In this document: piece after piece, positions 1-64,000 of the stretch
Layout: each line of letters starts with the position of its first letter
How positions within the stretch are numbered: the stretch's first letter is position 1
From: an uncultured Opitutales bacterium
Lineage (GTDB): Bacteria > Verrucomicrobiota > Verrucomicrobiia > Opitutales > Intestinicryptomonadaceae
Assembly: GCA_944389315.1 (NCBI GenBank)
Contig: CALXLX010000012.1
Coordinates: forward strand, 1 to 64,000
Direction of reading: 5' to 3'
DNA length: 64,000 nucleotides
Notes under the pieces: generated by a model
Told to the model about the DNA's origin: nothing
Seen by the model: the letters and a program-made list of their open reading frames with translations, nothing else
Databases searched by the model: none
Program-made: the position numbers and the translations under genes

Positions 1-2
1 TT

Positions 3-1151
3 CCCGACATAATTCCCGGAAGGGGAAGCTGGGGCATAGGCTCTCCCGCATGGGCCGACGCAATGGTTACAATTCCAATGACTTTATACGAACGCTACGG
101 GGACAAACGTGTTCTTGCTGACAATTACGAGGCAATGAAAAAATGGTTTGGATATGTTCTAAAGACTTCTAAGAACCTTATTCGTCCGGAGGCGGGATAC
201 GGAGACTGGTTGCAGCCGTATTCGGAGAAAACAAGGAAGAATCCGAACGACTCCCGCGGAGATTCTTCGGTAAGCCTGATAGGGACTGCATATTTTGCCC
301 GTTGTGCAGATATTCTGTCGTACAGCGCAGAAATTCTTGGAAATAAGGCCGACGCAAAGACCTATGCAGATTGGTCCAAGAAGATAAAGGAGGCCTTCGT
401 AAAGGCTTTTGTAAAGCCCGACGGCACTGTAGGCGGAGGGTTGCAGACAGAGCAGGCCATAGCCGTTGAGTTTGTCCTTGAAGGGGAGTTGAAGGCAAAG
501 GCGGTGGAAAAGCTGAAAAGCGCCGTAAAGGCCGCAGGCGGGCATTTGCGCACCGGCTTTGTGGGAACGCCTCTTATTCCCTACGCGCTCTCCCGCAATG
601 GAGCTCTTGATATGTTCTACGAGATGCTCTTAAAGCGCACATATCCATCTTGGCTATTTTCCATAGACCAGGGGGCAACCACAATGTGGGAGCGCTGGAA
701 CAGCTACACAAAGAAGGACGGCTTTGGAAATGCGAGAATGAACTCTTTCAACCACTACGCCTACGGGGCGGTAGGGCAGTGGATGTACGAGAATATAGGC
801 GGCATAGCGCCGTGCGCGAAGGATGCCGGTTACAAGACCGCGGTTTTTGCGCCAAAGCCATTTTGCAAAGATGTAAGAAGCGCAAACGCCTCCCTGGAGA
901 CTCCGTACGGCAAAGTCTCGAGCGTGTGGAACGTGGACAAAGACAATGTCATGACGTGGGAGGTGGCGGTTGCGCCAAACTCTTACGGCAAGATAGTTTT
1001 CCCCGCAAAAAATCCGGATTCGGTCAGCGTAAACGGAGTCCCGCTTAAGGATTTCGCCGCTAAAAATTCACTTAAAATTTCCGAGACGGACGGCTTTGCC
1101 AGCATAGACAAAGTGCGCAACGGGAAATACTTTATAAAGCTGAAACTCTAA
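3..1151 (+). CDS. alpha-L-rhamnosidase, GH78 family, C-terminal part (5' truncated by window)
   Basis: The frame is open from the first bases of the window, so the ATG at 63 is internal and about 382 C-terminal residues are present. The fragment opens with PGRGSWGIGSPAWADA and continues through TLYERYGD, a run typical of the (alpha/alpha)6 barrel of GH78 rhamnosidases. Further on is GATTMWERWNSY, whose Glu sits in a strongly conserved GH78 active-site segment, then FNHYAYGAVGQWMYENIGGI. The last ~80 residues form the beta-sandwich that closes these enzymes. It should release terminal alpha-L-rhamnose from plant or microbial glycans, probably outside the cytoplasm; its signal peptide would lie upstream of the window. 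A GH106-like gene follows 30 bp downstream, so the two are probably co-transcribed. The family call is secure; the exact substrate is not. Confidence 0.9.
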   Translation, partial: PDIIPGRGSWGIGSPAWADAMVTIPMTLYERYGDKRVLADNYEAMKKWFGYVLKTSKNLIRPEAGYGDWLQPYSEKTRKNPNDSRGDSSVSLIGTAYFARCADILSYSAEILGNKADAKTYADWSKKIKEAFVKAFVKPDGTVGGGLQTEQAIAVEFVLEGELKAKAVEKLKSAVKAAGGHLRTGFVGTPLIPYALSRNGALDMFYEMLLKRTYPSWLFSIDQGATTMWERWNSYTKKDGFGNARMNSFNHYAYGAVGQWMYENIGGIAPCAKDAGYKTAVFAPKPFCKDVRSANASLETPYGKVSSVWNVDKDNVMTWEVAVAPNSYGKIVFPAKNPDSVSVNGVPLKDFAAKNSLKISETDGFASIDKVRNGKYFIKLKL

Positions 1152-1181
1152 TTTTATAAAAATTTTTTGGATATATAAACT

Positions 1182-4100
1182 ATGAAGTTTTCGGCAAAAT
1201 ATATTGCGCCCATTGCGGTAATATTGCTCGGGCAGGGTTCTTTGTTTTCCCAGGGGCCGCTTTCAAAGGACGACGGGGCTTTCGACGAGGGCTCTTTTAA
1301 AGATGTTCCCGTAGAGTTCAGGCCTGTGCCGTTTTGGAGCTGGAACGAGACCATGCGGCCCGACGAGGTCCGCAGGCAGGTCGGCCTCATAAAAGAGGGC
1401 GGCTGGGGCGGCGCCTTTGTCCACAGCAGGGTGGGGCTGATTACCGAATACATGTCCGACGAGTGGTTCGAGGCTGTCGATGCTACTATAGACGAATGCG
1501 TAAAGCAGGGCATAAAAGTTTTTCTCTACGACGAGGACAAATGGCCCAGCGGATTCTCCGGCGGAACCGTTCCACTTGCCGACGACAGCTTCAGACCCAA
1601 GGCCATAGTCGCCAGGAAGGCCGGGGACAAAATACCCGAAGGCTGCGAGCCAATAGGCAAGCCCTTTGGAGATCTAAATTTCTACCTGTACACGACTCCC
1701 CTCGGAGACCCTTGGTTCAACGGCACGAGCTATATAGACACGATGGACCGCGCCGCCGTCGCCAAGTTTCTCGACGAGGCGTACCAGCGTTACTACGACC
1801 GCTATTCCGAGCATTACGGCAAGGCCATAGTGGCGGAGTTTACCGACGAGCCCTGCGCAATAATGCGCTACAAAGGCCCCACGGGAGCAGTGCCGTTTTC
1901 CGCGAAATTTCTCGAGGAGTTTAAGAAGACATACGGATACGACGCCCTGGAGAATATCCACAAGCTCTTTGCGGATGTGGAGGGCGCCGGCGAGTTTAGA
2001 ATGCACTGGCTGCTCCTGAACGACAAGATGTTCGAGGAGAATTTCTCCAAGCAGCTTGGCGACTGGTGCGCCGCGCACGGCATAGACTTTACCGGGCACT
2101 ACATGCTCGAGGGCTCCCCCAAGCATATGAGGCTTTGGGGAGACAGCGTAATGCAAAATTACAGGCACCAGGGCATACCCGGGGTGGATTTGCTTAAGCG
2201 CTCAATAGAGGAGCGCAGCTCCGCGAAGCAGTGCCAGAGCATAGTAAACCAGTACGGCAAGCGGCGCATGCTCTGCGAGATATACGGAGTCTCGGGCGGC
2301 AGCCTCACTTTTGAGGACAGGCAGTGGCTTGCCCTGCAGCAGATATGCCTGGGGGTCAATCTGCTCAATCCGCATCTTTCACTCTACACCATGAGCGGTG
2401 TGCGCAAGAGGGACTATCCTCAGAACATATACTACCAGCAGTGCTGGTGGCCGCTAAATTCCCAGCTGGACATTCCTCTTTCCCGCCTGTGCTACGCCAT
2501 GAGCAGGGGCTCGTACGATGCCGACGTGCTCCTTTTGCACATATCTCGCGGTATGACTCCCATGTGCCAATACGGCACTGAGCAGAAGACTTTGGGCTGG
2601 AACCAGCCCGGCTCCTTCGCTCCTGAGGCGGAAAATTATCTCATCAAGTGCGACGAGCAGTGGCGCGCCGCGGTCGACGAGCTTCTCGCAAACCAGGTGA
2701 GCTTCGACTTGGGGGATGAGGTTGTCATGGAGGATATCTCCTCCGTGGAAAACGGCAAGTTGAAGGTGGGCAAATCCGAATATTCCGTGGTTGTAATACC
2801 GGGCATGGATTCCCTGTCGGCAAAGACGTTTGCGCTGCTAAAGAAGTTCAAGGACGAGGGCGGAAAGGTGTTCAAGCTTGAGAACGCCCCCGTGAAGATA
2901 GACGCTAAAAAATCGCCGGAGTTCGAGAAATGGATGGAGAGCATAGAGCTTCTCAAAGCCGGCCAGATTGGAGAAAAGGTTGCCTGCCAGGCGCGCAAAA
3001 ACGCAAGGATAGCGTCTCTGAAAGAGGGAGATAATAGCCTTGTGTGGACGCATGTGCGCAACCTGTCCGACGGCTCCAGAATCGTCCTTGTTGTAAACCT
3101 AAATAGGCGTTCCGCATTTAAGGGGACCATGGCGTTTGCCGAAGACAAGGAAGGCGCAGCGTTTTCCCGAGTAAGGAAGATGGATTTCCACTCCGGCAAT
3201 ATGGGAGAAATCTTCGCAAAGCCTGAGGGCGGAGAGCTGTTTGTAGAGGCTGATATTCCACCCGCGGGAGCTGGCCTTTATCTTCTCGACAAAACTCCCG
3301 CGGCTGCAAAGGAGATTTCCTATGAGGATACTTCCAGCGAGAAGCTGCATGCCGTGTCCGTCGAAAGGCTCGACGACAACGCCCTTACGCTCGACTACGC
3401 CGCATGGGCAAAGAGCCTCGATGCGCGCAATCTGTCGAAGGGAACCGTTCCCGTTATAAAGATACAGAACCTTCTAAATTCGCAGAAGTACGACGGCCCG
3501 CTTACTTTGGCGTACTACTTTAAGACCGACGGCCTTGACAAGGGGCGCAAGCTTCATCTTGTAATGGAGCACCCCGAGCGCGCAAAGGTGCTTGTAAACG
3601 GCAGGGAGGCAAAGTACGAGGGTCTTCCCTTCTGGCGCGATATCAACTGGCTGCCCATAGACATAAGCGGCTTGGTAAAGGAAGGGCTCAACCAGATAAT
3701 AGTCTCCTACGAGAATTTTGAGCACGGGGACCTTGCCGTTCTTAAGCCGGCATACAAGCGATATGGCACGGAGATAGAGAGCGTATATATAGTAGGCGAC
3801 TTCTCCGTAAACGGCAGATTTACGGGCGAGAATCCCCATTCTATACTGCTAGAGCCGCGCAAGCTTCCCAAGTTCGACTGCGCCGTTCTTGTGGAAGATA
3901 GCATAGCTCTTGGAAATCCGGGCAAGCTTGAGTTCGGCAATGTCTCCGTGCAGGGGCTTCCGTTCTATGCGGGTAGGGTGAAATATAAATTTAGGCTTCC
4001 CGAGTTCAAGCTGGCCAAGAACGAAAAGGCCATAATAAAGCTCGACAGGCTAGACACTTCTGTTGCGGAGGTGGTAGTCGACGGCAAGCGCGCTGGCGCA

Positions 4101-4409
4101 ATATTCTGCGCGCCCTACGAGCTCGACATAAGTTCCGCCGCAAAGTCGGGCTCCGAGGTGGACATTATACTTTACGCAAACATGCGCAATCTGCTTGGGC
4201 CATCGCATCTGCCAAACGGAGACAGCATAGATTGCGGGCCGGGGCATTTCTCGCCAAGAGGCGTTTCTGGTAGAGAGGAAGAATTCATGGAAAAATGGGC
4301 TACGCGCAAATGGAAGCCCGGCGGTTGGACGGACAACTACACCACAACCTCCCTCGGAGATGTGGGGGCTGTGAGCTTTAAAAAGCGCGCTGCAATCGAA
4401 AAAAAATAG
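1182..4409 (+). CDS. secreted GH106-like glycoside hydrolase (putative alpha-L-rhamnosidase)
   Basis: A 1075-residue protein with an N-terminal signal peptide (about residues 1-24). The catalytic region carries FWSWN (51-55), HSRVGL (81-86), DEWF (93-96), YDEDKWPSG (116-124) and TDEP (221-224), the pattern of GH106-type rhamnosidases and their relatives. The C-terminal third looks like beta-sandwich domains, as usual in this family. A paralogue sharing DEWF, YDExxWPSG and the (S/T)DEP block lies at 59900-62365. It follows the GH78 gene by 30 bp, which supports a joint role in rhamnose removal. No Shine-Dalgarno sequence is visible; the start is preceded by an AT-rich run. A strong terminator follows at 4450. 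The family assignment is from motifs; rhamnosidase activity is inferred, since GH106-like proteins are diverse. Confidence 0.8.
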   Translation: MKFSAKYIAPIAVILLGQGSLFSQGPLSKDDGAFDEGSFKDVPVEFRPVPFWSWNETMRPDEVRRQVGLIKEGGWGGAFVHSRVGLITEYMSDEWFEAVDATIDECVKQGIKVFLYDEDKWPSGFSGGTVPLADDSFRPKAIVARKAGDKIPEGCEPIGKPFGDLNFYLYTTPLGDPWFNGTSYIDTMDRAAVAKFLDEAYQRYYDRYSEHYGKAIVAEFTDEPCAIMRYKGPTGAVPFSAKFLEEFKKTYGYDALENIHKLFADVEGAGEFRMHWLLLNDKMFEENFSKQLGDWCAAHGIDFTGHYMLEGSPKHMRLWGDSVMQNYRHQGIPGVDLLKRSIEERSSAKQCQSIVNQYGKRRMLCEIYGVSGGSLTFEDRQWLALQQICLGVNLLNPHLSLYTMSGVRKRDYPQNIYYQQCWWPLNSQLDIPLSRLCYAMSRGSYDADVLLLHISRGMTPMCQYGTEQKTLGWNQPGSFAPEAENYLIKCDEQWRAAVDELLANQVSFDLGDEVVMEDISSVENGKLKVGKSEYSVVVIPGMDSLSAKTFALLKKFKDEGGKVFKLENAPVKIDAKKSPEFEKWMESIELLKAGQIGEKVACQARKNARIASLKEGDNSLVWTHVRNLSDGSRIVLVVNLNRRSAFKGTMAFAEDKEGAAFSRVRKMDFHSGNMGEIFAKPEGGELFVEADIPPAGAGLYLLDKTPAAAKEISYEDTSSEKLHAVSVERLDDNALTLDYAAWAKSLDARNLSKGTVPVIKIQNLLNSQKYDGPLTLAYYFKTDGLDKGRKLHLVMEHPERAKVLVNGREAKYEGLPFWRDINWLPIDISGLVKEGLNQIIVSYENFEHGDLAVLKPAYKRYGTEIESVYIVGDFSVNGRFTGENPHSILLEPRKLPKFDCAVLVEDSIALGNPGKLEFGNVSVQGLPFYAGRVKYKFRLPEFKLAKNEKAIIKLDRLDTSVAEVVVDGKRAGAIFCAPYELDISSAAKSGSEVDIILYANMRNLLGPSHLPNGDSIDCGPGHFSPRGVSGREEEFMEKWATRKWKPGGWTDNYTTTSLGDVGAVSFKKRAAIEKK

Positions 4410-4449
4410 TCGTGGCCGAAAGCCTAAGCTTGAATTAGTACATCTTGCA

Positions 4450-4493
4450 TTTCCCCGTTGTCGCGTATTTTAGCGCAACGGGGAAATTTTTTT
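4450..4493 (+). terminator. rho-independent terminator after the GH78/GH106 pair
   Basis: Perfect 11-bp stem TTTCCCCGTTG (4450-4460) with CAACGGGGAAA (4476-4486), a 15-nt loop and a run of T residues. It lies 40 bp after the stop of the GH106-like gene. Confidence 0.9.
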
Positions 4494-4623
4494 AATGCGA
4501 GGCTATACCTTATTTTATATGCCTTTTGCAGCTTGCCTGTATGGGGTTTTCTGAAAGCTCCAGATTCTTTTGCAGGAGATAATAGTTTTGCCGCCGCCAT
4601 ATACTGCGTCTATGCGGCGGAAT

Positions 4624-4659
4624 GCTCAGAAAGATATCTCTAATGATATCTTCTTGAGC
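4624..4659. repeat. long imperfect inverted repeat between convergent genes
   Basis: GCTCAGAAAGATATC (4624-4638) pairs with GATATCTTCTTGAGC (4645-4659) around a TCTAAT loop; the inner 8 bp are perfect, with one mismatch and one G-T pair further out. A second GC-rich hairpin, CCGCCGC/GCGGCGG, lies at 4591-4620. Neither has a T-run of terminator quality. They sit between the GH106-like gene and the convergent SGNH esterase gene and may act as transcription stops or mRNA 3' ends. Confidence 0.5.
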
Positions 4660-4681
4660 TACCTGAAGGATTATTTGCTTC

Positions 4682-5404
4682 CTATTTTGCGCTCTTTTTC
4701 TGCAGCTTTTCTATGAAAGCCTTGGCGAGCGGCTCCATCTTGTTCTTGTAGCAGCTTTCAGTCGGGTGGCAGCCGTCGCGGGAGTCCTCCTTTGAAAGGC
4801 CCTTTCTGGAATCTACGAGCGCGGAGTAATAGTCTAGGTATTCAACGCCTTCCGTGCTTTCCGCGTAGGCCTTTAGCTTGCTATTTAGCTCCGAGATTTT
4901 CTCTATAGGCTTTATGTGCTTGCGCCATGCGTATTCGTGCGCGGGAAGCACTGAGCATATAACGGGGGTTATGCCGTTAAATTTTGCAAGCTCGCACATG
5001 GAGATTATGTTCCCGACTATGTTGTCAACCTCTATGGGGCCGTTGTTCTGGGCGATGTCGTTCGTACCGCCGAGTATGAGGATAAATTTCGGCTTCAGAT
5101 CTATGGCGTCCGGACGCAGGCGGGCGAGCATCTGGCAGGTTGTCTGCCCGCTTATGCCCCTGCCAAGATAGTTGTTGTCGGAGAAAAATTCCGGCCTTAC
5201 GCGAGCCCAGCCGTCAGTTATAGAGTCTCCCATAAACACGGCGACGGGGGAGGCTTTCACCTCTTTGTTTGCCTCGGCGTAGCGCGCGAAGTTTTCTATG
5301 GAAACTGCCTTCTTCTTTGCGGCCTGCCCGTTAGGCGCCGCAAACACGGCGCCAATGCAAAGGAAGAATGCAAATAGACCAATTATGTATGTTGTCTTTT
5401 TCAT
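4682..5404 (-). CDS. secreted SGNH/GDSL-family esterase
   Basis: A 240-residue protein with a signal peptide (MKKTTYIIGLFAFFLCIGAV). The four SGNH blocks are visible: GDS with the nucleophile Ser (59-61), a Gly in GRGISG (81-86), GTND (113-116) and DGCH (210-213), giving the Ser-Asp-His triad. Such enzymes remove acyl groups, often acetyl, from carbohydrates; here the protein would act in the periplasm or outside. It lies 54 bp downstream of the large clan-A-like glycosidase on the same strand, so the two may be one operon that removes ester groups and cleaves the chain. The esterase fold is certain from the blocks; the ester substrate is unknown. Confidence 0.88.
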   Translation of the reverse strand: MKKTTYIIGLFAFFLCIGAVFAAPNGQAAKKKAVSIENFARYAEANKEVKASPVAVFMGDSITDGWARVRPEFFSDNNYLGRGISGQTTCQMLARLRPDAIDLKPKFILILGGTNDIAQNNGPIEVDNIVGNIISMCELAKFNGITPVICSVLPAHEYAWRKHIKPIEKISELNSKLKAYAESTEGVEYLDYYSALVDSRKGLSKEDSRDGCHPTESCYKNKMEPLAKAFIEKLQKKSAK

Positions 5405-5458
5405 ATTTTTAAACTGTATATTAAATTCTTTTCCTGTATTTGCAACTGCTTGTTGGTG

Positions 5459-8152
5459 TTATTTGCCTTGACCGCCATTTATATGCGCGTTGCCCTCGCC
5501 AAGACGCAGCATGGCGGTGTCTCCGCGCTTCATGTCGAGCTTTATTACGGGGCCGTCGCCGAGCTTTTTGCCGCTTAAAGCGTCGAATACCGAGCCGTCG
5601 TAGAAGGTATTTATCTCCACTTCTTTTGCGGAGGGATCTTCGTCAAGGCTTGTCGCGGATATGTACGCCCCGTTTGCGAACACGCTTATGGGGGACTTAG
5701 AATAAACCTTGGCCCCGGAAATATTGACCATGTGCCGTACGAGCTCCTGCGGGATATCCGCAACGCCGCAGAACAGCTTTTTGCCCCTGAGAACAACCGC
5801 CGGAGAGCCGTCCTTATAGAGGGCGAGAACCTTGTCGGCCGCCTCGACGACGGGGCTTAAAAGGGGCTCTACGGCCTTGTCGAACCCGAAAGTGTCGGGA
5901 AGCCCCAGCGCTTTCCCATCGGGAGTGGAGCTGACTATTGCGCTTATCTTGTCTTCAACCTTCTTGAACTTAAAACCGGTCGTCTGGAAAGCGGCGTCCA
6001 AGGAGAAATCCTTGGCGTCCAAATCTATGTATCCGGGCAGCCACACGAATATTGCGGCCATGTCCTTTGTCTTTTCTCTCAGCGCGGCTCTGTCCTTTGA
6101 ATTGAGCGCGTAGAGAATGGGGAATATTGCGAGCTTTGCGGATATGGGTTTGCCGTCGATAAAATCCCTAAAGAGGTAAAATCCCTGCGGGGCGGCGCAT
6201 TTGTTTATCTTTTCCCTAAGCTCGCTTGCAACCTTTGTTGTTTCCTCGACACCTCCGAATGTGCCGGAGTACATCACGGATTCCTCGTCCGTTATGAGGG
6301 CTATCTCGGGTTCGTAAACGGAGGGGTTGTCCCTCATATCGCGCTCTATGGGTTCAAAGCTCTTCATGATGTCCCACAGCCTTGCTTCGTTGAACCAGCC
6401 GACCCCTATCAAGTCCATCCACCAGCTCGTTATGTTGCGCACGCTCTCCTGCCCGAGATTGCGCGCCAGAACTTTGCAGGTGTTCTCAAATGTCGACAGC
6501 TCTTTGCCTATGGGCGTTATCTTCTGCTGCCCGGCGGGCGAAAGATATGTGCGGGAGTCGTCCTCGTTTATCCATATCTTGCCCCTGCGGATTATAGTCT
6601 CGCAGGCGCTCATCACGGTTGCCCCGTTGCCGAGGTCTCTGCGCACATAGGATGTCGGCCCGCTGATCATGTCTATATGCTCCTGCCCGAGCAGTTTCCA
6701 AAGCCTGTAATGCCCCGACGCCGCCGGGCCTTTGGGAACCCTCGTGAGCTCCTGGGTATATCCGTAGAAAATCACGCACAGCTTGTCCGGTGCGTTGTCC
6801 TTAACAAATTTTGTCAGCTCTATTACGGTGTCGGCCATGCTGTCTTGGAGGAACCTGTTGAAGTCTGCAACCTTTTCGCTGTGCTTGGGGTCAACTATGT
6901 ATACCTGCGCCCTCCTCTCCTTGGAAGAGGGCGGCTCGACGTTCCTTAAAGACGCCGTATCGTCGTTCCACGCCTTCTTTAATTCGGCGTCGGAGGCGTA
7001 TTTTTCTGCCACCCACTTTTGCCATGCGGCGCGCTCCGCCTTGCCGTATCCGTAGAGCCTGCCTCCCCAGAAGTTTCCGTAGAACCATTCGCTGGAATTT
7101 CCCCCCGCAGTGTGGTATCCGAGCATGTTCTTTGGGTAGTTCTTCTCGCAGAAATCTATTACCGCCTTTAAGACTTTTTTGCAGTCTCTCTTATATACCT
7201 CCGAAGCGGGAAAGGGAAAGGTTTTGTCTGCTCTGCCGAGCTCGTCCGTCAGGCATTCGTCGGCGTATTTGTCCATCCACCATCTCGGAGGAAACAGCCT
7301 TATGCGCAGAAGTATTTTAGCGTTCGGATTGGCGGAAATTACCATGTCCAGCTCTTTTTTAAGCGGCTGGAAATCCATGGACTTCCCGTCTTGGGGCATG
7401 TAGAAATGCGCGGGAGTCATTATTGTGACAAGGTCTATTCCCGCATCTTTTGCAAGCGAAGTCTGGCTTGATATAAGCTCAGCCGGATGTTCCTGCGGCG
7501 CGAGAAATCTTCCCTTCTCGTCCACAACCCTAAGTTCAAGTAGGAACGTTTTGTCTATGGGCCTTGCCGATAAATTTATCTTATATTTTTTGCCTTTTTT
7601 AAGATCTATTCCGCCAAAGCTTAAGAAATCTTGCGGCGCGGCTTTTACGCGTAGCATTCCGTTTTCCTTTAAGATTGCCGCATTTAAATTTTTCCCGTTC
7701 AAAGACTCCGTATCTATCGATGCGTCCGAGAAATTGAAACTGTAGACAATCTCGCCAGACTGTTCATCAACAACCTCAAGCTTGCTTATTTGAAATTCGG
7801 CTCCGGCTTTATGCGTTTTTATGTTTAGAGAGGCGTTCTTTGCGTCTGCCGAGAGCGGATATATCGTAAAAAACGTATTTGTCCAATTCTGGCTCTTTTC
7901 TATTTCCCTCCTGTAAGGAGGGTCGAAATTGAAATTTTTTGTCGCTACATAAAGCATTCTGCTGCGCGATTTCTTTCCGTTTATTTCCAGCGTTGGAACC
8001 TTCCCCGAACGGTCTATCTTTGCGGCGCATGCCTCCTGCCCTTCAGCAAGCAAAGCGCCCGAAAAACATGCGCAAGATACGGCGGCGCATTTTAGAGAAA
8101 AAAATATGCCTCTCGCAAGAGGCATGAGACGTAACGACTTGCATATATCCAT
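5459..8152 (-). CDS. large secreted protein, putative clan GH-A (GH42-like) glycosidase
   Basis: 897 residues from the ATG at 8152. This start is chosen because GGGGG lies 7 nt upstream and it opens a good signal peptide (MDICKSLRLMPLARGIFFSL...); an upstream ATG at 8203 would add 17 residues with no SD. The N-terminal ~170 residues look like a beta-sandwich. After that comes a TIM-barrel-like region with HTAGGNSSEWF and GNFWGG, where the Glu could be the acid/base, and KIWINEDDSRTY, where a second Glu could be the nucleophile. A C-terminal part has GLPDTFGFD and a beta-rich tail as in GH42 enzymes. I cannot assign a family with certainty; the catalytic residues are guesses. It lies directly upstream of the SGNH esterase gene. 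Confidence 0.6.
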   Translation of the reverse strand: MDICKSLRLMPLARGIFFSLKCAAVSCACFSGALLAEGQEACAAKIDRSGKVPTLEINGKKSRSRMLYVATKNFNFDPPYRREIEKSQNWTNTFFTIYPLSADAKNASLNIKTHKAGAEFQISKLEVVDEQSGEIVYSFNFSDASIDTESLNGKNLNAAILKENGMLRVKAAPQDFLSFGGIDLKKGKKYKINLSARPIDKTFLLELRVVDEKGRFLAPQEHPAELISSQTSLAKDAGIDLVTIMTPAHFYMPQDGKSMDFQPLKKELDMVISANPNAKILLRIRLFPPRWWMDKYADECLTDELGRADKTFPFPASEVYKRDCKKVLKAVIDFCEKNYPKNMLGYHTAGGNSSEWFYGNFWGGRLYGYGKAERAAWQKWVAEKYASDAELKKAWNDDTASLRNVEPPSSKERRAQVYIVDPKHSEKVADFNRFLQDSMADTVIELTKFVKDNAPDKLCVIFYGYTQELTRVPKGPAASGHYRLWKLLGQEHIDMISGPTSYVRRDLGNGATVMSACETIIRRGKIWINEDDSRTYLSPAGQQKITPIGKELSTFENTCKVLARNLGQESVRNITSWWMDLIGVGWFNEARLWDIMKSFEPIERDMRDNPSVYEPEIALITDEESVMYSGTFGGVEETTKVASELREKINKCAAPQGFYLFRDFIDGKPISAKLAIFPILYALNSKDRAALREKTKDMAAIFVWLPGYIDLDAKDFSLDAAFQTTGFKFKKVEDKISAIVSSTPDGKALGLPDTFGFDKAVEPLLSPVVEAADKVLALYKDGSPAVVLRGKKLFCGVADIPQELVRHMVNISGAKVYSKSPISVFANGAYISATSLDEDPSAKEVEINTFYDGSVFDALSGKKLGDGPVIKLDMKRGDTAMLRLGEGNAHINGGQGK

Positions 8153-8196
8153 AATAATGCCCCCTTTTTTGTTTATGAAAAAAGTTTTAAGAGTCT

Positions 8197-8241
8197 TGGT
8201 CAAGGATATCTTAATATTTACCTAACTGGTCAGGCGGATAT
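8197..8241 (-). promoter_or_regulatory. possible operator: two direct repeats upstream of the 5459-8152 gene
   Basis: TGGTCAaGGATAT (8197-8209) and TGGTCAggcGGATAT (8227-8241) recur with a 30-bp period, about three helical turns, 45-90 bp ahead of the start. On the minus strand this reads ATATCC...TGACCA. The layout suits binding of a dimeric or tandem regulator next to the promoter, but no matching site was found at the other sugar-enzyme genes here. Confidence 0.35.
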
Positions 8242-8298
8242 TAAAAAACAAACTCGCGGATTGAAATTTTTTGCATGGGAGAAACAGCCTTCAAATAT

Positions 8299-8330
8299 AA
8301 AAAAACGCGGCTGAAATGCCGCGTTTTTTC
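8299..8330 (-). terminator. bidirectional rho-independent terminator after pyrE
   Basis: AAAAAACGCGGC / GCCGCGTTTTTT, a perfect 12-bp arm pair (8300-8311 and 8318-8329) with a 6-nt loop TGAAAT. T-runs flank it on both strands; it lies 19 bp after the pyrE stop. Confidence 0.93.
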
Positions 8331-8348
8331 AATGGACTTTTTTTGAAA

Positions 8349-8921
8349 TTAGCTGCCTGGATGTGTTGCCGGAATGGACGCAAGCTCCGGGGGAATCTTG
8401 TCTGCCTCGTAGGTCGGGAAAGACATTTCCAAGAGCGAAAAATGCGGAATGTCGAACTTTGCCTTGCCCGCGCTTCTGTCTACAAGCAGGGCTACCGCCA
8501 CCGGCTCTCCGCCCTCGGTGCGTATTATGTTTATGCACTCGTCAACCCTGCCGCCGCGCGTTATGACATCTTCTACCACGAGGATTTTCTCCCCCTTGGC
8601 GATTTTGAAATTTCTGCGCAGAACAAGGTTTCCATTTTCCTTTTCGGCGAATATAAAGCGGCTGTTCGTCTGCCTGGCGACCTCCTGGCCAAGCACAAGC
8701 CCGCCCATGGCAGGCGCCAAAACGGTATCGAACTTTATGCTTTCCGGCAATTTTGCCACAAGCATGGACACCAGCTCCGATACCCTGTCTATATGCTCGC
8801 ACACGCGCGCGCACTGGAAAAAATGCCCGCTGTGCAGCCCGCTTCTCAATATGAAATGGCCCTCCATGAGGGCTCCCGTCTTGCGGAATATGTCGAGAAT
8901 CTTTTCTTCTGAATCTGTCAT
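8349..8921 (-). CDS. pyrE: orotate phosphoribosyltransferase
   Basis: 190 residues. It converts orotate and PRPP to orotidine 5'-phosphate in pyrimidine synthesis. The PRPP-binding signature VVEDVITRGG ends at residues 115-124, and the GHFILRSGLHSGHFFQ block near the N terminus is characteristic of bacterial PyrE. I chose the ATG at 8921 because its ATGA overlaps the stop of the nudix gene, which indicates translational coupling; the frame remains open upstream but that part is only the shadow of the nudix gene. It is the last gene of the dapL-purU-nudix-pyrE group and is followed by a strong terminator. No domain is missing. Confidence 0.93.
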   Translation of the reverse strand: MTDSEEKILDIFRKTGALMEGHFILRSGLHSGHFFQCARVCEHIDRVSELVSMLVAKLPESIKFDTVLAPAMGGLVLGQEVARQTNSRFIFAEKENGNLVLRRNFKIAKGEKILVVEDVITRGGRVDECINIIRTEGGEPVAVALLVDRSAGKAKFDIPHFSLLEMSFPTYEADKIPPELASIPATHPGS

Positions 8922-9418
8922 TTTGATGATTGTTCTATGGTGAATTTTATGTCTCCGGATACGCCGCAGTCCGCCCGCATGGCGCAAAAACCGGATGAGA
9001 AATTGTCGTAGGTGCTCCAGAGCATCTTGCGGTCTGTCTCGGGAATGGGAAGCGAGTCTATCTGGTTCCTGTCGAAAAATTCGTAGCGGCCCTCTCCCAT
9101 CTCTGGAGGGAGGGCATCTATTGCCTTCTTGCAGTCGAACAGAAACATCAGCCAATGGGAGCTGCCCTCGTAGGCCTTTTCGGCGACTATCGCAAATAAA
9201 TGGAGGTCCTCCTCCTTTAGCACAAGCCCAGTTTCTTCGCGCGCTTCCCTTATGGCGCACTGAAAGGGACTCTCCCCTGTGGACATCTCAAGCTTGCCCC
9301 CTATGGGGCTCCACAGCCCTTTGTTCGGGCTCTTTAGCCTCTGCACAAGCATAAGCTTGCCGTCCTCGTTCCTTATGAAAACGAGCGTGCTTATCTTGTA
9401 TTGCAAAGGAGTGTCCAT
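8918..9418 (-). CDS. nudix hydrolase
   Basis: 166 residues with a nudix box at about 41-65: GGKLEM...GESPFQCAIREAREETGL. The REAREETGL half is canonical, but there are two extra residues (Ser-Thr) between the first Gly and the first Glu compared with GX5E. Family members hydrolyse nucleoside diphosphates linked to another group, for example oxidised dNTPs or ADP-sugars; the substrate cannot be read from the sequence. The gene overlaps pyrE by 4 bases (ATGA), so it may clean up nucleotide by-products in the same pathway, but this is only suggested by position. The start at 9418 lies 68 bp from the end of purU. Confidence 0.85.
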   Translation of the reverse strand: MDTPLQYKISTLVFIRNEDGKLMLVQRLKSPNKGLWSPIGGKLEMSTGESPFQCAIREAREETGLVLKEEDLHLFAIVAEKAYEGSSHWLMFLFDCKKAIDALPPEMGEGRYEFFDRNQIDSLPIPETDRKMLWSTYDNFSSGFCAMRADCGVSGDIKFTIEQSSK

Positions 9419-9486
9419 CTATGTTTTTAAGTCCGTCTTTCCCGGCGTCGTTCCAAGCCGCTTAGAAAAAAGCGCATGGGAGAAAA

Positions 9487-10353
9487 TCAGTCGAACACGA
9501 CAGTTTTATTCCTGTACGCCAATATGCGCGTCTCAAGATGGCATCTGACAGCCGAGGCCAAAACTATCCTCTCAAGTTCGCGCCCCTTGCGTATGAGATC
9601 GTCGACGCTGTCCCTGTGCGTTATGCGCACGACGTCCTGCGCGATTATGGGCCCCTCGTCCAGGTCCGCCGTGGCGTAGTGGGCGGTTGCGCCTATTATC
9701 TTGACGCCGCGCTCGTAGGCCTGGTGGTAGGGCTTTGCCCCCGCAAACGCCGGCAGGAAGCTGTGGTGTATGTTTATCACGGGGCAGCCCACCGTGTCTA
9801 TGAAATCCGCGCTTAAAATCTGCATGTAGCGCGCCATGACGACAAGCTCCGCGCCGCACTCTTTTATTATGCGCTTCTCCTCGGCCTCAACCTGGGACTT
9901 GGTGTCCTTTGATATGGGCAGATAATGGTATTTTATCCCGAAAGTCTCGGATATGCTCCTTAGCTTTTCGTGGTTGGATATCACGCAGGCAATGTCGCAC
10001 TGCAACTCGCCCATGCCGCAACGCATGAGTATGTCGTAGAAGCAATGCTCGAACTGAGAAACCATCAGGACTATCTTCGGGCGGTACGACGAAAGGCGTA
10101 TGGTCGCTTCCATTCCGAGCTCGCCCTCGGCAAGCTCCCTGAACAGGCGCATCTCCTCGTTCTCGTCGCCCGCGGGTATCCACTCTATGCGCTGGAAGAA
10201 TATGTGCTGCTGCTTGTCGCGGTGCTGGTCGGCGTGGAGTATGTTCCCGCCGCGCGCATATATCCAGCCAGACACCCGCGCGACTATTCCCGCCCTGTCG
10301 GGCCCGTGCAGTAGCGCGACTATGCGCTTCTTTGCCGTATCGTTTGCGTCCAT
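9487..10353 (-). CDS. purU: formyltetrahydrofolate deformylase
   Basis: 288 residues. It hydrolyses 10-formyl-THF to formate and THF, which balances one-carbon pools and supplies formate for purine synthesis. An N-terminal ACT domain (RIVALLHGPDRAGIVARVSG, about 10-85) is followed by a formyltransferase domain with NIHHSFLPAF, GAKPYHQAYERG and the catalytic-loop region ATAHYATADLDEGPII. The ATG at 10353 is chosen: it lies 1 nt after the dapL stop, and the upstream in-frame ATG at 10380 lies inside dapL. The order dapL-purU suggests co-transcription. The catalytic His and Asp of the formyltransferase fold are present, so it should be active. Confidence 0.92.
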   Translation of the reverse strand: MDANDTAKKRIVALLHGPDRAGIVARVSGWIYARGGNILHADQHRDKQQHIFFQRIEWIPAGDENEEMRLFRELAEGELGMEATIRLSSYRPKIVLMVSQFEHCFYDILMRCGMGELQCDIACVISNHEKLRSISETFGIKYHYLPISKDTKSQVEAEEKRIIKECGAELVVMARYMQILSADFIDTVGCPVINIHHSFLPAFAGAKPYHQAYERGVKIIGATAHYATADLDEGPIIAQDVVRITHRDSVDDLIRKGRELERIVLASAVRCHLETRILAYRNKTVVFD

Positions 10354-10354
10354 G

Positions 10355-11599
10355 TTAAAACTCGAACTTAAACTTGCCAAGCCTGCGCTTGATTTCCTCT
10401 ATCACGCCCTTTTCCGCCTCGACGCCGTGCGCGCAGAATGTGACGGAAAAACGCACGAAGGGGCCGGCGTCGTCCCACGGAACCGTACTGATGAGGTTCT
10501 GGGTTATCATCCACTGGCTGAAATCCTCGCCGCTTGCAAACTCCGCGCGGCTGCCGTCGGCAGATACCGCCGCTTTGGGCGCCTGGGTGTACAGATAGAA
10601 ACTGCCCTTGGGCTTCTTGACGTCGAAGCCGAGCTCCGAAAGCGCGGCTACGAGCATGTCCATCCTGCGGGAGTATTTTGCGGCTATCTCAAAGGTAATC
10701 TCGGGCTTCTCAAGCCCCTTTGCGGCGGCCTCCTGTATTGCGAGGAACTGGCCCGAATCCGTGTTGTCCTTGACGTCTCCATAGGCCTTGACCAGAAGTG
10801 AGTTTCCGCATACCCAGCCTATTCTCCAGCCCGTCATGTTGTGGCTCTTGGATAGGGAGTGCAGCTCTATGGCAACGTCCTTTGCGCCCTCAGTCTGGAA
10901 TATCGACGTGGGCTTGCCCTCGAACACCAAGGCCGAATACGCGGCGTCGGAAATCACCACAATATTGTTCTTTTTCGCAAAAGCCACAAGCTTCTTGAAA
11001 AACTCCGGCGTGGCGCTCGCCCCCGTGGGATTGTTGGGGTAGTTGACGACTATCGTCTTTGCGCGCTTTACGATGTCTTCAGGTATGGAGTCCAAATCGG
11101 GCAGGAAGCCGTTCTCCTTCTTGAGGGGAATATTGTATACCTCCCCGCCGTAGTACTTCGCGTGGGTGCCGAAAACCGGATAGCCCGGCACAGTCATGAG
11201 GGCCACGTCCCCCGGGTTTATGAAGCATGCCGGCAGAATGCTCAGCGCGGCTTTTGAACCCATGGAGTGCAAAACCTCGGTTTCGGGGTCTATATCCACC
11301 CCGAATTGGCCTTTCATGTAGGCGGCCGCCGCCTTCTTGAAAAGGTCGCTGCCGTTGTCGGCATAGCCCCTGTTTTCGGGCTTGCGCGCGGCGGCGTTGA
11401 GGGCGTCGAGAACCTGGGGGAAGGCCATCTCGTCGGGCTCGCCGACTCCCATGTCTATAAGCTCTACTCCGGGATTGGCCTTGACTGCGGCTCTTTTCGC
11501 GCGCTTTATCTTCTCAAACTTGTATATCGCGTTGCTCTTACCGTAGTTTGCCCCGCCTATTCTCTCGGCAAACAGTTGTTGAATATACGATTCTCCCAT
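10355..11599 (-). CDS. dapL: LL-diaminopimelate aminotransferase
   Basis: 414 residues. A PLP enzyme that makes LL-diaminopimelate directly from tetrahydrodipicolinate, feeding lysine and peptidoglycan synthesis. Fold-type I features are visible: NYPNNPTG (186-193), the PLP-contacting Asp-218 in ISDAAYS, and the Schiff-base Lys-251 in SLSKSHNMTGWR. The N-terminal motif with GGANYGKSNAIYKFEKI resembles the DapL type known from Verrucomicrobia and some other phyla rather than a generic aspartate aminotransferase. It is the first gene of a minus-strand operon and diverges from panC over a 71-bp AT-rich gap. A different aminotransferase specificity is possible but less likely. Confidence 0.85.
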   Translation of the reverse strand: MGESYIQQLFAERIGGANYGKSNAIYKFEKIKRAKRAAVKANPGVELIDMGVGEPDEMAFPQVLDALNAAARKPENRGYADNGSDLFKKAAAAYMKGQFGVDIDPETEVLHSMGSKAALSILPACFINPGDVALMTVPGYPVFGTHAKYYGGEVYNIPLKKENGFLPDLDSIPEDIVKRAKTIVVNYPNNPTGASATPEFFKKLVAFAKKNNIVVISDAAYSALVFEGKPTSIFQTEGAKDVAIELHSLSKSHNMTGWRIGWVCGNSLLVKAYGDVKDNTDSGQFLAIQEAAAKGLEKPEITFEIAAKYSRRMDMLVAALSELGFDVKKPKGSFYLYTQAPKAAVSADGSRAEFASGEDFSQWMITQNLISTVPWDDAGPFVRFSVTFCAHGVEAEKGVIEEIKRRLGKFKFEF

Positions 11600-11670
11600 G
11601 ATTTATATTGTTTGATTTTTCCAAATAAATTCTTAAACAGGTAAGGAAAATCGTATTTTCGTCAAAATCA

Positions 11671-12510
11671 ATGAAAATAATATCCTCAGCCGAAGAAATG
11701 CGCGCGTTCTCCAAGGAGTGCAGGCGCGAAAATAAAACGGTTGCGTTGGTGCCCACCATGGGCGCTTTGCACGCGGGGCATCTTAGCCTCATAGATATTG
11801 CACGCAAAAGTGCGGATATAGTTGTGGTGTCGGTGTTCGTCAACCCGACGCAGTTCGGTCCCAATGAGGACTTCGCCAACTATCCGCGCAAGCCCGAGGA
11901 GGACTTTGAGGCTTGCCGCTCGCGCGGGGTAGACGCCGTATTCGCGCCCCCCGCCTCCGAAATATACAGGCCCGACGCCTCCACATACATATCCGAGGAG
12001 CAGATAAGCCAGAATCTTTGCGGCAAATCGAGGCCCAAGCATTTTAGGGGGGTCACCACGGTCGTTGGAATCCTCTTTAACATAGTGCGGCCCGACAAGG
12101 CGGTCTTCGGCCTGAAGGACGCCCAGCAGGTTGCGGTGATACGCCGCATGGTGAGGGATCTTTTCTTTGATGTGGAGATTGTAGAGGCCCCGATAATCAG
12201 GGAGGACAGCGGCCTGGCGCTTTCGTCGCGCAACGCGTATCTCGATCCGGGCGAGCGCGAGGGCGCGAGGAGAATCTACGAGTCCCTCCTGAAGGGCAAG
12301 GCCCTTGCAGACGACGGCTGCACGAATGTGGACAGGATAAAGGCGCTTGTGATAAACTCGGTCTCCAGCGCGAAAATACGTGTAATATACGTCGAGGTTG
12401 TCGACAGGCTTACGTCGCTGCCCGTGCAGGTTGCAGAGCGGGGCAAGAGTCGCATATCCATAGCCGTATGGTACGGGCGCGTCCGCCTGATAGACAATAT
12501 AGAGATATAG
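11671..12510 (+). CDS. panC: pantothenate synthetase
   Basis: 279 residues. It joins pantoate and beta-alanine with ATP to give pantothenate, the precursor of CoA. The HIGH-type ATP motif is MGALHAGH (30-37), followed by VSVFVNPTQFGPNEDF and the late KMSKS-like region at LALSSRNAYL. It has the usual length and no fusion. It heads a plus-strand group panC-nadB-apt-lipoprotein ending at the terminator near 15251. Of the 24 Ile codons I count in this gene 19 are ATA, which shows the codon habit of the whole window. The upstream gap to dapL holds both promoters. Confidence 0.95.
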   Translation: MKIISSAEEMRAFSKECRRENKTVALVPTMGALHAGHLSLIDIARKSADIVVVSVFVNPTQFGPNEDFANYPRKPEEDFEACRSRGVDAVFAPPASEIYRPDASTYISEEQISQNLCGKSRPKHFRGVTTVVGILFNIVRPDKAVFGLKDAQQVAVIRRMVRDLFFDVEIVEAPIIREDSGLALSSRNAYLDPGEREGARRIYESLLKGKALADDGCTNVDRIKALVINSVSSAKIRVIYVEVVDRLTSLPVQVAERGKSRISIAVWYGRVRLIDNIEI

Positions 12511-12539
12511 ATTTTTAGGAGAGAATTTTTCAAAATAAG

Positions 12540-14129
12540 ATGAATTACGACATAATAGTTGTCGGCAGCGGCATAGCCGGATTGAGCTTTGCGTTAAAGT
12601 GTTCCAAGCTCGGCCACAAGGTTGCCATACTAACAAAGAAAACAAGCTCGGACTCGAACACCAACCATGCCCAGGGCGGCATAGCCAGCGTGACGAGTTC
12701 GGCGGACGATTTTGAATCCCACGTCAAGGACACCCTCATCGCCGGAGACGGGCTTTGCGACTTGGCTGCCGTGGAGAACATCGTAAAGAGCGGCCCGGAG
12801 CAGATTAAAAATCTTATAGCCGAGGGCGTGAAGTTCACTCCCGCTTCCGACGGCTCCTACGAGCTTGGGCGCGAGGGCGGGCATTCCCAGAGGCGCATTT
12901 TGCACGTAAAAGACTACACGGGCAGGGCCATAGAGGAGGCTCTTTTAAAGTGCGTCTCCGCGGATCCAAAAATTTCGCTTTTCGAGCACCATTTCGCGAT
13001 AGACTTGATTACGGAATCCAAAGCCGGAGGCGAGGGCAACCACATAGTGGGCATATACGTTCTGGACAACACCACCGGGAAGATAAAGACCATCAAGGCG
13101 AGGGTTGTAATGCTCGCTTCCGGCGGCACGGGCTGCGCGTATCTTTACACGACAAACCCGACCATCGCCACGGGAGACGGCATAGCCATGGCCTATCGCG
13201 CCGGGGCGCAGGTCTCCAATATGGAGTTCATACAGTTCCATCCGACGGCGCTTTATTCCACGGACGGCGAGCGCTTTTTGATATCCGAGGCGGTCCGCGG
13301 GGAGGGCGCAATCTTGCGCAACGCAAACGGGGAGGCTTTCATGAAGTCTTACGACTCGCGCGCGGATTTGGCGCCGAGGGACATAGTCGCCCGCGCTATA
13401 GACCACGAGATGAAGCGCCTTGGAAGCGCTCATGTGTGGCTGGACATAACCAAGCTCTCGAGCCAGACTTTGCAGGACAGGTTCCCGCAGATATACAAGC
13501 ACTGCATAGAAAAGGGCATAGACATTTCCAAGGATTTTATCCCCGTGGTCCCCGCGGCGCACTACATGTGCGGTGGCGTAAAGACGGACATAAACGCGGC
13601 CACGAATATCCCCGGGCTTTACGCATGCGGCGAGGTTGCGTGCACGGGGCTGCACGGCGCCAACAGGCTTGCGTCTAACTCTCTGCTTGAGGCGGTCGTG
13701 CTTTCGGACAACGGCGCGAAGGCTGTCGACGAGTATCTCAAGACTGCGTCATTTACGGACACGGTCCTGCCCGAGTGGAAGGACGGAGACGTCAGGGTGC
13801 CCGACGAGAGGGTTGTCCTGCACCACAATAGCGACGAGCTTAAGCGCACCATGTGGGACTACGTCTGCATAGTCCGCACGAACAAGCGCCTTGAGCGCGC
13901 CATGAACCGCATATTGAATCTCGAGCGCGAGATAAACGACTATTACTGGAATTTCAAGATAGAGCCCACGTTTCTTGAGGTCCGCAACCTTGTGCTTGTG
14001 GCGAAGCTGATAGTCAAGTCTGCAATGGCCCGTAAGGAGAGCAGGGGCCTGCATTATACCTTGGACTATCCCAATAAGTTGCCGGAGGCTGTGCCGTCCG
14101 TATTTTCAAAGGCCGACGAAAATGATTAA
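12540..14129 (+). CDS. nadB: L-aspartate oxidase
   Basis: 529 residues. It oxidises L-aspartate to iminoaspartate, the first step of de novo NAD synthesis. The FAD dinucleotide motif GSGIAG is at 9-14, and the family blocks HAQGGIA, RILHVKDYTGRAIE and TGLHGANRLASNSLLEAVV are all present. The C-terminal helical domain (from about 430) is intact. The start lies 29 bp after panC; AGGAGAG is present but 17 nt away, so the SD is poorly spaced. The gene overlaps apt by 8 bases. NadA and NadC are not in the window, although nadE is at 45124. Distinction from succinate dehydrogenase flavoprotein rests on the soluble-type C terminus. Confidence 0.93.
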   Translation: MNYDIIVVGSGIAGLSFALKCSKLGHKVAILTKKTSSDSNTNHAQGGIASVTSSADDFESHVKDTLIAGDGLCDLAAVENIVKSGPEQIKNLIAEGVKFTPASDGSYELGREGGHSQRRILHVKDYTGRAIEEALLKCVSADPKISLFEHHFAIDLITESKAGGEGNHIVGIYVLDNTTGKIKTIKARVVMLASGGTGCAYLYTTNPTIATGDGIAMAYRAGAQVSNMEFIQFHPTALYSTDGERFLISEAVRGEGAILRNANGEAFMKSYDSRADLAPRDIVARAIDHEMKRLGSAHVWLDITKLSSQTLQDRFPQIYKHCIEKGIDISKDFIPVVPAAHYMCGGVKTDINAATNIPGLYACGEVACTGLHGANRLASNSLLEAVVLSDNGAKAVDEYLKTASFTDTVLPEWKDGDVRVPDERVVLHHNSDELKRTMWDYVCIVRTNKRLERAMNRILNLEREINDYYWNFKIEPTFLEVRNLVLVAKLIVKSAMARKESRGLHYTLDYPNKLPEAVPSVFSKADEND

Positions 14130-14637
14130 CTTTGACGACTATATAATAGACATTCCAGATTTTCCCAAGAAGGGCGTGATATTCAGGGATATAACGCCTC
14201 TTTTGGGAAATCCAAAGGCCTATTCCTACACCATAGACTTGTGGGCCGGCAAGCTCGCGCCTCTTGGGGCGACAAAGATTGTCGCGGCGGAATCGCGCGG
14301 GTTTTTCTTTGCGCCCGCCATGGCTTTGAAGCTTGGTTTGCCGTTTGTGCCCGTCCGCAAGAAGGGCAAGCTTCCGCGCAAGACGATAGGGGTGGAATTC
14401 GATTTGGAGTACGGCACGGACATGCTCTTTATGCACGAGGGGGACGTCTCCTGCGGCGACAGGGTCATAGTTTTGGACGACATACTCGCCACCGGAGGCA
14501 CGGCCGACGGCATGTGCCGTCTTGTGCAAGCAGCGGGGGCGTCGGTTGTCTGCTGCACGTTTTTCATGGAGCTTCTGGCGCTGAAAGGCAGGGAGAAGCT
14601 TTCCGGCGTCGATGTTTTGAGCATAGTTCAAAAGTAA
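14122..14637 (+). CDS. apt: adenine phosphoribosyltransferase
   Basis: 171 residues. It salvages adenine to AMP with PRPP. The PRPP site VIVLDDILATGGTADG spans about 115-130, and the N-terminal FPKKGVIFRDITPLL is typical of APT. The normal family length is 170-180. The start overlaps the nadB end, implying coupling; no independent SD is seen. The C-terminal half is complete and no residues of the PRPP loop are changed. Confidence 0.93.
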   Translation: MINFDDYIIDIPDFPKKGVIFRDITPLLGNPKAYSYTIDLWAGKLAPLGATKIVAAESRGFFFAPAMALKLGLPFVPVRKKGKLPRKTIGVEFDLEYGTDMLFMHEGDVSCGDRVIVLDDILATGGTADGMCRLVQAAGASVVCCTFFMELLALKGREKLSGVDVLSIVQK

Positions 14638-14668
14638 ATTTGGCGGGAATTTTCCCGATTATAAAGAT

Positions 14669-15178
14669 ATGTTAAAAAAAATCGAAGAATCGGGAAGTCT
14701 TGCGGGGAGGATTTTTAGCCTAAAGCTCTGCGCCCTGTCCGCATGCGCTCTTGTTGCGGGAGCATTGCTTTGCTCCTGCCAGACGGAGGTCAATTACGAG
14801 CCTCTTTTTAACGCAGGCGCAAAGGCTTTTGCTCCGACTAATCCTGACAGTGTCGAAATTTTCATAACAAAGAGGCCCACTTATCCTTATGCGGAGATGG
14901 GAGTGTTGTCCTTCGAGACTTTCTCGGACTCTTCGGCCTCGGATATCTATGATCGGTTCCGCGTTGCCGCCGCTAAAATCGGGGCCACGGGCGTGATAAT
15001 GCTGCCCAACCAGACTGTGATAAATTCCGTCCCGCATGTAAGCTACGATTATTACGGCAACCCGATAATATTGGACACCCCGACTTCGGACACCATGTAT
15101 AAGGGCGTTGCCATAAGGAAGGTGGATTCCGCCGCCGACATAAACAACCTTCCTCCCGCGTCCAAGCAGATGAAATAA
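14669..15178 (+). CDS. putative lipoprotein of unknown function
   Basis: 169 residues. The N terminus is a hydrophobic signal (from about residue 13) ending at the lipobox-like LCSC, with Cys-37 as the likely lipidated residue. The mature part has a conserved-looking block ITKRPTYPYAEMGVLSF, then KIGATGVIMLP, a pattern seen in small outer-membrane lipoproteins that carry an alpha/beta YbjQ-like or DUF4156-like fold; I cannot name the family with confidence. It lies 31 bp after apt and ends the operon at the terminator at 15251. Function unknown; lipid anchoring in the outer membrane is inferred. Confidence 0.75.
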   Translation: MLKKIEESGSLAGRIFSLKLCALSACALVAGALLCSCQTEVNYEPLFNAGAKAFAPTNPDSVEIFITKRPTYPYAEMGVLSFETFSDSSASDIYDRFRVAAAKIGATGVIMLPNQTVINSVPHVSYDYYGNPIILDTPTSDTMYKGVAIRKVDSAADINNLPPASKQMK

Positions 15179-15250
15179 TGCGTCGCGTTTTCAGCAGGGG
15201 CGGTGCCTTCTTAAAATGCGGGCAAATTTCTCCTTCCCATTTATCTTTTT

Positions 15251-15290
15251 AAGAGCGCAGATGCCGTAGGGGAACCTGCGCTCTTTTTTA
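15251..15290 (+). terminator. rho-independent terminator of the panC operon
   Basis: AAGAGCGCAG (15251-15260) pairs with CTGCGCTCTT (15276-15285), a perfect 10-bp stem followed by TTTTA. Confidence 0.9.
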
Positions 15291-15299
15291 TTTGCGGAA

Positions 15300-15440
15300 A
15301 GTTTTGCGCGGGACCTCCATGCGCTTAGCCTTCAAGATATTGCAAAAAATATTGTCGGGATAACGCCTGCTTGAGAAGACGCCCCGCCGCTTTTTGATTT
15401 TAAGGCATCAGCGCGGTAGCTTATGGCGGATATACATACA
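15300..15440. other. intergenic stretch without a recognisable gene
   Basis: The 316-bp gap 15179-15495 holds two terminators (15251 and 15441). Between them I find no ORF with a ribosome site and no convincing RNA structure. Confidence 0.6.
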
Positions 15441-15474
15441 AAAAAGGCTTCCGAAGAATATCGGAAGCCTTTTT
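15441..15474 (-). terminator. terminator of the fructose-bisphosphate aldolase gene
   Basis: AAAAAGGCTTCCGA / TCGGAAGCCTTTTT, a perfect 14-bp arm pair with a 6-nt loop. T-runs occur on both strands. It lies 21 bp after the aldolase stop. Confidence 0.95.
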
Positions 15475-15495
15475 GAATTACAGGCCTTTGCAGTA

Positions 15496-16491
15496 TTAGA
15501 GAGCCTTGCCGTCTGAGCCGAGCACGTTGACGATCTTGTGCATGTACAGCTTCTTGAGCTCGTCGCGGGCGGGGCCGAGATACTTGCGCGGGTCGAACTC
15601 CGCGGGCTTGTCGTGGAAGACCTTGCGTATCATCGCCGTCATGGCGAGGCGGCCGTCGGAGTCTATGTTTATCTTGCAAACCGCGCTCTTTGCCGCCTCC
15701 CTGAGCTGCTCCTCGGGAATGCCGACCGCAGCCTCAAGCTTGCCGCCGTACTCGTTTATCATGTCAACATACTGTTGCGGCACGGACGAGGAACCATGCA
15801 GAACTATCGGGAAGCCGGGTATGCGCTTCTCTATCTCGGCAAGTATGTCGAAACGAAGCGGCGGAGGAACAAGCCTGCCGTTCTCGTCGCGCGTGCACTG
15901 CTCGGGCTTAAACTTGTATGCGCCGTGGGAGGTGCCTATAGAAATTGCAAGGGAATCAACCCCGGTCTTGCTTACGAAGTCCTCAACCTCCTCGGGGCGG
16001 GTGTAGGAGTGCGTCTCATGGGAGACCTCGTCCTCTATGCCGGCCAGAACGCCAAGCTCGCCCTCGACGGTGACGTCGTGCTGGTGGGCATACTCGACAA
16101 CCTTCTTCGTCAGGGCGACATTCTCGTCGTACGGATGGGCCGAGCCGTCTATCATCACCGAGGAGAAACCGTACTCTATGCAGGACTTGCAAAGCTCGAA
16201 GGAGTCTCCATGGTCGAGGTGAAGCACTATCGGAACAGGGAAGCCGAGCTCCTTGGAGTACTCGAACGCGCCCTGCGCCATGTAGCGCAGAAGGGTCTGA
16301 TTGGCGTATTTGCGCGCGCCGCTTGAAACCTGCAAAATTACAGGAGACTTCGTCTCGACGCATGCCTGGATTATGGCCTGCATCTGCTCCATATTATTGA
16401 AGTTAAACGCGGGTACTGCGTATTTTCCTGCGATGGCTTTCTTGAAAAGCTCGCGCGAGTTTACCAAACCGAGATCTTTGTAGGATACCAT
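15496..16491 (-). CDS. fba: class II fructose-bisphosphate aldolase
   Basis: 331 residues. It cleaves fructose 1,6-bisphosphate to DHAP and glyceraldehyde 3-phosphate (and the reverse) in glycolysis. Zinc ligands are expected in HLDHGD (91-96) and the later segments GELGVLAG and VLHGSSSVP, all present. VPAFNFNNMEQMQAI at the N terminus is characteristic. The start is preceded by AAGGA (CCAAAAGGAAAATACT-ATG), a good SD. It is a single-gene unit: a terminator follows and kdsB diverges upstream. A tagatose-bisphosphate aldolase of the same family is the alternative; the glycolytic role is more probable for an isolated gene. Confidence 0.9.
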   Translation of the reverse strand: MVSYKDLGLVNSRELFKKAIAGKYAVPAFNFNNMEQMQAIIQACVETKSPVILQVSSGARKYANQTLLRYMAQGAFEYSKELGFPVPIVLHLDHGDSFELCKSCIEYGFSSVMIDGSAHPYDENVALTKKVVEYAHQHDVTVEGELGVLAGIEDEVSHETHSYTRPEEVEDFVSKTGVDSLAISIGTSHGAYKFKPEQCTRDENGRLVPPPLRFDILAEIEKRIPGFPIVLHGSSSVPQQYVDMINEYGGKLEAAVGIPEEQLREAAKSAVCKINIDSDGRLAMTAMIRKVFHDKPAEFDPRKYLGPARDELKKLYMHKIVNVLGSDGKAL

Positions 16492-16541
16492 AGTATTTTC
16501 CTTTTGGATAAATTAAGACTCCCATATTGGACGCAAAAATT

Positions 16542-16554
16542 GCGATTACAACAA
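16542..16554. repeat. small inverted repeat upstream of fba
   Basis: CGCAA-AAA-TTGCG is a perfect 5-bp palindrome with a 3-nt spacer, about 50 bp ahead of the aldolase start. It could be an operator or chance. Confidence 0.3.
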
Positions 16555-16672
16555 AAATTTTTCTTTCCGCGCCATCGCCGTTGGCCGCGGGGCGCCGGCC
16601 GCTTAAAATAAACCGCAATTTTCTCGGCATGAAATAGGGATTCTGCCGAGGGGAAATGTGAGCTAAAAACGT

Positions 16673-16701
16673 TTGACGCGCGTAAATTTTTAAATTTTAT
16701 A
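16673..16701 (+). promoter_or_regulatory. predicted sigma70-type promoter for the kdsB operon
   Basis: TTGACG (16673-16678), 17-bp spacer, TTTATA (16696-16701), 75 bp ahead of the kdsB-fusion start. The spacer is AT-rich. A hairpin CTCGGCA/TGCCGAG lies just upstream (16624-16650). Confidence 0.5.
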
Positions 16702-16776
16702 TCTTTTCTTCAAACTGTGTTATCCTAAATATACTAAATATGCACAATTTCCTTCCGCAAGGAGGGGTATATATAT

Positions 16777-17862
16777 ATGAGCTCTTTACTTAGCGTTTTA
16801 AGAACGGCGCTCGAAGTCGCCAGTTATCTGATACCGTCCGTTGCGGGAATTTACTTTCTGTTCAGGGGGGCCGAGTCTTATGCGGACTCCTACGACCGTT
16901 CCCGCCTGAAGTTCGCGGGAATGTCTCTGCGCGCATACAAGATTCTCTTCAGGCTCTTCGGCGTTCTCCTCTTGGCGATAGCCTCGGTGATAGTCTGGAA
17001 CTTCTATTCCGAGGAGGAGATGATAGGCAGCGATAAGAAGGACTTCTGGAACGATATAAAGGAAAGGGAGGAAAAGGAGGGCGACGGCCTGCTGTTCAAG
17101 GTGTCGTTCATGCCCTTTGCAATAGCGATACCCGCGCGCATGGCTTCCTCACGCTTTCCTGGCAAGCCCCTTGCAAAACTCGGCGGCAAGACTGTCTTGG
17201 AGCGCGTCTGCGAAAGGTGCGCGGAGTCTAAGCTCGCGGGGGGGCACATAACGGTTTTGACGGACAGCGAAGACATTTTCTCCCACGCGCAGAGCATAGG
17301 GGTAAAATGCGTGATGACTCCCCAGACATGCTCCTGCGGGACCGAGCGCATCATAGCCGCCATCGACGAGATAGGCGCGCAGTTCATCGTAAACGTGCAG
17401 GGAGACGAGCCTTTTATAGAGGGGGCCCTCATAGACGCTATCATAGAAAAGCGCATAGACACCGGGGCCGAGCTTGTCACCGCCGCGCATAAGATTTCGG
17501 ACCCGTCGGAGCTTCCGAACCCGAATGTCGTAAAGGTCCTGCGCGACGGCGGCGGAAGGGTGTTATATTTCAGCCGCTCCCCGCTCCCCTACGTCAGGGG
17601 CGAGGCGGATTTTTCCAAATGGCTTGAGAAGGCCGATTACTGGCGGCACATAGGCATATACGGATATTCGCGCGCGGCTTTGGAAAAATACTCGACCCTG
17701 CCGCATAGCGAGCTTGAGGACTGCGAGAAGCTCGAGCAGCTTAAGTTTGTCTCAGCGGGCTACTCGTTTGCGCTGGTCGAGACAAACTACAAGTCCATAG
17801 GCATAGACACCCCCGCGGATCTCGCCGCGGCGGAGGAATATTTAAGGAATTTGCAAAAATGA
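16777..17862 (+). CDS. kdsB: 3-deoxy-manno-octulosonate cytidylyltransferase with an N-terminal membrane segment
   Basis: 361 residues against about 245-255 for usual KdsB. The enzyme activates Kdo as CMP-Kdo for lipopolysaccharide. The canonical start of KdsB, AIAIPARMASSRFPGKPL, begins only at Met-112 (nt 17110). Residues 1-111 are a separate segment with two hydrophobic helices (about 14-30 and 57-76) and a charged linker (KKDFWNDIKEREEKEGDG). An AGGAGG sits before the ATG at 16777, so the long form is expected to be made. AAGG also lies 8 nt before Met-112, so a short soluble form could be made as well. It overlaps kdsD by 4 bases. The catalytic blocks VNVQGDEP and HIGIYGYSR are intact. 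Confidence 0.9.
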   Translation: MSSLLSVLRTALEVASYLIPSVAGIYFLFRGAESYADSYDRSRLKFAGMSLRAYKILFRLFGVLLLAIASVIVWNFYSEEEMIGSDKKDFWNDIKEREEKEGDGLLFKVSFMPFAIAIPARMASSRFPGKPLAKLGGKTVLERVCERCAESKLAGGHITVLTDSEDIFSHAQSIGVKCVMTPQTCSCGTERIIAAIDEIGAQFIVNVQGDEPFIEGALIDAIIEKRIDTGAELVTAAHKISDPSELPNPNVVKVLRDGGGRVLYFSRSPLPYVRGEADFSKWLEKADYWRHIGIYGYSRAALEKYSTLPHSELEDCEKLEQLKFVSAGYSFALVETNYKSIGIDTPADLAAAEEYLRNLQK

Positions 17863-18827
17863 AGGATGCGGACTTTATAAAAATTGGCACGGAAGTATTG
17901 AAGGCCGAGGCGTCGTCTGTTCTTGCAGCGGTTGGCAGGCTGGACGAGAACTTCTCGAAGGCGGTGGAGACTATACTTTCCCACAAGGGCAAGACTATCA
18001 TTTGCGGAATGGGCAAATCCGGCCTTGTCGCGCAGAAGATAGCCGCGACGCTCTCGAGCACGGGGACCCCGGCGGTTTTCCTGCACGCCGGCGAGGCCGT
18101 CCACGGGGATTTGGGCATATACGAGGCGGGCGATCCCACGCTGCTGATATCAAATTCGGGGGCTACGGTGGAGTGCGTCAGGCTGATGCCAATACTCAAG
18201 CAGTTTAAGTCTCCTACAATAGCGCTTGTAGGGCGTCCGGACTCCCCCATGGGGCAGGCGGCCGATATGGTTTTGGACGCGTCGGTATCGTCGGAGGCCG
18301 ACCCTTTGGGAATAGTTCCCACGAATTCCACGACGGTTGCCCTGGCAATAGGAGACGCGCTCGCCTGCGCGCTGATGCGCGCGCGCAAATTCTCCAAGAA
18401 CGACTTTGCCCGTTTCCATCCGGCCGGGCAGCTCGGGCGCAATCTTATTCTGACAGTCGAGGATGTGATGTTCAAGCTGCCCGACTGCGCCGTGGCGCGG
18501 CCAGAGACGTCCATACGCCAGGTTGTCATAGAGATGACAAAGAAGCCCATAGGGGCCGCCTGTGTGGTTTCGGAGGACGGCTCTTTGCTGGGCATACTCA
18601 CCGACGGAGACTTGCGCAGAATGTTGCAGACCGTGACAGACATAGACGCCCAGACCTGCGGCGAGATAATGACAAAAAAGCCCGTGTGCATAATGCCGGA
18701 GGCGCATTTGTCCGAGGCGGCGAACCTTATGGAGAACCGCAAGTCCAAAATTTCCGTGTTGCCCGTTGTCGATGCGGAAAGGCGCTTGCAGGGTCTTATA
18801 AGGCTTCACGACGTGTACCACCAGTAA
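17859..18827 (+). CDS. kdsD: D-arabinose-5-phosphate isomerase
   Basis: 322 residues. It converts ribulose 5-phosphate to arabinose 5-phosphate, the first step to Kdo. A SIS domain occupies about 1-195 (ICGMGKSGLVAQKIAATLSST; HAGEAVHGDLG; NSGATVE), and two CBS motifs follow (about 205-322). The length matches KdsD/KpsF. AAGGA lies 9 nt before the ATG, which also overlaps the kdsB stop (ATGA). Placement directly after kdsB is strong support for the Kdo role. The C-terminal CBS pair is complete. Confidence 0.94.
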   Translation: MKDADFIKIGTEVLKAEASSVLAAVGRLDENFSKAVETILSHKGKTIICGMGKSGLVAQKIAATLSSTGTPAVFLHAGEAVHGDLGIYEAGDPTLLISNSGATVECVRLMPILKQFKSPTIALVGRPDSPMGQAADMVLDASVSSEADPLGIVPTNSTTVALAIGDALACALMRARKFSKNDFARFHPAGQLGRNLILTVEDVMFKLPDCAVARPETSIRQVVIEMTKKPIGAACVVSEDGSLLGILTDGDLRRMLQTVTDIDAQTCGEIMTKKPVCIMPEAHLSEAANLMENRKSKISVLPVVDAERRLQGLIRLHDVYHQ

Positions 18828-18834
18828 TTGTGTT

Positions 18835-19398
18835 ATGGCTTTTGGAGACTCTTTAAAATTTCTTGGCAAGTACATTAAAAACCCGCGCTTCACGGGGGCG
18901 GTATGGCCGAGTTCGAGGTTTCTTGCCCGCAAGATGGCGAAGTTTTCCGCATATAGGAAAGGCTCTGTCGTAGTGGAGCTCGGCCCGGGGACGGGGCCGG
19001 TGACCAAGGCGCTTTTGGAGGCGGGAGTAGAGCCCGAAAATTTGTGTTCCATAGAGTTTGATCCGGCCCTTGCGGCAAACCTGAAAGAGCGCTTCCCGGG
19101 AGTGCGCGTCGTAAACGACAGCGCGGAGAATCTTTCGGCAATACTTGGAGACGACGTCTCCCGCGTGGGGGCGATAGTATCCTCGCTGCCGCTGCTAAGC
19201 CTTCCCAAAGCCTGCGTGGAGGAGATTCTGCGCCAGGTAGAAAGCGTGCTCCCCGCGGGAGGGCGCTTCGTGCAGTTTACCTACAATGTAAATAAAGACC
19301 CGAAAGCCTACGGATTTGGTCGGATGAGGCATGTGGGGGCGGCGGTTGTTGTCTTAAATGTCCCGCCAGCGCGCGTTGACGCGTTTGAAAAGATGTAG
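18835..19398 (+). CDS. SAM-dependent methyltransferase, PmtA-like (phospholipid N-methyltransferase family)
   Basis: 187 residues. The N-terminal block FLGKYIKNPRFTGAVWPSSRFLARKM is typical of the PmtA/rRNA-dimethylase-like family of membrane-lipid methyltransferases. The SAM-binding motif VVELGPGTGPVTKALL is at about 46-61. It could methylate phosphatidylethanolamine, but similar proteins exist with unproven substrates. It lies 7 bp after kdsD, so it is probably in the Kdo operon and thus linked to envelope lipids. No SD is seen before the ATG. A terminator follows 8 bp after the stop. The methyltransferase fold is sure; the lipid substrate is an inference. Confidence 0.75.
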   Translation: MAFGDSLKFLGKYIKNPRFTGAVWPSSRFLARKMAKFSAYRKGSVVVELGPGTGPVTKALLEAGVEPENLCSIEFDPALAANLKERFPGVRVVNDSAENLSAILGDDVSRVGAIVSSLPLLSLPKACVEEILRQVESVLPAGGRFVQFTYNVNKDPKAYGFGRMRHVGAAVVVLNVPPARVDAFEKM

Positions 19399-19400
19399 TT

Positions 19401-19440
19401 TTTTTATCCGCCGCACTGTGAAAATGCGGCGGATTTCTTT
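19401..19440. terminator. terminator between the kdsB operon and the GH97 gene
   Basis: ATCCGCCGCA (19406-19415) pairs with TGCGGCGGAT (19425-19434) around a 9-nt loop. T-rich on one side and A/T on the other, so it may serve both converging genes. Confidence 0.88.
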
Positions 19441-19484
19441 TCAACGGCGGGTTTTTGCTATCGAGGGCGTTGCGCGCCCATGCT

Positions 19485-21446
19485 TCAATTTCTCTTGAAC
19501 TTTGCCAGAAAGCCTCCTCCGCGCTCCATATTTATGCTTATCTTGTCGCCGCCCTTTATCTTCTGCCTGCGCAGGGAATATTCCTGCGGGTTGTCGGATG
19601 TGCCTTGGGTGTCGCTTAGAATTTCGGCCTCGTAGGAGGCGCCGTACTTCAGGAAATCCGTGCTTAGAACAAAGTCGGCTTTGCCTTGCGCGGCGGCCAT
19701 GCCCGCGGCGTACCAGGTCTTGCCGCTGCGCCGCGCGATGGCCGCAAATTTACCGAACTCGGCGTCAAGACCGACGGATTCGTCCCAGACGGTAGGCACG
19801 GCGGCTATGAATTTTGTGTACTCCTTTTCCTGCTCGTAGCTTGTTGCGCTGTCGCAAAGAGTCTTTAGCGGTTCGTAGTACATTACATACATGGCCGCCT
19901 GGTGTGCGCGCGTCCCCTGCGCGGAGGGCCATTCCTTGTTTACGACAAAGGGCTTGCCGTTTATCTCTCCGTCGAAAGTGTTGCGCATTGCCCCCGGGGT
20001 GTAGTCCATGGGCCCGCATACGCCGCGCGTGAAAAGCAGGTTGACGTTGTGGGTGGGGGTCAAATCGGGCTTCATCTTGTTAAGCTCGTTTCCGCGCACG
20101 CCCTCCTCGTTTACCATATTCGGGAACTTCCTGTACATGCCGCTAGATTTGGGGCACCCGTGCCAGACTATCAAGAGCTTGTTCGCGGCGGCGAGGGCTG
20201 TTGTATCCGCGTAGAACTTCATGGCCTGGGCATCGTCGCGCTCGACGAAGTCAACCTTAACGCCGGCGACACCCGCAGATTTTAGCATGGAAAAGAAAGA
20301 TTTTGCCGTTTCCTTGTCGGCCAGCGCGCGGCTCCTCACCCATACAAACACCCCGACGCGCCCCTTCTTGGCACGCTTGGTTATGGCTGGCAAATCTATG
20401 TTCGGCTCTGTCTTTAATACGTCGTCGTGGTCCTTCTGCCAACCCGCGTCTATTATTATGTACGGTATCCCGAATACCGTGGCGAAATCAGAATAGTAGA
20501 AATATGTATATGTGTTTATCCCGCCCTTGTACTTGTCGTTCTCAAGCTTGAATCCGCTCCACCAATCCCAGGCGGCAAGACCGGGCTTTATCCATGTGGT
20601 GTCCTCAAGCGCGCAGGGGCTGGAAAGCTTGTAGACGGTGTCGTCGCAGAGCAGATCCTTGTCGTTGGCGGCGAAAATCATGACGCGCCAGGGCAGGCTC
20701 TCCTTCGCCATTTTTTTTGCCAGATAATTTTCCCTCGACGACGGCGTAAGTGCGTTGCCCTTGGGCTTTAGGTCTTTGGGGTATTTCGCAAAATATCCGG
20801 AAAATTCTGAAGAGTTCGGCTTGACCTTGAAATTCAACCCGGGGTAGTTGTAAACGTCCGCGTCGGTTATCAGAACTTTTGCGCCAGCTCCCTTGGGCGC
20901 GACAAGCAGTGGAGAAATATATGTGAATTTGCCAGGCAGCTCGCTTATCGGAGAGTCTATCCACGTCTTTTGGAAATGCAAAACATGCCCGTTTATAGGG
21001 TATGCGTACGCGCGCGAGCCCTCCGCAAAGGAAAAGTCTGCAACCTCGTCTATGATTTCAACGTTGATTCCGGGCACAAAACGGTAGGCGATGGCGTTGT
21101 CGTAGAGCCTGACTTCCAGCGCGCAGTTTTTGAAATCCATGCGCGTCTGGCTGTAGGAGTCCTCTATCTGGGAATTTATGCCCCAGGTCGCCCTAATCTT
21201 GTCGCTGCGGGATATTTCCGAGGCTTTATGCGGCCCTTTGGCTGCGTCGAAAATTTCGGGCATGGAATTTAGCGATATGAGGACCTCACCCATATCCTTT
21301 CCGTTGAAAGATACTTTAAGGCGCGCGCGGCCTTCGGCGGGTTCGTATTTTGCCTTAACATTCCCATTGGGGGAAGACATCTCCACTCCGCCTGCATGGG
21401 AAAAAAGCATAAATGCGCAGACTACGGATAAAAAAATGTTTCTCAT
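19485..21446 (-). CDS. secreted GH97 glycoside hydrolase (probable retaining alpha-galactosidase type)
   Basis: 653 residues with a signal peptide (MRNIFLSVVCAFMLFSHAGG). GH97 has an N-terminal beta-super-sandwich (about 22-270), a TIM barrel (about 280-560) with PGLAAWDWWSGF (288-299), and a C-terminal domain. GVKVDF ends at 400: Asp-399 occupies the place of the nucleophile in retaining GH97 enzymes (alpha-galactosidases), whereas inverting alpha-glucosidases of the SusB type lack it. NEEGVRGNE further on carries candidate acid/base Glu. Calcium-binding Glu residues are probably in the same region. The protein probably acts in the periplasm on alpha-galactosides. It stands alone. The retaining assignment is an inference from one motif. 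Confidence 0.85.
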   Translation of the reverse strand: MRNIFLSVVCAFMLFSHAGGVEMSSPNGNVKAKYEPAEGRARLKVSFNGKDMGEVLISLNSMPEIFDAAKGPHKASEISRSDKIRATWGINSQIEDSYSQTRMDFKNCALEVRLYDNAIAYRFVPGINVEIIDEVADFSFAEGSRAYAYPINGHVLHFQKTWIDSPISELPGKFTYISPLLVAPKGAGAKVLITDADVYNYPGLNFKVKPNSSEFSGYFAKYPKDLKPKGNALTPSSRENYLAKKMAKESLPWRVMIFAANDKDLLCDDTVYKLSSPCALEDTTWIKPGLAAWDWWSGFKLENDKYKGGINTYTYFYYSDFATVFGIPYIIIDAGWQKDHDDVLKTEPNIDLPAITKRAKKGRVGVFVWVRSRALADKETAKSFFSMLKSAGVAGVKVDFVERDDAQAMKFYADTTALAAANKLLIVWHGCPKSSGMYRKFPNMVNEEGVRGNELNKMKPDLTPTHNVNLLFTRGVCGPMDYTPGAMRNTFDGEINGKPFVVNKEWPSAQGTRAHQAAMYVMYYEPLKTLCDSATSYEQEKEYTKFIAAVPTVWDESVGLDAEFGKFAAIARRSGKTWYAAGMAAAQGKADFVLSTDFLKYGASYEAEILSDTQGTSDNPQEYSLRRQKIKGGDKISINMERGGGFLAKFKRN

Positions 21447-21468
21447 ATCAACCTACTTAAGAAGCCTT

Positions 21469-21482
21469 TTGCATGTATGCAA
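21469..21482. promoter_or_regulatory. palindrome upstream of the GH97 gene
   Basis: TTGCATGTATGCAA: a perfect 6-bp inverted repeat with a 2-nt spacer, 23-36 bp ahead of the GH97 start. Size and position fit a dimeric repressor operator, such as a LacI-type site, but no regulator gene is nearby. Confidence 0.35.
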
Positions 21483-21589
21483 CAAAGTTTTTTTCGATTG
21501 AAACCTAGAAACTCCTTTTTTGCCAAAGCAAATTGCCGCGCCGGTCTGTTAACTATAAAAAAATACGGCTTTGTGGGCAGTTTAAGCTT

Positions 21590-23461
21590 TTATTTGCGCC
21601 GCAGAAAATATACGTCCATGCCGCAGCGGGCGCAGTCGAAGCCGAGGCGCAGGACACATTCGTCGCTCTCGAGAATTAAAGGCTCATTCAGGTGCTCTTT
21701 CGACACTTTCTTGCAGAGGCCAAGCTCCCTTAAAATGCAGTGCTTGGTCTTCATGACTCTCAATCCCCCGAGCGGGACTTTGCCTGATTCTGGCGCGGGC
21801 TGGCTTATTTTTATGCCTAGGGAATCGTAAAATTCGGCAGCCTTTTTATTGAGAACGTTGGCCCGCCAGTCTGCGGGAATGGCTCTCAGGACGGCATCGT
21901 CGAGAGTTCCAATCTGCGGCTTTTCATAGGAAGCCTTGCGGAAGGAGTATATCTCGGAAATCCACCCGCGCATCTGCTCCACAAGGGCGCGCCGCACTGC
22001 GTTTATCTCCGAAGCCCTCAAAAACGGAACCTCGGCTACGCCGTCTAAATCAACGCTGCTTGCGCTAAATTCCGTGTCTCCAAGTTTTGATAGGGCGCCA
22101 GCAATGCGCTCTCTTGCGGTGCTAGGGTTTTCGGCCGGTGCAACGTCTTTCTTGGAAATATGCTTGAATACTTCGGCGGTGCTTCCGCAAAAATCTATGC
22201 GCATGGAAAAGACGTATTGTGAGTCGTTCTCGGCAATCGCTATGTCTGCGGGAATCCTGCGCGAGCATTCTGATTTAAGCGATTTTTCAAATGCAGCGTC
22301 GAGGTTCCTCCACACGCTCGACTGCGCCGCTATGTTGGGTATGGATTTCCCGAATCCGAGCTTTGCCACGCCGTTTGCCGCGCTTTGCACGCGTACGCCA
22401 AAAGGTTCTCCGCCCGGCGGCTCTATGAAAAGCCCGTCTCCCGCCAAGAGCGGAGTGTCTTTGGGGTATTCCACTTCCCCGCGCGAGGCGCACCTTGTCT
22501 TGAAAAGGAATTTCCCCTTGGATTTCGGCGAATCGAAGGACGCGCATCCGGCCTGTGTGCCGAGTATGTGGTAGGGCGTAAACCCGCGCGAAAACGTCTT
22601 TTGCAAATCGGGCTCGAAGGGCGCGCAGGACTTCCCCGCCGACGCGCGCGAAAGTTCGCTCCCGGCTATGGCGCCGTCGAGCGCGCGGGAATAGTAGGAT
22701 ACTACATTTTTTACATAAGAGGCGTCCTTTAGCCTGCCTTCTATCTTAAAAGAGCGCACCCCCGCATCAAGCATTTGGCGCAGGTATTCGTGCCTGTCCA
22801 TATCCTTGAGGCTCAGCCAGTGGCGCGGCTTGCCGCCTAAGACGTTTTCCCCGCGGGAGTCCTTGAGCAGATACTTCATGCGGCACGGCTGGGCGCATTC
22901 GCCGCGGTTTCCACTCCTTGCGCCTATGGCGTAGCTGAGATAGCACTGCCCGCTGTAGCATACGCAAAGCGCTCCGTGGACGAAGCATTCTATGTCCGCA
23001 GATACGCTTTTTGATATGCGGGCTATTTCCCCGACGGAAAGCTCCCTGGCCAAAACTATTGTCGAAAACCCCGCCGCCTGCGCCAGAAGCGCCTTTTCAA
23101 GGCAGTCTATATGGCATTGCGTGCTTGCGTGAATCGGTATGGGCGGAAGATCCGACGATGCAAGGCCGAAGTCCTGGATTATAAACGCGTCCACGCCGGC
23201 GTCGTAGAGGTTCCATGCCAGAGCTGTGGCTCTTTCGAGTTCCGAATCTGTAAGTATTGTATTTAGCGCGGCGTATATTTTTGCCCCATAGCGGTGGGCA
23301 AAGCCGCATAAGCCGGCAATGTCTTCAAGCGTATTGGCGGCGCTCTTGCGCGCGCCGAAAGAGTTCGCGCCTATGTACACGGCGTCGGCTCCGGCAAGTA
23401 TTGCGGAACGTCCTATGTCTGCGTCCCTCGCGGGGGCCAGAAGCTCGACGGTTTTTCTCAT
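21590..23461 (-). CDS. U32 peptidase-family protein, RlhA-like (RNA hydroxylation)
   Basis: 623 residues. The N-terminal U32 domain has ELLAPARDADIGRSAILAGADAVYIG, HASTQCH and the cysteine cluster FVHGALCVCYSGQCYL...GECAQPCR (160-194), typical of the family. The length and long C-terminal part resemble RlhA (23S rRNA C2501 hydroxylation) more than the short TrhP type (about 330-450 residues). The cysteines suggest an iron-sulfur cluster. Old annotations call such proteins collagenase-like, which the Cys cluster does not support. It is a single gene, diverging from the SMP-30-like gene. The family is secure; the RNA target is an inference from length. Confidence 0.83.
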   Translation of the reverse strand: MRKTVELLAPARDADIGRSAILAGADAVYIGANSFGARKSAANTLEDIAGLCGFAHRYGAKIYAALNTILTDSELERATALAWNLYDAGVDAFIIQDFGLASSDLPPIPIHASTQCHIDCLEKALLAQAAGFSTIVLARELSVGEIARISKSVSADIECFVHGALCVCYSGQCYLSYAIGARSGNRGECAQPCRMKYLLKDSRGENVLGGKPRHWLSLKDMDRHEYLRQMLDAGVRSFKIEGRLKDASYVKNVVSYYSRALDGAIAGSELSRASAGKSCAPFEPDLQKTFSRGFTPYHILGTQAGCASFDSPKSKGKFLFKTRCASRGEVEYPKDTPLLAGDGLFIEPPGGEPFGVRVQSAANGVAKLGFGKSIPNIAAQSSVWRNLDAAFEKSLKSECSRRIPADIAIAENDSQYVFSMRIDFCGSTAEVFKHISKKDVAPAENPSTARERIAGALSKLGDTEFSASSVDLDGVAEVPFLRASEINAVRRALVEQMRGWISEIYSFRKASYEKPQIGTLDDAVLRAIPADWRANVLNKKAAEFYDSLGIKISQPAPESGKVPLGGLRVMKTKHCILRELGLCKKVSKEHLNEPLILESDECVLRLGFDCARCGMDVYFLRRK

Positions 23462-23557
23462 ACGGGAGAAAAATTTCCGCTTTGCGCGCGCATTTTACAA
23501 TAAAAATTTTAAGGCTTGCGCAAAATACTCAGGCTTGAAAAATCCAAGCGAAGAGAA

Positions 23558-24613
23558 ATGAAGAAAATATTTGCAGTTTTGTTTTGCGCGTGCGTTTTTC
23601 CGGCTTTGTATGCGGACAGGGAGGAGATAGACATGGAGGTTTTGCTCGATCCGCAGGAGGCCGTCCTGCTCGGGCGAAGCGAGGACTTCTGCGAAGTTTT
23701 AAGCCGCGACATAAAATATGCGGAGGGGCCCGTCTGGAGGGAAAAGACCGGCGAGGTGTTCTTTGTGGAAACTTCTAAAAATGCGATTTTCAGGTGGACT
23801 TTGTCGGAGGGCAAAACACTGTTTATGCGCCCTGCGGGAATGTCCAACGGGGTTCCCGAGAAGCGCACTACCGTAGGCCCCAACGGGCTTGCCCTGGATT
23901 TGGACGGCTCTCTTATAATCTGCGACCAGGGCAACCGCTGCGTCAAGAAACTCAACGAGAAAAATTTCACCAGCCGAGTTTTGGCGTCCGAATACGGCGG
24001 CAAGCGCCTCAACGAGCCAAACGACGTCTGCGTGGCCCCCAACGGAGACATATTCTTTACAGATCCCGCCCTGTGGCGCCGCCGCGGGTTTGAGCCTCAG
24101 GAGGGCGATTTGGACTTCAACGGCCTGTACCGCTTGACTCCCTCGGGGGAGCTGTTTTTGATAGACATACTTAGGCTTCCCAACGGGGTTGCCGTCGGGG
24201 CAGATTCAAAGACGGTGTATGTGGGGCAGAGCCGGGGGGACGACCCGTGCCTGATCGCCTACACGATATCGGACGACGGCAAAACCTACGCCTCCAAAAA
24301 GATATTTTGCAACTTCAGAATTTGGGAAAAGGCCAAGATTATAGGAACTCCCGACGGCCTTGCCGTGGATTCGGACGGCTACATCTACGCGACAGCAAAC
24401 GGGGGCATACATGTCTTTTCTCCAAAGCTCGAGCATCTCGGCTATATAGTGTTTGAGAATTTCGTCTCCAACTGTTGCGTAATCTACAAAGACTCTAAGC
24501 CCGACAAACTCTTTATAACAGGCTCCGGGGCTATATATCTTGCCGACATACCCAAGATACGCAAGGCCGCGCTCGGCTCGGACGCCGGCAGCGGAAGCCA
24601 AAAAGCTGAATAG
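23558..24613 (+). CDS. secreted SMP-30/gluconolactonase-like beta-propeller protein
   Basis: 351 residues from the ATG at 23558, which begins a good signal peptide (MKKIFAVLFCACVFPALYA); the upstream ATG at 23516 would put 14 charged residues before it. Motifs: YAEGPVWREKTGEVFFVE (a metal-site Glu in the EGP block), TVGPNGLALDLDG, RLNEPNDVCVAPNGDIFFTDP and IIGTPDGLAVD, the repeating blades of the SGL family. It is likely periplasmic and hydrolyses a sugar lactone. Two sugar-acting genes of unrelated type lie nearby but no operon is evident; a lactonase of a released rhamnose or galactose pathway is possible but unproven. Confidence 0.8.
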   Translation: MKKIFAVLFCACVFPALYADREEIDMEVLLDPQEAVLLGRSEDFCEVLSRDIKYAEGPVWREKTGEVFFVETSKNAIFRWTLSEGKTLFMRPAGMSNGVPEKRTTVGPNGLALDLDGSLIICDQGNRCVKKLNEKNFTSRVLASEYGGKRLNEPNDVCVAPNGDIFFTDPALWRRRGFEPQEGDLDFNGLYRLTPSGELFLIDILRLPNGVAVGADSKTVYVGQSRGDDPCLIAYTISDDGKTYASKKIFCNFRIWEKAKIIGTPDGLAVDSDGYIYATANGGIHVFSPKLEHLGYIVFENFVSNCCVIYKDSKPDKLFITGSGAIYLADIPKIRKAALGSDAGSGSQKAE

Positions 24614-24753
24614 CCATTTTCTTTTAGGGCCTCTTTTTCTGCGTAGGCATGTCCGCAGGTTGCAAGCCCGCTGTGCCGGCGCAAAACTTTAGGCATGCGC
24701 ACTGTTCGCATATCGGCATTTGCCCTGCGGGAAAATAATAGGCCCGCAACACC

Positions 24754-25806
24754 TTATAAACTTGTATTGCACATGGGCCTCGACGGGTTTATTTTTAGCG
24801 TTGCGCCCTCCGGCTTTTCCAGGCCATTAGGCTGCATAAACGCCGCGAAAGCTATCATGGCGGCATTGTCCGAACAGTGCTTGCGCTTCGCCAGAAGCAT
24901 TTTTGCGCCCGCTTTCTTAGCGATATTTTCGAAGGCGGCCCTGAGCTTTCCGTTGTTCGACACTCCGCCCGAAAGGCCCAATGAGGCGTATTTCTTGCGC
25001 CTTAGGAAATATTCCGTCCGCCGCTTTAGCTGTTCTACAACCGCGTACTGGTAGGAGGCGCATATGTCGGCCTTGGAGGCGGCTATCTCCTCCGCTGACA
25101 GTTTGTCCAGAAAGTAGCGCAGGCTCGTCTTGAGCCCCGAGAAGCTGAAGTTTGGATCTTCCGAAATCTTGCGGTTCTGCCCGCGGGGAAAGTCTATTGC
25201 CCTCTCGTTTCCGCCTGCTGCGGCCTTCTCCAGCAAAGGGGCGCCGGGATAGGGCATGCCAAGAAGCTTTGCGCCCTTGTCGAGAGCCTCGCCGGCCGCG
25301 TCGTCGACAGTTTCGGCAATCAGGCGCATTTTAAGGGATTCGTCCATCTCGAAAAGTATGGAGTTTCCGCCCGACGCAACCAGCCCCAGGTGCGGCAACA
25401 GACCCTTCAAGTTATCGGCAAAATTCTCCGGATCCTTCTCGTGGATGGGGATGAAAGGCGAAAGCGCGTGCCCGCGCAGGTGGTTTACTCCGTAGAGGGG
25501 TTTCCTCAGCGCAAGCGCGAGCGCCGAGGCGCAGGATACCCCTATTGCAAGGCAGTTGGGAAGCCCGGGCCCGTTGGTTACGGCTATGGCGTCAGTCTCC
25601 GAGACATCGACGTGTTCGGCCACCTGCGCAAGCAAAGGTGGCAACTTCTTTAGATGTTCCGTGCTCGCCAAATCGGGAACTACACCCCCGTAGAGCGCGT
25701 GCAGGTCTATCTGGGAATCCACAAGCTCAAAAACTATGCCCCTTTCCGAGTCGAAAAGGGCGGCGGCGGATTCGTCGCAGGAACTTTCTATGCCGAGTAT
25801 TTTCAA
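24754..25806 (-). CDS. tsaD: tRNA N6-adenosine threonylcarbamoyltransferase
   Basis: 350 residues. It transfers threonylcarbamoyl to A37 of ANN-decoding tRNAs. The protein begins at TTG (25806) with LKILGIESSCDESAAA, typical of TsaD; the iron ligands sit in HLRGH. GAG G lies about 8 nt before the TTG. The reading frame is open far upstream, but that part overlaps radC and is not real. The start TTGA overlaps the radC stop by 4 bases, so translation is coupled. The partner TsaB and TsaE genes are not in the window. All blocks including GLVASGGN are present. Confidence 0.92.
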   Translation of the reverse strand: MKILGIESSCDESAAALFDSERGIVFELVDSQIDLHALYGGVVPDLASTEHLKKLPPLLAQVAEHVDVSETDAIAVTNGPGLPNCLAIGVSCASALALALRKPLYGVNHLRGHALSPFIPIHEKDPENFADNLKGLLPHLGLVASGGNSILFEMDESLKMRLIAETVDDAAGEALDKGAKLLGMPYPGAPLLEKAAAGGNERAIDFPRGQNRKISEDPNFSFSGLKTSLRYFLDKLSAEEIAASKADICASYQYAVVEQLKRRTEYFLRRKKYASLGLSGGVSNNGKLRAAFENIAKKAGAKMLLAKRKHCSDNAAMIAFAAFMQPNGLEKPEGATLKINPSRPMCNTSL

Positions 25807-26606
25807 TCTATCAGCCTCTTTGCGGTTTGCGCCACCCCGGAATTTTGCGCGCAGGCGGCGTACTGCGGGTCTTCCCGCTCGTAAAGTTTGTCGAAGTGGC
25901 CTCCCCTCCTGAAGGAGTAGGAGGAATTTTTTGTAACTATTATGTGCTCTATGAAACTTAGGCCTATGGGCCTGCAGGCGAGCGAAAGCTGCCTGGTAAA
26001 ATTCAAATCCTCCGCCGAGGGCGAACTGTCCCCGCCGGGGTGGTTGTGCGCAAGCACTATGCTCTCCGCCCCGGCGTTTATGGCGGTTTCTATTATCTTT
26101 CTGAAATCCGTGCGTATGCCGCTTACGCCGCCCTCGAAAATTCTTACGGCCCCGGGGGGCAGAAGCTCCAGCTGGGAGTTGAAACAGGCCATCTCCATCA
26201 CCTCTATCTTCTCGTTGGCTATGCGAGCGCGGAAAAATCTTATAAGCTTGTCGACAGTGTCCAAAGAGAGCCGCTCCGTCATAATCTGTTGCTGCATGTA
26301 GAGGGGAATCAGCTCTTTTACGAATTTTATGCACGCTGCGGCCCCGCCGCCTATGCCCTCTATGTGCGTAAGCTCGGAAATATCGGCGTCGAGTATGCCG
26401 CGCAGATTGCCGAACCTGGCGATGAGCATCTTCGCTGCCCGCTTGACGTCGCTCCTGGGGATAGCCAGCGTAAGAAGAAGCTCGGCGACCTCATAGTCTG
26501 CAAGGGAGCTTATGCCGCCGCTTAGAAAACGCTCGCGCAGGCGTTTTCTGTGCCCTTCAGGCGAGCATATGCGCTCGAGTTTCCTGTCTGACGATGGCCT
26601 CTTCAT
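25803..26606 (-). CDS. radC: DNA repair protein RadC family (JAB/MPN domain)
   Basis: 267 residues from the ATG at 26606 (MKRPSSDRK), whose ATGA overlaps the thiD stop; a longer frame runs into thiD and is discarded. An HhH-like N-terminal region (VAELLLTLAIPRSDVKRAAKMLI) is followed by a JAMM-type motif HNHPGGDSSPSAED (H-x-H-P-x7-D). The family's biochemical role is not firmly established despite the name. It is the middle gene of the coupled trio thiD-radC-tsaD. Confidence 0.88.
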   Translation of the reverse strand: MKRPSSDRKLERICSPEGHRKRLRERFLSGGISSLADYEVAELLLTLAIPRSDVKRAAKMLIARFGNLRGILDADISELTHIEGIGGGAAACIKFVKELIPLYMQQQIMTERLSLDTVDKLIRFFRARIANEKIEVMEMACFNSQLELLPPGAVRIFEGGVSGIRTDFRKIIETAINAGAESIVLAHNHPGGDSSPSAEDLNFTRQLSLACRPIGLSFIEHIIVTKNSSYSFRRGGHFDKLYEREDPQYAACAQNSGVAQTAKRLID

Positions 26607-27427
26607 CTTGCCAGCGGGGATATACGGTTTATGAATTTGCGCCCCCCTATTTCGACGGGATAGAGCATTCCCCTCCTCAGATAGTCCTGCGCGGCGCATA
26701 CGGCGTCTTTAAGCGGCTTTCCCTTCGCCAGAAACGCGGTTATGGCCGCGCTTAGCGTGCAGCCGCTGCCGTGCGTGTCCACGCCCTCTATGCGCTTTGA
26801 GGCGCGCCGCAAAATTATGTTTCCGGACTTGTCGGCAAGGGCGTTCAAAAGGTTCTTGCCGTCGAGGTGCCCGCCCTTCAACAGCACGTTTGTCGAAAAT
26901 TTGACGGCGAGAGCCGAAGCGGCCTTTCCAAGAGATGTCGCGTCTATGCGCTTTACCCCCAAAAGAAGCGCGGCTTCGTCGAGATTTGGGGTTATAAGAA
27001 AGGCCTTCGGCAGGAGAATATCCGTCAGCGTCTTGAGCGCCTCCGGCTTTAAGAGCGGCGCCCCGCTGGTTGCCGCGCATACGGGGTCCACAACAAGCTT
27101 TATGTTTGGCCTCGAGGCGAAGAACCTCGCCGCGCAGCGTATGCGCGGCGCGTCGAAAAGCATGCCGCACTTGGCCGCAGACGGATTGAAAAACTCGCAG
27201 ACGGCCTCCAGCTGCGTTTTTAGGCTCCTTACGGACGCCGCCTGCACGAAGCGCACCCCGTCGGGATTTTGCGAAGTCAGGGCCGCTATGGCCGTCAGCC
27301 CGTGCACGCCGAGATTTGCGAAAGTGAGCAAATCCGCCTGTATTCCCGCGCCTCCGCCCGAATCGCTCCCCGCCACGGTGAGCGCTGAGGGTGCGGAAAA
27401 TTTCTTCGATGCGCGGGAAGCCTTCAT
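26603..27427 (-). CDS. thiD: hydroxymethylpyrimidine/phosphomethylpyrimidine kinase
   Basis: 274 residues. It phosphorylates HMP and HMP-P in thiamine synthesis. ALTVAGSDSGGGAGIQADL is the classic ThiD N terminus; NLDEAALLL and the anion-hole DTHGSGCTLSAAI are present, the latter with the catalytic Asp. ATG 27427 is chosen; the longer frame to 27994 lies under rarA on the other strand and is a shadow. No TPP riboswitch is apparent in the 70-bp gap to rarA. No SD is obvious. Confidence 0.92.
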   Translation of the reverse strand: MKASRASKKFSAPSALTVAGSDSGGGAGIQADLLTFANLGVHGLTAIAALTSQNPDGVRFVQAASVRSLKTQLEAVCEFFNPSAAKCGMLFDAPRIRCAARFFASRPNIKLVVDPVCAATSGAPLLKPEALKTLTDILLPKAFLITPNLDEAALLLGVKRIDATSLGKAASALAVKFSTNVLLKGGHLDGKNLLNALADKSGNIILRRASKRIEGVDTHGSGCTLSAAITAFLAKGKPLKDAVCAAQDYLRRGMLYPVEIGGRKFINRISPLAR

Positions 27428-27521
27428 AACACGGAAAAGTTTGCATGCTTTTAAAAAACTTTCAAGAAAACCTTTATGCTTGAAACGTTCCCGATAAGTG
27501 GAAATCTTTATCAAGGTAGAA

Positions 27522-28895
27522 ATGGGCGCAAACGGAGAGCTTTTTGACAAATTCGACGCCGCGGAGCAGGCCCGCCCCGAGGCTGCGGACGAGCGCGTCC
27601 CGTCGTGGGCTCCCCTCGCGGTCAGAATGAGGCCCAGGAGCCTTTCCGAGGTTGTCGGGCACGGGCATGTGCTCGGGGAGGGCTGCCTGCTCCCGCGCCT
27701 GATAAAGGCGGACACTTTCGGGTCTTTGATATTTTTCGGCCCTCCCGGCTGCGGTAAAACTACGCTTGCGGAAGTCATAAGCCGCGAGACGAAAAGCAGG
27801 TTCGTTAAGATAAACGCCGTGCTTTCAAACGTCGCGCAGCTTAAGGAGGAACTCTTTGCCGCCAGATACAGGAAGGGCGAGCGCACCATACTTTTCATAG
27901 ACGAGATACACCGCTTCAACAAGGCCCAGCAGGACCTGCTCCTGCCCGATGTGGAGGACGGAAACATACGCCTCATAGGCGCAACCACGCACAACCCCGG
28001 GTTTTACATCAATGCTCCCCTGCTTTCCAGAAGTCATCTTTTCCGCCTGGAGCCTCTCGACAGCCGCGACATTTTAAAGGTTCTTAAAACCGCCCTGGCC
28101 GACGATGCGCGCGGTTTGGGGTCCTACAAGTGTTCTGCTTCGGACGAGATTCTTCTGGGCATTGCGCGCATTTGCGACGGCGACTTACGCCGCGCCTTGA
28201 ACGCGCTTGAGACCATGGTATTGGCCGCGGGCGGCGGCAGGGAGCTGACGGAGGCCGACGTGGAAGTTTTCGCCAAGGAGCGCAGGGTGCGCTACGACGC
28301 CGACGAGGACGAGCATTACGACACCATAAGCGCGTTTATAAAGAGCGTGCGCGGGTGCGACCCCGACGCGGCGATGTATTGGCTTGCGAAGATGCTTGTG
28401 GGCGGGGAGGACCCGCGTTTCATAGCGCGCAGGCTGCTGATATTGGCCAGCGAGGACGTCGGGCTGGCGGATTCCAGGGGCATACTTGTGGCCAGCGCGG
28501 CTTTCGACGCGTGCGAGCGCGTCGGGCAGCCCGAGTGCGAGCTAAATTTGGCGCATGCAACGCTGTTTCTTGCAACCGCCCCCAAGAGCAATTCAGCGAC
28601 AAACGCGCTCTATGCGGCAAAGGCCGAGGTGTCGAAAAAAGAGACGCAGAAAGTGCCTTTATACTTGCGCGACAGCCATACTTCCCTTAATAAAAAGATG
28701 AACAAAAGCCCCGAGGAATATATCTATAACCACGAATGCCCGGGGCATATAAGCGGACAGGAGTATCTCGAGACGCCATTGCAGCTCTACACCCCCTCCC
28801 ACTACGGGGCGGAGGCGCAGATTGCCGAGCGGCTCGAGTGCTTCAGGGAGCTGAAACAACAAATACGCAAAAAAAATGGAAGAGGAAAAAAATAA
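27522..28895 (+). CDS. rarA: replication-associated recombination protein A (AAA+ ATPase)
   Basis: 457 residues. A clamp-loader-like AAA+ ATPase acting at stalled replication forks. Walker A is GPPGCGKT (73-80), Walker B ILFIDEIHRF (about 123-132), with the sensor region SRSHLFRLEPL. The C-terminal part, KAKVS-like MAEAKVS to YLRDSH, is typical of RarA/MgsA. Start: the ATG at 27522 with AAGG 5 nt upstream is preferred to a GTG at 27498 without SD. It overlaps the next gene by 20 bases. Confidence 0.92.
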   Translation: MGANGELFDKFDAAEQARPEAADERVPSWAPLAVRMRPRSLSEVVGHGHVLGEGCLLPRLIKADTFGSLIFFGPPGCGKTTLAEVISRETKSRFVKINAVLSNVAQLKEELFAARYRKGERTILFIDEIHRFNKAQQDLLLPDVEDGNIRLIGATTHNPGFYINAPLLSRSHLFRLEPLDSRDILKVLKTALADDARGLGSYKCSASDEILLGIARICDGDLRRALNALETMVLAAGGGRELTEADVEVFAKERRVRYDADEDEHYDTISAFIKSVRGCDPDAAMYWLAKMLVGGEDPRFIARRLLILASEDVGLADSRGILVASAAFDACERVGQPECELNLAHATLFLATAPKSNSATNALYAAKAEVSKKETQKVPLYLRDSHTSLNKKMNKSPEEYIYNHECPGHISGQEYLETPLQLYTPSHYGAEAQIAERLECFRELKQQIRKKNGRGKK

Positions 28896-29343
28896 CTTTT
28901 CGCCGGAGAAGTTCTCGCGCGTGCGGAACACCAAGAGGCTTGAGCTGAATTTCTGCAGCACCTGCGTGGTAAACGCGGTCGGGCTTCTTGCGGCGAGTTT
29001 TACGGTTTCTGACATTTCGTTCAGCAACGTGTTTTCGTTTGCGGCGCTGCTTTGCGTTATATGGCTGCTAAACTGGATACTCAGGCCGTTTCTCGTGCTT
29101 TTTACACTGCCTTTCGTAATAATAACGATGGGCTTTGGAATGATATTCATCAATGCCGCGGTGATATACCTTAGCGCGGGCATTGTGCCCGGCATACACA
29201 TAGGCTCGTACTGGAACGCTCTGTGGGCGAGCTTGCTTGTGTCGGCGGCAATGTGGGTGAATGTATATTTCCGCTCGGAGGCTATGATACGGTCGGCGGC
29301 GTCAGGAGGAGAAAACTCCAAGCCCGGCGAAGATTCCAAATAG
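28876..29343 (+). CDS. four-helix membrane protein, phage-holin-4-2-like (PF04020-type)
   Basis: 155 residues. Four hydrophobic segments lie at about 29-46, 50-68, 75-108 and 118-134, including LNWILRPFLVLFTLPFVIITMGFG, the conserved block of the small inner-membrane family related to holin 4-2. No biochemical function is known. The N-terminal 25 residues are charged and would stay in the cytoplasm. The gene overlaps the end of rarA, so it is part of that operon; its role there is unclear. Confidence 0.8.
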   Translation: MEEEKNNFSPEKFSRVRNTKRLELNFCSTCVVNAVGLLAASFTVSDISFSNVFSFAALLCVIWLLNWILRPFLVLFTLPFVIITMGFGMIFINAAVIYLSAGIVPGIHIGSYWNALWASLLVSAAMWVNVYFRSEAMIRSAASGGENSKPGEDSK

Positions 29344-29364
29344 GAGTGCTGAATTTCTGTTTTT

Positions 29365-30009
29365 ATGAGAAGATTTCTTGCCATAGCGGCGTTTTTTTCA
29401 TCGGTTTTTGCGGCGCGCGCGGAAGAGCCCATATATCTTGAGCCGAGCGGCAATATTGTGGGGCCTGCGGCGGCGATGTCGTCTTATGTGGGCTCTTGGA
29501 GCGGCCAGCAGAACATATTTTTGCCGGACGGCAAGCTGCTGATGACTTTTGTAGTCTCGCAGGACTGCCGTTGGACATACGAGAACGGCAAAAAGATTCT
29601 GAGGCTTACAGGCGAGATAATGACCTACGGCGAAAAGATAAAAATCTCCCAGACTATGGAGGACAAGGGGGAGTATATACTTCTCGAATTTTCCGACGCC
29701 CAGGGGCAGAAGACCCGCTTCAGGGGCTATGTGCAGCGCGCGCAGGTCGTGTGGACGCCGGAGTATTTCTTCATTTTGCCGGACGTGCAGATAGACATAT
29801 TTTTCCCGTCGAAGGACAAAATCGAGCTGTTCTCGGAGAATGTTAAGATGGTTCCGGGAGGGAAAGGGTATAGGGGCAAGTTGGTCATAAAGACGCTGTT
29901 GTCGAAGAAGCGCCTCGAGAGCTCCCCCTTGCGGGATTCCTCGGACAAGAAGAATGCTCCGCGCAAGGGCGGCCTCCTTCTGAGGGGCAGCGGCACTTTG
30001 TTCGATTGA
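29365..30009 (+). CDS. secreted protein of unknown function
   Basis: 214 residues with a signal peptide (MRRFLAIAAFFSSVFAARA). The mature chain is beta-strand rich: SSYVGSWSGQQNIFLPDG, then alternating polar and hydrophobic strands to about 160, consistent with a lipocalin-like or other small beta barrel. The tail (170-214) is basic. I recognise no family. It lies 21 bp after the holin-like gene and directly before hrpB, whose possible TTG start would overlap its stop. Confidence 0.75.
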   Translation: MRRFLAIAAFFSSVFAARAEEPIYLEPSGNIVGPAAAMSSYVGSWSGQQNIFLPDGKLLMTFVVSQDCRWTYENGKKILRLTGEIMTYGEKIKISQTMEDKGEYILLEFSDAQGQKTRFRGYVQRAQVVWTPEYFFILPDVQIDIFFPSKDKIELFSENVKMVPGGKGYRGKLVIKTLLSKKRLESSPLRDSSDKKNAPRKGGLLLRGSGTLFD

Positions 30010-30020
30010 AGCTTCGGTTT

Positions 30021-32582
30021 ATGGATTCTTTGCCGGTAGACGCGCTGGAGCCCAAGTTGGCCGAAAAAATCAGAAGCGGCGCGAGAAACTTTGTAATTTC
30101 CGCGCCGACAGGCTCGGGAAAATCCACCCGCCTGCCGCCCATGCTCGGAAGGCTTTGCGGCGGGGCGGTTTACGTCTTGCAGCCGCGCAGGATTGCCGCG
30201 AGAATGCTCGCCAGGAGGGTGGGCGTCGAGAGCGGCATGAGGCTGGGGGACGATGTGGGCTGGCATATACGCTTTGAAAAAAACTACACCCCCAACACCA
30301 AGATAGTTTTTCTTACGGAGGGCGTTTTGGCGCGCAAGCTTCTCTCTCCCGGCGGCCTCGACGGAGTTGGCGCGGTGGTGTTCGACGAATTTCACGAGAG
30401 GAACCTTTATGCGGACACTTCCCTTGCGCTCGCGCTTGAATACCAGAGAAAAAAGCGGCCGGATTTGATATTGGCGGTCTGTTCGGCGTCGATGGATTCG
30501 TCGGCATTGCTCGAATATATGGGGGAAGGGGCGGTTCTGCTGAAAACGGAGTCGAGGCTTTTTGACATAGACATATCCTACCGTGTCCCGCGCCGCCGCG
30601 ACGCCTATTGGGAGGACGCCGCCGACGTCTTTGCCGACATCGCCTCGTCAAGTTCCGACGGAAACTTTCTGGTATTCATGCCCGGCTTGTATGAGATTTC
30701 TCGCGCGATAAGGGCCATAAACGAGCGGCCGGAATCGCGCGGGTTCGAGGTCTTGCCGCTGTACGGGGAGCTTCCCGCGGAGCGGCAGGACGCCGCCCTC
30801 GCCCCGTCGGGCAGGCGCAAGGTGATAGTGTGCACGAACATAGCGGAAACCTCCCTTACGGTGGAGGGCGTAAAGTTTGTGATAGATTCCGGCTATGCGC
30901 GGGTTGCCCGCTACGATTCCTCCCGCGGAGTGAATACGCTTCTTACGGAGCGCATAAGCCTTGCGAGTGCCGTGCAGCGCGCGGGCAGGGCGGGAAGAAC
31001 TTCGAGGGGCGCGGCGGTGCGCTTGTGGAGCAAGGCAGAAGAATGCAATTTCGAGCGTTTCACGGCGCCCGAAATAAGGCGGTTGTCTCTTGCCCAGACG
31101 GATTTGTGGCTTAGGACAGCGGGCAGAAATTTGCGCTCCACGGCTTTCCTCGACGCTCCGGAGGACGCCGCCGTGGAGGATGCAGACTCCCTTCTTTCAT
31201 CTCTCGGCGCCCTCGACGACAAGGGGCTTATAACCGATATGGGCCGCAAGATGGCGCGCCTGCCCACCGAACCGCGCTACGCAAAGCTGCTTTGCGAGGG
31301 TGTGCGCCTTGGCTGCCTGAAGGAGGCCGCATTTGCCGCGGCTCTCACGGAGGCGGGCAGGGTAAAGCTCGACATCGACGACGCGTTTAGGGCGCGCGAA
31401 CTCGACGAGATGGTGGGGGAGAGCCCCTCCGAGTTGGCGGAGCTGTCCAAGCTGTGCATGATTGCAAGAAACATGCGCTACGACGAGGATTTCTGCCGAA
31501 AATACGGCATACACGCTTCAAACGCCCGCAAGGTGTGCGCTCTTGCTGAGGATTTTGAGCGCTCCGCGCGCTTTCTGCGGGCCGATTCCAATGCCGGGCC
31601 TGCCGGCGAAACCGAGGACGAGGCCACCCGTTGGCGCAATCTGTCAAAATGCGTCTTGGGGGCTTTCCCCGACCACATATGCTCGAGGGTTTCAAAGGCT
31701 TCCTACGCCTGCAACATAGCCGGCGGGCGGCGCGGCGAGGTGCGCAAGGCGTCGCGCCGCTGGACAGACGGCTTATTTTGCGCTGTGAGCTTGCAGGAGC
31801 AGAACGTCTCGTCGAGGGCTGTCATAATGGCGGGCATGGTCTGCCCCGTGGAGCTTTCCGACATAGAGGAGATGTTCTCGGATGGGATAAGGGAGACGGA
31901 GGAGGTTTATTTCGACGAGTCGAGCAAATCCGTGGAGGCAAAGAAAAGCGCGGTTTTCATGGGGCTGGAGCTTTTCAGCAACAGGCTGCGCAAACCGCCG
32001 GAATCGGAGGCTGCGCGCATGCTCGCCTCGCGCATGGCCGACGGAAGCTGCAAACTTAAGAATCTGGACGACAACGTTTCCGACTTCATATCGAGGGTAA
32101 ATTTTCTGTCGAAACATGTTCCCGATTTGGGCTACGAATTTATAGACGACGCCTTCATGCTGATGGTTTACGAGCAGGCGGCGCTGGGGTCGTACTCTTA
32201 CTCTCAGGTCAGGGATTTGGACGTTTTGGGGGCGGTCAAGGAGTGCATGGATCCTTCGAGGCTGTCGTCGCTCGACTACTACGCGCCGTCAAGCGTGAGC
32301 CTGCCTACGAGGAAGCGCCCGGTCAAGCTGCGCTACGACGTCTCGGGCGGCAGGGTTGTTTTGTCCGCATGGTTCAAGGATCTGATGACGTTCGATTCGT
32401 CAAAGTTGAAGATAGCCGAAGGGCGCATACCCGTGACCTACGAAATTCTCGCCCCCAGCGGAAGGCCCGTGCAGACCACTCAGGACCTTAAAAACTTCTG
32501 GAAAACCTCCTGGCCCCAGGTCGCTAAGGAGCTGAAGGCGCGCTATCCGAAGCACTTTAAAAATCTGCCCGAACCGCTCTGA
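30021..32582 (+). CDS. hrpB: ATP-dependent RNA helicase HrpB-type (DEAH box)
   Basis: 853 residues from the ATG at 30021; a TTG at 30006 that overlaps the previous stop (TTGA) would add 5 residues. Motifs: APTGSGKST (29-36), DEFH (122-125, the DEAH variant), SASMDS, and motif VI QRAGRAGRT. A long C-terminal domain reaches 853 residues, close to HrpB rather than the larger HrpA, and the C-terminal LPTRKRPVKLRY is typical of HrpB. Its cellular task in most bacteria is not known. It ends 7 bp from the convergent MATE gene. Confidence 0.88.
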   Translation: MDSLPVDALEPKLAEKIRSGARNFVISAPTGSGKSTRLPPMLGRLCGGAVYVLQPRRIAARMLARRVGVESGMRLGDDVGWHIRFEKNYTPNTKIVFLTEGVLARKLLSPGGLDGVGAVVFDEFHERNLYADTSLALALEYQRKKRPDLILAVCSASMDSSALLEYMGEGAVLLKTESRLFDIDISYRVPRRRDAYWEDAADVFADIASSSSDGNFLVFMPGLYEISRAIRAINERPESRGFEVLPLYGELPAERQDAALAPSGRRKVIVCTNIAETSLTVEGVKFVIDSGYARVARYDSSRGVNTLLTERISLASAVQRAGRAGRTSRGAAVRLWSKAEECNFERFTAPEIRRLSLAQTDLWLRTAGRNLRSTAFLDAPEDAAVEDADSLLSSLGALDDKGLITDMGRKMARLPTEPRYAKLLCEGVRLGCLKEAAFAAALTEAGRVKLDIDDAFRARELDEMVGESPSELAELSKLCMIARNMRYDEDFCRKYGIHASNARKVCALAEDFERSARFLRADSNAGPAGETEDEATRWRNLSKCVLGAFPDHICSRVSKASYACNIAGGRRGEVRKASRRWTDGLFCAVSLQEQNVSSRAVIMAGMVCPVELSDIEEMFSDGIRETEEVYFDESSKSVEAKKSAVFMGLELFSNRLRKPPESEAARMLASRMADGSCKLKNLDDNVSDFISRVNFLSKHVPDLGYEFIDDAFMLMVYEQAALGSYSYSQVRDLDVLGAVKECMDPSRLSSLDYYAPSSVSLPTRKRPVKLRYDVSGGRVVLSAWFKDLMTFDSSKLKIAEGRIPVTYEILAPSGRPVQTTQDLKNFWKTSWPQVAKELKARYPKHFKNLPEPL

Positions 32583-32589
32583 TTTGGGC

Positions 32590-33954
32590 TCACTGAAATA
32601 CGGATATGCCCCTCTTTTTCATCGCCCTAAGCTCCGCGAAACTCATGGTTGCGCAGTATAGGCAGGCGACAGCGTCGGAGAGCGGAAAGCACATCCAGAC
32701 TCCGTCCAGCCCGAATAGGGGAGGCAGTATCAGCATCAGCGGGACGAGAGCCCCCACCTGCCTTAGCACCGTAAGTATTATTGCAACCTTGGGCCTTCCC
32801 GTAGACTGAAAATATCCGGAGGTTATGATGTTTATCGCAAGCACAGGTATAAGGGAGGTCATTATCCTTATTGCGTTTGCGCCCTCGGCCTCTATGGGGC
32901 TATTGTGCCCGAGAAACAAAGTGAAAATCTCATCGGGGAAAATCTGCACCGCAACCAGCCCCGCAAAGCCTGCGCATATCGTTATCGAAAGGCTTGCAAG
33001 CCAGGTTTTAAGCGCTCTGGAATAGTTCTTGGCCCCCCAGTTGAAGCCTATTATGGGCTGTATGCCCATGCTCATTCCTATCATGGGCAGGAATATTATC
33101 ATTACGACCGTCATGCATATGCCCACTATCGCAACGGCGCTGTCCTCCCCGTAGCTTCTGGCCTGGTATATGAACAAAGTGGTGGAGAGCGCGGACAATA
33201 TCTGGACTATGAAATGCGGAGACCCCAGCGCAAACACCTTTGCCGCCAGGCTCGGAAATATCCTGAAATTAGGTATTTTAAGCGCCACTATGCCGGACTT
33301 TGTCGCATAGAAGCCGAGCACAAGGCACGAGGATATCATCTGGGAAATCACCGTAGCCCACGCTGCCCCCTCTATCCCGAGATTGAGCTTTGCCAGGGCT
33401 ATGTAGTCCAAAAAAATGTTCAGGACGCACCCCGTTGATATGGTAATGAAAGCGTAGGTCGGCCTGCCTTCGGCGCGTATGAGGTTGTTTATGCCGTAGG
33501 ATATCTTCTCGAATACTATGCCGCCGAGAATTACCGAGTAGTATGCCGAAGCAAGAGGCAGCATCTTCTCGCTCGCGCCGAAAAGCGAGAGAAGCTCCTC
33601 CACAAATATCACGCCGAATACGCCCGTGGTTATGCCGAATGCCAGAAACATGCAGAACGTCTGCCCGAGTATCTTTTCGGCCTTTGCGTAGTCCTTCCTG
33701 CCCAGGGTTATTGAAAGCAGAGTCGCAGAGCCCTGGCCTATGAGCATCGATATGGCAAGAAACACCATCGCCGGGGCAAAGCACACCGTTATCGCCGCGA
33801 CGGATTCCTCCCCGCAAAAGCGCCCGACGAATATCCTGTCCACAATATTGTACGCGGCCTCTATCAGCGTCGCAAATATGCTGGGCGCGCAGTAGCGGAG
33901 TATCAGTTTGAAGATACCCGAATGTGCAAGCATGGATACTTGTGCGGAGTCCAT
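32590..33954 (-). CDS. MATE-family multidrug efflux transporter
   Basis: 454 residues with about twelve transmembrane helices in two six-helix halves. APSIFATLIEAAYNIVDRIFVGRF near the N terminus and GIQPIIGFNWGAKNYSRA in the second half match the MATE family. Such carriers export cationic compounds with Na+ or H+. The first helices are preceded by HSGIFKLILRYC. The gene stands alone between hrpB and tyrS on the minus strand; the substrate cannot be told. Confidence 0.88.
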   Translation of the reverse strand: MDSAQVSMLAHSGIFKLILRYCAPSIFATLIEAAYNIVDRIFVGRFCGEESVAAITVCFAPAMVFLAISMLIGQGSATLLSITLGRKDYAKAEKILGQTFCMFLAFGITTGVFGVIFVEELLSLFGASEKMLPLASAYYSVILGGIVFEKISYGINNLIRAEGRPTYAFITISTGCVLNIFLDYIALAKLNLGIEGAAWATVISQMISSCLVLGFYATKSGIVALKIPNFRIFPSLAAKVFALGSPHFIVQILSALSTTLFIYQARSYGEDSAVAIVGICMTVVMIIFLPMIGMSMGIQPIIGFNWGAKNYSRALKTWLASLSITICAGFAGLVAVQIFPDEIFTLFLGHNSPIEAEGANAIRIMTSLIPVLAINIITSGYFQSTGRPKVAIILTVLRQVGALVPLMLILPPLFGLDGVWMCFPLSDAVACLYCATMSFAELRAMKKRGISVFQ

Positions 33955-33979
33955 ATCTGCTTCGTCCTCAAAAGGCGAC

Positions 33980-34006
33980 GGCGGGAAAAGTTCTCCAGTT
34001 CCCGCC
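33980..34006 (-). terminator. hairpin after tyrS
   Basis: GGCGGGAA (33980-33987) pairs with TTCCCGCC (33999-34006), loop AAGTTCTCCAG, about 30 bp after the tyrS stop. The following T-run on the minus strand is short, so its strength is uncertain. Confidence 0.5.
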
Positions 34007-34036
34007 GCTCGCCCTGCTGTTTTGTTGTAAGTGTCT

Positions 34037-35215
34037 CTATTTAAGCCTGAAGAATATTCGCTTGCCAGCCTGTATCACAATGGGCTTTTCCGGCTTTGAA
34101 ATTTTTGCCATGGCGTCGGAAACTTTCTGCGAGTCCATCTTCACGCCGCCCTGCTCGACGAGCCTCTTTATCTCCGCCTTGCTCGGAAACAGCTTTGTCT
34201 GCGCCATGATGTTTACCAGCGTGGGCTGGGCGTCGCCTATGAGGGCGTCGTATTCAAATTCCGGCATCTCGTCGGGAAGCTCTCTTTTGGAGAATACCTT
34301 TTCAAAGTTTTCGGCCTCGGCGTTGGCGCAGTCCACCCCGAAGAATTTTGTAAGCAGAAGCTTTGCGAGGTTCTTCTTGCATTCCATGGGGTGCTCCGTC
34401 TTGAGGCGGGCGATGGTTTCGGGAGTATACAGGAGAAGATACTGGTAGTACTTCCACATAGTGTCGTCTCCTATGGACATTATCTTGCCGAACATGTCGC
34501 GCGGGGTGTCGTTGAAGGCTATGTAGTTGCCGTAGCTTTTCGACATCTTCTTGACCCCGTCCAGCCCGACCAAGAGAGGCATGGTAAGCACCGCCTGGCC
34601 GCGCTCGAAACCCGCCTGCAGCTGAAGGTCGCGCCCGACAAGATTGTTGAACAGCTGGTCCGTGCCGCCCAGCTCCACGTCGGACTCTATCATAACGGAG
34701 TCGTAGCCCTGTATGAGCGGATAGAGGAACTCCACTATGGATATGGGCGTCTTTGAGGCGTAGCGCTTGGCGAAGTCGTCCCTCTCCAGCATCCTGGCGA
34801 CCGTCATCTTCCTCGACAGCTCAAGCAGGTCTCCGAAGCTCATCTTGCCGAACCATTCGCTGTTGTAGTGGACCTCCGTCCTTGACTCGTCGAGAATCTT
34901 GAAAGCCTGGCTCAGGTAGGTCTTGGCGTTCTGGTCTACCTCCTCGGGGGTGAGCACGGGGCGCAGGGCGCTTCTTCCGGAGGGGTCTCCTATGCAGGCG
35001 GTGTAGTCGCCTATGATAAGCACGGCCTGGTGGCCCATGTCCTGAAACTGCCTGAGCTTGTTGAATACCACCATATGCCCGAAGGTAAGGTCGGGCCTGG
35101 TTGGGTCCACACCCAGTTTAACCCTGAGTTTGGCTCCTTTTTCGAGCTTGTACTTCAAGTCTTCCTCGCCGATAAACTTGTCGGCGTTCTGCGCGAATTG
35201 CCTGATGGATTCCAT
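34037..35215 (-). CDS. tyrS: tyrosyl-tRNA synthetase
   Basis: 392 residues. Class I synthetase of the TyrRS type: LRVKLGVDPTRPDLTFGHMV includes the HIGH-like block, and KKMSKSYGNY is the KMSKS loop. A C-terminal S4-like RNA-binding part (about 330-392, IKRLVEQGGVKMDSQKV) is present. GGAGG lies about 15 nt before the ATG, which is long for an SD. It diverges from glgC across 174 bp that contain the glgC promoter. Confidence 0.93.
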   Translation of the reverse strand: MESIRQFAQNADKFIGEEDLKYKLEKGAKLRVKLGVDPTRPDLTFGHMVVFNKLRQFQDMGHQAVLIIGDYTACIGDPSGRSALRPVLTPEEVDQNAKTYLSQAFKILDESRTEVHYNSEWFGKMSFGDLLELSRKMTVARMLERDDFAKRYASKTPISIVEFLYPLIQGYDSVMIESDVELGGTDQLFNNLVGRDLQLQAGFERGQAVLTMPLLVGLDGVKKMSKSYGNYIAFNDTPRDMFGKIMSIGDDTMWKYYQYLLLYTPETIARLKTEHPMECKKNLAKLLLTKFFGVDCANAEAENFEKVFSKRELPDEMPEFEYDALIGDAQPTLVNIMAQTKLFPSKAEIKRLVEQGGVKMDSQKVSDAMAKISKPEKPIVIQAGKRIFFRLK

Positions 35216-35332
35216 AAGCGGGAAAGATTCCTCCCTTGGCGGAATTTTTGCAACATCTTTTTGCGTCGGGCGCGCTTTGTTTGAAATGTGTTTTTAGAAC
35301 GTTTTTTTTTGATACGCTTTAAAAAACAATGA

Positions 35333-35361
35333 TTGATTTGTGGGGTATGACAATCTATACT
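35333..35361 (+). promoter_or_regulatory. predicted promoter for glgC
   Basis: TTGATT (35333-35338), exactly 17 bp, TATACT (35356-35361), 29 bp before the glgC ATG at 35390. A good match to the sigma70 consensus; glgC also has AAGG 8 nt upstream of its ATG. Confidence 0.75.
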
Positions 35362-35389
35362 GTCGGAAAATTAAGAAAAGGTCTTATAT

Positions 35390-36676
35390 ATGGTAAATCT
35401 GCAGAAGGTAATAAGCATTATCATGGGCGGCGGACGGGGTACGAGGTTGTATCCGCTGACCAAGAGCCGTTGCAAGCCCGCCGTGCCGCTTGCGGGCAAA
35501 TACAGGCTGGTGGACATACCCATTAGCAACTGTCTGAACTCCGGGCTGGACAGGATATATCTTTTAAGCCAGTTCAATACGGCGAGTTTGCACAAGCACA
35601 TACAGCAGACCTATAAGTTCGACGCTTTCGGCGGCGGCTTTGTTGACATCTTGGCCGCCGAGCAGACCGACAGCGGCGGTAATTGGTACCAGGGCACGGC
35701 CGATGCGGTCCGCAAGAACATGCACCACTTTGAGCGCCATGGGGACGATGCCCTCTTCCTCATACTTTCCGGGGACCAGCTCTACCAGATGGATTTCCGC
35801 AACCTGATAACCCGGCATATAGAGAGCGGGGCGGACGTCACTATAGCGGCAAAGCCCATGCCAAAATCTGTCGTGAGCGACTTGGGCGTAATGCAGGTCG
35901 ACGACAACTTGGACATTTTGCGCTTCGCTGAGAAGCCGAAGGATCCGGCGTTGATAGACTCCCTCGTTGTGGGCGATAAGATAAAGGAGACCTTGCCCGA
36001 CAAGAGCACGGACTATTGCCTTGCCTCCATGGGCATATATGTTTTCAGCGCCGCGGTTATGGAGGAGGCCATGTCGGGCTCAGAGATGGACTTCGGCAAG
36101 GAGATAATCCCCGGGCTGCTTGGCAAGCGCAAGTTGGGCGCGTACATATTCAACGGCTACTGGGAGGACATAGGCACCATAAGTTCGTTCTTCGAGGCTA
36201 ATCTCGCCCTGACGGACGATGTTCCACCCTTCAATTTCTACGATCAGAATAAAATAGTCTACACCCACTCGAGGTTTCTTCCCGGGGCGAAGATTCACAA
36301 CACGAAGATCAACCGCTGCAATATTTCGGACGGCTGCATAATACAGGATGCCGATTTGAACCGCAGCGTCATAGGAGTGCGTTCCATAATACGCAGCGGC
36401 ACGAGGTTCGACAACGTGATTATGATGGGCGCCGACTTCTTCGAGACAACCGAGGAAAAGGAGGATTGCCGAAAGGACGGAACCCCCAAGATAGGCATAG
36501 GCAAAAACTGCGACATACGGCGCGCCATAATAGACAAGAACGCTCGCATAGGCAACAATGTGCGCATCTCGCCAGACGGCAAGCCTGACGGTTGGGAGGG
36601 CAACAACATAAATCTCCGGGACGGCATAATAATAGTAAACAAGAATGCCGTGATACCCAACAACACCGTAATTTAG
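35390..36676 (+). CDS. glgC: glucose-1-phosphate adenylyltransferase
   Basis: 428 residues. It makes ADP-glucose for glycogen. The N-terminal nucleotidyl domain has GGGRGTRLYPLTKSRCKPAVPLAGKYRLVDIPISN (13-47), FLAEQTDSGG... region with WYQGTADAVRKN, and a left-handed beta-helix C-terminal domain rich in hexapeptides from about 290. The KPAVP and YRLVDIPISN blocks are the substrate- and allosteric-site regions of GlgC. It has its own promoter and terminator, so it is monocistronic. Storage of glucose fits an organism that depends on glycan breakdown. Confidence 0.94.
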   Translation: MVNLQKVISIIMGGGRGTRLYPLTKSRCKPAVPLAGKYRLVDIPISNCLNSGLDRIYLLSQFNTASLHKHIQQTYKFDAFGGGFVDILAAEQTDSGGNWYQGTADAVRKNMHHFERHGDDALFLILSGDQLYQMDFRNLITRHIESGADVTIAAKPMPKSVVSDLGVMQVDDNLDILRFAEKPKDPALIDSLVVGDKIKETLPDKSTDYCLASMGIYVFSAAVMEEAMSGSEMDFGKEIIPGLLGKRKLGAYIFNGYWEDIGTISSFFEANLALTDDVPPFNFYDQNKIVYTHSRFLPGAKIHNTKINRCNISDGCIIQDADLNRSVIGVRSIIRSGTRFDNVIMMGADFFETTEEKEDCRKDGTPKIGIGKNCDIRRAIIDKNARIGNNVRISPDGKPDGWEGNNINLRDGIIIVNKNAVIPNNTVI

Positions 36677-36700
36677 AGCGGGTTAAGGAGTTGTGCTTTC

Positions 36701-36731
36701 GGAGCCCGAATATTGTCGGGCTCCATTTTTT
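36701..36731 (+). terminator. rho-independent terminator of glgC
   Basis: GGAGCCCGA (36701-36709) with TCGGGCTCC (36716-36724), loop ATATTG, then a T-run. It lies 25 bp after the glgC stop. Confidence 0.93.
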
Positions 36732-36918
36732 TACGCATGCGCCTGTACGCCTCTTGCCTGCCGAAGACCTGCTTGCGCGCGCATTTTGCGCGGCGGCATT
36801 TTTTCTCCGGGGAAATTTTTGCAGCTTTTGGGAAGTTTTGTTCGCAGGGGGATGGCGGCAGCCTTATACGCTTGCAGGTTATGTTATCCGCATTTTTTTG
36901 CAATCGGCAGGCTGGCGG

Positions 36919-37419
36919 TCATTTAAATATCAGCGTCGCGTAAAACGCAAAGGCCGTGCTTACTACCACGGTGAACTTTACAATAGTAGCCAGCATAGTT
37001 CCCAGGAAGGTCCCCCAGCCGGCTTTTACGCTTGCGCGCATGTCTTTGCCCGTCGCCAATTCTCCGAGTATTGCCCCTGCTATGGGTGCGAGGAAGATCA
37101 TTATAATGGTGGGGCTGAGCATTATTCCTACTATCAAGCCGACGAAACTCCCAAGAACGCCCCCCCATGAGGCCCCGTAGCGTTTAGCGCCCAGCCATGA
37201 CAATATGAAATCCGCAATCTGTGCCAGAATTGCCGCAACAGATGCTATTATCACAAAATTCCAGCTTATGGCCCCCTCCGGGAATACAAGCTTGTAAACC
37301 AGCAGCGCCAGCGCGGCTATCGGCGGCCCCGGAAGCACCGGCACAACCACTCCCGCAAACGCGATTACAAAGATTATCGTCATAAGCGATACTGCAAAGA
37401 CTTGTATGGCGATTTCCAT
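36919..37419 (-). CDS. DUF456-family small membrane protein
   Basis: 166 residues with about four hydrophobic helices: 8-27, 33-50, 55-75 and 96-155. It carries PVLPGPPIA near the N terminus and GASWGGVLGSFVGLIVGIML plus APIAGAILGELATG, the signature of DUF456. No function is known. It is alone, about 200 bp downstream of plsC on the same strand. A clear SD is not visible. Confidence 0.8.
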   Translation of the reverse strand: MEIAIQVFAVSLMTIIFVIAFAGVVVPVLPGPPIAALALLVYKLVFPEGAISWNFVIIASVAAILAQIADFILSWLGAKRYGASWGGVLGSFVGLIVGIMLSPTIIMIFLAPIAGAILGELATGKDMRASVKAGWGTFLGTMLATIVKFTVVVSTAFAFYATLIFK

Positions 37420-37620
37420 ATGCGCTCTCTAATCTGTCGAATTTCCTTGTGCTATAAATGAATGAAGCGTGTAAAATGCATGTTTTCCATTCGGATTGCA
37501 AAGAAAGTGGGGCAGGTCTGTTCTTCTTGCATTGGGGCGTAAATTACCTTCAGTCATCAAGAAATTCATGCACTGCGATTTAATGTAAAAAGGGAATATC
37601 CCGCATGAATGGAGGCTGCG

Positions 37621-38295
37621 TTATACTTCGTCTATGCGCGGAAGGCTTATGTTTGCGATGCGCTCCATAATGGCGTTTACAACCATCTGCTCCCTGTCCT
37701 TGCAGCCTTTCCCGGGGTCTATATCCTTCACGTCTATCGGTTTGCCCGCAACAAGGCAGATTCTTGCGCCGGCGCTCAGTATGTTGCTCTTTGGCAGAAC
37801 CTCCCCGAACCCGAAGCTGCGTATTGGAAGTATGGGAACATTCGCCTTCAAGGCTATAAGCCCCGCTCCGGCCTTTCCGGGCAGGAGCTCGCCGTTCGGA
37901 GAACGCGTGCCCTCGGGAAATATCACCACGCTTATCCCCTTTTTGATGTTTGCCAAAACCTTCTTAAACGCCCCGAGATTTCCGCTGCCTTCTCCGTCGC
38001 GCTGAATGGGTATGGCATTCAGGGCGGTGAAATATTTTTTCCAGAAGCCGCTTTTCATCAGGGTGTCCCTGGCTATGACGCAGACCGGGGTGTCGTGGAA
38101 AAACGCCATGGCCGGAGGATCCAGAAAACTGACGTGGTTGCCCACCACCAGGCAGGGCCCCTTAGGCACGTTTTCCTCGCCGTACAGCTCTATGCGCCCG
38201 AACAGGTCGCACATGCTCAGAGCCGCGTGCCAAGATGCCGCGTACACAAACTTGTTCTTCCCCAGCGTTACAAACCTTACTTTGGAATGTCTCAT
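37621..38295 (-). CDS. plsC: 1-acyl-sn-glycerol-3-phosphate acyltransferase
   Basis: 224 residues. It acylates lysophosphatidic acid to phosphatidic acid in phospholipid synthesis. The catalytic H-x4-D motif is in VVGNHVSFLDP (His-54, Asp-59), and FPEGTRSPNG is the second acyltransferase block. An N-terminal hydrophobic part is short. The gene starts 2 bp after the aroA-cmk fusion, so it is the last gene of the tyrA-aroA/cmk-plsC unit. Such pairing of cmk with plsC is common in some phyla, which makes the fusion more interesting. Confidence 0.92.
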   Translation of the reverse strand: MRHSKVRFVTLGKNKFVYAASWHAALSMCDLFGRIELYGEENVPKGPCLVVGNHVSFLDPPAMAFFHDTPVCVIARDTLMKSGFWKKYFTALNAIPIQRDGEGSGNLGAFKKVLANIKKGISVVIFPEGTRSPNGELLPGKAGAGLIALKANVPILPIRSFGFGEVLPKSNILSAGARICLVAGKPIDVKDIDPGKGCKDREQMVVNAIMERIANISLPRIDEV

Positions 38296-38296
38296 C

Positions 38297-40306
38297 TTAT
38301 TTTGCCCTGCAAATTTCCGCCGCCGTCCTGGATATCACGTCTTCTTTTGTCATGTTCGATGTGTCTATTCTGACGGCCCCCTCAGGACACACCAACGGGG
38401 CGGTCTTGCGGCTCCTGTCCATGCGGTCGCGCGCGGAAATGGAGTCCGAAATGCCCTCTTTTGCGCGCCGCTGCGCGCGGGTTTGCTCGTCGGCGTCGAG
38501 GAATATTCTAACGTCGGCGTCGGGGAATATCACTGAGCCTATGTCGCGCCCCTCCATTATAAGGCCGGAGAACCCGTGCTCGCGCGCGTAGGAGGCCATG
38601 CTCCTCTGGTACCCCTTAAGAAAATTCCTGACTGATGGCATGGAGGCAAATACGGACACCCTGTCGTTTACGGCCTTCGTGCGCAAATCTTCGTCTTTAA
38701 CAAGCTCGCCGCAAAGCGTCATTCTCGCGGAGTTGGCGCGTTGCGGGTCGAACGCCGTGCCAAGCTTGAAATCTGACAGATAACCCTCGACGGCCGCCTC
38801 GTCCGCGTCTGCAAGCCCCGCATTTATAAGCGCGTAGGTCAGCGTGCGGTAGTGCGCGCCCGTGTCCACATGCATAAGATGCAGCATGTCCGAAACCGCC
38901 TTTGAGACGCTCGACTTGCCCACGGCCGCCCCGCCGTCAACGGCGACTGTCGTAAATTTTTCCGAAGCCACGCGAGCGGCGTCTAGCGTATCGAAGAAAT
39001 TGTCCCACGTTTTAGAGACGCACTGCGGATCCTCTATGCTTATCCACGGAGTCCCGTCCCCGAAAATGTCCGCGCAGCCGAGTATCCCGAAACTCATCGC
39101 TATCCTGTGGTCCGAATATGTCTTTATGCGAACGGGCGTGTCCGATATCCCCTCGGGAAGAGCCTTGTGCGGGCAAATTTCCAGCGCGTCCTCCTCCTCG
39201 GATACGGCCAGGCATACCTTTCTAAGCTCCGCGGCCATGGCCGCCACCCTGTCTGTCTCCTGCGCGCGCGTATGCGATATGCCCTCTATCCTCAAGTTGC
39301 CGCCCAATGCCGCGGACGCGGCTGCGAGCGTCAAGAATGTGTCGGAAATGTCGGAGAAATTTATGCCCCCTCCGGCGTAGTTCCCCGCGGGGCGCTTGGC
39401 CCCGACGGCCAAAACGCCGTTTAGAATCTTCGACGTGCCAACCAGGGAGCAGCCGTGCAATACGTCGAGAAAACCCAAATCTCCCTGAAGGGAGCAGTTC
39501 GCAAAATTCTCCAGAAGGACCGCCCCGCCTGTCAGCGCCGGCAATATTGCAAAATAGCTTGCGGCGGTTGCGTCGGGCTCAACAAAGTAGGCGGACATTC
39601 TACGCTCGGGGCGCCGTGGAACTATCTCGAAAACCCCGTCTGCCGGTCTGGAACATTGAAAGCCAAAGTCCGTCATCATGTTGACGGTCATCTCCACAAA
39701 CGGGCGGGACACCGTCCCCTTCGAGAGCCTTACCAATGTCTTTTTCTCCGCCAGAGGCGCGGCCATCAGCAGCGCCGAGAGCAGCTGGCTCGACGCCGAA
39801 GCGTCTATGCAAACTTCGCCCCCCGCGAGGCCTCCCGCGCGCATCTTGAACGGAAAACAATCCCTCTGGCCGACGAACTCGAATTCCGAACCCTGCTCCC
39901 TGAGAGCGTCCATCAGGCCCTTCATCGGGCGCTTGTACATTGCCTCGTCGGAGTCGAAAAAGTATTCTCCGCCCTTGTTCGCCGCGCAGAATGCCGTCAC
40001 AAACCTTGCCGCCGTCCCCGCATTGCCGACAAAAAGCTCCGCCTGAAGGTTGGGCGCCGCCGATCCCTCAGCCGATATTTTTATGCTGCGCGCCTCCCTG
40101 TCTGACTCCACTACATAGCCGAGCCTTTTCAGGCAGTCCGCCATGATTATCGTATCGCGCGAAAACAGCGCGTTTTTTATTTCGAGCTCCCCTCCAGCTA
40201 CCGCCGCGAGAATCATCGCGCGGTTGGTGATGCTCTTTGAGCCCGGAAGCGTCACGGACGCGCACGCGGGCTTTGCGAAAGGTTTTATGTCTTTAAATGA
40301 ACTCAT
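38297..40306 (-). CDS. aroA-cmk: bifunctional EPSP synthase / cytidylate kinase fusion
   Basis: 669 residues. Residues about 1-445 are 3-phosphoshikimate 1-carboxyvinyltransferase: LPGSKSITNRAM (20-31), GNAGTAARF (94-102), EPDATAAS (243-250), DTFLTLAAA, RAQETDRVAAM (348-357) and TYSDHRIAMS (396-405). Residues about 450-669 are cytidylate kinase: P-loop VDGGAAVGKSS (456-466), HVDTGAHYRTL, GRDIGSVIFPDADVRI and the C-terminal RIDTSNMT. Both halves keep their active-site blocks and no stop lies between them. It makes a precursor of chorismate and phosphorylates CMP/dCMP. It starts 2 bp after tyrA and ends 1 bp before plsC. Whether the protein is cleaved cannot be told. Confidence 0.93.
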   Translation of the reverse strand: MSSFKDIKPFAKPACASVTLPGSKSITNRAMILAAVAGGELEIKNALFSRDTIIMADCLKRLGYVVESDREARSIKISAEGSAAPNLQAELFVGNAGTAARFVTAFCAANKGGEYFFDSDEAMYKRPMKGLMDALREQGSEFEFVGQRDCFPFKMRAGGLAGGEVCIDASASSQLLSALLMAAPLAEKKTLVRLSKGTVSRPFVEMTVNMMTDFGFQCSRPADGVFEIVPRRPERRMSAYFVEPDATAASYFAILPALTGGAVLLENFANCSLQGDLGFLDVLHGCSLVGTSKILNGVLAVGAKRPAGNYAGGGINFSDISDTFLTLAAASAALGGNLRIEGISHTRAQETDRVAAMAAELRKVCLAVSEEEDALEICPHKALPEGISDTPVRIKTYSDHRIAMSFGILGCADIFGDGTPWISIEDPQCVSKTWDNFFDTLDAARVASEKFTTVAVDGGAAVGKSSVSKAVSDMLHLMHVDTGAHYRTLTYALINAGLADADEAAVEGYLSDFKLGTAFDPQRANSARMTLCGELVKDEDLRTKAVNDRVSVFASMPSVRNFLKGYQRSMASYAREHGFSGLIMEGRDIGSVIFPDADVRIFLDADEQTRAQRRAKEGISDSISARDRMDRSRKTAPLVCPEGAVRIDTSNMTKEDVISRTAAEICRAK

Positions 40307-40308
40307 GT

Positions 40309-41184
40309 TTATTTCGCATCGAGCCCGTTTCTGAATTTGCGGCCCGCCTCCAGCACGGAGTTTGTCATTTCAAAGTCAGATTCGTCCAGCGCTTTAATGA
40401 AGGAGTCTATCTTGCCGCGATAATCCGCAAGGGCCTTTAGTATCTCCGTTTTGTTTGTGGATATTATGCTCCTCCACATGTCCGGGCTTCCCCCCGCCAC
40501 CCTCGTCGTATCCCTAAACCCCGATGACGCCGCAAACGCCAAGTCCGCCGCGTCGGGCTGTTCTCCCGTAAGGGCCGACAAATTCGCCGCGAGTATGTGC
40601 GGCAGATGGCTTATGCGCGCAACTATTCTATCGTGCAAATCCGGCGTTATGGTTCTCGTATCGGAACCCAATGCCCTCCAAAGCTCGTCGAGCTTTTTTG
40701 CCGCGTCAAAAACTTTATCTCCCGCCCCCGCCGCCGGGGTGATGAAGCACGGCCTTCCGACGAACAGCTCCCCGCTTGCGTACTCCAGCCCGGATTTCTC
40801 CGAACCGGCCATGGGGTGGGAGCCCACAAACACTCCCGCAGAATCCTTAAAGGCGTCCTCCGCAACCGAGCACAGATGCGCCTTAGTGCTTCCCACATCC
40901 GTCACGATAGCGCCCCCCTTGAGGGCCGGGGCTATGAGCCTCATGTGCTCCTCTATGGCGTTTATCGTGGCGCACAGCACAACTAAGTCCGCGTCTTTTA
41001 CGCACTGTTGGGGAGTTTCGGAAACTTTGTCGCACCAGGCCTGCCGAAGGCATTTCTCACGAGTCGATTCGCTGCGCGACCAGACCTCCACGCTCTGCGC
41101 CGCGCCGAATTTTTTCAGCGCCTTTCCCAATGACGCTCCCAGCAATCCGGCGCCGAGTATGGCAACTTTCCGAAATAGTATCAT
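40309..41184 (-). CDS. tyrA: prephenate dehydrogenase
   Basis: 291 residues. It turns prephenate into 4-hydroxyphenylpyruvate for tyrosine. The NAD motif is AILGAGLLGASLGKAL near the N terminus, followed by DVGSTKAHLC, GSHPMAGSEKSG and the later ARISHLPHILA helix bundle; no chorismate-mutase or ACT domain is attached. It is first in the tyrA-aroA/cmk-plsC operon with near-zero gaps. Upstream lies a 365-bp region with repeated elements. Confidence 0.92.
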   Translation of the reverse strand: MILFRKVAILGAGLLGASLGKALKKFGAAQSVEVWSRSESTREKCLRQAWCDKVSETPQQCVKDADLVVLCATINAIEEHMRLIAPALKGGAIVTDVGSTKAHLCSVAEDAFKDSAGVFVGSHPMAGSEKSGLEYASGELFVGRPCFITPAAGAGDKVFDAAKKLDELWRALGSDTRTITPDLHDRIVARISHLPHILAANLSALTGEQPDAADLAFAASSGFRDTTRVAGGSPDMWRSIISTNKTEILKALADYRGKIDSFIKALDESDFEMTNSVLEAGRKFRNGLDAK

Positions 41185-41469
41185 ATTTCCGAAATTAAAG
41201 CCTACGGCCGCTTAGGTTCAAATAAAAAATGCCCCAGGCCTTCTCGTTTTTTGTCTTGGCAGCCTCTTTTAAAACCTAAGGCGCCCTCGCGGCATGCAGC
41301 ATGCATAGTTCTTGGAATGTTGCATGAGTGTTTCTTTTAGGGTGGCGCGCATTCCCTCCGCAATGGGGGCATATATGACGGAATTCGCATGAAAAATAAC
41401 CAGCGCGCGTTTTTTTATCCCGTCTTTTAGAAAAGTTGTATAAATACCGCTTAGGCGGCCTTCAAATAC
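41185..41469. other. gene-free stretch upstream of tyrA with repeated and paired elements
   Basis: No coding gene is visible between tyrA and the terminator at 41470. The stretch contains a direct repeat, CCGCTTAGG-(N)-TTCAAATA at 41208-41223 and 41448-41467; an inverted pair CTTAGGTT/AACCTAAG about 60 bp apart; and, on the plus strand, GCGCGC at 41345-41350 that can pair with GCGCGC at 41402-41407 directly before a T7 run. The last might be the end of a small RNA, but no promoter is convincing. Confidence 0.4.
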
Positions 41470-41508
41470 AAAAGGCGCGAACCCAATGTTCTATTGGGAT
41501 TCGCGCCT
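41470..41508 (-). terminator. terminator of the CBM-like protein gene
   Basis: AGGCGCGAA (41473-41481) with TTCGCGCCT (41500-41508), extended by CCCAAT/ATTGGG inside; on the minus strand TTTTG follows. About 40 bp after the stop of the gene at 41550. Confidence 0.85.
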
Positions 41509-41549
41509 GTCTTTCCGCGTCTAATTTTAACGTCTATATAGTCCGAGCT

Positions 41550-41954
41550 TTAGAAGCTGGGCGTGAGCCATGCCGTCTCGCCTACCGGGACGACAAGATC
41601 CTCTCCGCATGCCCATACGGAGTCGTTCAGCAGAATCTTGAACGATACCTGGGGATCCGAAATTTTCTTCTCCCAGAGCCATTCGTCGTCGTTGACGCAC
41701 TGCATGAGCACGCCTTTGTCCCAGCTCAGACCGCCGCCGTTGCCGCGTATGTACAGCTGGTTGCCCCAGCCGGCGTCGAATTTCACGAAAACCCTTGTGA
41801 GGGTTCCCGCGGACGCGCATTTCTTCGTCGAGCAGGCAGCTTTCTTTGCGGGCTGCTTTGCCTCAGCCTTAACTGTGGCCTTCTTTGCGGCCGCCCTCTT
41901 CGGGGCTGCCGCAGGTTTTACAGCGGACGTTTTGTTTGTTTTCTTTTGAGCCAT
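41550..41954 (-). CDS. small protein: lysine/alanine-rich tail joined to a CBM20/starch-binding-like domain
   Basis: 134 residues, no signal peptide. Residues 1-50 are very rich in Lys and Ala with repeated K-A-A-A and A-K-K-A units, like histone H1 or Hc1 tails, and hold two Cys (CSTKKC, 41-46). Residues 53-134 look like a carbohydrate-binding beta-sandwich: VFVKFDAGWGNQLYIRGNG, LSWDKG, then EWLWEKK, FKILLND and VWACGEDLVV, the pattern of CBM20-type and related early-set domains. AAGGA lies 7 nt ahead of the ATG, and a strong terminator follows. A cytoplasmic protein that might bind both polyanions (nucleic acids or phosphorylated glycogen) and a polysaccharide is suggested; the function is unknown. 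Confidence 0.7.
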   Translation of the reverse strand: MAQKKTNKTSAVKPAAAPKRAAAKKATVKAEAKQPAKKAACSTKKCASAGTLTRVFVKFDAGWGNQLYIRGNGGGLSWDKGVLMQCVNDDEWLWEKKISDPQVSFKILLNDSVWACGEDLVVPVGETAWLTPSF

Positions 41955-42183
41955 TTTTTTCCTTTTTCAGTTGGAGAAATCACGCCTCAGAGCGTATGCT
42001 CCTTCGGTAAGCAATTCTCAATGAACGATATTTCTGAACTTTTAAACAAAATATTCAAGCTTTTTTCGGATAAAAAATCATCCGAAAGAAAACCGCTCCG
42101 TGTGTTTGCAATATCGGAAAAATACTCTTTCCCTTAAGCGGCCGTAAATTCCCAAGAAGCCGCTTTGCGCTTCCCTTGCGCGC

Positions 42184-42666
42184 CTATTGCGGTTTGCGCT
42201 CGTATAAATCTATGTCGAACAAATCCGTCTCGCGAAGTTTTTTGGCGAATACGAAATCCTCTGATATGTCCGGAAAATGGACGTCCCCGTCAACAGTGCG
42301 CTTGACCACTGAAAGGTATATCTCTCCGCAGTAGGGCAGGGCCGCCATATATATCTGTTCGCCGCCGCAAATCCAGACCTGCCTCGGGTCGTCTGCATAG
42401 GCTTCGGCAAGAGCCTCTATGCTCGAAAACACCCGCGCTCCCTCCGCGCTCTTAAGCGTGCGGCTTATGACGACGTTCTCCCTGCCGGCAAGAGGCTTGG
42501 CGCCTATGCTCAGCCAGGTCTTCCTTCCGAAGACTATGACGCCTCCCATGGTCGTCTCCTTGAAGAACCTGAAATCTTCGCTTATCTTCCAGGGTATCTC
42601 CATGCCGCGCCCTATCACATTGTTCAGCGCTACGGCCGCTATTGCTTTAAAAGGATATTTTTTCAT
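42184..42666 (-). CDS. folA: dihydrofolate reductase
   Basis: 160 residues. It reduces dihydrofolate produced by thymidylate synthase. The N-terminal [35 protein letters not shown] is the DHFR pattern, with Trp and Asp/Glu of the active site, and [12 protein letters not shown] and FICGGEQIY-like WICGGEQIY follow. Its ATGA overlaps the thyA stop, so the two act as a thyA-folA unit that recycles folate in dTMP synthesis. Confidence 0.93.
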
Positions 42667-43460
42667 ACGGCTATTGGCGCCTTTATAGACGGATACGGGT
42701 TGTAGCCGAGAATCTCTATGTCCTCGTAGACAAAATCCTCGAGCCTCTTTCTTTCCGGGTTGAGCTTAAGCTTGGGCAAAGGCCTCGGCTGCCTTGAAAG
42801 CTGAAGCTTAACCTGCTCAAAGTGGTTTTTATATATGTGCAAGTCCCCGAAGGTGTGCACAAACTCCCTCGGCTTTAGGCCGCATACCTGCGCGACCATA
42901 GCCGTCAGAAGCGCGTAGGAGGCTATGTTGAACGGCACCCCCAAGAAAAGGTCTGCGCTGCGCTGGTACAGCTGGCAGCTCAGGCCGCCGTCGGAATCGA
43001 CGTAAAATTGAAACAGTGCATGGCAGGGCGGCAGGGCCATGCCGTCCAACTCCCCCGGATTCCACGCGCAGACTATGTGCCTGCGGCCGAAAGGATCCTT
43101 CTTTATGCCCTCAACCAAACGGGAAATCTGGTCTATGCTCCCGCCGTCCGGAGTGCGCCAGTCGCGCCATTGGGCGCCGTAGACGCGGCCAAGGTCGCCG
43201 TTTGAGTCGGCCCATTCGTCCCATATCGTCACGCCGTTGTCGTGAAGGTACTTTATGTTGGTGTCGCCCTTTAAAAACCAGAGCAGCTCGTGGAATATAG
43301 AGCGCGTATGCAGCTTCTTCGTCGTAAGAAGAGGAAAGGAGTCCTGCAGGTCGAAACGCGCCTGCGCGCCGAATACGCCGCGCGTGCCTACGCCCGTCCT
43401 GTCGGAACGGTCGCGCCCCTTTTCCATCACAAGTCTAAGCAAGTCGAGGTATTCTTTCAT
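42663..43460 (-). CDS. thyA: thymidylate synthase
   Basis: 265 residues. It methylates dUMP to dTMP with methylene-THF. Landmarks: [29 protein letters not shown] (21-49), the catalytic Cys-146 in [12 protein letters not shown], and [19 protein letters not shown]. The normal length is about 264. AGAG precedes the ATG at moderate distance. It is translated just before folA. Confidence 0.95.
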
Positions 43461-43497
43461 CTGTCTGCTCTCTTATCCCGAAACGCTCCGGCCTTTC

Positions 43498-43617
43498 TCA
43501 TATAGAAAAAATTATGACAAACTGCAAAATGAACATCACGGCGACAAGCGCATAGACGAAGACGAAAAACTTGTCCGTCCTCATGCGCCTTGCGAGTTTC
43601 CTTTCGGTTTCTTTCAT
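43498..43617 (-). CDS. 39-residue single-helix membrane protein (small ORF)
   Basis: Read by eye on the minus strand: ATG at 43617, TGA at 43500-43498. It starts MKETERKLARRMRTDKFFVF and continues into one helix (VYALVAVMFILQFVIIFSI). The charged, positive N-terminal half followed by a hydrophobic C-terminal half is the layout of a tail-type small inner-membrane protein. There is no strong SD. It lies 37 bp upstream of thyA on the same strand. Its pattern makes coding likely; function unknown. Confidence 0.5.
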   Translation of the reverse strand: MKETERKLARRMRTDKFFVFVYALVAVMFILQFVIIFSI

Positions 43618-43789
43618 TTTCGGCCAACAATTTGCCTTTTATTTATAAAAAGCGCAAGCCCTTAAATTTCCGTTCAGTTCTTTTGACTGTTTTATCCTAC
43701 CCGGCGTTCAAATTGCGGCGTTTTTTTACGCCGACGATATTCCATTTTATTGGCAGTTTCTACCCACCCAAAAAATCTGCGAGAATCCG

Positions 43790-43814
43790 GACATGCCGTC
43801 TTTCCCCGCATGTC
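43790..43814 (-). terminator. possible hairpin after hemL
   Basis: GACATGC (43790-43796) with GCATGTC (43808-43814), 14 bp after the hemL stop on the minus strand, followed some bases later by TTTTTT. A second hairpin CGGCGT/ACGCCG lies at 43716-43733. Weak terminator candidates. Confidence 0.4.
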
Positions 43815-43827
43815 GACTTCATCAGGG

Positions 43828-45105
43828 CTAGAATTCCTTCCTGAAGACCTCGCCAATTATCTCCGCGCAGTTTTCAAGCTCGGCGTCATCGTGCGACAGG
43901 CTTAAGAAGCAGCTCTCGTACGGGCTCGGCGCAAAATATACGCCGCGTTTCAGGCAGCCTTTGAAGAACTTTTTGTAGTTCTTGGCGGAGCTTTTCATCG
44001 CCTGAGAGAAATTGTCAACCCTGTCCTCCGAAAAATACAGCCCGAACAACCCGCATGTCTTTGGAATCTGGAGCGCCACGCCGCGCTCCTTCGCGCAAGC
44101 CGATATTGCCTCCGTTATAAGATCCGTGCTTTTCTGCAGCCGCGCATGGGGCTTGTCTTCGAGTATCATCTCCAGAGCCGTTTTGCCCGCAGCCATCGCA
44201 AGCGGGTTTCCGCTGAGAGTGCCTGCCTGGTATACTGGCCCAAGAGGCGCGAGAAACTCCATTATATCCCTCCTTCCCGCGAAAGCCCCCACGGGGAGCC
44301 CGCCTCCTATGATTTTCCCGAGAGCGCAAAGATCGGGCATGACGCCCTCCTTCTGCTGCGCGCCGCCCTCGGCTATCCTGAAGCCGGTTATGACCTCGTC
44401 GAAAATCAGCAGCGCGCCGTATTCTTTTGTTATCCTCCTAAGCTCCTTGAGAAAACCGTTCTGCGGAAGCATGAGGCCCGCATTCGCGGGGTAGGGCTCC
44501 ACTATGACGGCGGCAGTCTCGCCTCCGAATTTTGAGAAATACTCCTCGAGGGCGGGTATGTCGTTGTACTCCAGAACGCTTGTGAGCTTTGCAAGATCCT
44601 GCGGCACTCCGGCGCTGTCCGGGTTGCCAAACGTCAGCGCGCCGCTTCCCGCCTTGACGAGCAGGCTGTCGACATGCCCGTGGTAGCAGCCCGCAAATTT
44701 TACGATGCGGTCCCTGCCGGTGAATCCGCGGGCCAGGCGCACGCAAGACATGGTTGCCTCCGTGCCGGAATTTGTCATGCGCACCATCTGCGCGCAGGGG
44801 ACCATGTCCGTTATCAGCCTGGCCATCTCGTATTCGGCCTGGCATGGAGCCCCGAAGCTCGTTCCGCTCTCCGCAGCCTTGACTACGGCCTCCCTTATGC
44901 GCGGGTTGTTGTGCCCGAATAGCGCGGGCCCCCATGTGCACACAAAGTCGAAATAGGTGTTCCCGTCCACGGTGTAGAGCTTCGCCCCGTCGGCCCTGCG
45001 CACGAAGAACGGGGTTCCTCCCACGCTCTTAAACGCCCTGACGGGAGAGTTTACGCCGCCCGGAATAATTGCTTTGGATTTCTCGAACAATTCCTCGGAG
45101 TTCAT
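43828..45105 (-). CDS. hemL: glutamate-1-semialdehyde 2,1-aminomutase
   Basis: 425 residues. A PLP enzyme that forms 5-aminolevulinate in the C5 route of haem synthesis. It starts with SKAIIPGGVNSPVRAFKSVGG, and the Lys-containing PDLCALGKIIGGGLPVGAFAG (about 255-275) is the PLP site; FVCTWGPALFGHNNPR and MTNSGTEATMSCVRLARG are typical. AGGA sits 8 nt before the ATG. It follows nadE by 18 bp, so the two may be one operon. GluTR (hemA) is not in the window. Confidence 0.95.
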   Translation of the reverse strand: MNSEELFEKSKAIIPGGVNSPVRAFKSVGGTPFFVRRADGAKLYTVDGNTYFDFVCTWGPALFGHNNPRIREAVVKAAESGTSFGAPCQAEYEMARLITDMVPCAQMVRMTNSGTEATMSCVRLARGFTGRDRIVKFAGCYHGHVDSLLVKAGSGALTFGNPDSAGVPQDLAKLTSVLEYNDIPALEEYFSKFGGETAAVIVEPYPANAGLMLPQNGFLKELRRITKEYGALLIFDEVITGFRIAEGGAQQKEGVMPDLCALGKIIGGGLPVGAFAGRRDIMEFLAPLGPVYQAGTLSGNPLAMAAGKTALEMILEDKPHARLQKSTDLITEAISACAKERGVALQIPKTCGLFGLYFSEDRVDNFSQAMKSSAKNYKKFFKGCLKRGVYFAPSPYESCFLSLSHDDAELENCAEIIGEVFRKEF

Positions 45106-45123
45106 TAAAATTTCCTGCCTTTT

Positions 45124-46824
45124 TTATATATGGGTGTTTATTTTTCTTGCCAGTGGCATTCTGCGCCCCGTTCCGAACGCCAGGGAGGAAATTTTTATGC
45201 CGCAGGCAAACTGTTTGCGCTTGTACTCGTTGCGCTCAACCTTGCCTATTACGTCGGAGACTACTGCCTTGTCGTACCCCCTCCGGCATATCTCCTCCTG
45301 CGGGAGCATCTCCTCTATGTAAAGGCGCAGTATCCCGTCTAAAATGTCGTAGGGCGGCAGGGAGTCCTGGTCCTTTTGCCCGACTCTCAGCTCTGCGCTC
45401 GGCGGCTTGTCTATCGTATTTTGCGGAATTAGGGTTTTGCCCCTGTTTATGTATTTTGAAAGCTCGTAGACTTCCGTTTTGTACAAATCGGATATGGGGG
45501 ATAAAGCCCCGCAGGTATCCCCGTAGAGCGTGCAGTATCCGACGGCGCACTCGCTCTTGTTGCCAGTTGATAGGAGCATTGCGCCGAATTTGTTTGATAT
45601 TGCCATGAGCGTAAGCCCCCTTGCCCTGGACTGTATATTCTCCTCCGTGACGTCCGCCTTAAACCCCGCGAATATCTCCGACAAAGCGTCCTCCGCGCCC
45701 GATACTATCGGGGCTATTGGCACTTTCCTGTATTCTATCCCGAGGTTTTCCGCCAGCCGGAGTGCGTCGGCCACGCTGTGGGAGCTCGATATAGCAGAGG
45801 GCATGGCCACCCCCAAAACGTTTTTCGGCCCGAGCGCCTCGGCCGCCAGGGCAGCCACGAGGGCAGAGTCTATCCCTCCGCTAAGCCCGAGCACGACCTT
45901 TGAAAAACCGCTCTTTCTTACAAAGTCCCTTATGCCCAGAACGAGCGCCGAGTGTATGTCGGCTATGGACGAGTAATCCGCCCCGTCCCCCTCCCGCGCG
46001 CCTATGTCGAAGGGATCCACCACTCTCATATCCTCGGAGAACTTCTTCAGGCATTTCTGCTCGTCCATGCCGCTCTTTGATACGCCCGCTCCCGCGAAAG
46101 CCCCGCTGCCCCCCGCAAAGATAAGGTCGTCATTCCCGCCGACGAGATTCGCCCAAACAAGGGGCACCCCCACATAGTCCGATACCCTGCATAGCATGGC
46201 TCCGGATTTCCTCACGTTGTCGTTCGTTTTGGAAAATACGCTCGCCGAGATGTTGACGAGCAAGTCGAAGGCTTTTTTCGCCTTTGGAGTTCCGTCGGGG
46301 TTGAAATTCTGCGCGCGCAGGCTTTGCAGGGGCTTGTATCCGGAGTACCTTTTTGACGTGGATACTTCGTCGAGAGTCCAAATGTCCTCGCAGATTGTCA
46401 CGGCTATGCGCAGGCCCTTGAAGTCTATTATGCAATCGCTGTCTCCGGAATCGAATGTGCGGGGCTCGTCAAATACATCGTAATTTGGCATCAGAGCCTT
46501 GTCGTAGATTTTTACGACTTTCCCGTTTTCTATCCATGCGGCGGAATTGTGCGCCCCTATGGGCCCGCCGCTTTTGCGGATATACCCTATCAGGCAGGGC
46601 AGCGGAAGTTTTTCCGCAAGAGATTCCAGCGCGCTTTGGCTCTGACTTACAAAAGCTTTGCGGAGAGCCAGGTCTTTTGGGGAAAGCCCTACGAGCGCAA
46701 GCTCGGGGAACAGCGCAAACTCTGCTCCCATGCCCTTTAGCCTTTCCGCCGCGTCGAGAATCTTTTTTGCGTTGCCCTCAAAATCGCAGGGGGTGGTGTC
46801 TATTTGGCCTATGCCTATTTTCAT
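45124..46824 (-). CDS. nadE: glutamine-hydrolysing NAD+ synthase
   Basis: 566 residues. It amidates NaAD to NAD+. The N-terminal carbon-nitrogen hydrolase domain (MKIGIGQIDTTPCDFEGN to about 270) provides ammonia from glutamine: FPELALVGLSP carries the Glu, and LLVNISASVF the region after the Lys; the catalytic Cys lies in AVTICEDIW. The synthetase domain has VVLGLSGGIDSALVAALA (P-loop). ATG 46824 is chosen since the protein aligns to the family start there; the frame extends 43 residues upstream without an SD. It is immediately upstream of hemL and diverges from the esterase gene. Confidence 0.93.
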   Translation of the reverse strand: MKIGIGQIDTTPCDFEGNAKKILDAAERLKGMGAEFALFPELALVGLSPKDLALRKAFVSQSQSALESLAEKLPLPCLIGYIRKSGGPIGAHNSAAWIENGKVVKIYDKALMPNYDVFDEPRTFDSGDSDCIIDFKGLRIAVTICEDIWTLDEVSTSKRYSGYKPLQSLRAQNFNPDGTPKAKKAFDLLVNISASVFSKTNDNVRKSGAMLCRVSDYVGVPLVWANLVGGNDDLIFAGGSGAFAGAGVSKSGMDEQKCLKKFSEDMRVVDPFDIGAREGDGADYSSIADIHSALVLGIRDFVRKSGFSKVVLGLSGGIDSALVAALAAEALGPKNVLGVAMPSAISSSHSVADALRLAENLGIEYRKVPIAPIVSGAEDALSEIFAGFKADVTEENIQSRARGLTLMAISNKFGAMLLSTGNKSECAVGYCTLYGDTCGALSPISDLYKTEVYELSKYINRGKTLIPQNTIDKPPSAELRVGQKDQDSLPPYDILDGILRLYIEEMLPQEEICRRGYDKAVVSDVIGKVERNEYKRKQFACGIKISSLAFGTGRRMPLARKINTHI

Positions 46825-46951
46825 CTCAGTTAAAAATTTTCGGGAATGGAATTTTTTCCCATTTTTGCCGCATTGCGAGACAATTTTCCCAAAAAGCTTT
46901 TCTCGTCCGTTTTTTGTTGCGCGCAGTTTTTTGCAAATGGATAATTGCGGC

Positions 46952-48175
46952 ATGAAAAGGTTAGCCGTTTTTATTTGCGCATATGCGTTTATTTGCGCCG
47001 GTTTCGGCTCGGAGATTGCCGGATTGTGGGGTGAGGTTGAGAAGTTTGAGATTCCTCGCTATAAGGTGGAGAAGAAGGGCGAGGTAGACGAGATTATCTT
47101 CGAGGGGCCTCCCTACAAAGGCGCGCCGACGGAGGTCTTTGCGTATTACAGCAATCCCTCCATGGTTGGCGCGGGCGCGGCGAAGGGGAAATATCCGGCT
47201 ATTCTATGCATACACGGCGGGGGCGGAACCGCCTACGACGAATGGGTGAAAATCTGGGCCAGACGCGGGTACGCGGCCATGGCCATAGATTGGGACGGCT
47301 GCCGGCCCGACTCAAAGTTTCCCATGCCGGAGCGCGGCAAGAAGAAGACGCGCCTCGAGCACGGCGGGCCTGAGAAAACCTACGAGAATATAGCCCTGAA
47401 GGAGGGCATGGACATAAGGGATTCATGGTCGTACCAATCGGTGGCGCAGATAGCCAGGGCGCACTCGCTTCTGCGCTCCTTCGAGGAAGTGGACGAGTCC
47501 AAAACGGCAATTACGGGCATAAGCTGGGGAGGCTTTTTGACATGCCTGGTTGTGGGGGTGGACGGCCGCTTTTCCGCGGCGGTTCCCGTGTACGGTTGCG
47601 GCTTCGTGTGCGATTCGGATTTATGGCGCGGCAATTTCGAGGGCGTTATGGACGCAAAACACCTCGAGATATGGAAGGATAATTTCGACCCGTCAAACGG
47701 GCTGGCAAAGACGGATGTGCCTATGCTCTTTGTAAACGGCACGTCAGATCCGTGGTATGAGCCTGAAATTTGGAGCAGGTCCGTATCCTTGGTCAAGGAT
47801 GCCCAGGTTAAAATAATAAAGGATTTTCCCCATTCGCACGCGCCGTCGTGGGGCGTGGAGGAGATTCAAGTATTCATAGAAAGCTGTTTTGGCAAACAGA
47901 AGCCGCTGCCGATTTTTGCGTCGGTGGGTCTCGATGGGGGGAGTGTCTCGGCAAAGATAGTTTCGGCGGAGGGCATTATTTCCGCCAGGCTTTTTTATAC
48001 GGACAGCCCCATATCTTCTCCGCGCGGGGCAAAGTGGCGGAGCGTTCCCATGAATCCGTCTGCGGACGGCTCCTTTAGGGCGGAGCTGCCGCAGAACGCG
48101 CGCACCTTCTACATAGAGGCTGAGGATTCCCGCTCGTTTAAAACTACGTCTAATTTTCTATGCGTGCAAAAATGA
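46952..48175 (+). CDS. secreted alpha/beta hydrolase, acetyl-esterase-like
   Basis: 407 residues from the ATG at 46952, which opens a signal peptide (MKRLAVFICAYAFICAGFG). Alpha/beta hydrolase fold: oxyanion HGGGG block, nucleophile elbow GISWGGF, acid VNGTSDPWYEPE and the histidine in FPHSHAPSW. The C-terminal ~80 residues form an extra beta domain. Relatives act as acetyl xylan or cephalosporin-C-type deacetylases or as prolyl-oligopeptidase-like esterases. It is probably another de-esterifying enzyme for glycans. The start 15 nt further upstream (ATG 46937) is possible. It precedes tRNA-Met. Confidence 0.8.
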   Translation: MKRLAVFICAYAFICAGFGSEIAGLWGEVEKFEIPRYKVEKKGEVDEIIFEGPPYKGAPTEVFAYYSNPSMVGAGAAKGKYPAILCIHGGGGTAYDEWVKIWARRGYAAMAIDWDGCRPDSKFPMPERGKKKTRLEHGGPEKTYENIALKEGMDIRDSWSYQSVAQIARAHSLLRSFEEVDESKTAITGISWGGFLTCLVVGVDGRFSAAVPVYGCGFVCDSDLWRGNFEGVMDAKHLEIWKDNFDPSNGLAKTDVPMLFVNGTSDPWYEPEIWSRSVSLVKDAQVKIIKDFPHSHAPSWGVEEIQVFIESCFGKQKPLPIFASVGLDGGSVSAKIVSAEGIISARLFYTDSPISSPRGAKWRSVPMNPSADGSFRAELPQNARTFYIEAEDSRSFKTTSNFLCVQK

Positions 48176-48177
48176 AC

Positions 48178-48205
48178 TTGACTATATTTCGCCTAAGGGT
48201 AGATT
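48178..48205 (+). promoter_or_regulatory. predicted promoter of the tRNA-Met gene
   Basis: TTGACT (48178-48183), 16-bp spacer, TAGATT (48200-48205). It begins 2 bp after the esterase stop codon and lies 19 bp before the tRNA 5' end. Confidence 0.65.
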
Positions 48206-48224
48206 GCATGATCTTTAAAAGTAA

Positions 48225-48299
<75 letters not shown>

Positions 48300-48304
48300 C
48301 CTTT

Positions 48305-48348
48305 AAAAGCCCGCAAGCCGCGCATTTAAGCGCCTTGCGGGCTTTTTT
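48305..48348 (+). terminator. terminator after the tRNA-Met gene
   Basis: AAAAGCCCGCAAG (48305-48317) with CTTGCGGGCTTTT (48334-48346), perfect 13-bp arms, followed by a T-run. Confidence 0.94.
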
Positions 48349-48434
48349 ATGTTTTGTTTTATGCTCAACAAAAGTGCATATGCGGCAAGTTTCCTTAAAC
48401 TGCTGCCCTATAGGGGCTTCGGCTGATGCCATAG

Positions 48435-48462
48435 TTGACCCAAAATGTTTGACTTGTATAGA
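48435..48462 (+). promoter_or_regulatory. predicted promoter for the gene at 48560
   Basis: TTGACC (48435-48440), 16-bp spacer, TATAGA (48457-48462), giving a leader of about 90 nt before the ATG at 48560. The leader contains no structure I recognise. Confidence 0.5.
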
Positions 48463-48559
48463 AGTCTTCGTTTGTCTATAAATCCGCCAAGCAGGGAGGT
48501 TGTTTTACCTTTGAGTTTGCGGGTGTTTGTTTTTTAGGGATTAAGACGGGGTATTTTTT

Positions 48560-50734
48560 ATGGGTAGAATGAGATTTATTGGGCTAAAATTTCTATGCGC
48601 GGTTGCATGTTTTCTTGCGGGAGCAAATTTTGCCCTGTCTGCCGGATCTAATACAATAGACAGGCGGGCGGTAGTCGAGAGGCACAATCCGTCCTTTAGC
48701 CAGATTAGAAAGGAGTCTCCCTCGCAAGTGGGCAACGGGGAGTTTGCGTTCTCCTTCGACATAACGGGGTTGCAGACCTTTATTCCCTTCAACACCCTGG
48801 CGCACTGGGCGTGGCATTCTGAGCCGCTGCCCGATGGGGTCAAAGAATCCGACTTCAAAGGGCTTAAGATAAAGGCGTTCGGCAAGACGAGGGTATATCC
48901 GTCGGACTTGGCCTCCGCAAAAAAAGCCGTTGAGAAGTATCCCGAGGCATTCCCAGATGCGGAATTTTCCGACAAGGAAAAACTCGCCGCAAAATGGCTT
49001 AAGGAAAATCCGCACGCCCTGAATCTGGGGCGCATAGGCTTTGTGTTTGTCTCCGACAGCGGCAAAACTGCGGAGCTTTCCGACATATCCAACGCCCGCC
49101 AGACATTGCGGCTCTTCGACGGATACGCCGAGAGCGTTTTCGACGTCTTCGGCCAAACCGTCAAGACCCGCACCTTCGCCCATCCCTCGCGCGACGCGCT
49201 GTGCGTGAACGTCGACAGCCCCCTGATAAAAAGCGGGCGCTTGAAAATTTTTGTGGAGTTTCCCTACGGTGACTCGCGCGACAGGGCATTTTTTGTCGGA
49301 GACTGGAACTCCCCTGGGAAGCACAAGTCCCTCCTGGAGGAGAACAAATTTTCCGCGGAAGGCGGAACCGCCCTTGTGCGCCGCATATTGGATTGCGACT
49401 CTTATTTCGCCAGGATTTCCTGGAGCGGCAAAGCCTCTTTTGAGGCCGATAAAGACAATTCGCACAGGTTTTACATCGTTCCTTCAGGGGACAAGTTGGA
49501 TTTTATCTGCGAGTTTTCAAAGCTCCCCCCCGCCGCGGATTTGGAGACTGGGTCCGCCTTCGCGGAAAATGTGCGCATGTGGAACTCGTATTGGCAGTCA
49601 GGGGCGGCGTTGGATTTTGGAGGAACCGAAGACCCGAGGGCTTTCGAGCTGGAGCGGCGCATAATACTTTCTTTGTATCTTATGCGGGTGCAGGAGTGCG
49701 GCTCTTTGCCCCCGCAGGAAAGCGGGCTTCTGAGCAACAGCTGGCACGGGAAATTCCACTATGAGATGATATTCTGGCATGCGGCGCATTTTGGCGCATG
49801 GGGCAGAAGGCATCTTGCCGATAGGCAACTTGGGGTATATTTCAAGGCTTTGGAGGGCGCCAAGAAGCGCGCGGCGGAGCAGGGATATTCGGGCGCAAGA
49901 TGGTTTAAGTGCTCCGGAGACACTCTCGCCGAATGGCCGCATATCATACACGCAACCCTGATATGGCAGCAGCCGCACCCGATATGGTTTGCGCGGCAGG
50001 CCTATATGCTAAACCCCTCGCGGGAAGTTCTTGAAAAATACTCCGAGATAGTTTTCCAGACTGCCGATTTTATGGCCTCCTTTGCGCGGAAGGACGAATC
50101 TGGCAGATACAATCTCGACTATCCCATAACCGTAGTTTCTGAAAATTGCGATCTTCTGTCTACCCGCAATCCCGCCTTTGAGCTCGGCTACTGGAGATAC
50201 GGCCTGCGTGCGGCATTGGAGTGGCGCTCCCTTATGGGGCTACCTGAGAACCCCAAGTGGAGGGAGGTCTTGGACAACCTTGCGCCTATTCCCGTTGAGG
50301 AAGGCGTATATGTCACGTACGAGGGCATTCCCGACATGTGGACAAAGATGAATTTTGAGCACCCCGCGCTCTCGGGGATTTACGGCGTGCTTCCTGGAGA
50401 CGGCGTTGACAGGGAGGTCTTTGCCCGAACTCTCGGCAAGATTTTGCAAGAATGGAATTTCGACAGGGTTTGGGGGTGGGACTTCCCCATGCTGGCCATG
50501 GCTTGTTCGCGCCTCGGCTGGAGGGATAAATCCATAGACATGCTCCTCCACCCGAGCAAAAATTTCATGTTTGACGAGCACGGCATAGCCACGGGAGGGC
50601 CCTGTCCGTATTTCCCCTCCAACGGCGGTTTGCTTTTGGCTGTGGCGTATATGGCTGCCAACGGAGACTCTCCCAATGGGCTGTTCCCCGAGAGCTGGCG
50701 CGTAAAGAGGGAAGGCTTTCCGAAATTCGAGTAA
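48560..50734 (+). CDS. secreted protein, putative (alpha/alpha)6-barrel glycosidase of unassigned family
   Basis: 724 residues with a signal peptide (MGRMRFIGLKFLCAVACFLAGANFALSA). After the mature start comes ERHNPSF...SPSQVGNGEFAFSFDITGLQTF, a beginning found in GH65-like and related clan GH-L proteins. The N-terminal half is beta-sandwich-like, and the C-terminal half is helical: NSWHGKFHYEMIFWHAAHFGAWG, DTLAEWPHIIHATLIWQQPH and RVWGWDFPMLAMACSRLGW carry conserved acidic and aromatic residues as in six-hairpin glycosidases. I do not identify a CAZy family. It is monocistronic behind its own promoter. The start 48560 has GGGG 8 nt upstream. Confidence 0.6.
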   Translation: MGRMRFIGLKFLCAVACFLAGANFALSAGSNTIDRRAVVERHNPSFSQIRKESPSQVGNGEFAFSFDITGLQTFIPFNTLAHWAWHSEPLPDGVKESDFKGLKIKAFGKTRVYPSDLASAKKAVEKYPEAFPDAEFSDKEKLAAKWLKENPHALNLGRIGFVFVSDSGKTAELSDISNARQTLRLFDGYAESVFDVFGQTVKTRTFAHPSRDALCVNVDSPLIKSGRLKIFVEFPYGDSRDRAFFVGDWNSPGKHKSLLEENKFSAEGGTALVRRILDCDSYFARISWSGKASFEADKDNSHRFYIVPSGDKLDFICEFSKLPPAADLETGSAFAENVRMWNSYWQSGAALDFGGTEDPRAFELERRIILSLYLMRVQECGSLPPQESGLLSNSWHGKFHYEMIFWHAAHFGAWGRRHLADRQLGVYFKALEGAKKRAAEQGYSGARWFKCSGDTLAEWPHIIHATLIWQQPHPIWFARQAYMLNPSREVLEKYSEIVFQTADFMASFARKDESGRYNLDYPITVVSENCDLLSTRNPAFELGYWRYGLRAALEWRSLMGLPENPKWREVLDNLAPIPVEEGVYVTYEGIPDMWTKMNFEHPALSGIYGVLPGDGVDREVFARTLGKILQEWNFDRVWGWDFPMLAMACSRLGWRDKSIDMLLHPSKNFMFDEHGIATGGPCPYFPSNGGLLLAVAYMAANGDSPNGLFPESWRVKREGFPKFE

Positions 50735-50927
50735 ACCCGCCTTTGGAAGGAGCGCAATGTAAAGATCTTGCCTTTTGCATAAACGTATGGTCTCCGATGT
50801 TTTTTTGGGGAGCGCGCCTTGCCGCGGCCATGCCTCTTGCTTTGTGTTGCAAGGTTGTAGGAGCCTTTCCATTGAGGTTGACTTTTAGCATGACTTGCGT
50901 ATTGTTTATACTTTGTAGAAAGGAATT

Positions 50928-50950
50928 AGCGCCTTCTTGATGTTGGCGCT
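50928..50950 (+). repeat. inverted repeat before the DUF4405-like gene
   Basis: AGCGCC (50928-50933) with GGCGCT (50945-50950), 12 bp ahead of the ATG at 50962; it could fold in the leader. Otherwise the 225-bp gap before this gene holds no gene I accept. Confidence 0.35.
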
Positions 50951-50961
50951 ATGTTTTGTTT

Positions 50962-51288
50962 ATGAATGTAGTAAGAAGAATTACCGATACGGTTCTTTTT
51001 TTAAGTTTTTGCTTCCTTGCCGGAACGGGGATAATGATGAAGTTTTCCTTTGTAAAAGGAATGGGTCCGCAGAGCGTGCTGGGTTTCGGAAAGGGTTCTT
51101 GGGAGGTCTTCCATCTGTGGGTGGGGGTGCTCATGTTGGCGGCCGTGCTTGTGCATCTTTTTGTAAACAGGATTTGGATTTTCAAAGTAGCCGCGAAGGA
51201 CAAGCCCTGGGCGGCGATAGCAGTCATTGCAATAGGCCTTTTCCTTGTTGCGCTCCTTGCGCTTTCGCCCACGGTCGTGGCAAAGTAG
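50962..51288 (+). CDS. small membrane protein, DUF4405-like (possible haem-binding helices)
   Basis: 108 residues from the ATG at 50962; TTG 50956 would add two residues. Three hydrophobic helices: about 9-25, 47-69 and 82-105. The block FGKGSWEVFHLWVGVLMLAAVLVHLFVNR has His residues placed as in cytochrome b561-like and DUF4405 proteins, where they may hold haem. No partner gene is adjacent. Membrane location is firm; haem binding is an inference. Confidence 0.7.
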   Translation: MNVVRRITDTVLFLSFCFLAGTGIMMKFSFVKGMGPQSVLGFGKGSWEVFHLWVGVLMLAAVLVHLFVNRIWIFKVAAKDKPWAAIAVIAIGLFLVALLALSPTVVAK

Positions 51289-51312
51289 CAGGGCTTTTTA
51301 TTCTTTTTATTG

Positions 51313-51341
51313 TTGCGCCACGATGCGCGCGGCGCGATAAT
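51313..51341 (+). promoter_or_regulatory. possible promoter for GH16 giving a very short leader
   Basis: TTGCGC (51313-51318), 17-bp GC-rich spacer, GATAAT (51336-51341). The ATG at 51350 is only 8 nt behind the -10 box, so the mRNA would be leaderless or nearly so. Confidence 0.4.
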
Positions 51342-51349
51342 ATGGGGAT

Positions 51350-52780
51350 ATGAAAACCTCTTTGCTCCATTCGGCCGTTATATTGTTGTTTACAACATTG
51401 GTTTCGTCGGCCCTGCCGCCCGAAGGCAAGAACTGGAAGCTCGTCTGGCAGGACGACTTCAACTATTCCGACGCCGACTTGGACAAGGAGTGGATATCCC
51501 AGAACAGCTCGTCCACGCATGTCGCCTGCAGCCGCTGGCGCGAGAACGCCGTTGTGAAGGACGGCGTCCTGAGCCTTGTAAACAAGAAGGAAAGGCGCGG
51601 CGACAACGACTGGACCAGCGGCAGCATCTGGACGAAAAAACTTTTCAAATACGGGTATTTTGAATGCCGCTATAAATACGCCAAGCACCCCGCCACGAAC
51701 AATTCTTTCTGGCTCATGACGCAGTGGTGGCAGAAAAAGTCTATAAAAGAGGGAAAGGCGTTTGAAATAGACATAAACGAGGGGTGGTATCCGGACATAT
51801 TCCGCGCGACGATACACAACTGGTCCGACTTGCGCAAGAAGAGGGACAGGTTCGGCACTCCGGACCACTACTTCAGCACGAGGACATACTGCCTGTCTCC
51901 CGACAACGGCTCTCCGTGGCATTCGATAGAGCTTGAAAAGCCCGTCAAGACGAGCCGCATAAGATTTTCATCGCCCCATGGGGGCAGGTTCCATCTGCGC
52001 GAGATACGCGCGTGGCAGGAGAGCGATTTGGGCTATCCAGACATACGTACCGGCGGGATACCTCCGAGCCTTTCCAATTTGAAAAACTACGCGCAAGACG
52101 CGAAAATCGTCGCCACAAGCCCCCTTAATGAGAATTTTCCCAAATATCCGCCAAGCAATGTCATAGATGGTAAGATATCCACTTCTTGGATAACTTCTGT
52201 CGACGGGGAGAAGTTCATAGAGTTGGATTTCGGCCAGGAGCGCGAAATAGGCTGCGTCCAGTTCCTGACGGGGTGGGAGGCCGCGGTGGATTCCGACAAG
52301 AATGTAATCTTCGACAGGGCAAAGCTTTTGCGGTCCATAGGTAAGAACAAGGACGCCGAGCTTGTCGAGAAGCGTGAAAAGGAGGGCACGGACCATTCAT
52401 ACGTATCCTACATATACGACTATAAGATTGAGTATTGGGACGGCGCAAAGTGGGTGGAGCTCGCCTCCGAAAACGAAGGTAAATACGCCGCGGTGGATTT
52501 GGCCGCCGACTATTACGTCTACGGCCTGGAATGGAACGAGAACGAGATAATCTTTTATTTCAACAACGTTCCGTACCGGCGCATAAAGAACGAGTTTTGC
52601 CACCACGAGACTCCGATATGGCTGAGCCTTGCAATACTTTGGACTCTTGCCCCGCTGGACGATAGCCTTCATCTTACCCATATGGACGTCGATTACGTCA
52701 AGGTCTGGCAGGACGCCGACGACAAGAAATCCTTCATGCGGGACAGAACCCCCGACGAGCTGAAAGTCTCCTACAAATAA
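51350..52780 (+). CDS. secreted GH16 glycoside hydrolase with a nested discoidin (F5/8 type C)-like domain
   Basis: 476 residues; signal peptide about 1-21. The GH16 jelly roll opens with WKLVWQDDFNYSDADLDKEW and has the catalytic signature EIDINE (139-144), giving the nucleophile Glu, the assisting Asp and the acid/base Glu. After about residue 182 the GH16 sequence stops and a roughly 200-residue segment intervenes: NVIDGKISTSWITS...KFIELDFGQEREIGCVQF...YDYKIEYWDGAKWVELAS, a discoidin/CBM32-like fold. The GH16 strands resume at YYVYGLEWNENEIIFYFNNVPYRR (about 388-411) and end near 455. So the binding domain is inserted in the fold, not appended. It probably cleaves beta-1,3- or beta-1,4-linked galactans or glucans. 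Confidence 0.88.
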   Translation: MKTSLLHSAVILLFTTLVSSALPPEGKNWKLVWQDDFNYSDADLDKEWISQNSSSTHVACSRWRENAVVKDGVLSLVNKKERRGDNDWTSGSIWTKKLFKYGYFECRYKYAKHPATNNSFWLMTQWWQKKSIKEGKAFEIDINEGWYPDIFRATIHNWSDLRKKRDRFGTPDHYFSTRTYCLSPDNGSPWHSIELEKPVKTSRIRFSSPHGGRFHLREIRAWQESDLGYPDIRTGGIPPSLSNLKNYAQDAKIVATSPLNENFPKYPPSNVIDGKISTSWITSVDGEKFIELDFGQEREIGCVQFLTGWEAAVDSDKNVIFDRAKLLRSIGKNKDAELVEKREKEGTDHSYVSYIYDYKIEYWDGAKWVELASENEGKYAAVDLAADYYVYGLEWNENEIIFYFNNVPYRRIKNEFCHHETPIWLSLAILWTLAPLDDSLHLTHMDVDYVKVWQDADDKKSFMRDRTPDELKVSYK

Positions 52781-52803
52781 AGGCGCCCATGCGCAGTTTT
52801 TCC

Positions 52804-52836
52804 GCCGCGGGTCTAAGCCAGATCCCGCGGCTTTTT
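52804..52836 (+). terminator. terminator of the GH16 gene
   Basis: GCCGCGGG (52804-52811) with CCCGCGGC (52824-52831), 12-nt loop, then TTTTT. Confidence 0.9.
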
Positions 52837-52869
52837 CATGCCGGCTTTTGGAGCTATTTTTTTCGGCGC

Positions 52870-52901
52870 AAAAAATGCCCGAATCCGGAAAGATTCGGGC
52901 A
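52870..52901 (-). terminator. terminator of the tRNA-Lys gene
   Basis: TGCCCGAATC (52876-52885) with GATTCGGGCA (52892-52901), perfect 10-bp stem and 6-nt loop; on the minus strand it is followed by TTTTTT. Confidence 0.92.
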
Positions 52902-52913
52902 GGATAAAAGCTA

Positions 52914-52985
52914 TAGATCGCCGGAGATTCGAACTCCGAACCAATTGCTTAAAAGGCAACTGCTCTACCATTGAGCTAGCGATCC
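52914..52985 (-). tRNA. tRNA-Lys (anticodon TTT)
   Basis: Minus-strand cloverleaf: acceptor GGATCGC with GCGATCT (one G-T pair), D arm GCTC-AATGGTA-GAGC, anticodon stem GTTGC with GCAAT around CTTTTAA (TTT), T arm CGGAG-TTCGAAT-CTCCG. The discriminator is A and CCA is not encoded (TAGC follows), unlike the tRNA-Met here. It is a lone tRNA gene. Confidence 0.93.
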
Positions 52986-53081
52986 ATAAAAGTAAAGACA
53001 GAAAAGCTATTGCGCCGCAGTCAGATTGCAAGCTTTTTTTATCGACTTTAACCCCCTATGCGTCTGCGCCCACCATACGGT

Positions 53082-53585
53082 TTAGAAAAGGGCCAATATG
53101 TTTAGAATAACCCAGACTACAAGCGCGGCGGCCACGTCGTCCATAACGCAGCCGAGGCCGCCCTCGAGATTCTGGATTTTCTTTATGCCCATGGGCTTGT
53201 AAATGTCGAATATCCTGAACAACGCAAAGCCCAGAAAACCAGTCCATACCGTGGTGTTTGAGGAGTCCAGAAAGGGCAGGGGCAGAAAGCAAAGCTGCAT
53301 TGCGGCAAACTCGTCGAGAACTATGCAGCCGGGGTCCCTGCGCTTTAGAACCCTTTCCGCCTCGTCGCATACGCCGACGGCAAAATATACAAGCGCCCCC
53401 GCAAAGAGCAAATAGGCCTCGAGGGGGAGAAACCTGAAGAAAAACAGATAGAAAAACAGCCCCAGAAGGCTGCCGAAGGTTCCGGGAGCCTTCAAAGAGC
53501 CGGTTATGCCGAGTGTCGCAAGGCCGACCGCCGTCTTAGGGGCGAGCTTCCTTGCCCAAGGATAATATTTGCAGGCAAGAGACAT
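53082..53585 (-). CDS. pgpA: phosphatidylglycerophosphatase A
   Basis: 167 residues. It dephosphorylates PG-phosphate to phosphatidylglycerol. The PgpA landmarks are present: LKAPGTFGSLLG (31-42), DPGCIVLDEFAAMQ, FALFRIFDIYKPMGI and GGLGCVMDDVAAA. Several hydrophobic helices place it in the inner membrane. It starts 9 bp after pgsA, the preceding enzyme of the same route, so the two form a pathway operon. Confidence 0.93.
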   Translation of the reverse strand: MSLACKYYPWARKLAPKTAVGLATLGITGSLKAPGTFGSLLGLFFYLFFFRFLPLEAYLLFAGALVYFAVGVCDEAERVLKRRDPGCIVLDEFAAMQLCFLPLPFLDSSNTTVWTGFLGFALFRIFDIYKPMGIKKIQNLEGGLGCVMDDVAAALVVWVILNILALF

Positions 53586-53594
53586 ATTTTTTCC

Positions 53595-54176
53595 TTACGC
53601 TTTTAAAAGGTACCCGTAGCGGAAAGCATAGCTTATCCCCGACCATGTCGAAAGCACGGTGGCTATCGCAAGAGAGCCTATGCCCGTGTAGAACGCGAAA
53701 TAATACATGGGCTCAAAACCGCTCCAGTCGAGCTCTACGGCCCTCGCGCAGATTATCGCGCCTATGGAGTACATCTGCAAGGCCGCCTTGTATTTGCCCA
53801 TCTTTTCGGCGGCCAGCACCGTGCCCGTTCCGGCGGCGAGCATTCTTATGCCGCTTACGAAAAATTCCCTTGTCACGCAGATTAACGCGCAGTACATGGC
53901 AAATATCTGCCAGTCCTTGTAGAGGTTGAGTCCAAGCAGTATCAGAAACAGCCCTATGACCATAATCTTGTCGGACAGGGCGTCCATAAATTTGCCGAAT
54001 ACGGTAACTATGTTGTTCTTCCGGGCGATGTAGCCGTCAAGCCAATCCGTCGCGCCCGCAGTCACGAAGAAAAAGAAAGTGAAAGTCGGCAGCCCTGCAG
54101 GGTCGAAGCAAAGCAGCACCGCCGTCACCAGGCTCATGATGGTTCTCAGTACCGTAAGCAGATTCGGAAAATTCAT
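53595..54176 (-). CDS. pgsA: CDP-diacylglycerol-glycerol-3-phosphate 3-phosphatidyltransferase
   Basis: 193 residues from the ATG at 54176 (MNFPNLLTVLRT); a start at 54206 would add ten residues that are poorly conserved. The CDP-alcohol motif DGx2ARx8Gx3Dx3D is exact: DG-YI-AR-KNNIVTVF-G-KFM-D-ALS-D. The family pattern of helices is present (about six). It makes PG-phosphate, the first step to phosphatidylglycerol. It diverges from coaD. Confidence 0.94.
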   Translation of the reverse strand: MNFPNLLTVLRTIMSLVTAVLLCFDPAGLPTFTFFFFVTAGATDWLDGYIARKNNIVTVFGKFMDALSDKIMVIGLFLILLGLNLYKDWQIFAMYCALICVTREFFVSGIRMLAAGTGTVLAAEKMGKYKAALQMYSIGAIICARAVELDWSGFEPMYYFAFYTGIGSLAIATVLSTWSGISYAFRYGYLLKA

Positions 54177-54247
54177 CTGTGCAAAAAATGATTGCCTATA
54201 TTCCACTTTTATTAAGACTTAAACGCAACATCTTTTTTTCAGCGAAA

Positions 54248-54730
54248 ATGAAAACGGCAATATACCCAGGCACCTTCGATCCGATAACACTCGGGCATCT
54301 CGACGTTCTTCGCCGCGCGGCCAAGATGTTCGATAGGGTGATTATTGCGGTGGCCTCGAACGACACCAAGACTCCGCTTTTTCCCGCGTCTCGCAGGGTG
54401 GAGCTTGTCAGGGAGAATATTGCCGACATGCCCAACGTCGAGGTTGCCGAGTCCAAGGCCCTTACGGTGGATTTCGCGCGCGAGCGCGGGGCCGTTGCCC
54501 TGATCAGGGGCCTGCGTGCCGTTTCGGACTTCGAGTACGAGTTTCAGCTCGCGCAGATGAACCGCCACATGTGCAGGGACATAGAGACCATATTTCTGAT
54601 GCCCAGCAACCTTTATTTTTACACGAGTTCTACGATGATAAAGCAGATAGCCTCCTATTGTCCGGAGCGCATAGCCGCTTTTGTGCCGCCAAACGTCTAT
54701 GAGGCTTTGCGGGAGGCGTTTAAGAAGTAG
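54248..54730 (+). CDS. coaD: phosphopantetheine adenylyltransferase
   Basis: 160 residues from the ATG at 54248, the usual length; an upstream ATG at 54179 is not needed. It forms dephospho-CoA from phosphopantetheine and ATP. GTFDPITLGH (8-17) is the nucleotidyl motif, and ALIRGLRAVSDFEYEFQLAQMNRHM and STMIKQIASY are highly conserved CoaD blocks. It is a partner of panC (11671) in CoA synthesis, though in a separate location. Confidence 0.95.
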   Translation: MKTAIYPGTFDPITLGHLDVLRRAAKMFDRVIIAVASNDTKTPLFPASRRVELVRENIADMPNVEVAESKALTVDFARERGAVALIRGLRAVSDFEYEFQLAQMNRHMCRDIETIFLMPSNLYFYTSSTMIKQIASYCPERIAAFVPPNVYEALREAFKK

Positions 54731-54767
54731 CCGGCTGTTTTTCCTTAGGAGGCTGATATTTGTTTTT

Positions 54768-54793
54768 GCGGGAGGCGCTCCCGCGGAGTTTTT
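54768..54793 (+). terminator. hairpin after coaD
   Basis: GCGGGAG (54768-54774) with CTCCCGC (54778-54784), a tight 3-nt loop, then GGAGTTTTT. It stands between coaD and the decarboxylase gene and may partly insulate them. Confidence 0.6.
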
Positions 54794-54813
54794 CACTTTT
54801 AATATGTTTTGCC

Positions 54814-55977
54814 ATGAGAGATTTTCCGGAATTTAAGCATATGGATTCTTGCGCCCGCGCGCTGGTTTCGCGCAGGCGCCTGCAGATGGGCTATCCCTTC
54901 AACCAGGACACCGATTTTGCCGACTATTACAGGTGGCTTGTAGACACCGGGCTTGCGGACACCACGCTTATAAACGTGGGAGACCCCTACAAGAAAGATT
55001 GGGATATGCTCAATACAGACGAGTTTGAGCGCTCCTGCATAGATTTCTTCGCAAAGCATTTCGGGTTCGGCGAGGACAGGTGGGGGGTGATCTCCAACGG
55101 CGGGACGGACGGCAACATGCACGGGCTGTACTTCGGCCGCAAGAGCCTTCAGGCGCGCGTTCCGGACAAGCCCTGCGTCCTTTACGTCTCCGAGGAGGCG
55201 CACTATTCCATGCGCAAGCTCGGGGACATTTTGAATATGCCGACTTGCACTGTCGCCGCGCTTGAGGACGGTCGCATGGACGTAGACGATTTTGCCAGGA
55301 AGCTGGACCCCTCCAAGCCGGCCCTTGTGGGCATAGCCATAGGCGGCACCTTCAAGGCGGCCATTGACGACCAGGACGCCATAGACAGCGTCTTGAAAAG
55401 CTCGGGAGTGCCCGCCTATTACAGGCACTTGGACGTCGCCCTTTTCGGGGGCTATCTGCCTTTCCTTGACGATGAAAAAGCCAGGGGCATAGTTTCCGCT
55501 AAACTGCGCGGGTTTGACTCCATCGCCGTTTCAGGGCATAAATTTCTCTCGCTGAACGAGCCTGCGGGAGTATTCGTCTGCCGCAGGAGGGTTCTCGAGG
55601 ATTTGCACTCCATTCCCGTGCCTTACCTCAACGGGGTAATTCCCACAATCAGCTGCTCGAGAAGCGGTTTCGACGCGCTTAAGCTGTATTGGCGCATATG
55701 CTCCACCGGCGAGGAGGGTTTCAAGAAGGAGGCCGCCCACACCCTCAAGATGGCCGAACTTCTGCACGGCAAGCTTCTGGCCGCCGGGGTAGAGGCGTGG
55801 CGCAACCCCTATTCCACAACGGTATTCTTCCGCCGCCCCAAGGACAGCCTCATACACAAGTATTGCATGGCCTGCGAGGGCTGCAGATATTTGGGGGAGC
55901 TGTCGCATGTTGTGGTCATGCAGTATTTCGACGAGGAGCTTATTGACATGCTTGTAGGGGACCTGTCGGGCAGGTAA
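54814..55977 (+). CDS. pyridoxal-dependent histidine decarboxylase-like enzyme
   Basis: 387 residues from the ATG at 54814. Group II PLP decarboxylase pattern of the HdcA type in Gram-negatives: SNGGTDGNMHGLYFGR (95-110), His-130 in EEAHYSMRKLG stacking on PLP, Asp-207 in the PLP-pyridine position and the Schiff-base Lys-243 in SGHKFLS. The middle block GTFKAAIDD and the tail AWRNPYSTTVFF fit too. This family includes PLP histidine decarboxylases and serine decarboxylases of close sequence, so histidine is the best guess, not proven. No histidine/histamine antiporter is adjacent. The window shows no SD for it. Confidence 0.75.
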   Translation: MRDFPEFKHMDSCARALVSRRRLQMGYPFNQDTDFADYYRWLVDTGLADTTLINVGDPYKKDWDMLNTDEFERSCIDFFAKHFGFGEDRWGVISNGGTDGNMHGLYFGRKSLQARVPDKPCVLYVSEEAHYSMRKLGDILNMPTCTVAALEDGRMDVDDFARKLDPSKPALVGIAIGGTFKAAIDDQDAIDSVLKSSGVPAYYRHLDVALFGGYLPFLDDEKARGIVSAKLRGFDSIAVSGHKFLSLNEPAGVFVCRRRVLEDLHSIPVPYLNGVIPTISCSRSGFDALKLYWRICSTGEEGFKKEAAHTLKMAELLHGKLLAAGVEAWRNPYSTTVFFRRPKDSLIHKYCMACEGCRYLGELSHVVVMQYFDEELIDMLVGDLSGR

Positions 55978-56176
55978 GGCAGGCACCCAATGGTAAAAAA
56001 TTCCCAGCCTTTATTTGCGGCGGGGAAGCGCACTTCTTATTAGAGCGGCAAACTCCGTCGGCAAGTTGCGGTTTACACGTCCCACGCGCGTTTTTTGCGC
56101 ACTGCGCGCTGGGCGGCGCTATTTAGGAAAAAATATGCGCGCTATGGCGGAAATATTTCTCCCGCAAGGCGGAAAT

Positions 56177-57001
56177 TTATATATTCTTTGCCCGCCGCAG
56201 TTTTGCCGCGCGTGCCGCATAGACGAATAGCGCCGCGGCCACGTTTACGTTTAGGCTGTCGGAAATTCCCGACATTGGTATTATGAGCCTCTCGTCCACA
56301 AGGGCCGACCAGTCCTCCCCAAGGCCCGAGCTTTCACTGCCAACGAGCACCGCAGTGCCGCCTTCAAAGGGGCATTCCTGCAAAGTCTTAGTCGCGGCAA
56401 GATGCGCCGCGTAAATTTTTATGCCGCGCGCCTTGAGCCACCTGGCGGCCTCATCGGGAGTGGATACGGCTATGGGCAGGGAAAATAAAGCCCCCTGGGA
56501 GGCCCGCACAACAGCGGGGTTGAATATGTCGCTTACTAAATTTGTGAGTATGAGCGCCTCCGCGCCGAGAGAGTCGGCCGTGCGTATGAGCGCGCCGAGA
56601 TTGCCGGGTTTTTCTATGGCGTCTGCCACAAGAACGACAGGATCGGCGCTATTTAAGGTTATGTCTGAAAGCGGAGTGGCCCATTGGCGGCATACCCCGA
56701 GCAGCCCGTCGCAGCCCTCCCGGTTTGACACTTTCTCAAACACGCTTTCTGCAAGCTCGCAAAGAGGAATCTTGCCGCCGCTACGCAGCTTCTCCACAAA
56801 TTCGGCGTGCCTGCCGCTTTTATAAAACGCCGGGCAGAAGTATACCTCCTCCAGGTCAAGATTCCTTTCCGCGCAGCGCGACAGCTCTCTGAGACCCTCC
56901 ACTAGGAAAAGGCCGAGTTTCTTGCGCCCAGATCTGTCCTTGAGCTTAATCAGCGTCTTTACGCGCGGATTTGCCCTGCTTTGTATGAAATTTTCCGCCA
57001 T
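56177..57001 (-). CDS. TrmH/SpoU-family RNA 2'-O-methyltransferase
   Basis: 274 residues. An N-terminal substrate-binding part has IQSRANPRVKTLIKLKDRSGRKK and LFLVEGLREL (typical start of the family), and the SPOUT knot has ADAIEKPGNLGALIRTADSLGA, VLVGSESSGL and IPMSGISDSLNVNVAAAL. The final block is the SAM-binding knot. It 2'-O-methylates ribose in rRNA or tRNA; the exact site is unknown. It diverges from the RlmD-like gene across 64 bp. Confidence 0.88.
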   Translation of the reverse strand: MAENFIQSRANPRVKTLIKLKDRSGRKKLGLFLVEGLRELSRCAERNLDLEEVYFCPAFYKSGRHAEFVEKLRSGGKIPLCELAESVFEKVSNREGCDGLLGVCRQWATPLSDITLNSADPVVLVADAIEKPGNLGALIRTADSLGAEALILTNLVSDIFNPAVVRASQGALFSLPIAVSTPDEAARWLKARGIKIYAAHLAATKTLQECPFEGGTAVLVGSESSGLGEDWSALVDERLIIPMSGISDSLNVNVAAALFVYAARAAKLRRAKNI

Positions 57002-57065
57002 AGCGTTTAAGATTCTTTACTTTTTGGCAGATTATGGAAAAAATCCCAAGACAATTTTAAAATTT

Positions 57066-58283
57066 ATGGACAGGAAAGCCCCGCCGAAAAACTTTACGCC
57101 GGTTCCGTTTGAATACGGGCAGGAGATAACGCTGAAAATTTCCGACTTGAACAATTTTGGAGTCGGGGTGGGGCGCGTGGACGGCTGGGTTGTGATGGTG
57201 CCCTACGCGCTTGCGGGAGAGACCGTAAGAGCCAGGGTGTGGCGCAACCACAAGAATTATTCGCAGGCTGATTTGATAGAGGTCGTGGAGAAATCTCCCG
57301 ACAGAACGGAGCCGTTCTGCCCGCTTTTCGGCGAATGCGGCGGCTGCCAGTACCAGCACCTCTCCTATGAAAAGCAGCTCGAATGGAAGCGCTCTCAGGT
57401 AGAGACTCTCATGCGCAGAATAGGCGGGCTGGAAGGGGTCGATGTTCTGCCCGTGAAGGGCTCTCCGGTTGTCAGGGGCTACAGAAGCAAGCTTACGCCG
57501 CATTACGAAAAGCCCTCGGCCCGCGGATTTGCAATAGGCTTTGTGCGGCAGGGAAGGCGCACGGAACTTGTGGACGTGGAAGCCTGCCCGATAGCGTCGG
57601 ATTCAATAAACGCCGCCCTGCCTGCGGCTCGCGCGTCTTTGCAAAGGGTGTGCGCGCGCCTCAAGAGGGGCGGAACCATACTTCTGCGCGACACCCTCTC
57701 GGGAGTCACGCAGGACAACACCGCCATAGCGTCTGAAAAAGTTGGCCCCTTCCTGATGAGCTTCTGCGCGGGGGAGTTTTTCCAGAACAACCCGCACATG
57801 CTTCCTCAGCTTTTGGAATACGCAGTCTCAGAGGCAGAGGGAAACAGGTTTTTGGTGGACGCGTACTGCGGGGTAGGAGTGTTTTCCATCTGGGCGAGCG
57901 GCAGATTTGAGCGCGTCTTGGGCGTGGAAATCAGCGCAAAGAGCATAGAGTGCGCAAAGGCCAACGCTGCGGCAAACAATGCCTCGAACTGCTCCTTTAT
58001 CGCCGGGAAGGCCGAGTGCATTTTTGAAGGGGTAGATTTCCCCGGCGACGAGGCCTCCGTGATAATAGATCCGCCAAGAAACGGCTGCGATGCTGTGTTC
58101 TTAAACCAGCTTGCGGATTTCTCCCCCAAGAAAATAGTCTATGTATCCTGCGGGCCCGACACCCAGGCCAGAGATTTGGCTATCCTATGCTCCAAGGGGT
58201 ACAGGGTTGAGCATATACAGCCCTTCGACATGTTTCCCCAGACGCGCCATATAGAAAGCGTCGCAACACTGTCCAAAGCATAG
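57066..58283 (+). CDS. 23S rRNA (uracil-5-)-methyltransferase, RlmD/RumA-like
   Basis: 405 residues from the ATG at 57066. A TRAM domain opens it (ITLKISDLNNFGVGVGRVDG), then an iron-sulfur cluster with Cys-85, Cys-91, Cys-94 and Cys-174 (CPLFGECGGC; EACPIAS), and the methylase domain: DAYCGVGVFS, IIDPPRNGCD and the catalytic Cys in VYVSCGPDT. The four Cys match RlmD, while RlmC would have a similar layout. A frame extends to 56922 but contains no SD. Confidence 0.88.
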   Translation: MDRKAPPKNFTPVPFEYGQEITLKISDLNNFGVGVGRVDGWVVMVPYALAGETVRARVWRNHKNYSQADLIEVVEKSPDRTEPFCPLFGECGGCQYQHLSYEKQLEWKRSQVETLMRRIGGLEGVDVLPVKGSPVVRGYRSKLTPHYEKPSARGFAIGFVRQGRRTELVDVEACPIASDSINAALPAARASLQRVCARLKRGGTILLRDTLSGVTQDNTAIASEKVGPFLMSFCAGEFFQNNPHMLPQLLEYAVSEAEGNRFLVDAYCGVGVFSIWASGRFERVLGVEISAKSIECAKANAAANNASNCSFIAGKAECIFEGVDFPGDEASVIIDPPRNGCDAVFLNQLADFSPKKIVYVSCGPDTQARDLAILCSKGYRVEHIQPFDMFPQTRHIESVATLSKA

Positions 58284-58461
58284 GCGTTTTTTTTGCGCGG
58301 CTATCCGATATTTCCGTTGCGCGCGGTTTTCCCGCCCGCGCGGAACTTTTTGCCGCGTTAAGATTAAGTTAGAAAACAGTATTTTTTCGTCCATGAAGGC
58401 ATTAGGCAAAATTTATTGTTGAAGACTTTTTCCCCGCCGGATACATTGCTTCAAAAAGATT

Positions 58462-59892
58462 ATGAAAAAGTTATTTGATGGGATTTTATCGGCATTCTTG
58501 ATCCTTGGGGTTTCCTCGTTGTTTGCTGCGGGGAATCTTTCTCAGAACGTGAGGCCTAAGTATGTTTTTCTCTTTGTCGGGGACGGCATGGGGCTTGCCC
58601 AGATCGAGCTTGCCGACGAATACGCCAGGCTTTCCGGAATGGAGAGAATATTTATAAACGACATCGACTATTGCGCCGTCACCAGGACTTCGAGCGCAAG
58701 CTCGTTTATAACAGACTCCGCCGCAAGCGCTACGGCATTCGCCTGCGGGGCAAAGACAAAAAACGGCCGTCTTGGGGTTGACTCTGATGGCGGCAGGCTT
58801 GAGTCTTGCGCGGTTGCAGCGCTGGAGTCCGGCAGGAAGGTTGGCATAGTTACAACCGTGACAATGAACCACGCGACTCCGGCTGGGTTTTACGCGCACA
58901 ACAAGAAGCGCAGCAACTACTACGAGATAGCCCTCGACATGTTGGAGAGCAACGTCAACTATTTTGCGGGGGAGGGCATAGCCTCAGCCGACGACAAGAA
59001 AAGTCCGGCGTATAGGGGGGATATTTATTCCTTATTGGAAAAGAGCGGATACAAGGTGTGCCAAGACGAAGACTCGTTCAATGGCCTCAAGGCGGGAACC
59101 GACAAGGCGGTTGTCTCTTACAAGTCCGGGCTTTCCATAGACCGGTGCGGAAAAGGCGGCGGCATATCTCTTGCGGATGTAACGCGCAAGGCGATAGAGC
59201 TCTTAGATTCCGACAAAGGATTTTTCTTAATGGTTGAGGGCGGCAAGATAGACTCTATGTGCCATGTTAACGATGCCGCCAGCGCCCTTTGGGAGACTTT
59301 CGATTTCGACAAGGCCATTAAAGTGGCCTTTGACTTCATGAAGGAGCACGGGGATGAGACCCTGATTGTGATAACCGCCGACCACGAGACGGGCGGGCTT
59401 GTTCTCGGCTCGGGAAGCGGGTTTTCGCCGCTGGCCAAGTCTGGCTCTGACAAGTCCGATTACTCCGCCCAAATATTAAACCTCGGAAACCAGAAATGCT
59501 CCCAGTCGGAGTTTGCAAAGAGGCTTGCAAAAATAAAGAAGGACAAAGGTCCGGACTTTTCTTTCGGCGATGCAAAAGTTCTTATAGAGGAATGTTTCGG
59601 AATGAAATTTTCATCCGGGGAAAAGCCCGGCCCGATGAGCATATCGGCTGCCGATGAGAAACTTCTAAAAGACTGTTTCGACAAGTATTTTAAGCCGCAA
59701 GACGAAAATTCAAACCGTTTTCAGATTTATGTCAGCCGCATGATGGCGCACAAGGCAGGCTTGTCCTTTTCAACAACGGGCCATAGCGCGCTTCCGTCGA
59801 TAACCTGGGCAAAGGGTGTAGGTGCTGACAATTTTAGGGGAAGAATAGAAAATACCGACATATCCAAAATATTGAAAAATCTTCTGAGATAA
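58462..59892 (+). CDS. secreted alkaline phosphatase
   Basis: 476 residues with a signal peptide (MKKLFDGILSAFLILGVSSLFAA). Metal and catalytic blocks: VGDGMG (39-44), nucleophile Ser-86 in TDSAASATA, MNHATPAGFYAH, EGGKIDSMCHVND, TADHETGGL and the late GHSALPS. These give the Zn/Mg ligands of the PhoA-type enzyme. It ends 7 bp before the GH106-like gene, which makes them co-transcribed. It would release phosphate from sugars or other esters outside the cytoplasm. Confidence 0.92.
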   Translation: MKKLFDGILSAFLILGVSSLFAAGNLSQNVRPKYVFLFVGDGMGLAQIELADEYARLSGMERIFINDIDYCAVTRTSSASSFITDSAASATAFACGAKTKNGRLGVDSDGGRLESCAVAALESGRKVGIVTTVTMNHATPAGFYAHNKKRSNYYEIALDMLESNVNYFAGEGIASADDKKSPAYRGDIYSLLEKSGYKVCQDEDSFNGLKAGTDKAVVSYKSGLSIDRCGKGGGISLADVTRKAIELLDSDKGFFLMVEGGKIDSMCHVNDAASALWETFDFDKAIKVAFDFMKEHGDETLIVITADHETGGLVLGSGSGFSPLAKSGSDKSDYSAQILNLGNQKCSQSEFAKRLAKIKKDKGPDFSFGDAKVLIEECFGMKFSSGEKPGPMSISAADEKLLKDCFDKYFKPQDENSNRFQIYVSRMMAHKAGLSFSTTGHSALPSITWAKGVGADNFRGRIENTDISKILKNLLR

Positions 59893-59899
59893 AAATATC

Positions 59900-62365
59900 A
59901 TGAAAATAAGGGCGGGGTTGTTTGCGGCATTTATTTTTGCGTGCACCTTTGAAGGTGTTCAGTTTTTGTCTGCGGCGGAGGAGCGGCAGGGAGCGGGCTT
60001 ATCGGAGGGCGAAGTTCCGCTGATAGCCATGCTTGTTCCAAACGGAAGGCCTTCGCACGGGGAGCTTGGGGAGTTTCTTGCGGGGCTTAGGCGCGGCGGA
60101 TACGAACAGTTTTTGATATACGCAAGGAGCGGCTGCGAGACTCCGTATCTGTCCGACGAATGGTTCGGCAACTGCGAATACATGATAAGGCGCGGCTCGG
60201 AGCTGGGCTACACTTCCGTTTGGCTTTACGACGAGTTCAACTGGCCGAGCGGCACGGCCGACAAGCGCGTCATGAAGGTAAATCCCGACTACGAGCTGAA
60301 GTATCTTGCCGCCAACAAAAATGCCGCGGGCAAAGTGGAGTTTGCATTGCGCCGCAATCCCCAGATGGCCGACCTGCTGAATCCCGACTGCACGGACTGT
60401 TTTATAAGGCTGACCCACGAGGAGTACTACAAGCACCTCGGCAAATATTTTGGAGGCGTCGTAAAGGGTATATTCTCAGACGAGCCGTCCATATCTTATT
60501 TTGACAAGTCCATAAACGACGCCGTGCGCATACCGTGGTACGACGGGCTTGAGGCTGACTATCTTAAAAACACCGGAAGGAATCTGCGCTCAGATATAGA
60601 GCGCGATTTCGGTTCTGAAAATCCTGTCTGGCAGGAGGAGGTGTCTAGGCTGCTTTCCAGGCGTTTTGCGGACTCCTACATAAAGAGGATATCCGATTGG
60701 TGCTCATCGCATGGAGTGTTGTCCACCGGGCATCTTCTTGCCGAGGTCAACACCCGCGCGGCGGCGCGCTCCAACGGGTGGCTCCCTGGACCCTTGTGCG
60801 GATTTACGTTTCCCGGCATGGACGAGATAGACACCCACACCAACTTCGACAAGATGGAGTGGCTGACTTTCGCAAGCGTCATGTACGCGGCCGACAAGCG
60901 CGGGAACAAGGGCGCCCTGGCCGAGCTTTTTGCCTTGGGGCCTGTGGATATGCCGCTTTCAAAAATGCGCTCGCAGATATGGCTCGCGGCGGCGCACGGC
61001 GTCAACCGCTATGTGACGGCGATAAACCAGCTGGATTTGCGCATAAAGATTTCCGACGACCCCTACCATCTCGACGCGTTTGCCTCCTGGCTTTCAAGCC
61101 TGACTCCAAACCAGCCTTATTTTGAGGATTTCAACATTCTGGCCAAGGACTCAAAGAGGGCGGCGGCCTATGCGGTTGCGGGCAGGGATATAGAGATAGG
61201 AGTGCGCTATCCCTATGCGGTGGCCCCGGTTGAAAAGATACTGCGGGAGCTTGCCAAGCGGCAGATACAGTACAGGCTTCTCTCCGAGTCCGACAGCGCC
61301 GCGGGGCTAAAGTTTGTGGCAAACCCCGTCGGAAGGGAGATTTTCGAGGAGACTACAGGGAAGAAATTTTCTTCGGCGGAAGATTTTGCCTCGTGGCTTG
61401 AGGCAAACTACACCCCTCGCGATTTGTTCCTTGAGGCCGACGGCAGGCGGGCGAAAAATATCTTCGTGCGCTCCTACAAGGGGGGAGAGACTCTCGCGAT
61501 AAATTTTGGGGCGCAGGAGAGAGATTTGTCACTCGTGCGTTCAGGCGGAAAAAAATATAGAGTTCGTCTGGCGCCTTTCGGGGTGGAAGTTTTTCCCTCA
61601 AAGCCTTCTGTGGCTACTGCGCATGCGGAGAGGCTTGATTATTCCCTAAGCGCGCCATGGCGCGTGGAACTCGACAAGCCGAACACCCTGCATGCGGACT
61701 TTAAGGACGGGGAGTTCCGCTTCCATCTGGAAAGTCCCATGGCACTTGCCTTCGCCCTCAGGGATTTCTGCGGGGCGAAGTTCCTAAAATTAGACGGTAA
61801 AGAGCTTGCTTTGTCCAAGCCGTGCTTGGTTCTGCCGCAGGGCTTTTCAAATTTGTATGCGCAAACAAAGGAGGTCCTTCTGCCCGAGGGAGAACATGTA
61901 TTGCAGATAGACAAATCCGTGCAGGAGTTCGCCTATATGCCAATATGCCTTATAACGGGCAGGTTTTCAAACAACGGAGTCTCTAAAATTTACCCATACA
62001 ATCTTGACGGCAAGGGCTTATACGGATACGCCGGGAAAATAGCGCAGAGCGCGAAGATAAAAATTCCCGCGGGGGCGAAAATCCTGCGCGCTGATACGGG
62101 CAATATAGTCTCGGAGCTTTTCATAGACGGCAAGAGCCTCGGCAGCCGCGCGTGGTATCCGTTTGAATGGGACATCTCGGAATATGCCGGCCGCGAGGCG
62201 GAAGTGAAGCTCGTGCGCAAGCCTTCCTTCGGGGGCTTGTTCGGCAAGAAGCTTGCCCATAAGAAATTTGCAAGCGCATGGGCAAACGGGGTGTTCAGGG
62301 CATTCAAGCCGTCCAACGAAAAACCCTTCTCCCCTGTGGCGGAAATTGAGTTTTTGCCAAGATAA
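59900..62365 (+). CDS. secreted GH106-like glycoside hydrolase, second copy
   Basis: 821 residues with a signal peptide (about 1-25). It shares with the protein at 1182-4409 the blocks DEWF (86-89), YDEFNWPSG (110-118) and SDEP (193-196), but its start LVPNGRPSHGELGEFLAGL has lost the FWSWN pattern, and it is about 250 residues shorter. The C-terminal part has beta-sandwich strands. The gene begins 7 bp after the phosphatase stop, with only AT-rich sequence ahead, so it is probably translated by coupling. Rhamnosidase action is inferred. Confidence 0.75.
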   Translation: MKIRAGLFAAFIFACTFEGVQFLSAAEERQGAGLSEGEVPLIAMLVPNGRPSHGELGEFLAGLRRGGYEQFLIYARSGCETPYLSDEWFGNCEYMIRRGSELGYTSVWLYDEFNWPSGTADKRVMKVNPDYELKYLAANKNAAGKVEFALRRNPQMADLLNPDCTDCFIRLTHEEYYKHLGKYFGGVVKGIFSDEPSISYFDKSINDAVRIPWYDGLEADYLKNTGRNLRSDIERDFGSENPVWQEEVSRLLSRRFADSYIKRISDWCSSHGVLSTGHLLAEVNTRAAARSNGWLPGPLCGFTFPGMDEIDTHTNFDKMEWLTFASVMYAADKRGNKGALAELFALGPVDMPLSKMRSQIWLAAAHGVNRYVTAINQLDLRIKISDDPYHLDAFASWLSSLTPNQPYFEDFNILAKDSKRAAAYAVAGRDIEIGVRYPYAVAPVEKILRELAKRQIQYRLLSESDSAAGLKFVANPVGREIFEETTGKKFSSAEDFASWLEANYTPRDLFLEADGRRAKNIFVRSYKGGETLAINFGAQERDLSLVRSGGKKYRVRLAPFGVEVFPSKPSVATAHAERLDYSLSAPWRVELDKPNTLHADFKDGEFRFHLESPMALAFALRDFCGAKFLKLDGKELALSKPCLVLPQGFSNLYAQTKEVLLPEGEHVLQIDKSVQEFAYMPICLITGRFSNNGVSKIYPYNLDGKGLYGYAGKIAQSAKIKIPAGAKILRADTGNIVSELFIDGKSLGSRAWYPFEWDISEYAGREAEVKLVRKPSFGGLFGKKLAHKKFASAWANGVFRAFKPSNEKPFSPVAEIEFLPR

Positions 62366-62515
62366 ATGTCCGGCGGGGGCGCGCGGAGTTGCGCCGTGCG
62401 GAATGCTTGCGCCTTGCCGCCCTTGCGCGGCGCGCAAACCATCTGCCTTGAAGGCATGGAGCCCACCCGCCCTTAAGCAAAAGACTTCTCCCGCCGCAAG
62501 GGAAAGGGGCGGAAT

Positions 62516-64000
62516 TTACCCGAGCATTTTCTCGCCGGATTTCTCCGTGCGTATGCGCTTGCTTACGTCCAATATGCGCTTGCGCATTCTTATGAAATGC
62601 GGTGTCGCCTCAACGAGTTCGTCCGGATATATGTACTCTATTGCGCGCTCCAAGGAGAACTTCATGGGGGGCGTGAGCACCACGGTCTGCTCCTTGTAGG
62701 ACATTCTTATGTTCGTAAGATGCTTTTCCCTGCAGGGGTTTACGGGTATGTCTACCGCCTTCGGATTTTCGCCTACTATCTGGCCGGCGTAAATTTCCTC
62801 CTGCGGGCCGACGAACAGCCTGCCCCTCTCCTCGAGGTTCAGCAGCGCAAAGCGCGTTGACTCCCCGGTTTCCATGGACACGAGCCTGCCCGTCTTTTTG
62901 CCGCCTATCTCCCCGGCATACGGAGCGTACTGCCTGAACAGGTGGGAGAAAATTCCGTGCCCCGAAGTCAGGTTTACAAGCTCGAACTCAAAGCCTATTA
63001 TGCCGCGCGTTGGCACGCATGCGGTAATCTCGGTGCGCGAGCCGTTTTGAACTTGGCGCATCTCCTCTATCTGGGCCCTGCGCTCGGCGAGCATTCCCAT
63101 GGCGGAATTTGAGTGCTCCGAGGGAACCTCCACATACACGGTTTCGTAGGGCTCCAAGAGCTCCCCGTTTTCGTCGCGCTTGTATATCACGTTGGGGCGC
63201 GATATGCATATCTCGTAGCCTTCGCGGCGCATGGTTTCGGCGAGTATGGCAATTTGCATGGCCCCGCGGGCGGATACCTTGAACACTCCCGCCTTGTCGG
63301 AATCCTCGACCTTTATGGAGATGTTTGTGCGCATCTCGCGCATAAGGCGCTCCCTGATGACGCGCGTGGTGACAAGCTTGCCGTCGCGCCCCATGAAGGG
63401 GCCGTCGTTTATGGATATTTCCATGGATATGGTCGGCGGGTCTATGGCCACGAAGGGCAGGGCGGGCATATCTTCGGCTCCGCAGAGCGTAAGGCCTATG
63501 TCCGCCTCCTCGAATCCCGCAACGCCAACTATGTCTCCGGCCAAGCCCTTGTCGGCGTCTATCGAGCTTAGGGCCGAATATTCAAATATACGCGTTGCCA
63601 CGCCCTTAATGCGAATTGAATCTCCCTTTACAAGCCACAGGGTATCGCCCTTTTTCACGCTTCCGGAAGTGACTTTGCCTATGGCCACCCTGCCGACGTA
63701 GTTGTCCCAGTCTATGTTTGAAATCAGCATCTGGAAGGTTCCGTCGGGCGAGACGTCCTTCGGGGCGGGTATGGCCTGTATTATCTTCTCGAGCAGGGGG
63801 GTGCAGTCCTTGCGCTCGTCGGATAGATTGTTTACAAAGTATCCGTCCTTGGCGGAGCCGTAGAGCACGGGGGCGTCGAACTGCTCGTCGGTCGCGCCAA
63901 GCTCGAGGAGAAGCTCGAGCACTTTGTCCTTTACCCCCTCCGGGTCGGCGTTGGGCCTGTCTATCTTGTTTACCACTATTATGGGCTTAAGCCCCGCGGC
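62516..64000 (-). CDS. typA: ribosome-associated GTPase TypA/BipA (N-terminus beyond the window)
   Basis: The frame is open to the window edge. The last residues upstream read AAGLKPIIVVNKIDRP, the G4 (NKID) region of the GTPase domain, so about 125 N-terminal residues are missing. What remains: the rest of the G domain, domain II (VGRVAIGKVTSGSVKKGDTLWL), the EF-G-like domain III/V and the TypA-specific C-terminal part (RFALLNLEERGRLFVGPQEEIYAGQIVGEN, 48-residue tail ending in KRIRTEKSGEKMLG). It assists large-subunit assembly and stress adaptation. No gene overlaps it. Confidence 0.95.
   Translation of the reverse strand, partial: AAGLKPIIVVNKIDRPNADPEGVKDKVLELLLELGATDEQFDAPVLYGSAKDGYFVNNLSDERKDCTPLLEKIIQAIPAPKDVSPDGTFQMLISNIDWDNYVGRVAIGKVTSGSVKKGDTLWLVKGDSIRIKGVATRIFEYSALSSIDADKGLAGDIVGVAGFEEADIGLTLCGAEDMPALPFVAIDPPTISMEISINDGPFMGRDGKLVTTRVIRERLMREMRTNISIKVEDSDKAGVFKVSARGAMQIAILAETMRREGYEICISRPNVIYKRDENGELLEPYETVYVEVPSEHSNSAMGMLAERRAQIEEMRQVQNGSRTEITACVPTRGIIGFEFELVNLTSGHGIFSHLFRQYAPYAGEIGGKKTGRLVSMETGESTRFALLNLEERGRLFVGPQEEIYAGQIVGENPKAVDIPVNPCREKHLTNIRMSYKEQTVVLTPPMKFSLERAIEYIYPDELVEATPHFIRMRKRILDVSKRIRTEKSGEKMLG

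Follow-up and report, generated by a model that had tools for sequence, protein, structure and literature searches.

A conserved Opitutales gene family combining a Lys/Ala-rich tail with a CBM20-like domain, a putative cytoplasmic glycogen binder

Analysis of the window (the whole 64,000-nucleotide stretch of DNA under study) revealed that the minus-strand ORF coding for a 134-aa protein is a real and conserved gene, the product of which consists of a basic Lys/Ala-rich tail and a CBM20-like domain (Table 1). Based on the conservation of the putative binding site, the domain of this protein and of its homologues with the same architecture (hereafter, the short forms) probably binds alpha-glucan. 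The family has no name in the profile libraries searched and is apparently undescribed in the open-access papers searched; a description of the pairing of such a tail with a CBM20-like domain was not found in the open-access literature searched, where most subscription journals are missing. The analysis adds an unnamed CBM20-like family, sequences of which are missed by the current profile libraries.

Table 1. Features of the gene, its predicted product and the neighboring glgC gene (positions are those of the window).
Feature	Position	Strand	Basis
Whole gene, short form, 134 aa: basic disordered tail and CBM20-like domain	41550..41954	-	ORF; homologues at genus, family and order level
Residues 1-50: Lys/Ala-rich tail, predicted disordered	41805..41954	-	Composition; pLDDT 42-53 per block
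Residues 51-134: CBM20-like beta-sandwich, predicted	41553..41804	-	AlphaFold2 pLDDT 92-95; match to STBD1 CBM20 (8x8k_C)
W63, putative counterpart of site-2 aromatic Tyr527 (A. niger glucoamylase)	41766..41768	-	Sequence motif, position not superposed
W78, putative counterpart of site-1 Trp543	41721..41723	-	HMMER alignment to W of amylase SBDs
K106, putative counterpart of site-1 Lys578	41637..41639	-	HMMER alignment
W114, putative counterpart of site-1 Trp590	41613..41615	-	HMMER alignment
D119, putative counterpart of site-1 Asn595, five residues past Trp	41598..41600	-	Every short form has D/N
Shine-Dalgarno-like AAAGGA, 5 nt ahead of ATG	41960..41965	-	Read from sequence
Strong hairpin 3' of stop, probable transcription end	41473..41508	-	-28 kcal/mol for 66-nt stretch, z -5.3
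glgC, ADP-glucose pyrophosphorylase, 5 kb from the gene	35408..36571	+	TIGR02091 over cut-off

The gene and its distribution

The window protein shares 84-88% identity with its homologue in the sister species of the genus. Within the family to which the organism belongs, the gene was found in 17 out of 19 genomes, its own genome counted, with identities mostly ranging from 50% to 60%, while in the order Opitutales the domain is present in 141 out of 177 genomes. In a 388-genome sample across the phylum, no matches to the domain were found outside the order; the domain profile matched only two genomes beyond the order, both from the same class: G264 (contig C265) and G268 (contig C47) (L073/L106, L107). 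The domain copies of these two genomes cluster together in the tree (98/91) and may be due to transfer or mis-binning. Genome G008, a nominal family member with a listed completeness of 95%, has no match for the domain, glgA, glgB or phosphorylase, and its sequence may be unusual.

An earlier, sequence-only reading of the window had described the product as lacking a signal peptide, and indeed no hydrophobic segment is found in the sequence of the window protein, either at the N-terminus or before the domain. The good Shine-Dalgarno sequence of that reading corresponds to the motif listed in Table 1. As for the strong terminator that it had also claimed, the strong hairpin downstream of the stop codon stands, but a consensus scan did not score it as a terminator because the T-run behind the hairpin is broken up. 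A sigma-70-like promoter was not found by consensus scan.

Domain fold and the putative glucan site

The AlphaFold2 model of the window protein, built with 28 homologues, contains seven predicted strands (residues 51-58, 67-73, 85-88, 91-98, 102-109, 120-123 and 127-130) in the C-terminal part, so that the CBM20-like beta-sandwich expected from the sequence-only reading was obtained with high pLDDT, and not a model devoid of a sandwich. Foldseek matched the domain with the SBD of Bacillus cereus beta-amylase (4.2e-05) and with the CBM20 domain of STBD1 in the presence of maltotetraose (5.0e-05). The best VIA-align hit was also STBD1 (8x8k_C; Z 11.6, 2.2 A, 87 residues), followed by the SBDs of CGTase and glucoamylase. 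CBM25 and AMPK glycogen-binding domains gave Z values of 8.8-9.6 against the domain model, and CBM41 is likewise among its structural matches; thus, the fold alone cannot separate these families.

Sequence profiles of CBM families, the comparison with which had been suggested in the earlier reading, gave weak CBM_20 and AMPK1_CBM matches in relatives of the window protein, but none over the threshold. When the whole protein was searched against Pfam and NCBIfam, only low-complexity noise was returned, with no model over the threshold and no phasin match in either library, and the PF00686 (CBM_20) profile did not detect the window protein in its genome. The Pfam matches of single members of the family are all weak: CBM_20 was matched most often, by 6 out of 38 members (best E-value, 0.0021), and the other matches are to AMPK1_CBM or X25 pullulanase domains. 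No matches were obtained in a search of PDB sequences with a single domain sequence, while the domain profile retrieved three only, all from starch enzymes, i.e., alpha-amylase, beta-amylase and AmyA (E-values, 0.14-0.35), the best HMMER alignment of which spans the W, K and W positions of the site. Profile-profile comparison with four glucoamylase CBM20s, for which the CBM20 profile is thin (4 sequences), was not significant. Since no Pfam family reached the threshold, the domain is CBM20-like and not a formal CBM20. With the CBM20 SBDs of glucoamylase, CGTase, STBD1 and laforin it has in common the predicted beta-sandwich, the site-1 Trp/Trp/Lys/Asn-Asp set and the site-2 aromatic residue, but the window protein is below the Pfam CBM_20 threshold, is not part of an enzyme, is restricted to the order and carries a K/A tail.

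The equivalence of site residues given in Table 1 is based on HMMER alignments to amylase SBDs and on motif spacing rather than on superposed coordinates, and Lys578 and Asn595 are further site-1 residues of A. niger glucoamylase. According to the literature, site 1 of this enzyme contains Trp543 and Trp590, site 2 contains Tyr527 and Tyr556 (PMC4965820), and the critical residues of the TgLaforin CBM20 are Trp, Lys and Trp (PMC9254107). The short forms (n = 74) were compared at the corresponding positions with 35 long forms, the membrane-anchored paralogues described below. Position 63 is aromatic in 73/74 short forms, whereas all 35 long forms have Ile here. W78, K106 and W114 are each found in 74/74 short forms, but only in 16/35, 11/35 and 4/35 long forms, respectively. 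Position 119 is occupied by D or N in the short forms (D35/N23 in 58 sequences plus N16 in 16) and by N in 5/35 long forms. R70, G71, G81 and D111, which belong to the scaffold, are invariant in both forms, with L76 and N110 being nearly invariant. The residues of the glucan site are therefore kept in the short forms for function and not just for the fold, as they are invariant there and mostly lost in the long forms. Alpha-glucan binding is the obvious candidate for this function, the contrast between the forms being strong, though indirect, evidence for it.

The Lys/Ala-rich tail and the membrane-anchored paralogue

Residues 1-51 of the window protein include 14 K/R and 16 A, and a single D/E. 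The histone-like Lys/Ala tail of the sequence-only reading is thus borne out by its composition, and the low pLDDT predicts it to be disordered. The domain is acidic (net -4), and the tails of the short forms have a median net charge of +14; among the short homologues, the tails are 33-139 residues long (median, 55), with about 32% of K/R and about 26% of A. The base rate of such tails was taken from 375 kb comprising the window and related loci, where a comparable K/A stretch is found in 18 out of 1284 ORFs, 17 of which are members of the family; in the window itself, the gene is the sole case. The K/A tail is not a chance lysine run, but is specific for this gene family. The only K/A-tailed ORF in the 375 kb that does not belong to the family (L090:15067-15426(+)) codes for 119 aa, and its short C-terminal part is unrelated to the domain. 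In Lys/Ala-rich composition, the tail resembles the bacterial H1-like proteins Hc1 and Hc2. The window protein differs from these in that there is no sequence family match, not all members of its family have such a tail, and two thirds of the protein are a folded, acidic domain of the glucan-binding type.

The pairing of tail and domain, which the sequence-only reading had proposed to look for elsewhere in Opitutales, occurs across the order, but the tail has been lost in one clade. The streamlined genomes of 0.7-1.1 Mb (families f7 and f25-f28) form a single clade within the short form (98/90), in which the domain is retained, but the tails have a net charge of 0 to +11 and are devoid of K/A repeats. 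In L148, a Ser/Gln/Cys-rich tail is found in place of the K/A tail. Since the streamlined clade has lost the K/A tail and kept the domain, the latter is the core of the protein, and the basic tail is accessory, being retained by most lineages. Several tails contain clustered cysteines (CxC, CC): those of family f1 (C41 and C46 in the window protein), L134, L135, L136, L140, L143, L144 and L148, i.e., mostly from f1 and the streamlined lineages. These clusters are possibly metal-binding or redox-related.

Among the homologues recovered, none has the tail as a linker of a larger secreted enzyme, the case that the earlier reading had named as contrary to its view; the only other architecture is the membrane-anchored paralogue. 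A second copy of the domain is located in the same genome as the window protein, but on another contig (C4, L002:202-1785), just upstream of hisF. In its product of 527 aa, two hydrophobic (TM) segments at the N-terminus are combined with long helices and a disordered acidic linker, and the domain, in which the glucan site is degenerate, forms the C-terminus; another long form, L126, has 462 aa. The AlphaFold2 model of the long form, of low overall quality (pTM 0.25), served solely to confirm the helices, the disordered linker and the C-terminal sandwich, all of which are visible in it. In the tree, the short and long forms are split cleanly (99/95; n = 35 in the long clade), and their profiles match each other with an E-value of 1e-39; thus, it is likely that both forms stem from one ancient duplication. 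The site-2 aromatic residue is found in 0/35 long forms, and the site-1 Trp and Lys are still present in those long forms that were sampled from f8 and f21. The result is a clean pair of paralogues, with the glucan site kept in one copy and lost in the other. Only the long form was seen in f2 genomes, and only the short form in the streamlined ones, which rules out the two as obligate partners and indicates that they can act independently. The top structural match of the window protein, STBD1 (genethonin-1), is a mammalian glycogen tether that likewise has a non-catalytic domain of the CBM20 type. The layout of STBD1, with a membrane anchor, a linker and a C-terminal domain, is that of the Opitutales long paralogue; in contrast, the window protein is not anchored in the membrane by any segment of its own, and the glucan site has largely disappeared from the anchored paralogue (W114 in 4/35).

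Possible role and glycogen context

PHA granules are attached to the nucleoid by the histone-like domains of PhaM and PhaF, and AlgP does likewise for polyphosphate, the removal of the AlgP tail resulting in fewer, larger granules; in each such tether, a single protein joins a part that binds the granule to one that binds DNA non-specifically (PMC13052382, PMC9239181, PMC3574117). Glycogen, or a protein that positions it, is never mentioned in the 2025 review among these papers (PMC13052382). The window protein resembles PhaF, PhaM and AlgP in combining a part predicted to bind a storage polymer with a disordered, Lys/Ala-rich tail of the histone-H1 type. It differs from them in the N-terminal position of the tail, in that the polymer would be glycogen, and in having a CBM20-like sandwich instead of a phasin helix as the putative polymer-binding part. 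The likeness is therefore meant in the sense of working alike only.

It is proposed that the protein may be a cytoplasmic, non-catalytic binder of alpha-glucan (glycogen). Its C-terminal CBM20-like domain would grip glycogen via the two-tryptophan/lysine site and the second aromatic site, and the flexible Lys/Ala tail would bind a polyanion, most likely nucleoid DNA. The protein would then coat or touch glycogen particles, hold them to the chromosome, and space or partition them. The binding of DNA or another polyanion by the tail and the positioning of granules are put forward as a hypothesis. That the protein as a whole is a glycogen binder with a DNA-binding tail, functioning like PhaF, PhaM and AlgP, is quite possible, although we stop short of calling it probable. 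Only tentatively do we extend this to an order-wide glycogen-to-nucleoid tether, in which a CBM20-like domain would be combined with a histone-H1-like tail and the glucan site would have been lost by the ancient membrane-anchored paralogue; if true, this would be an undescribed order-wide counterpart, for glycogen, of the PhaF/PhaM and AlgP tethers. Because the streamlined clade has no K/A tail and L148 has a different one in its place, tethering would not be the general function of the family. The sequence-only reading, in which a polyanion-glycogen bridge was suggested, is partly supported: the CBM20-like sandwich, the disordered K/A tail, the lack of a signal peptide, glgC in the window and the pairing across Opitutales have been upheld, but the tail is not common to the entire family.

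Other ligands of basic tails are RNA, polyphosphate, anionic membranes and acidic proteins. The window protein could instead be a glycogen-particle protein, the tail of which does not tether it to the nucleoid; it would recruit RNA or ribosomes, polyphosphate, acidic enzymes of glycogen metabolism or the anionic membrane, or just keep the particle surface charged and dispersed. We regard this as a real, if less than even, possibility: the K/A tail is a generic polycation of variable length (33 to 139 residues), and the streamlined genomes keep the domain and the site without it, which points to glucan binding as the core job. However, the tail is highly gene-specific, and this ancient gene has retained it in nearly all lineages that are not streamlined. 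The histone-H1-like composition of the tail and the invariant glucan site would also suit a nucleoid protein with a domain sensing glucan or maltodextrin, through which the alpha-glucan store tunes DNA compaction or expression. Such a role is very improbable, as the protein has a tail only and no DNA-binding fold, one clade does without the tail, and sensing of the AMPK type requires a coupled enzyme, whereas none is fused here.

Another explanation retains the CBM20 fold and replaces alpha-glucan with some other ligand, e.g., a protein or a different glycan. The paralogue, which keeps the scaffold (R70, G71, L76, G81, N110, D111) and has lost the glucan site, suggests that the fold is useful without glucan, and no sequence family was matched over the threshold. 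Nevertheless, the W/K/W/N set is invariant in the short forms and fits the site pattern of CBM20 (PMC4965820, PMC9254107), which makes another ligand unlikely. The family would render the question of glycogen positioning directly testable, in a lineage with almost universal glycogen genes even at a genome size of 0.7-1.1 Mb.

The glgC gene that the earlier reading had placed in the window was confirmed by its profile score (Table 1), and it lies 1.5-5 kb from the gene in only three genomes, all of the window's family, the window included. At 20 loci across the order, no conserved operon or neighbor was found. In total, 144 out of 177 genomes have glgA over the TIGR02095 cut-off. Of 25 genomes, the choice of which took in those without glgA, 24 have phosphorylase over the cut-off; branching enzyme was likewise found in 24, being over the cut-off in 21. 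Glycogen metabolism is thus a regular trait of Opitutales, in agreement with glucan binding but without discriminating between explanations; since the glycogen genes are near-ubiquitous, the co-occurrence of glgC says little. In the f21 genomes (G038, G056, G070, G084, G097, G107, G148, G155, G164, G173 and G180), glgA is below the cut-off (best E-value, ~1e-23), while the domain and glycogen phosphorylase are present, as is the branching enzyme in most of them. In this group, GlgA may have been replaced by another glycogen synthase.
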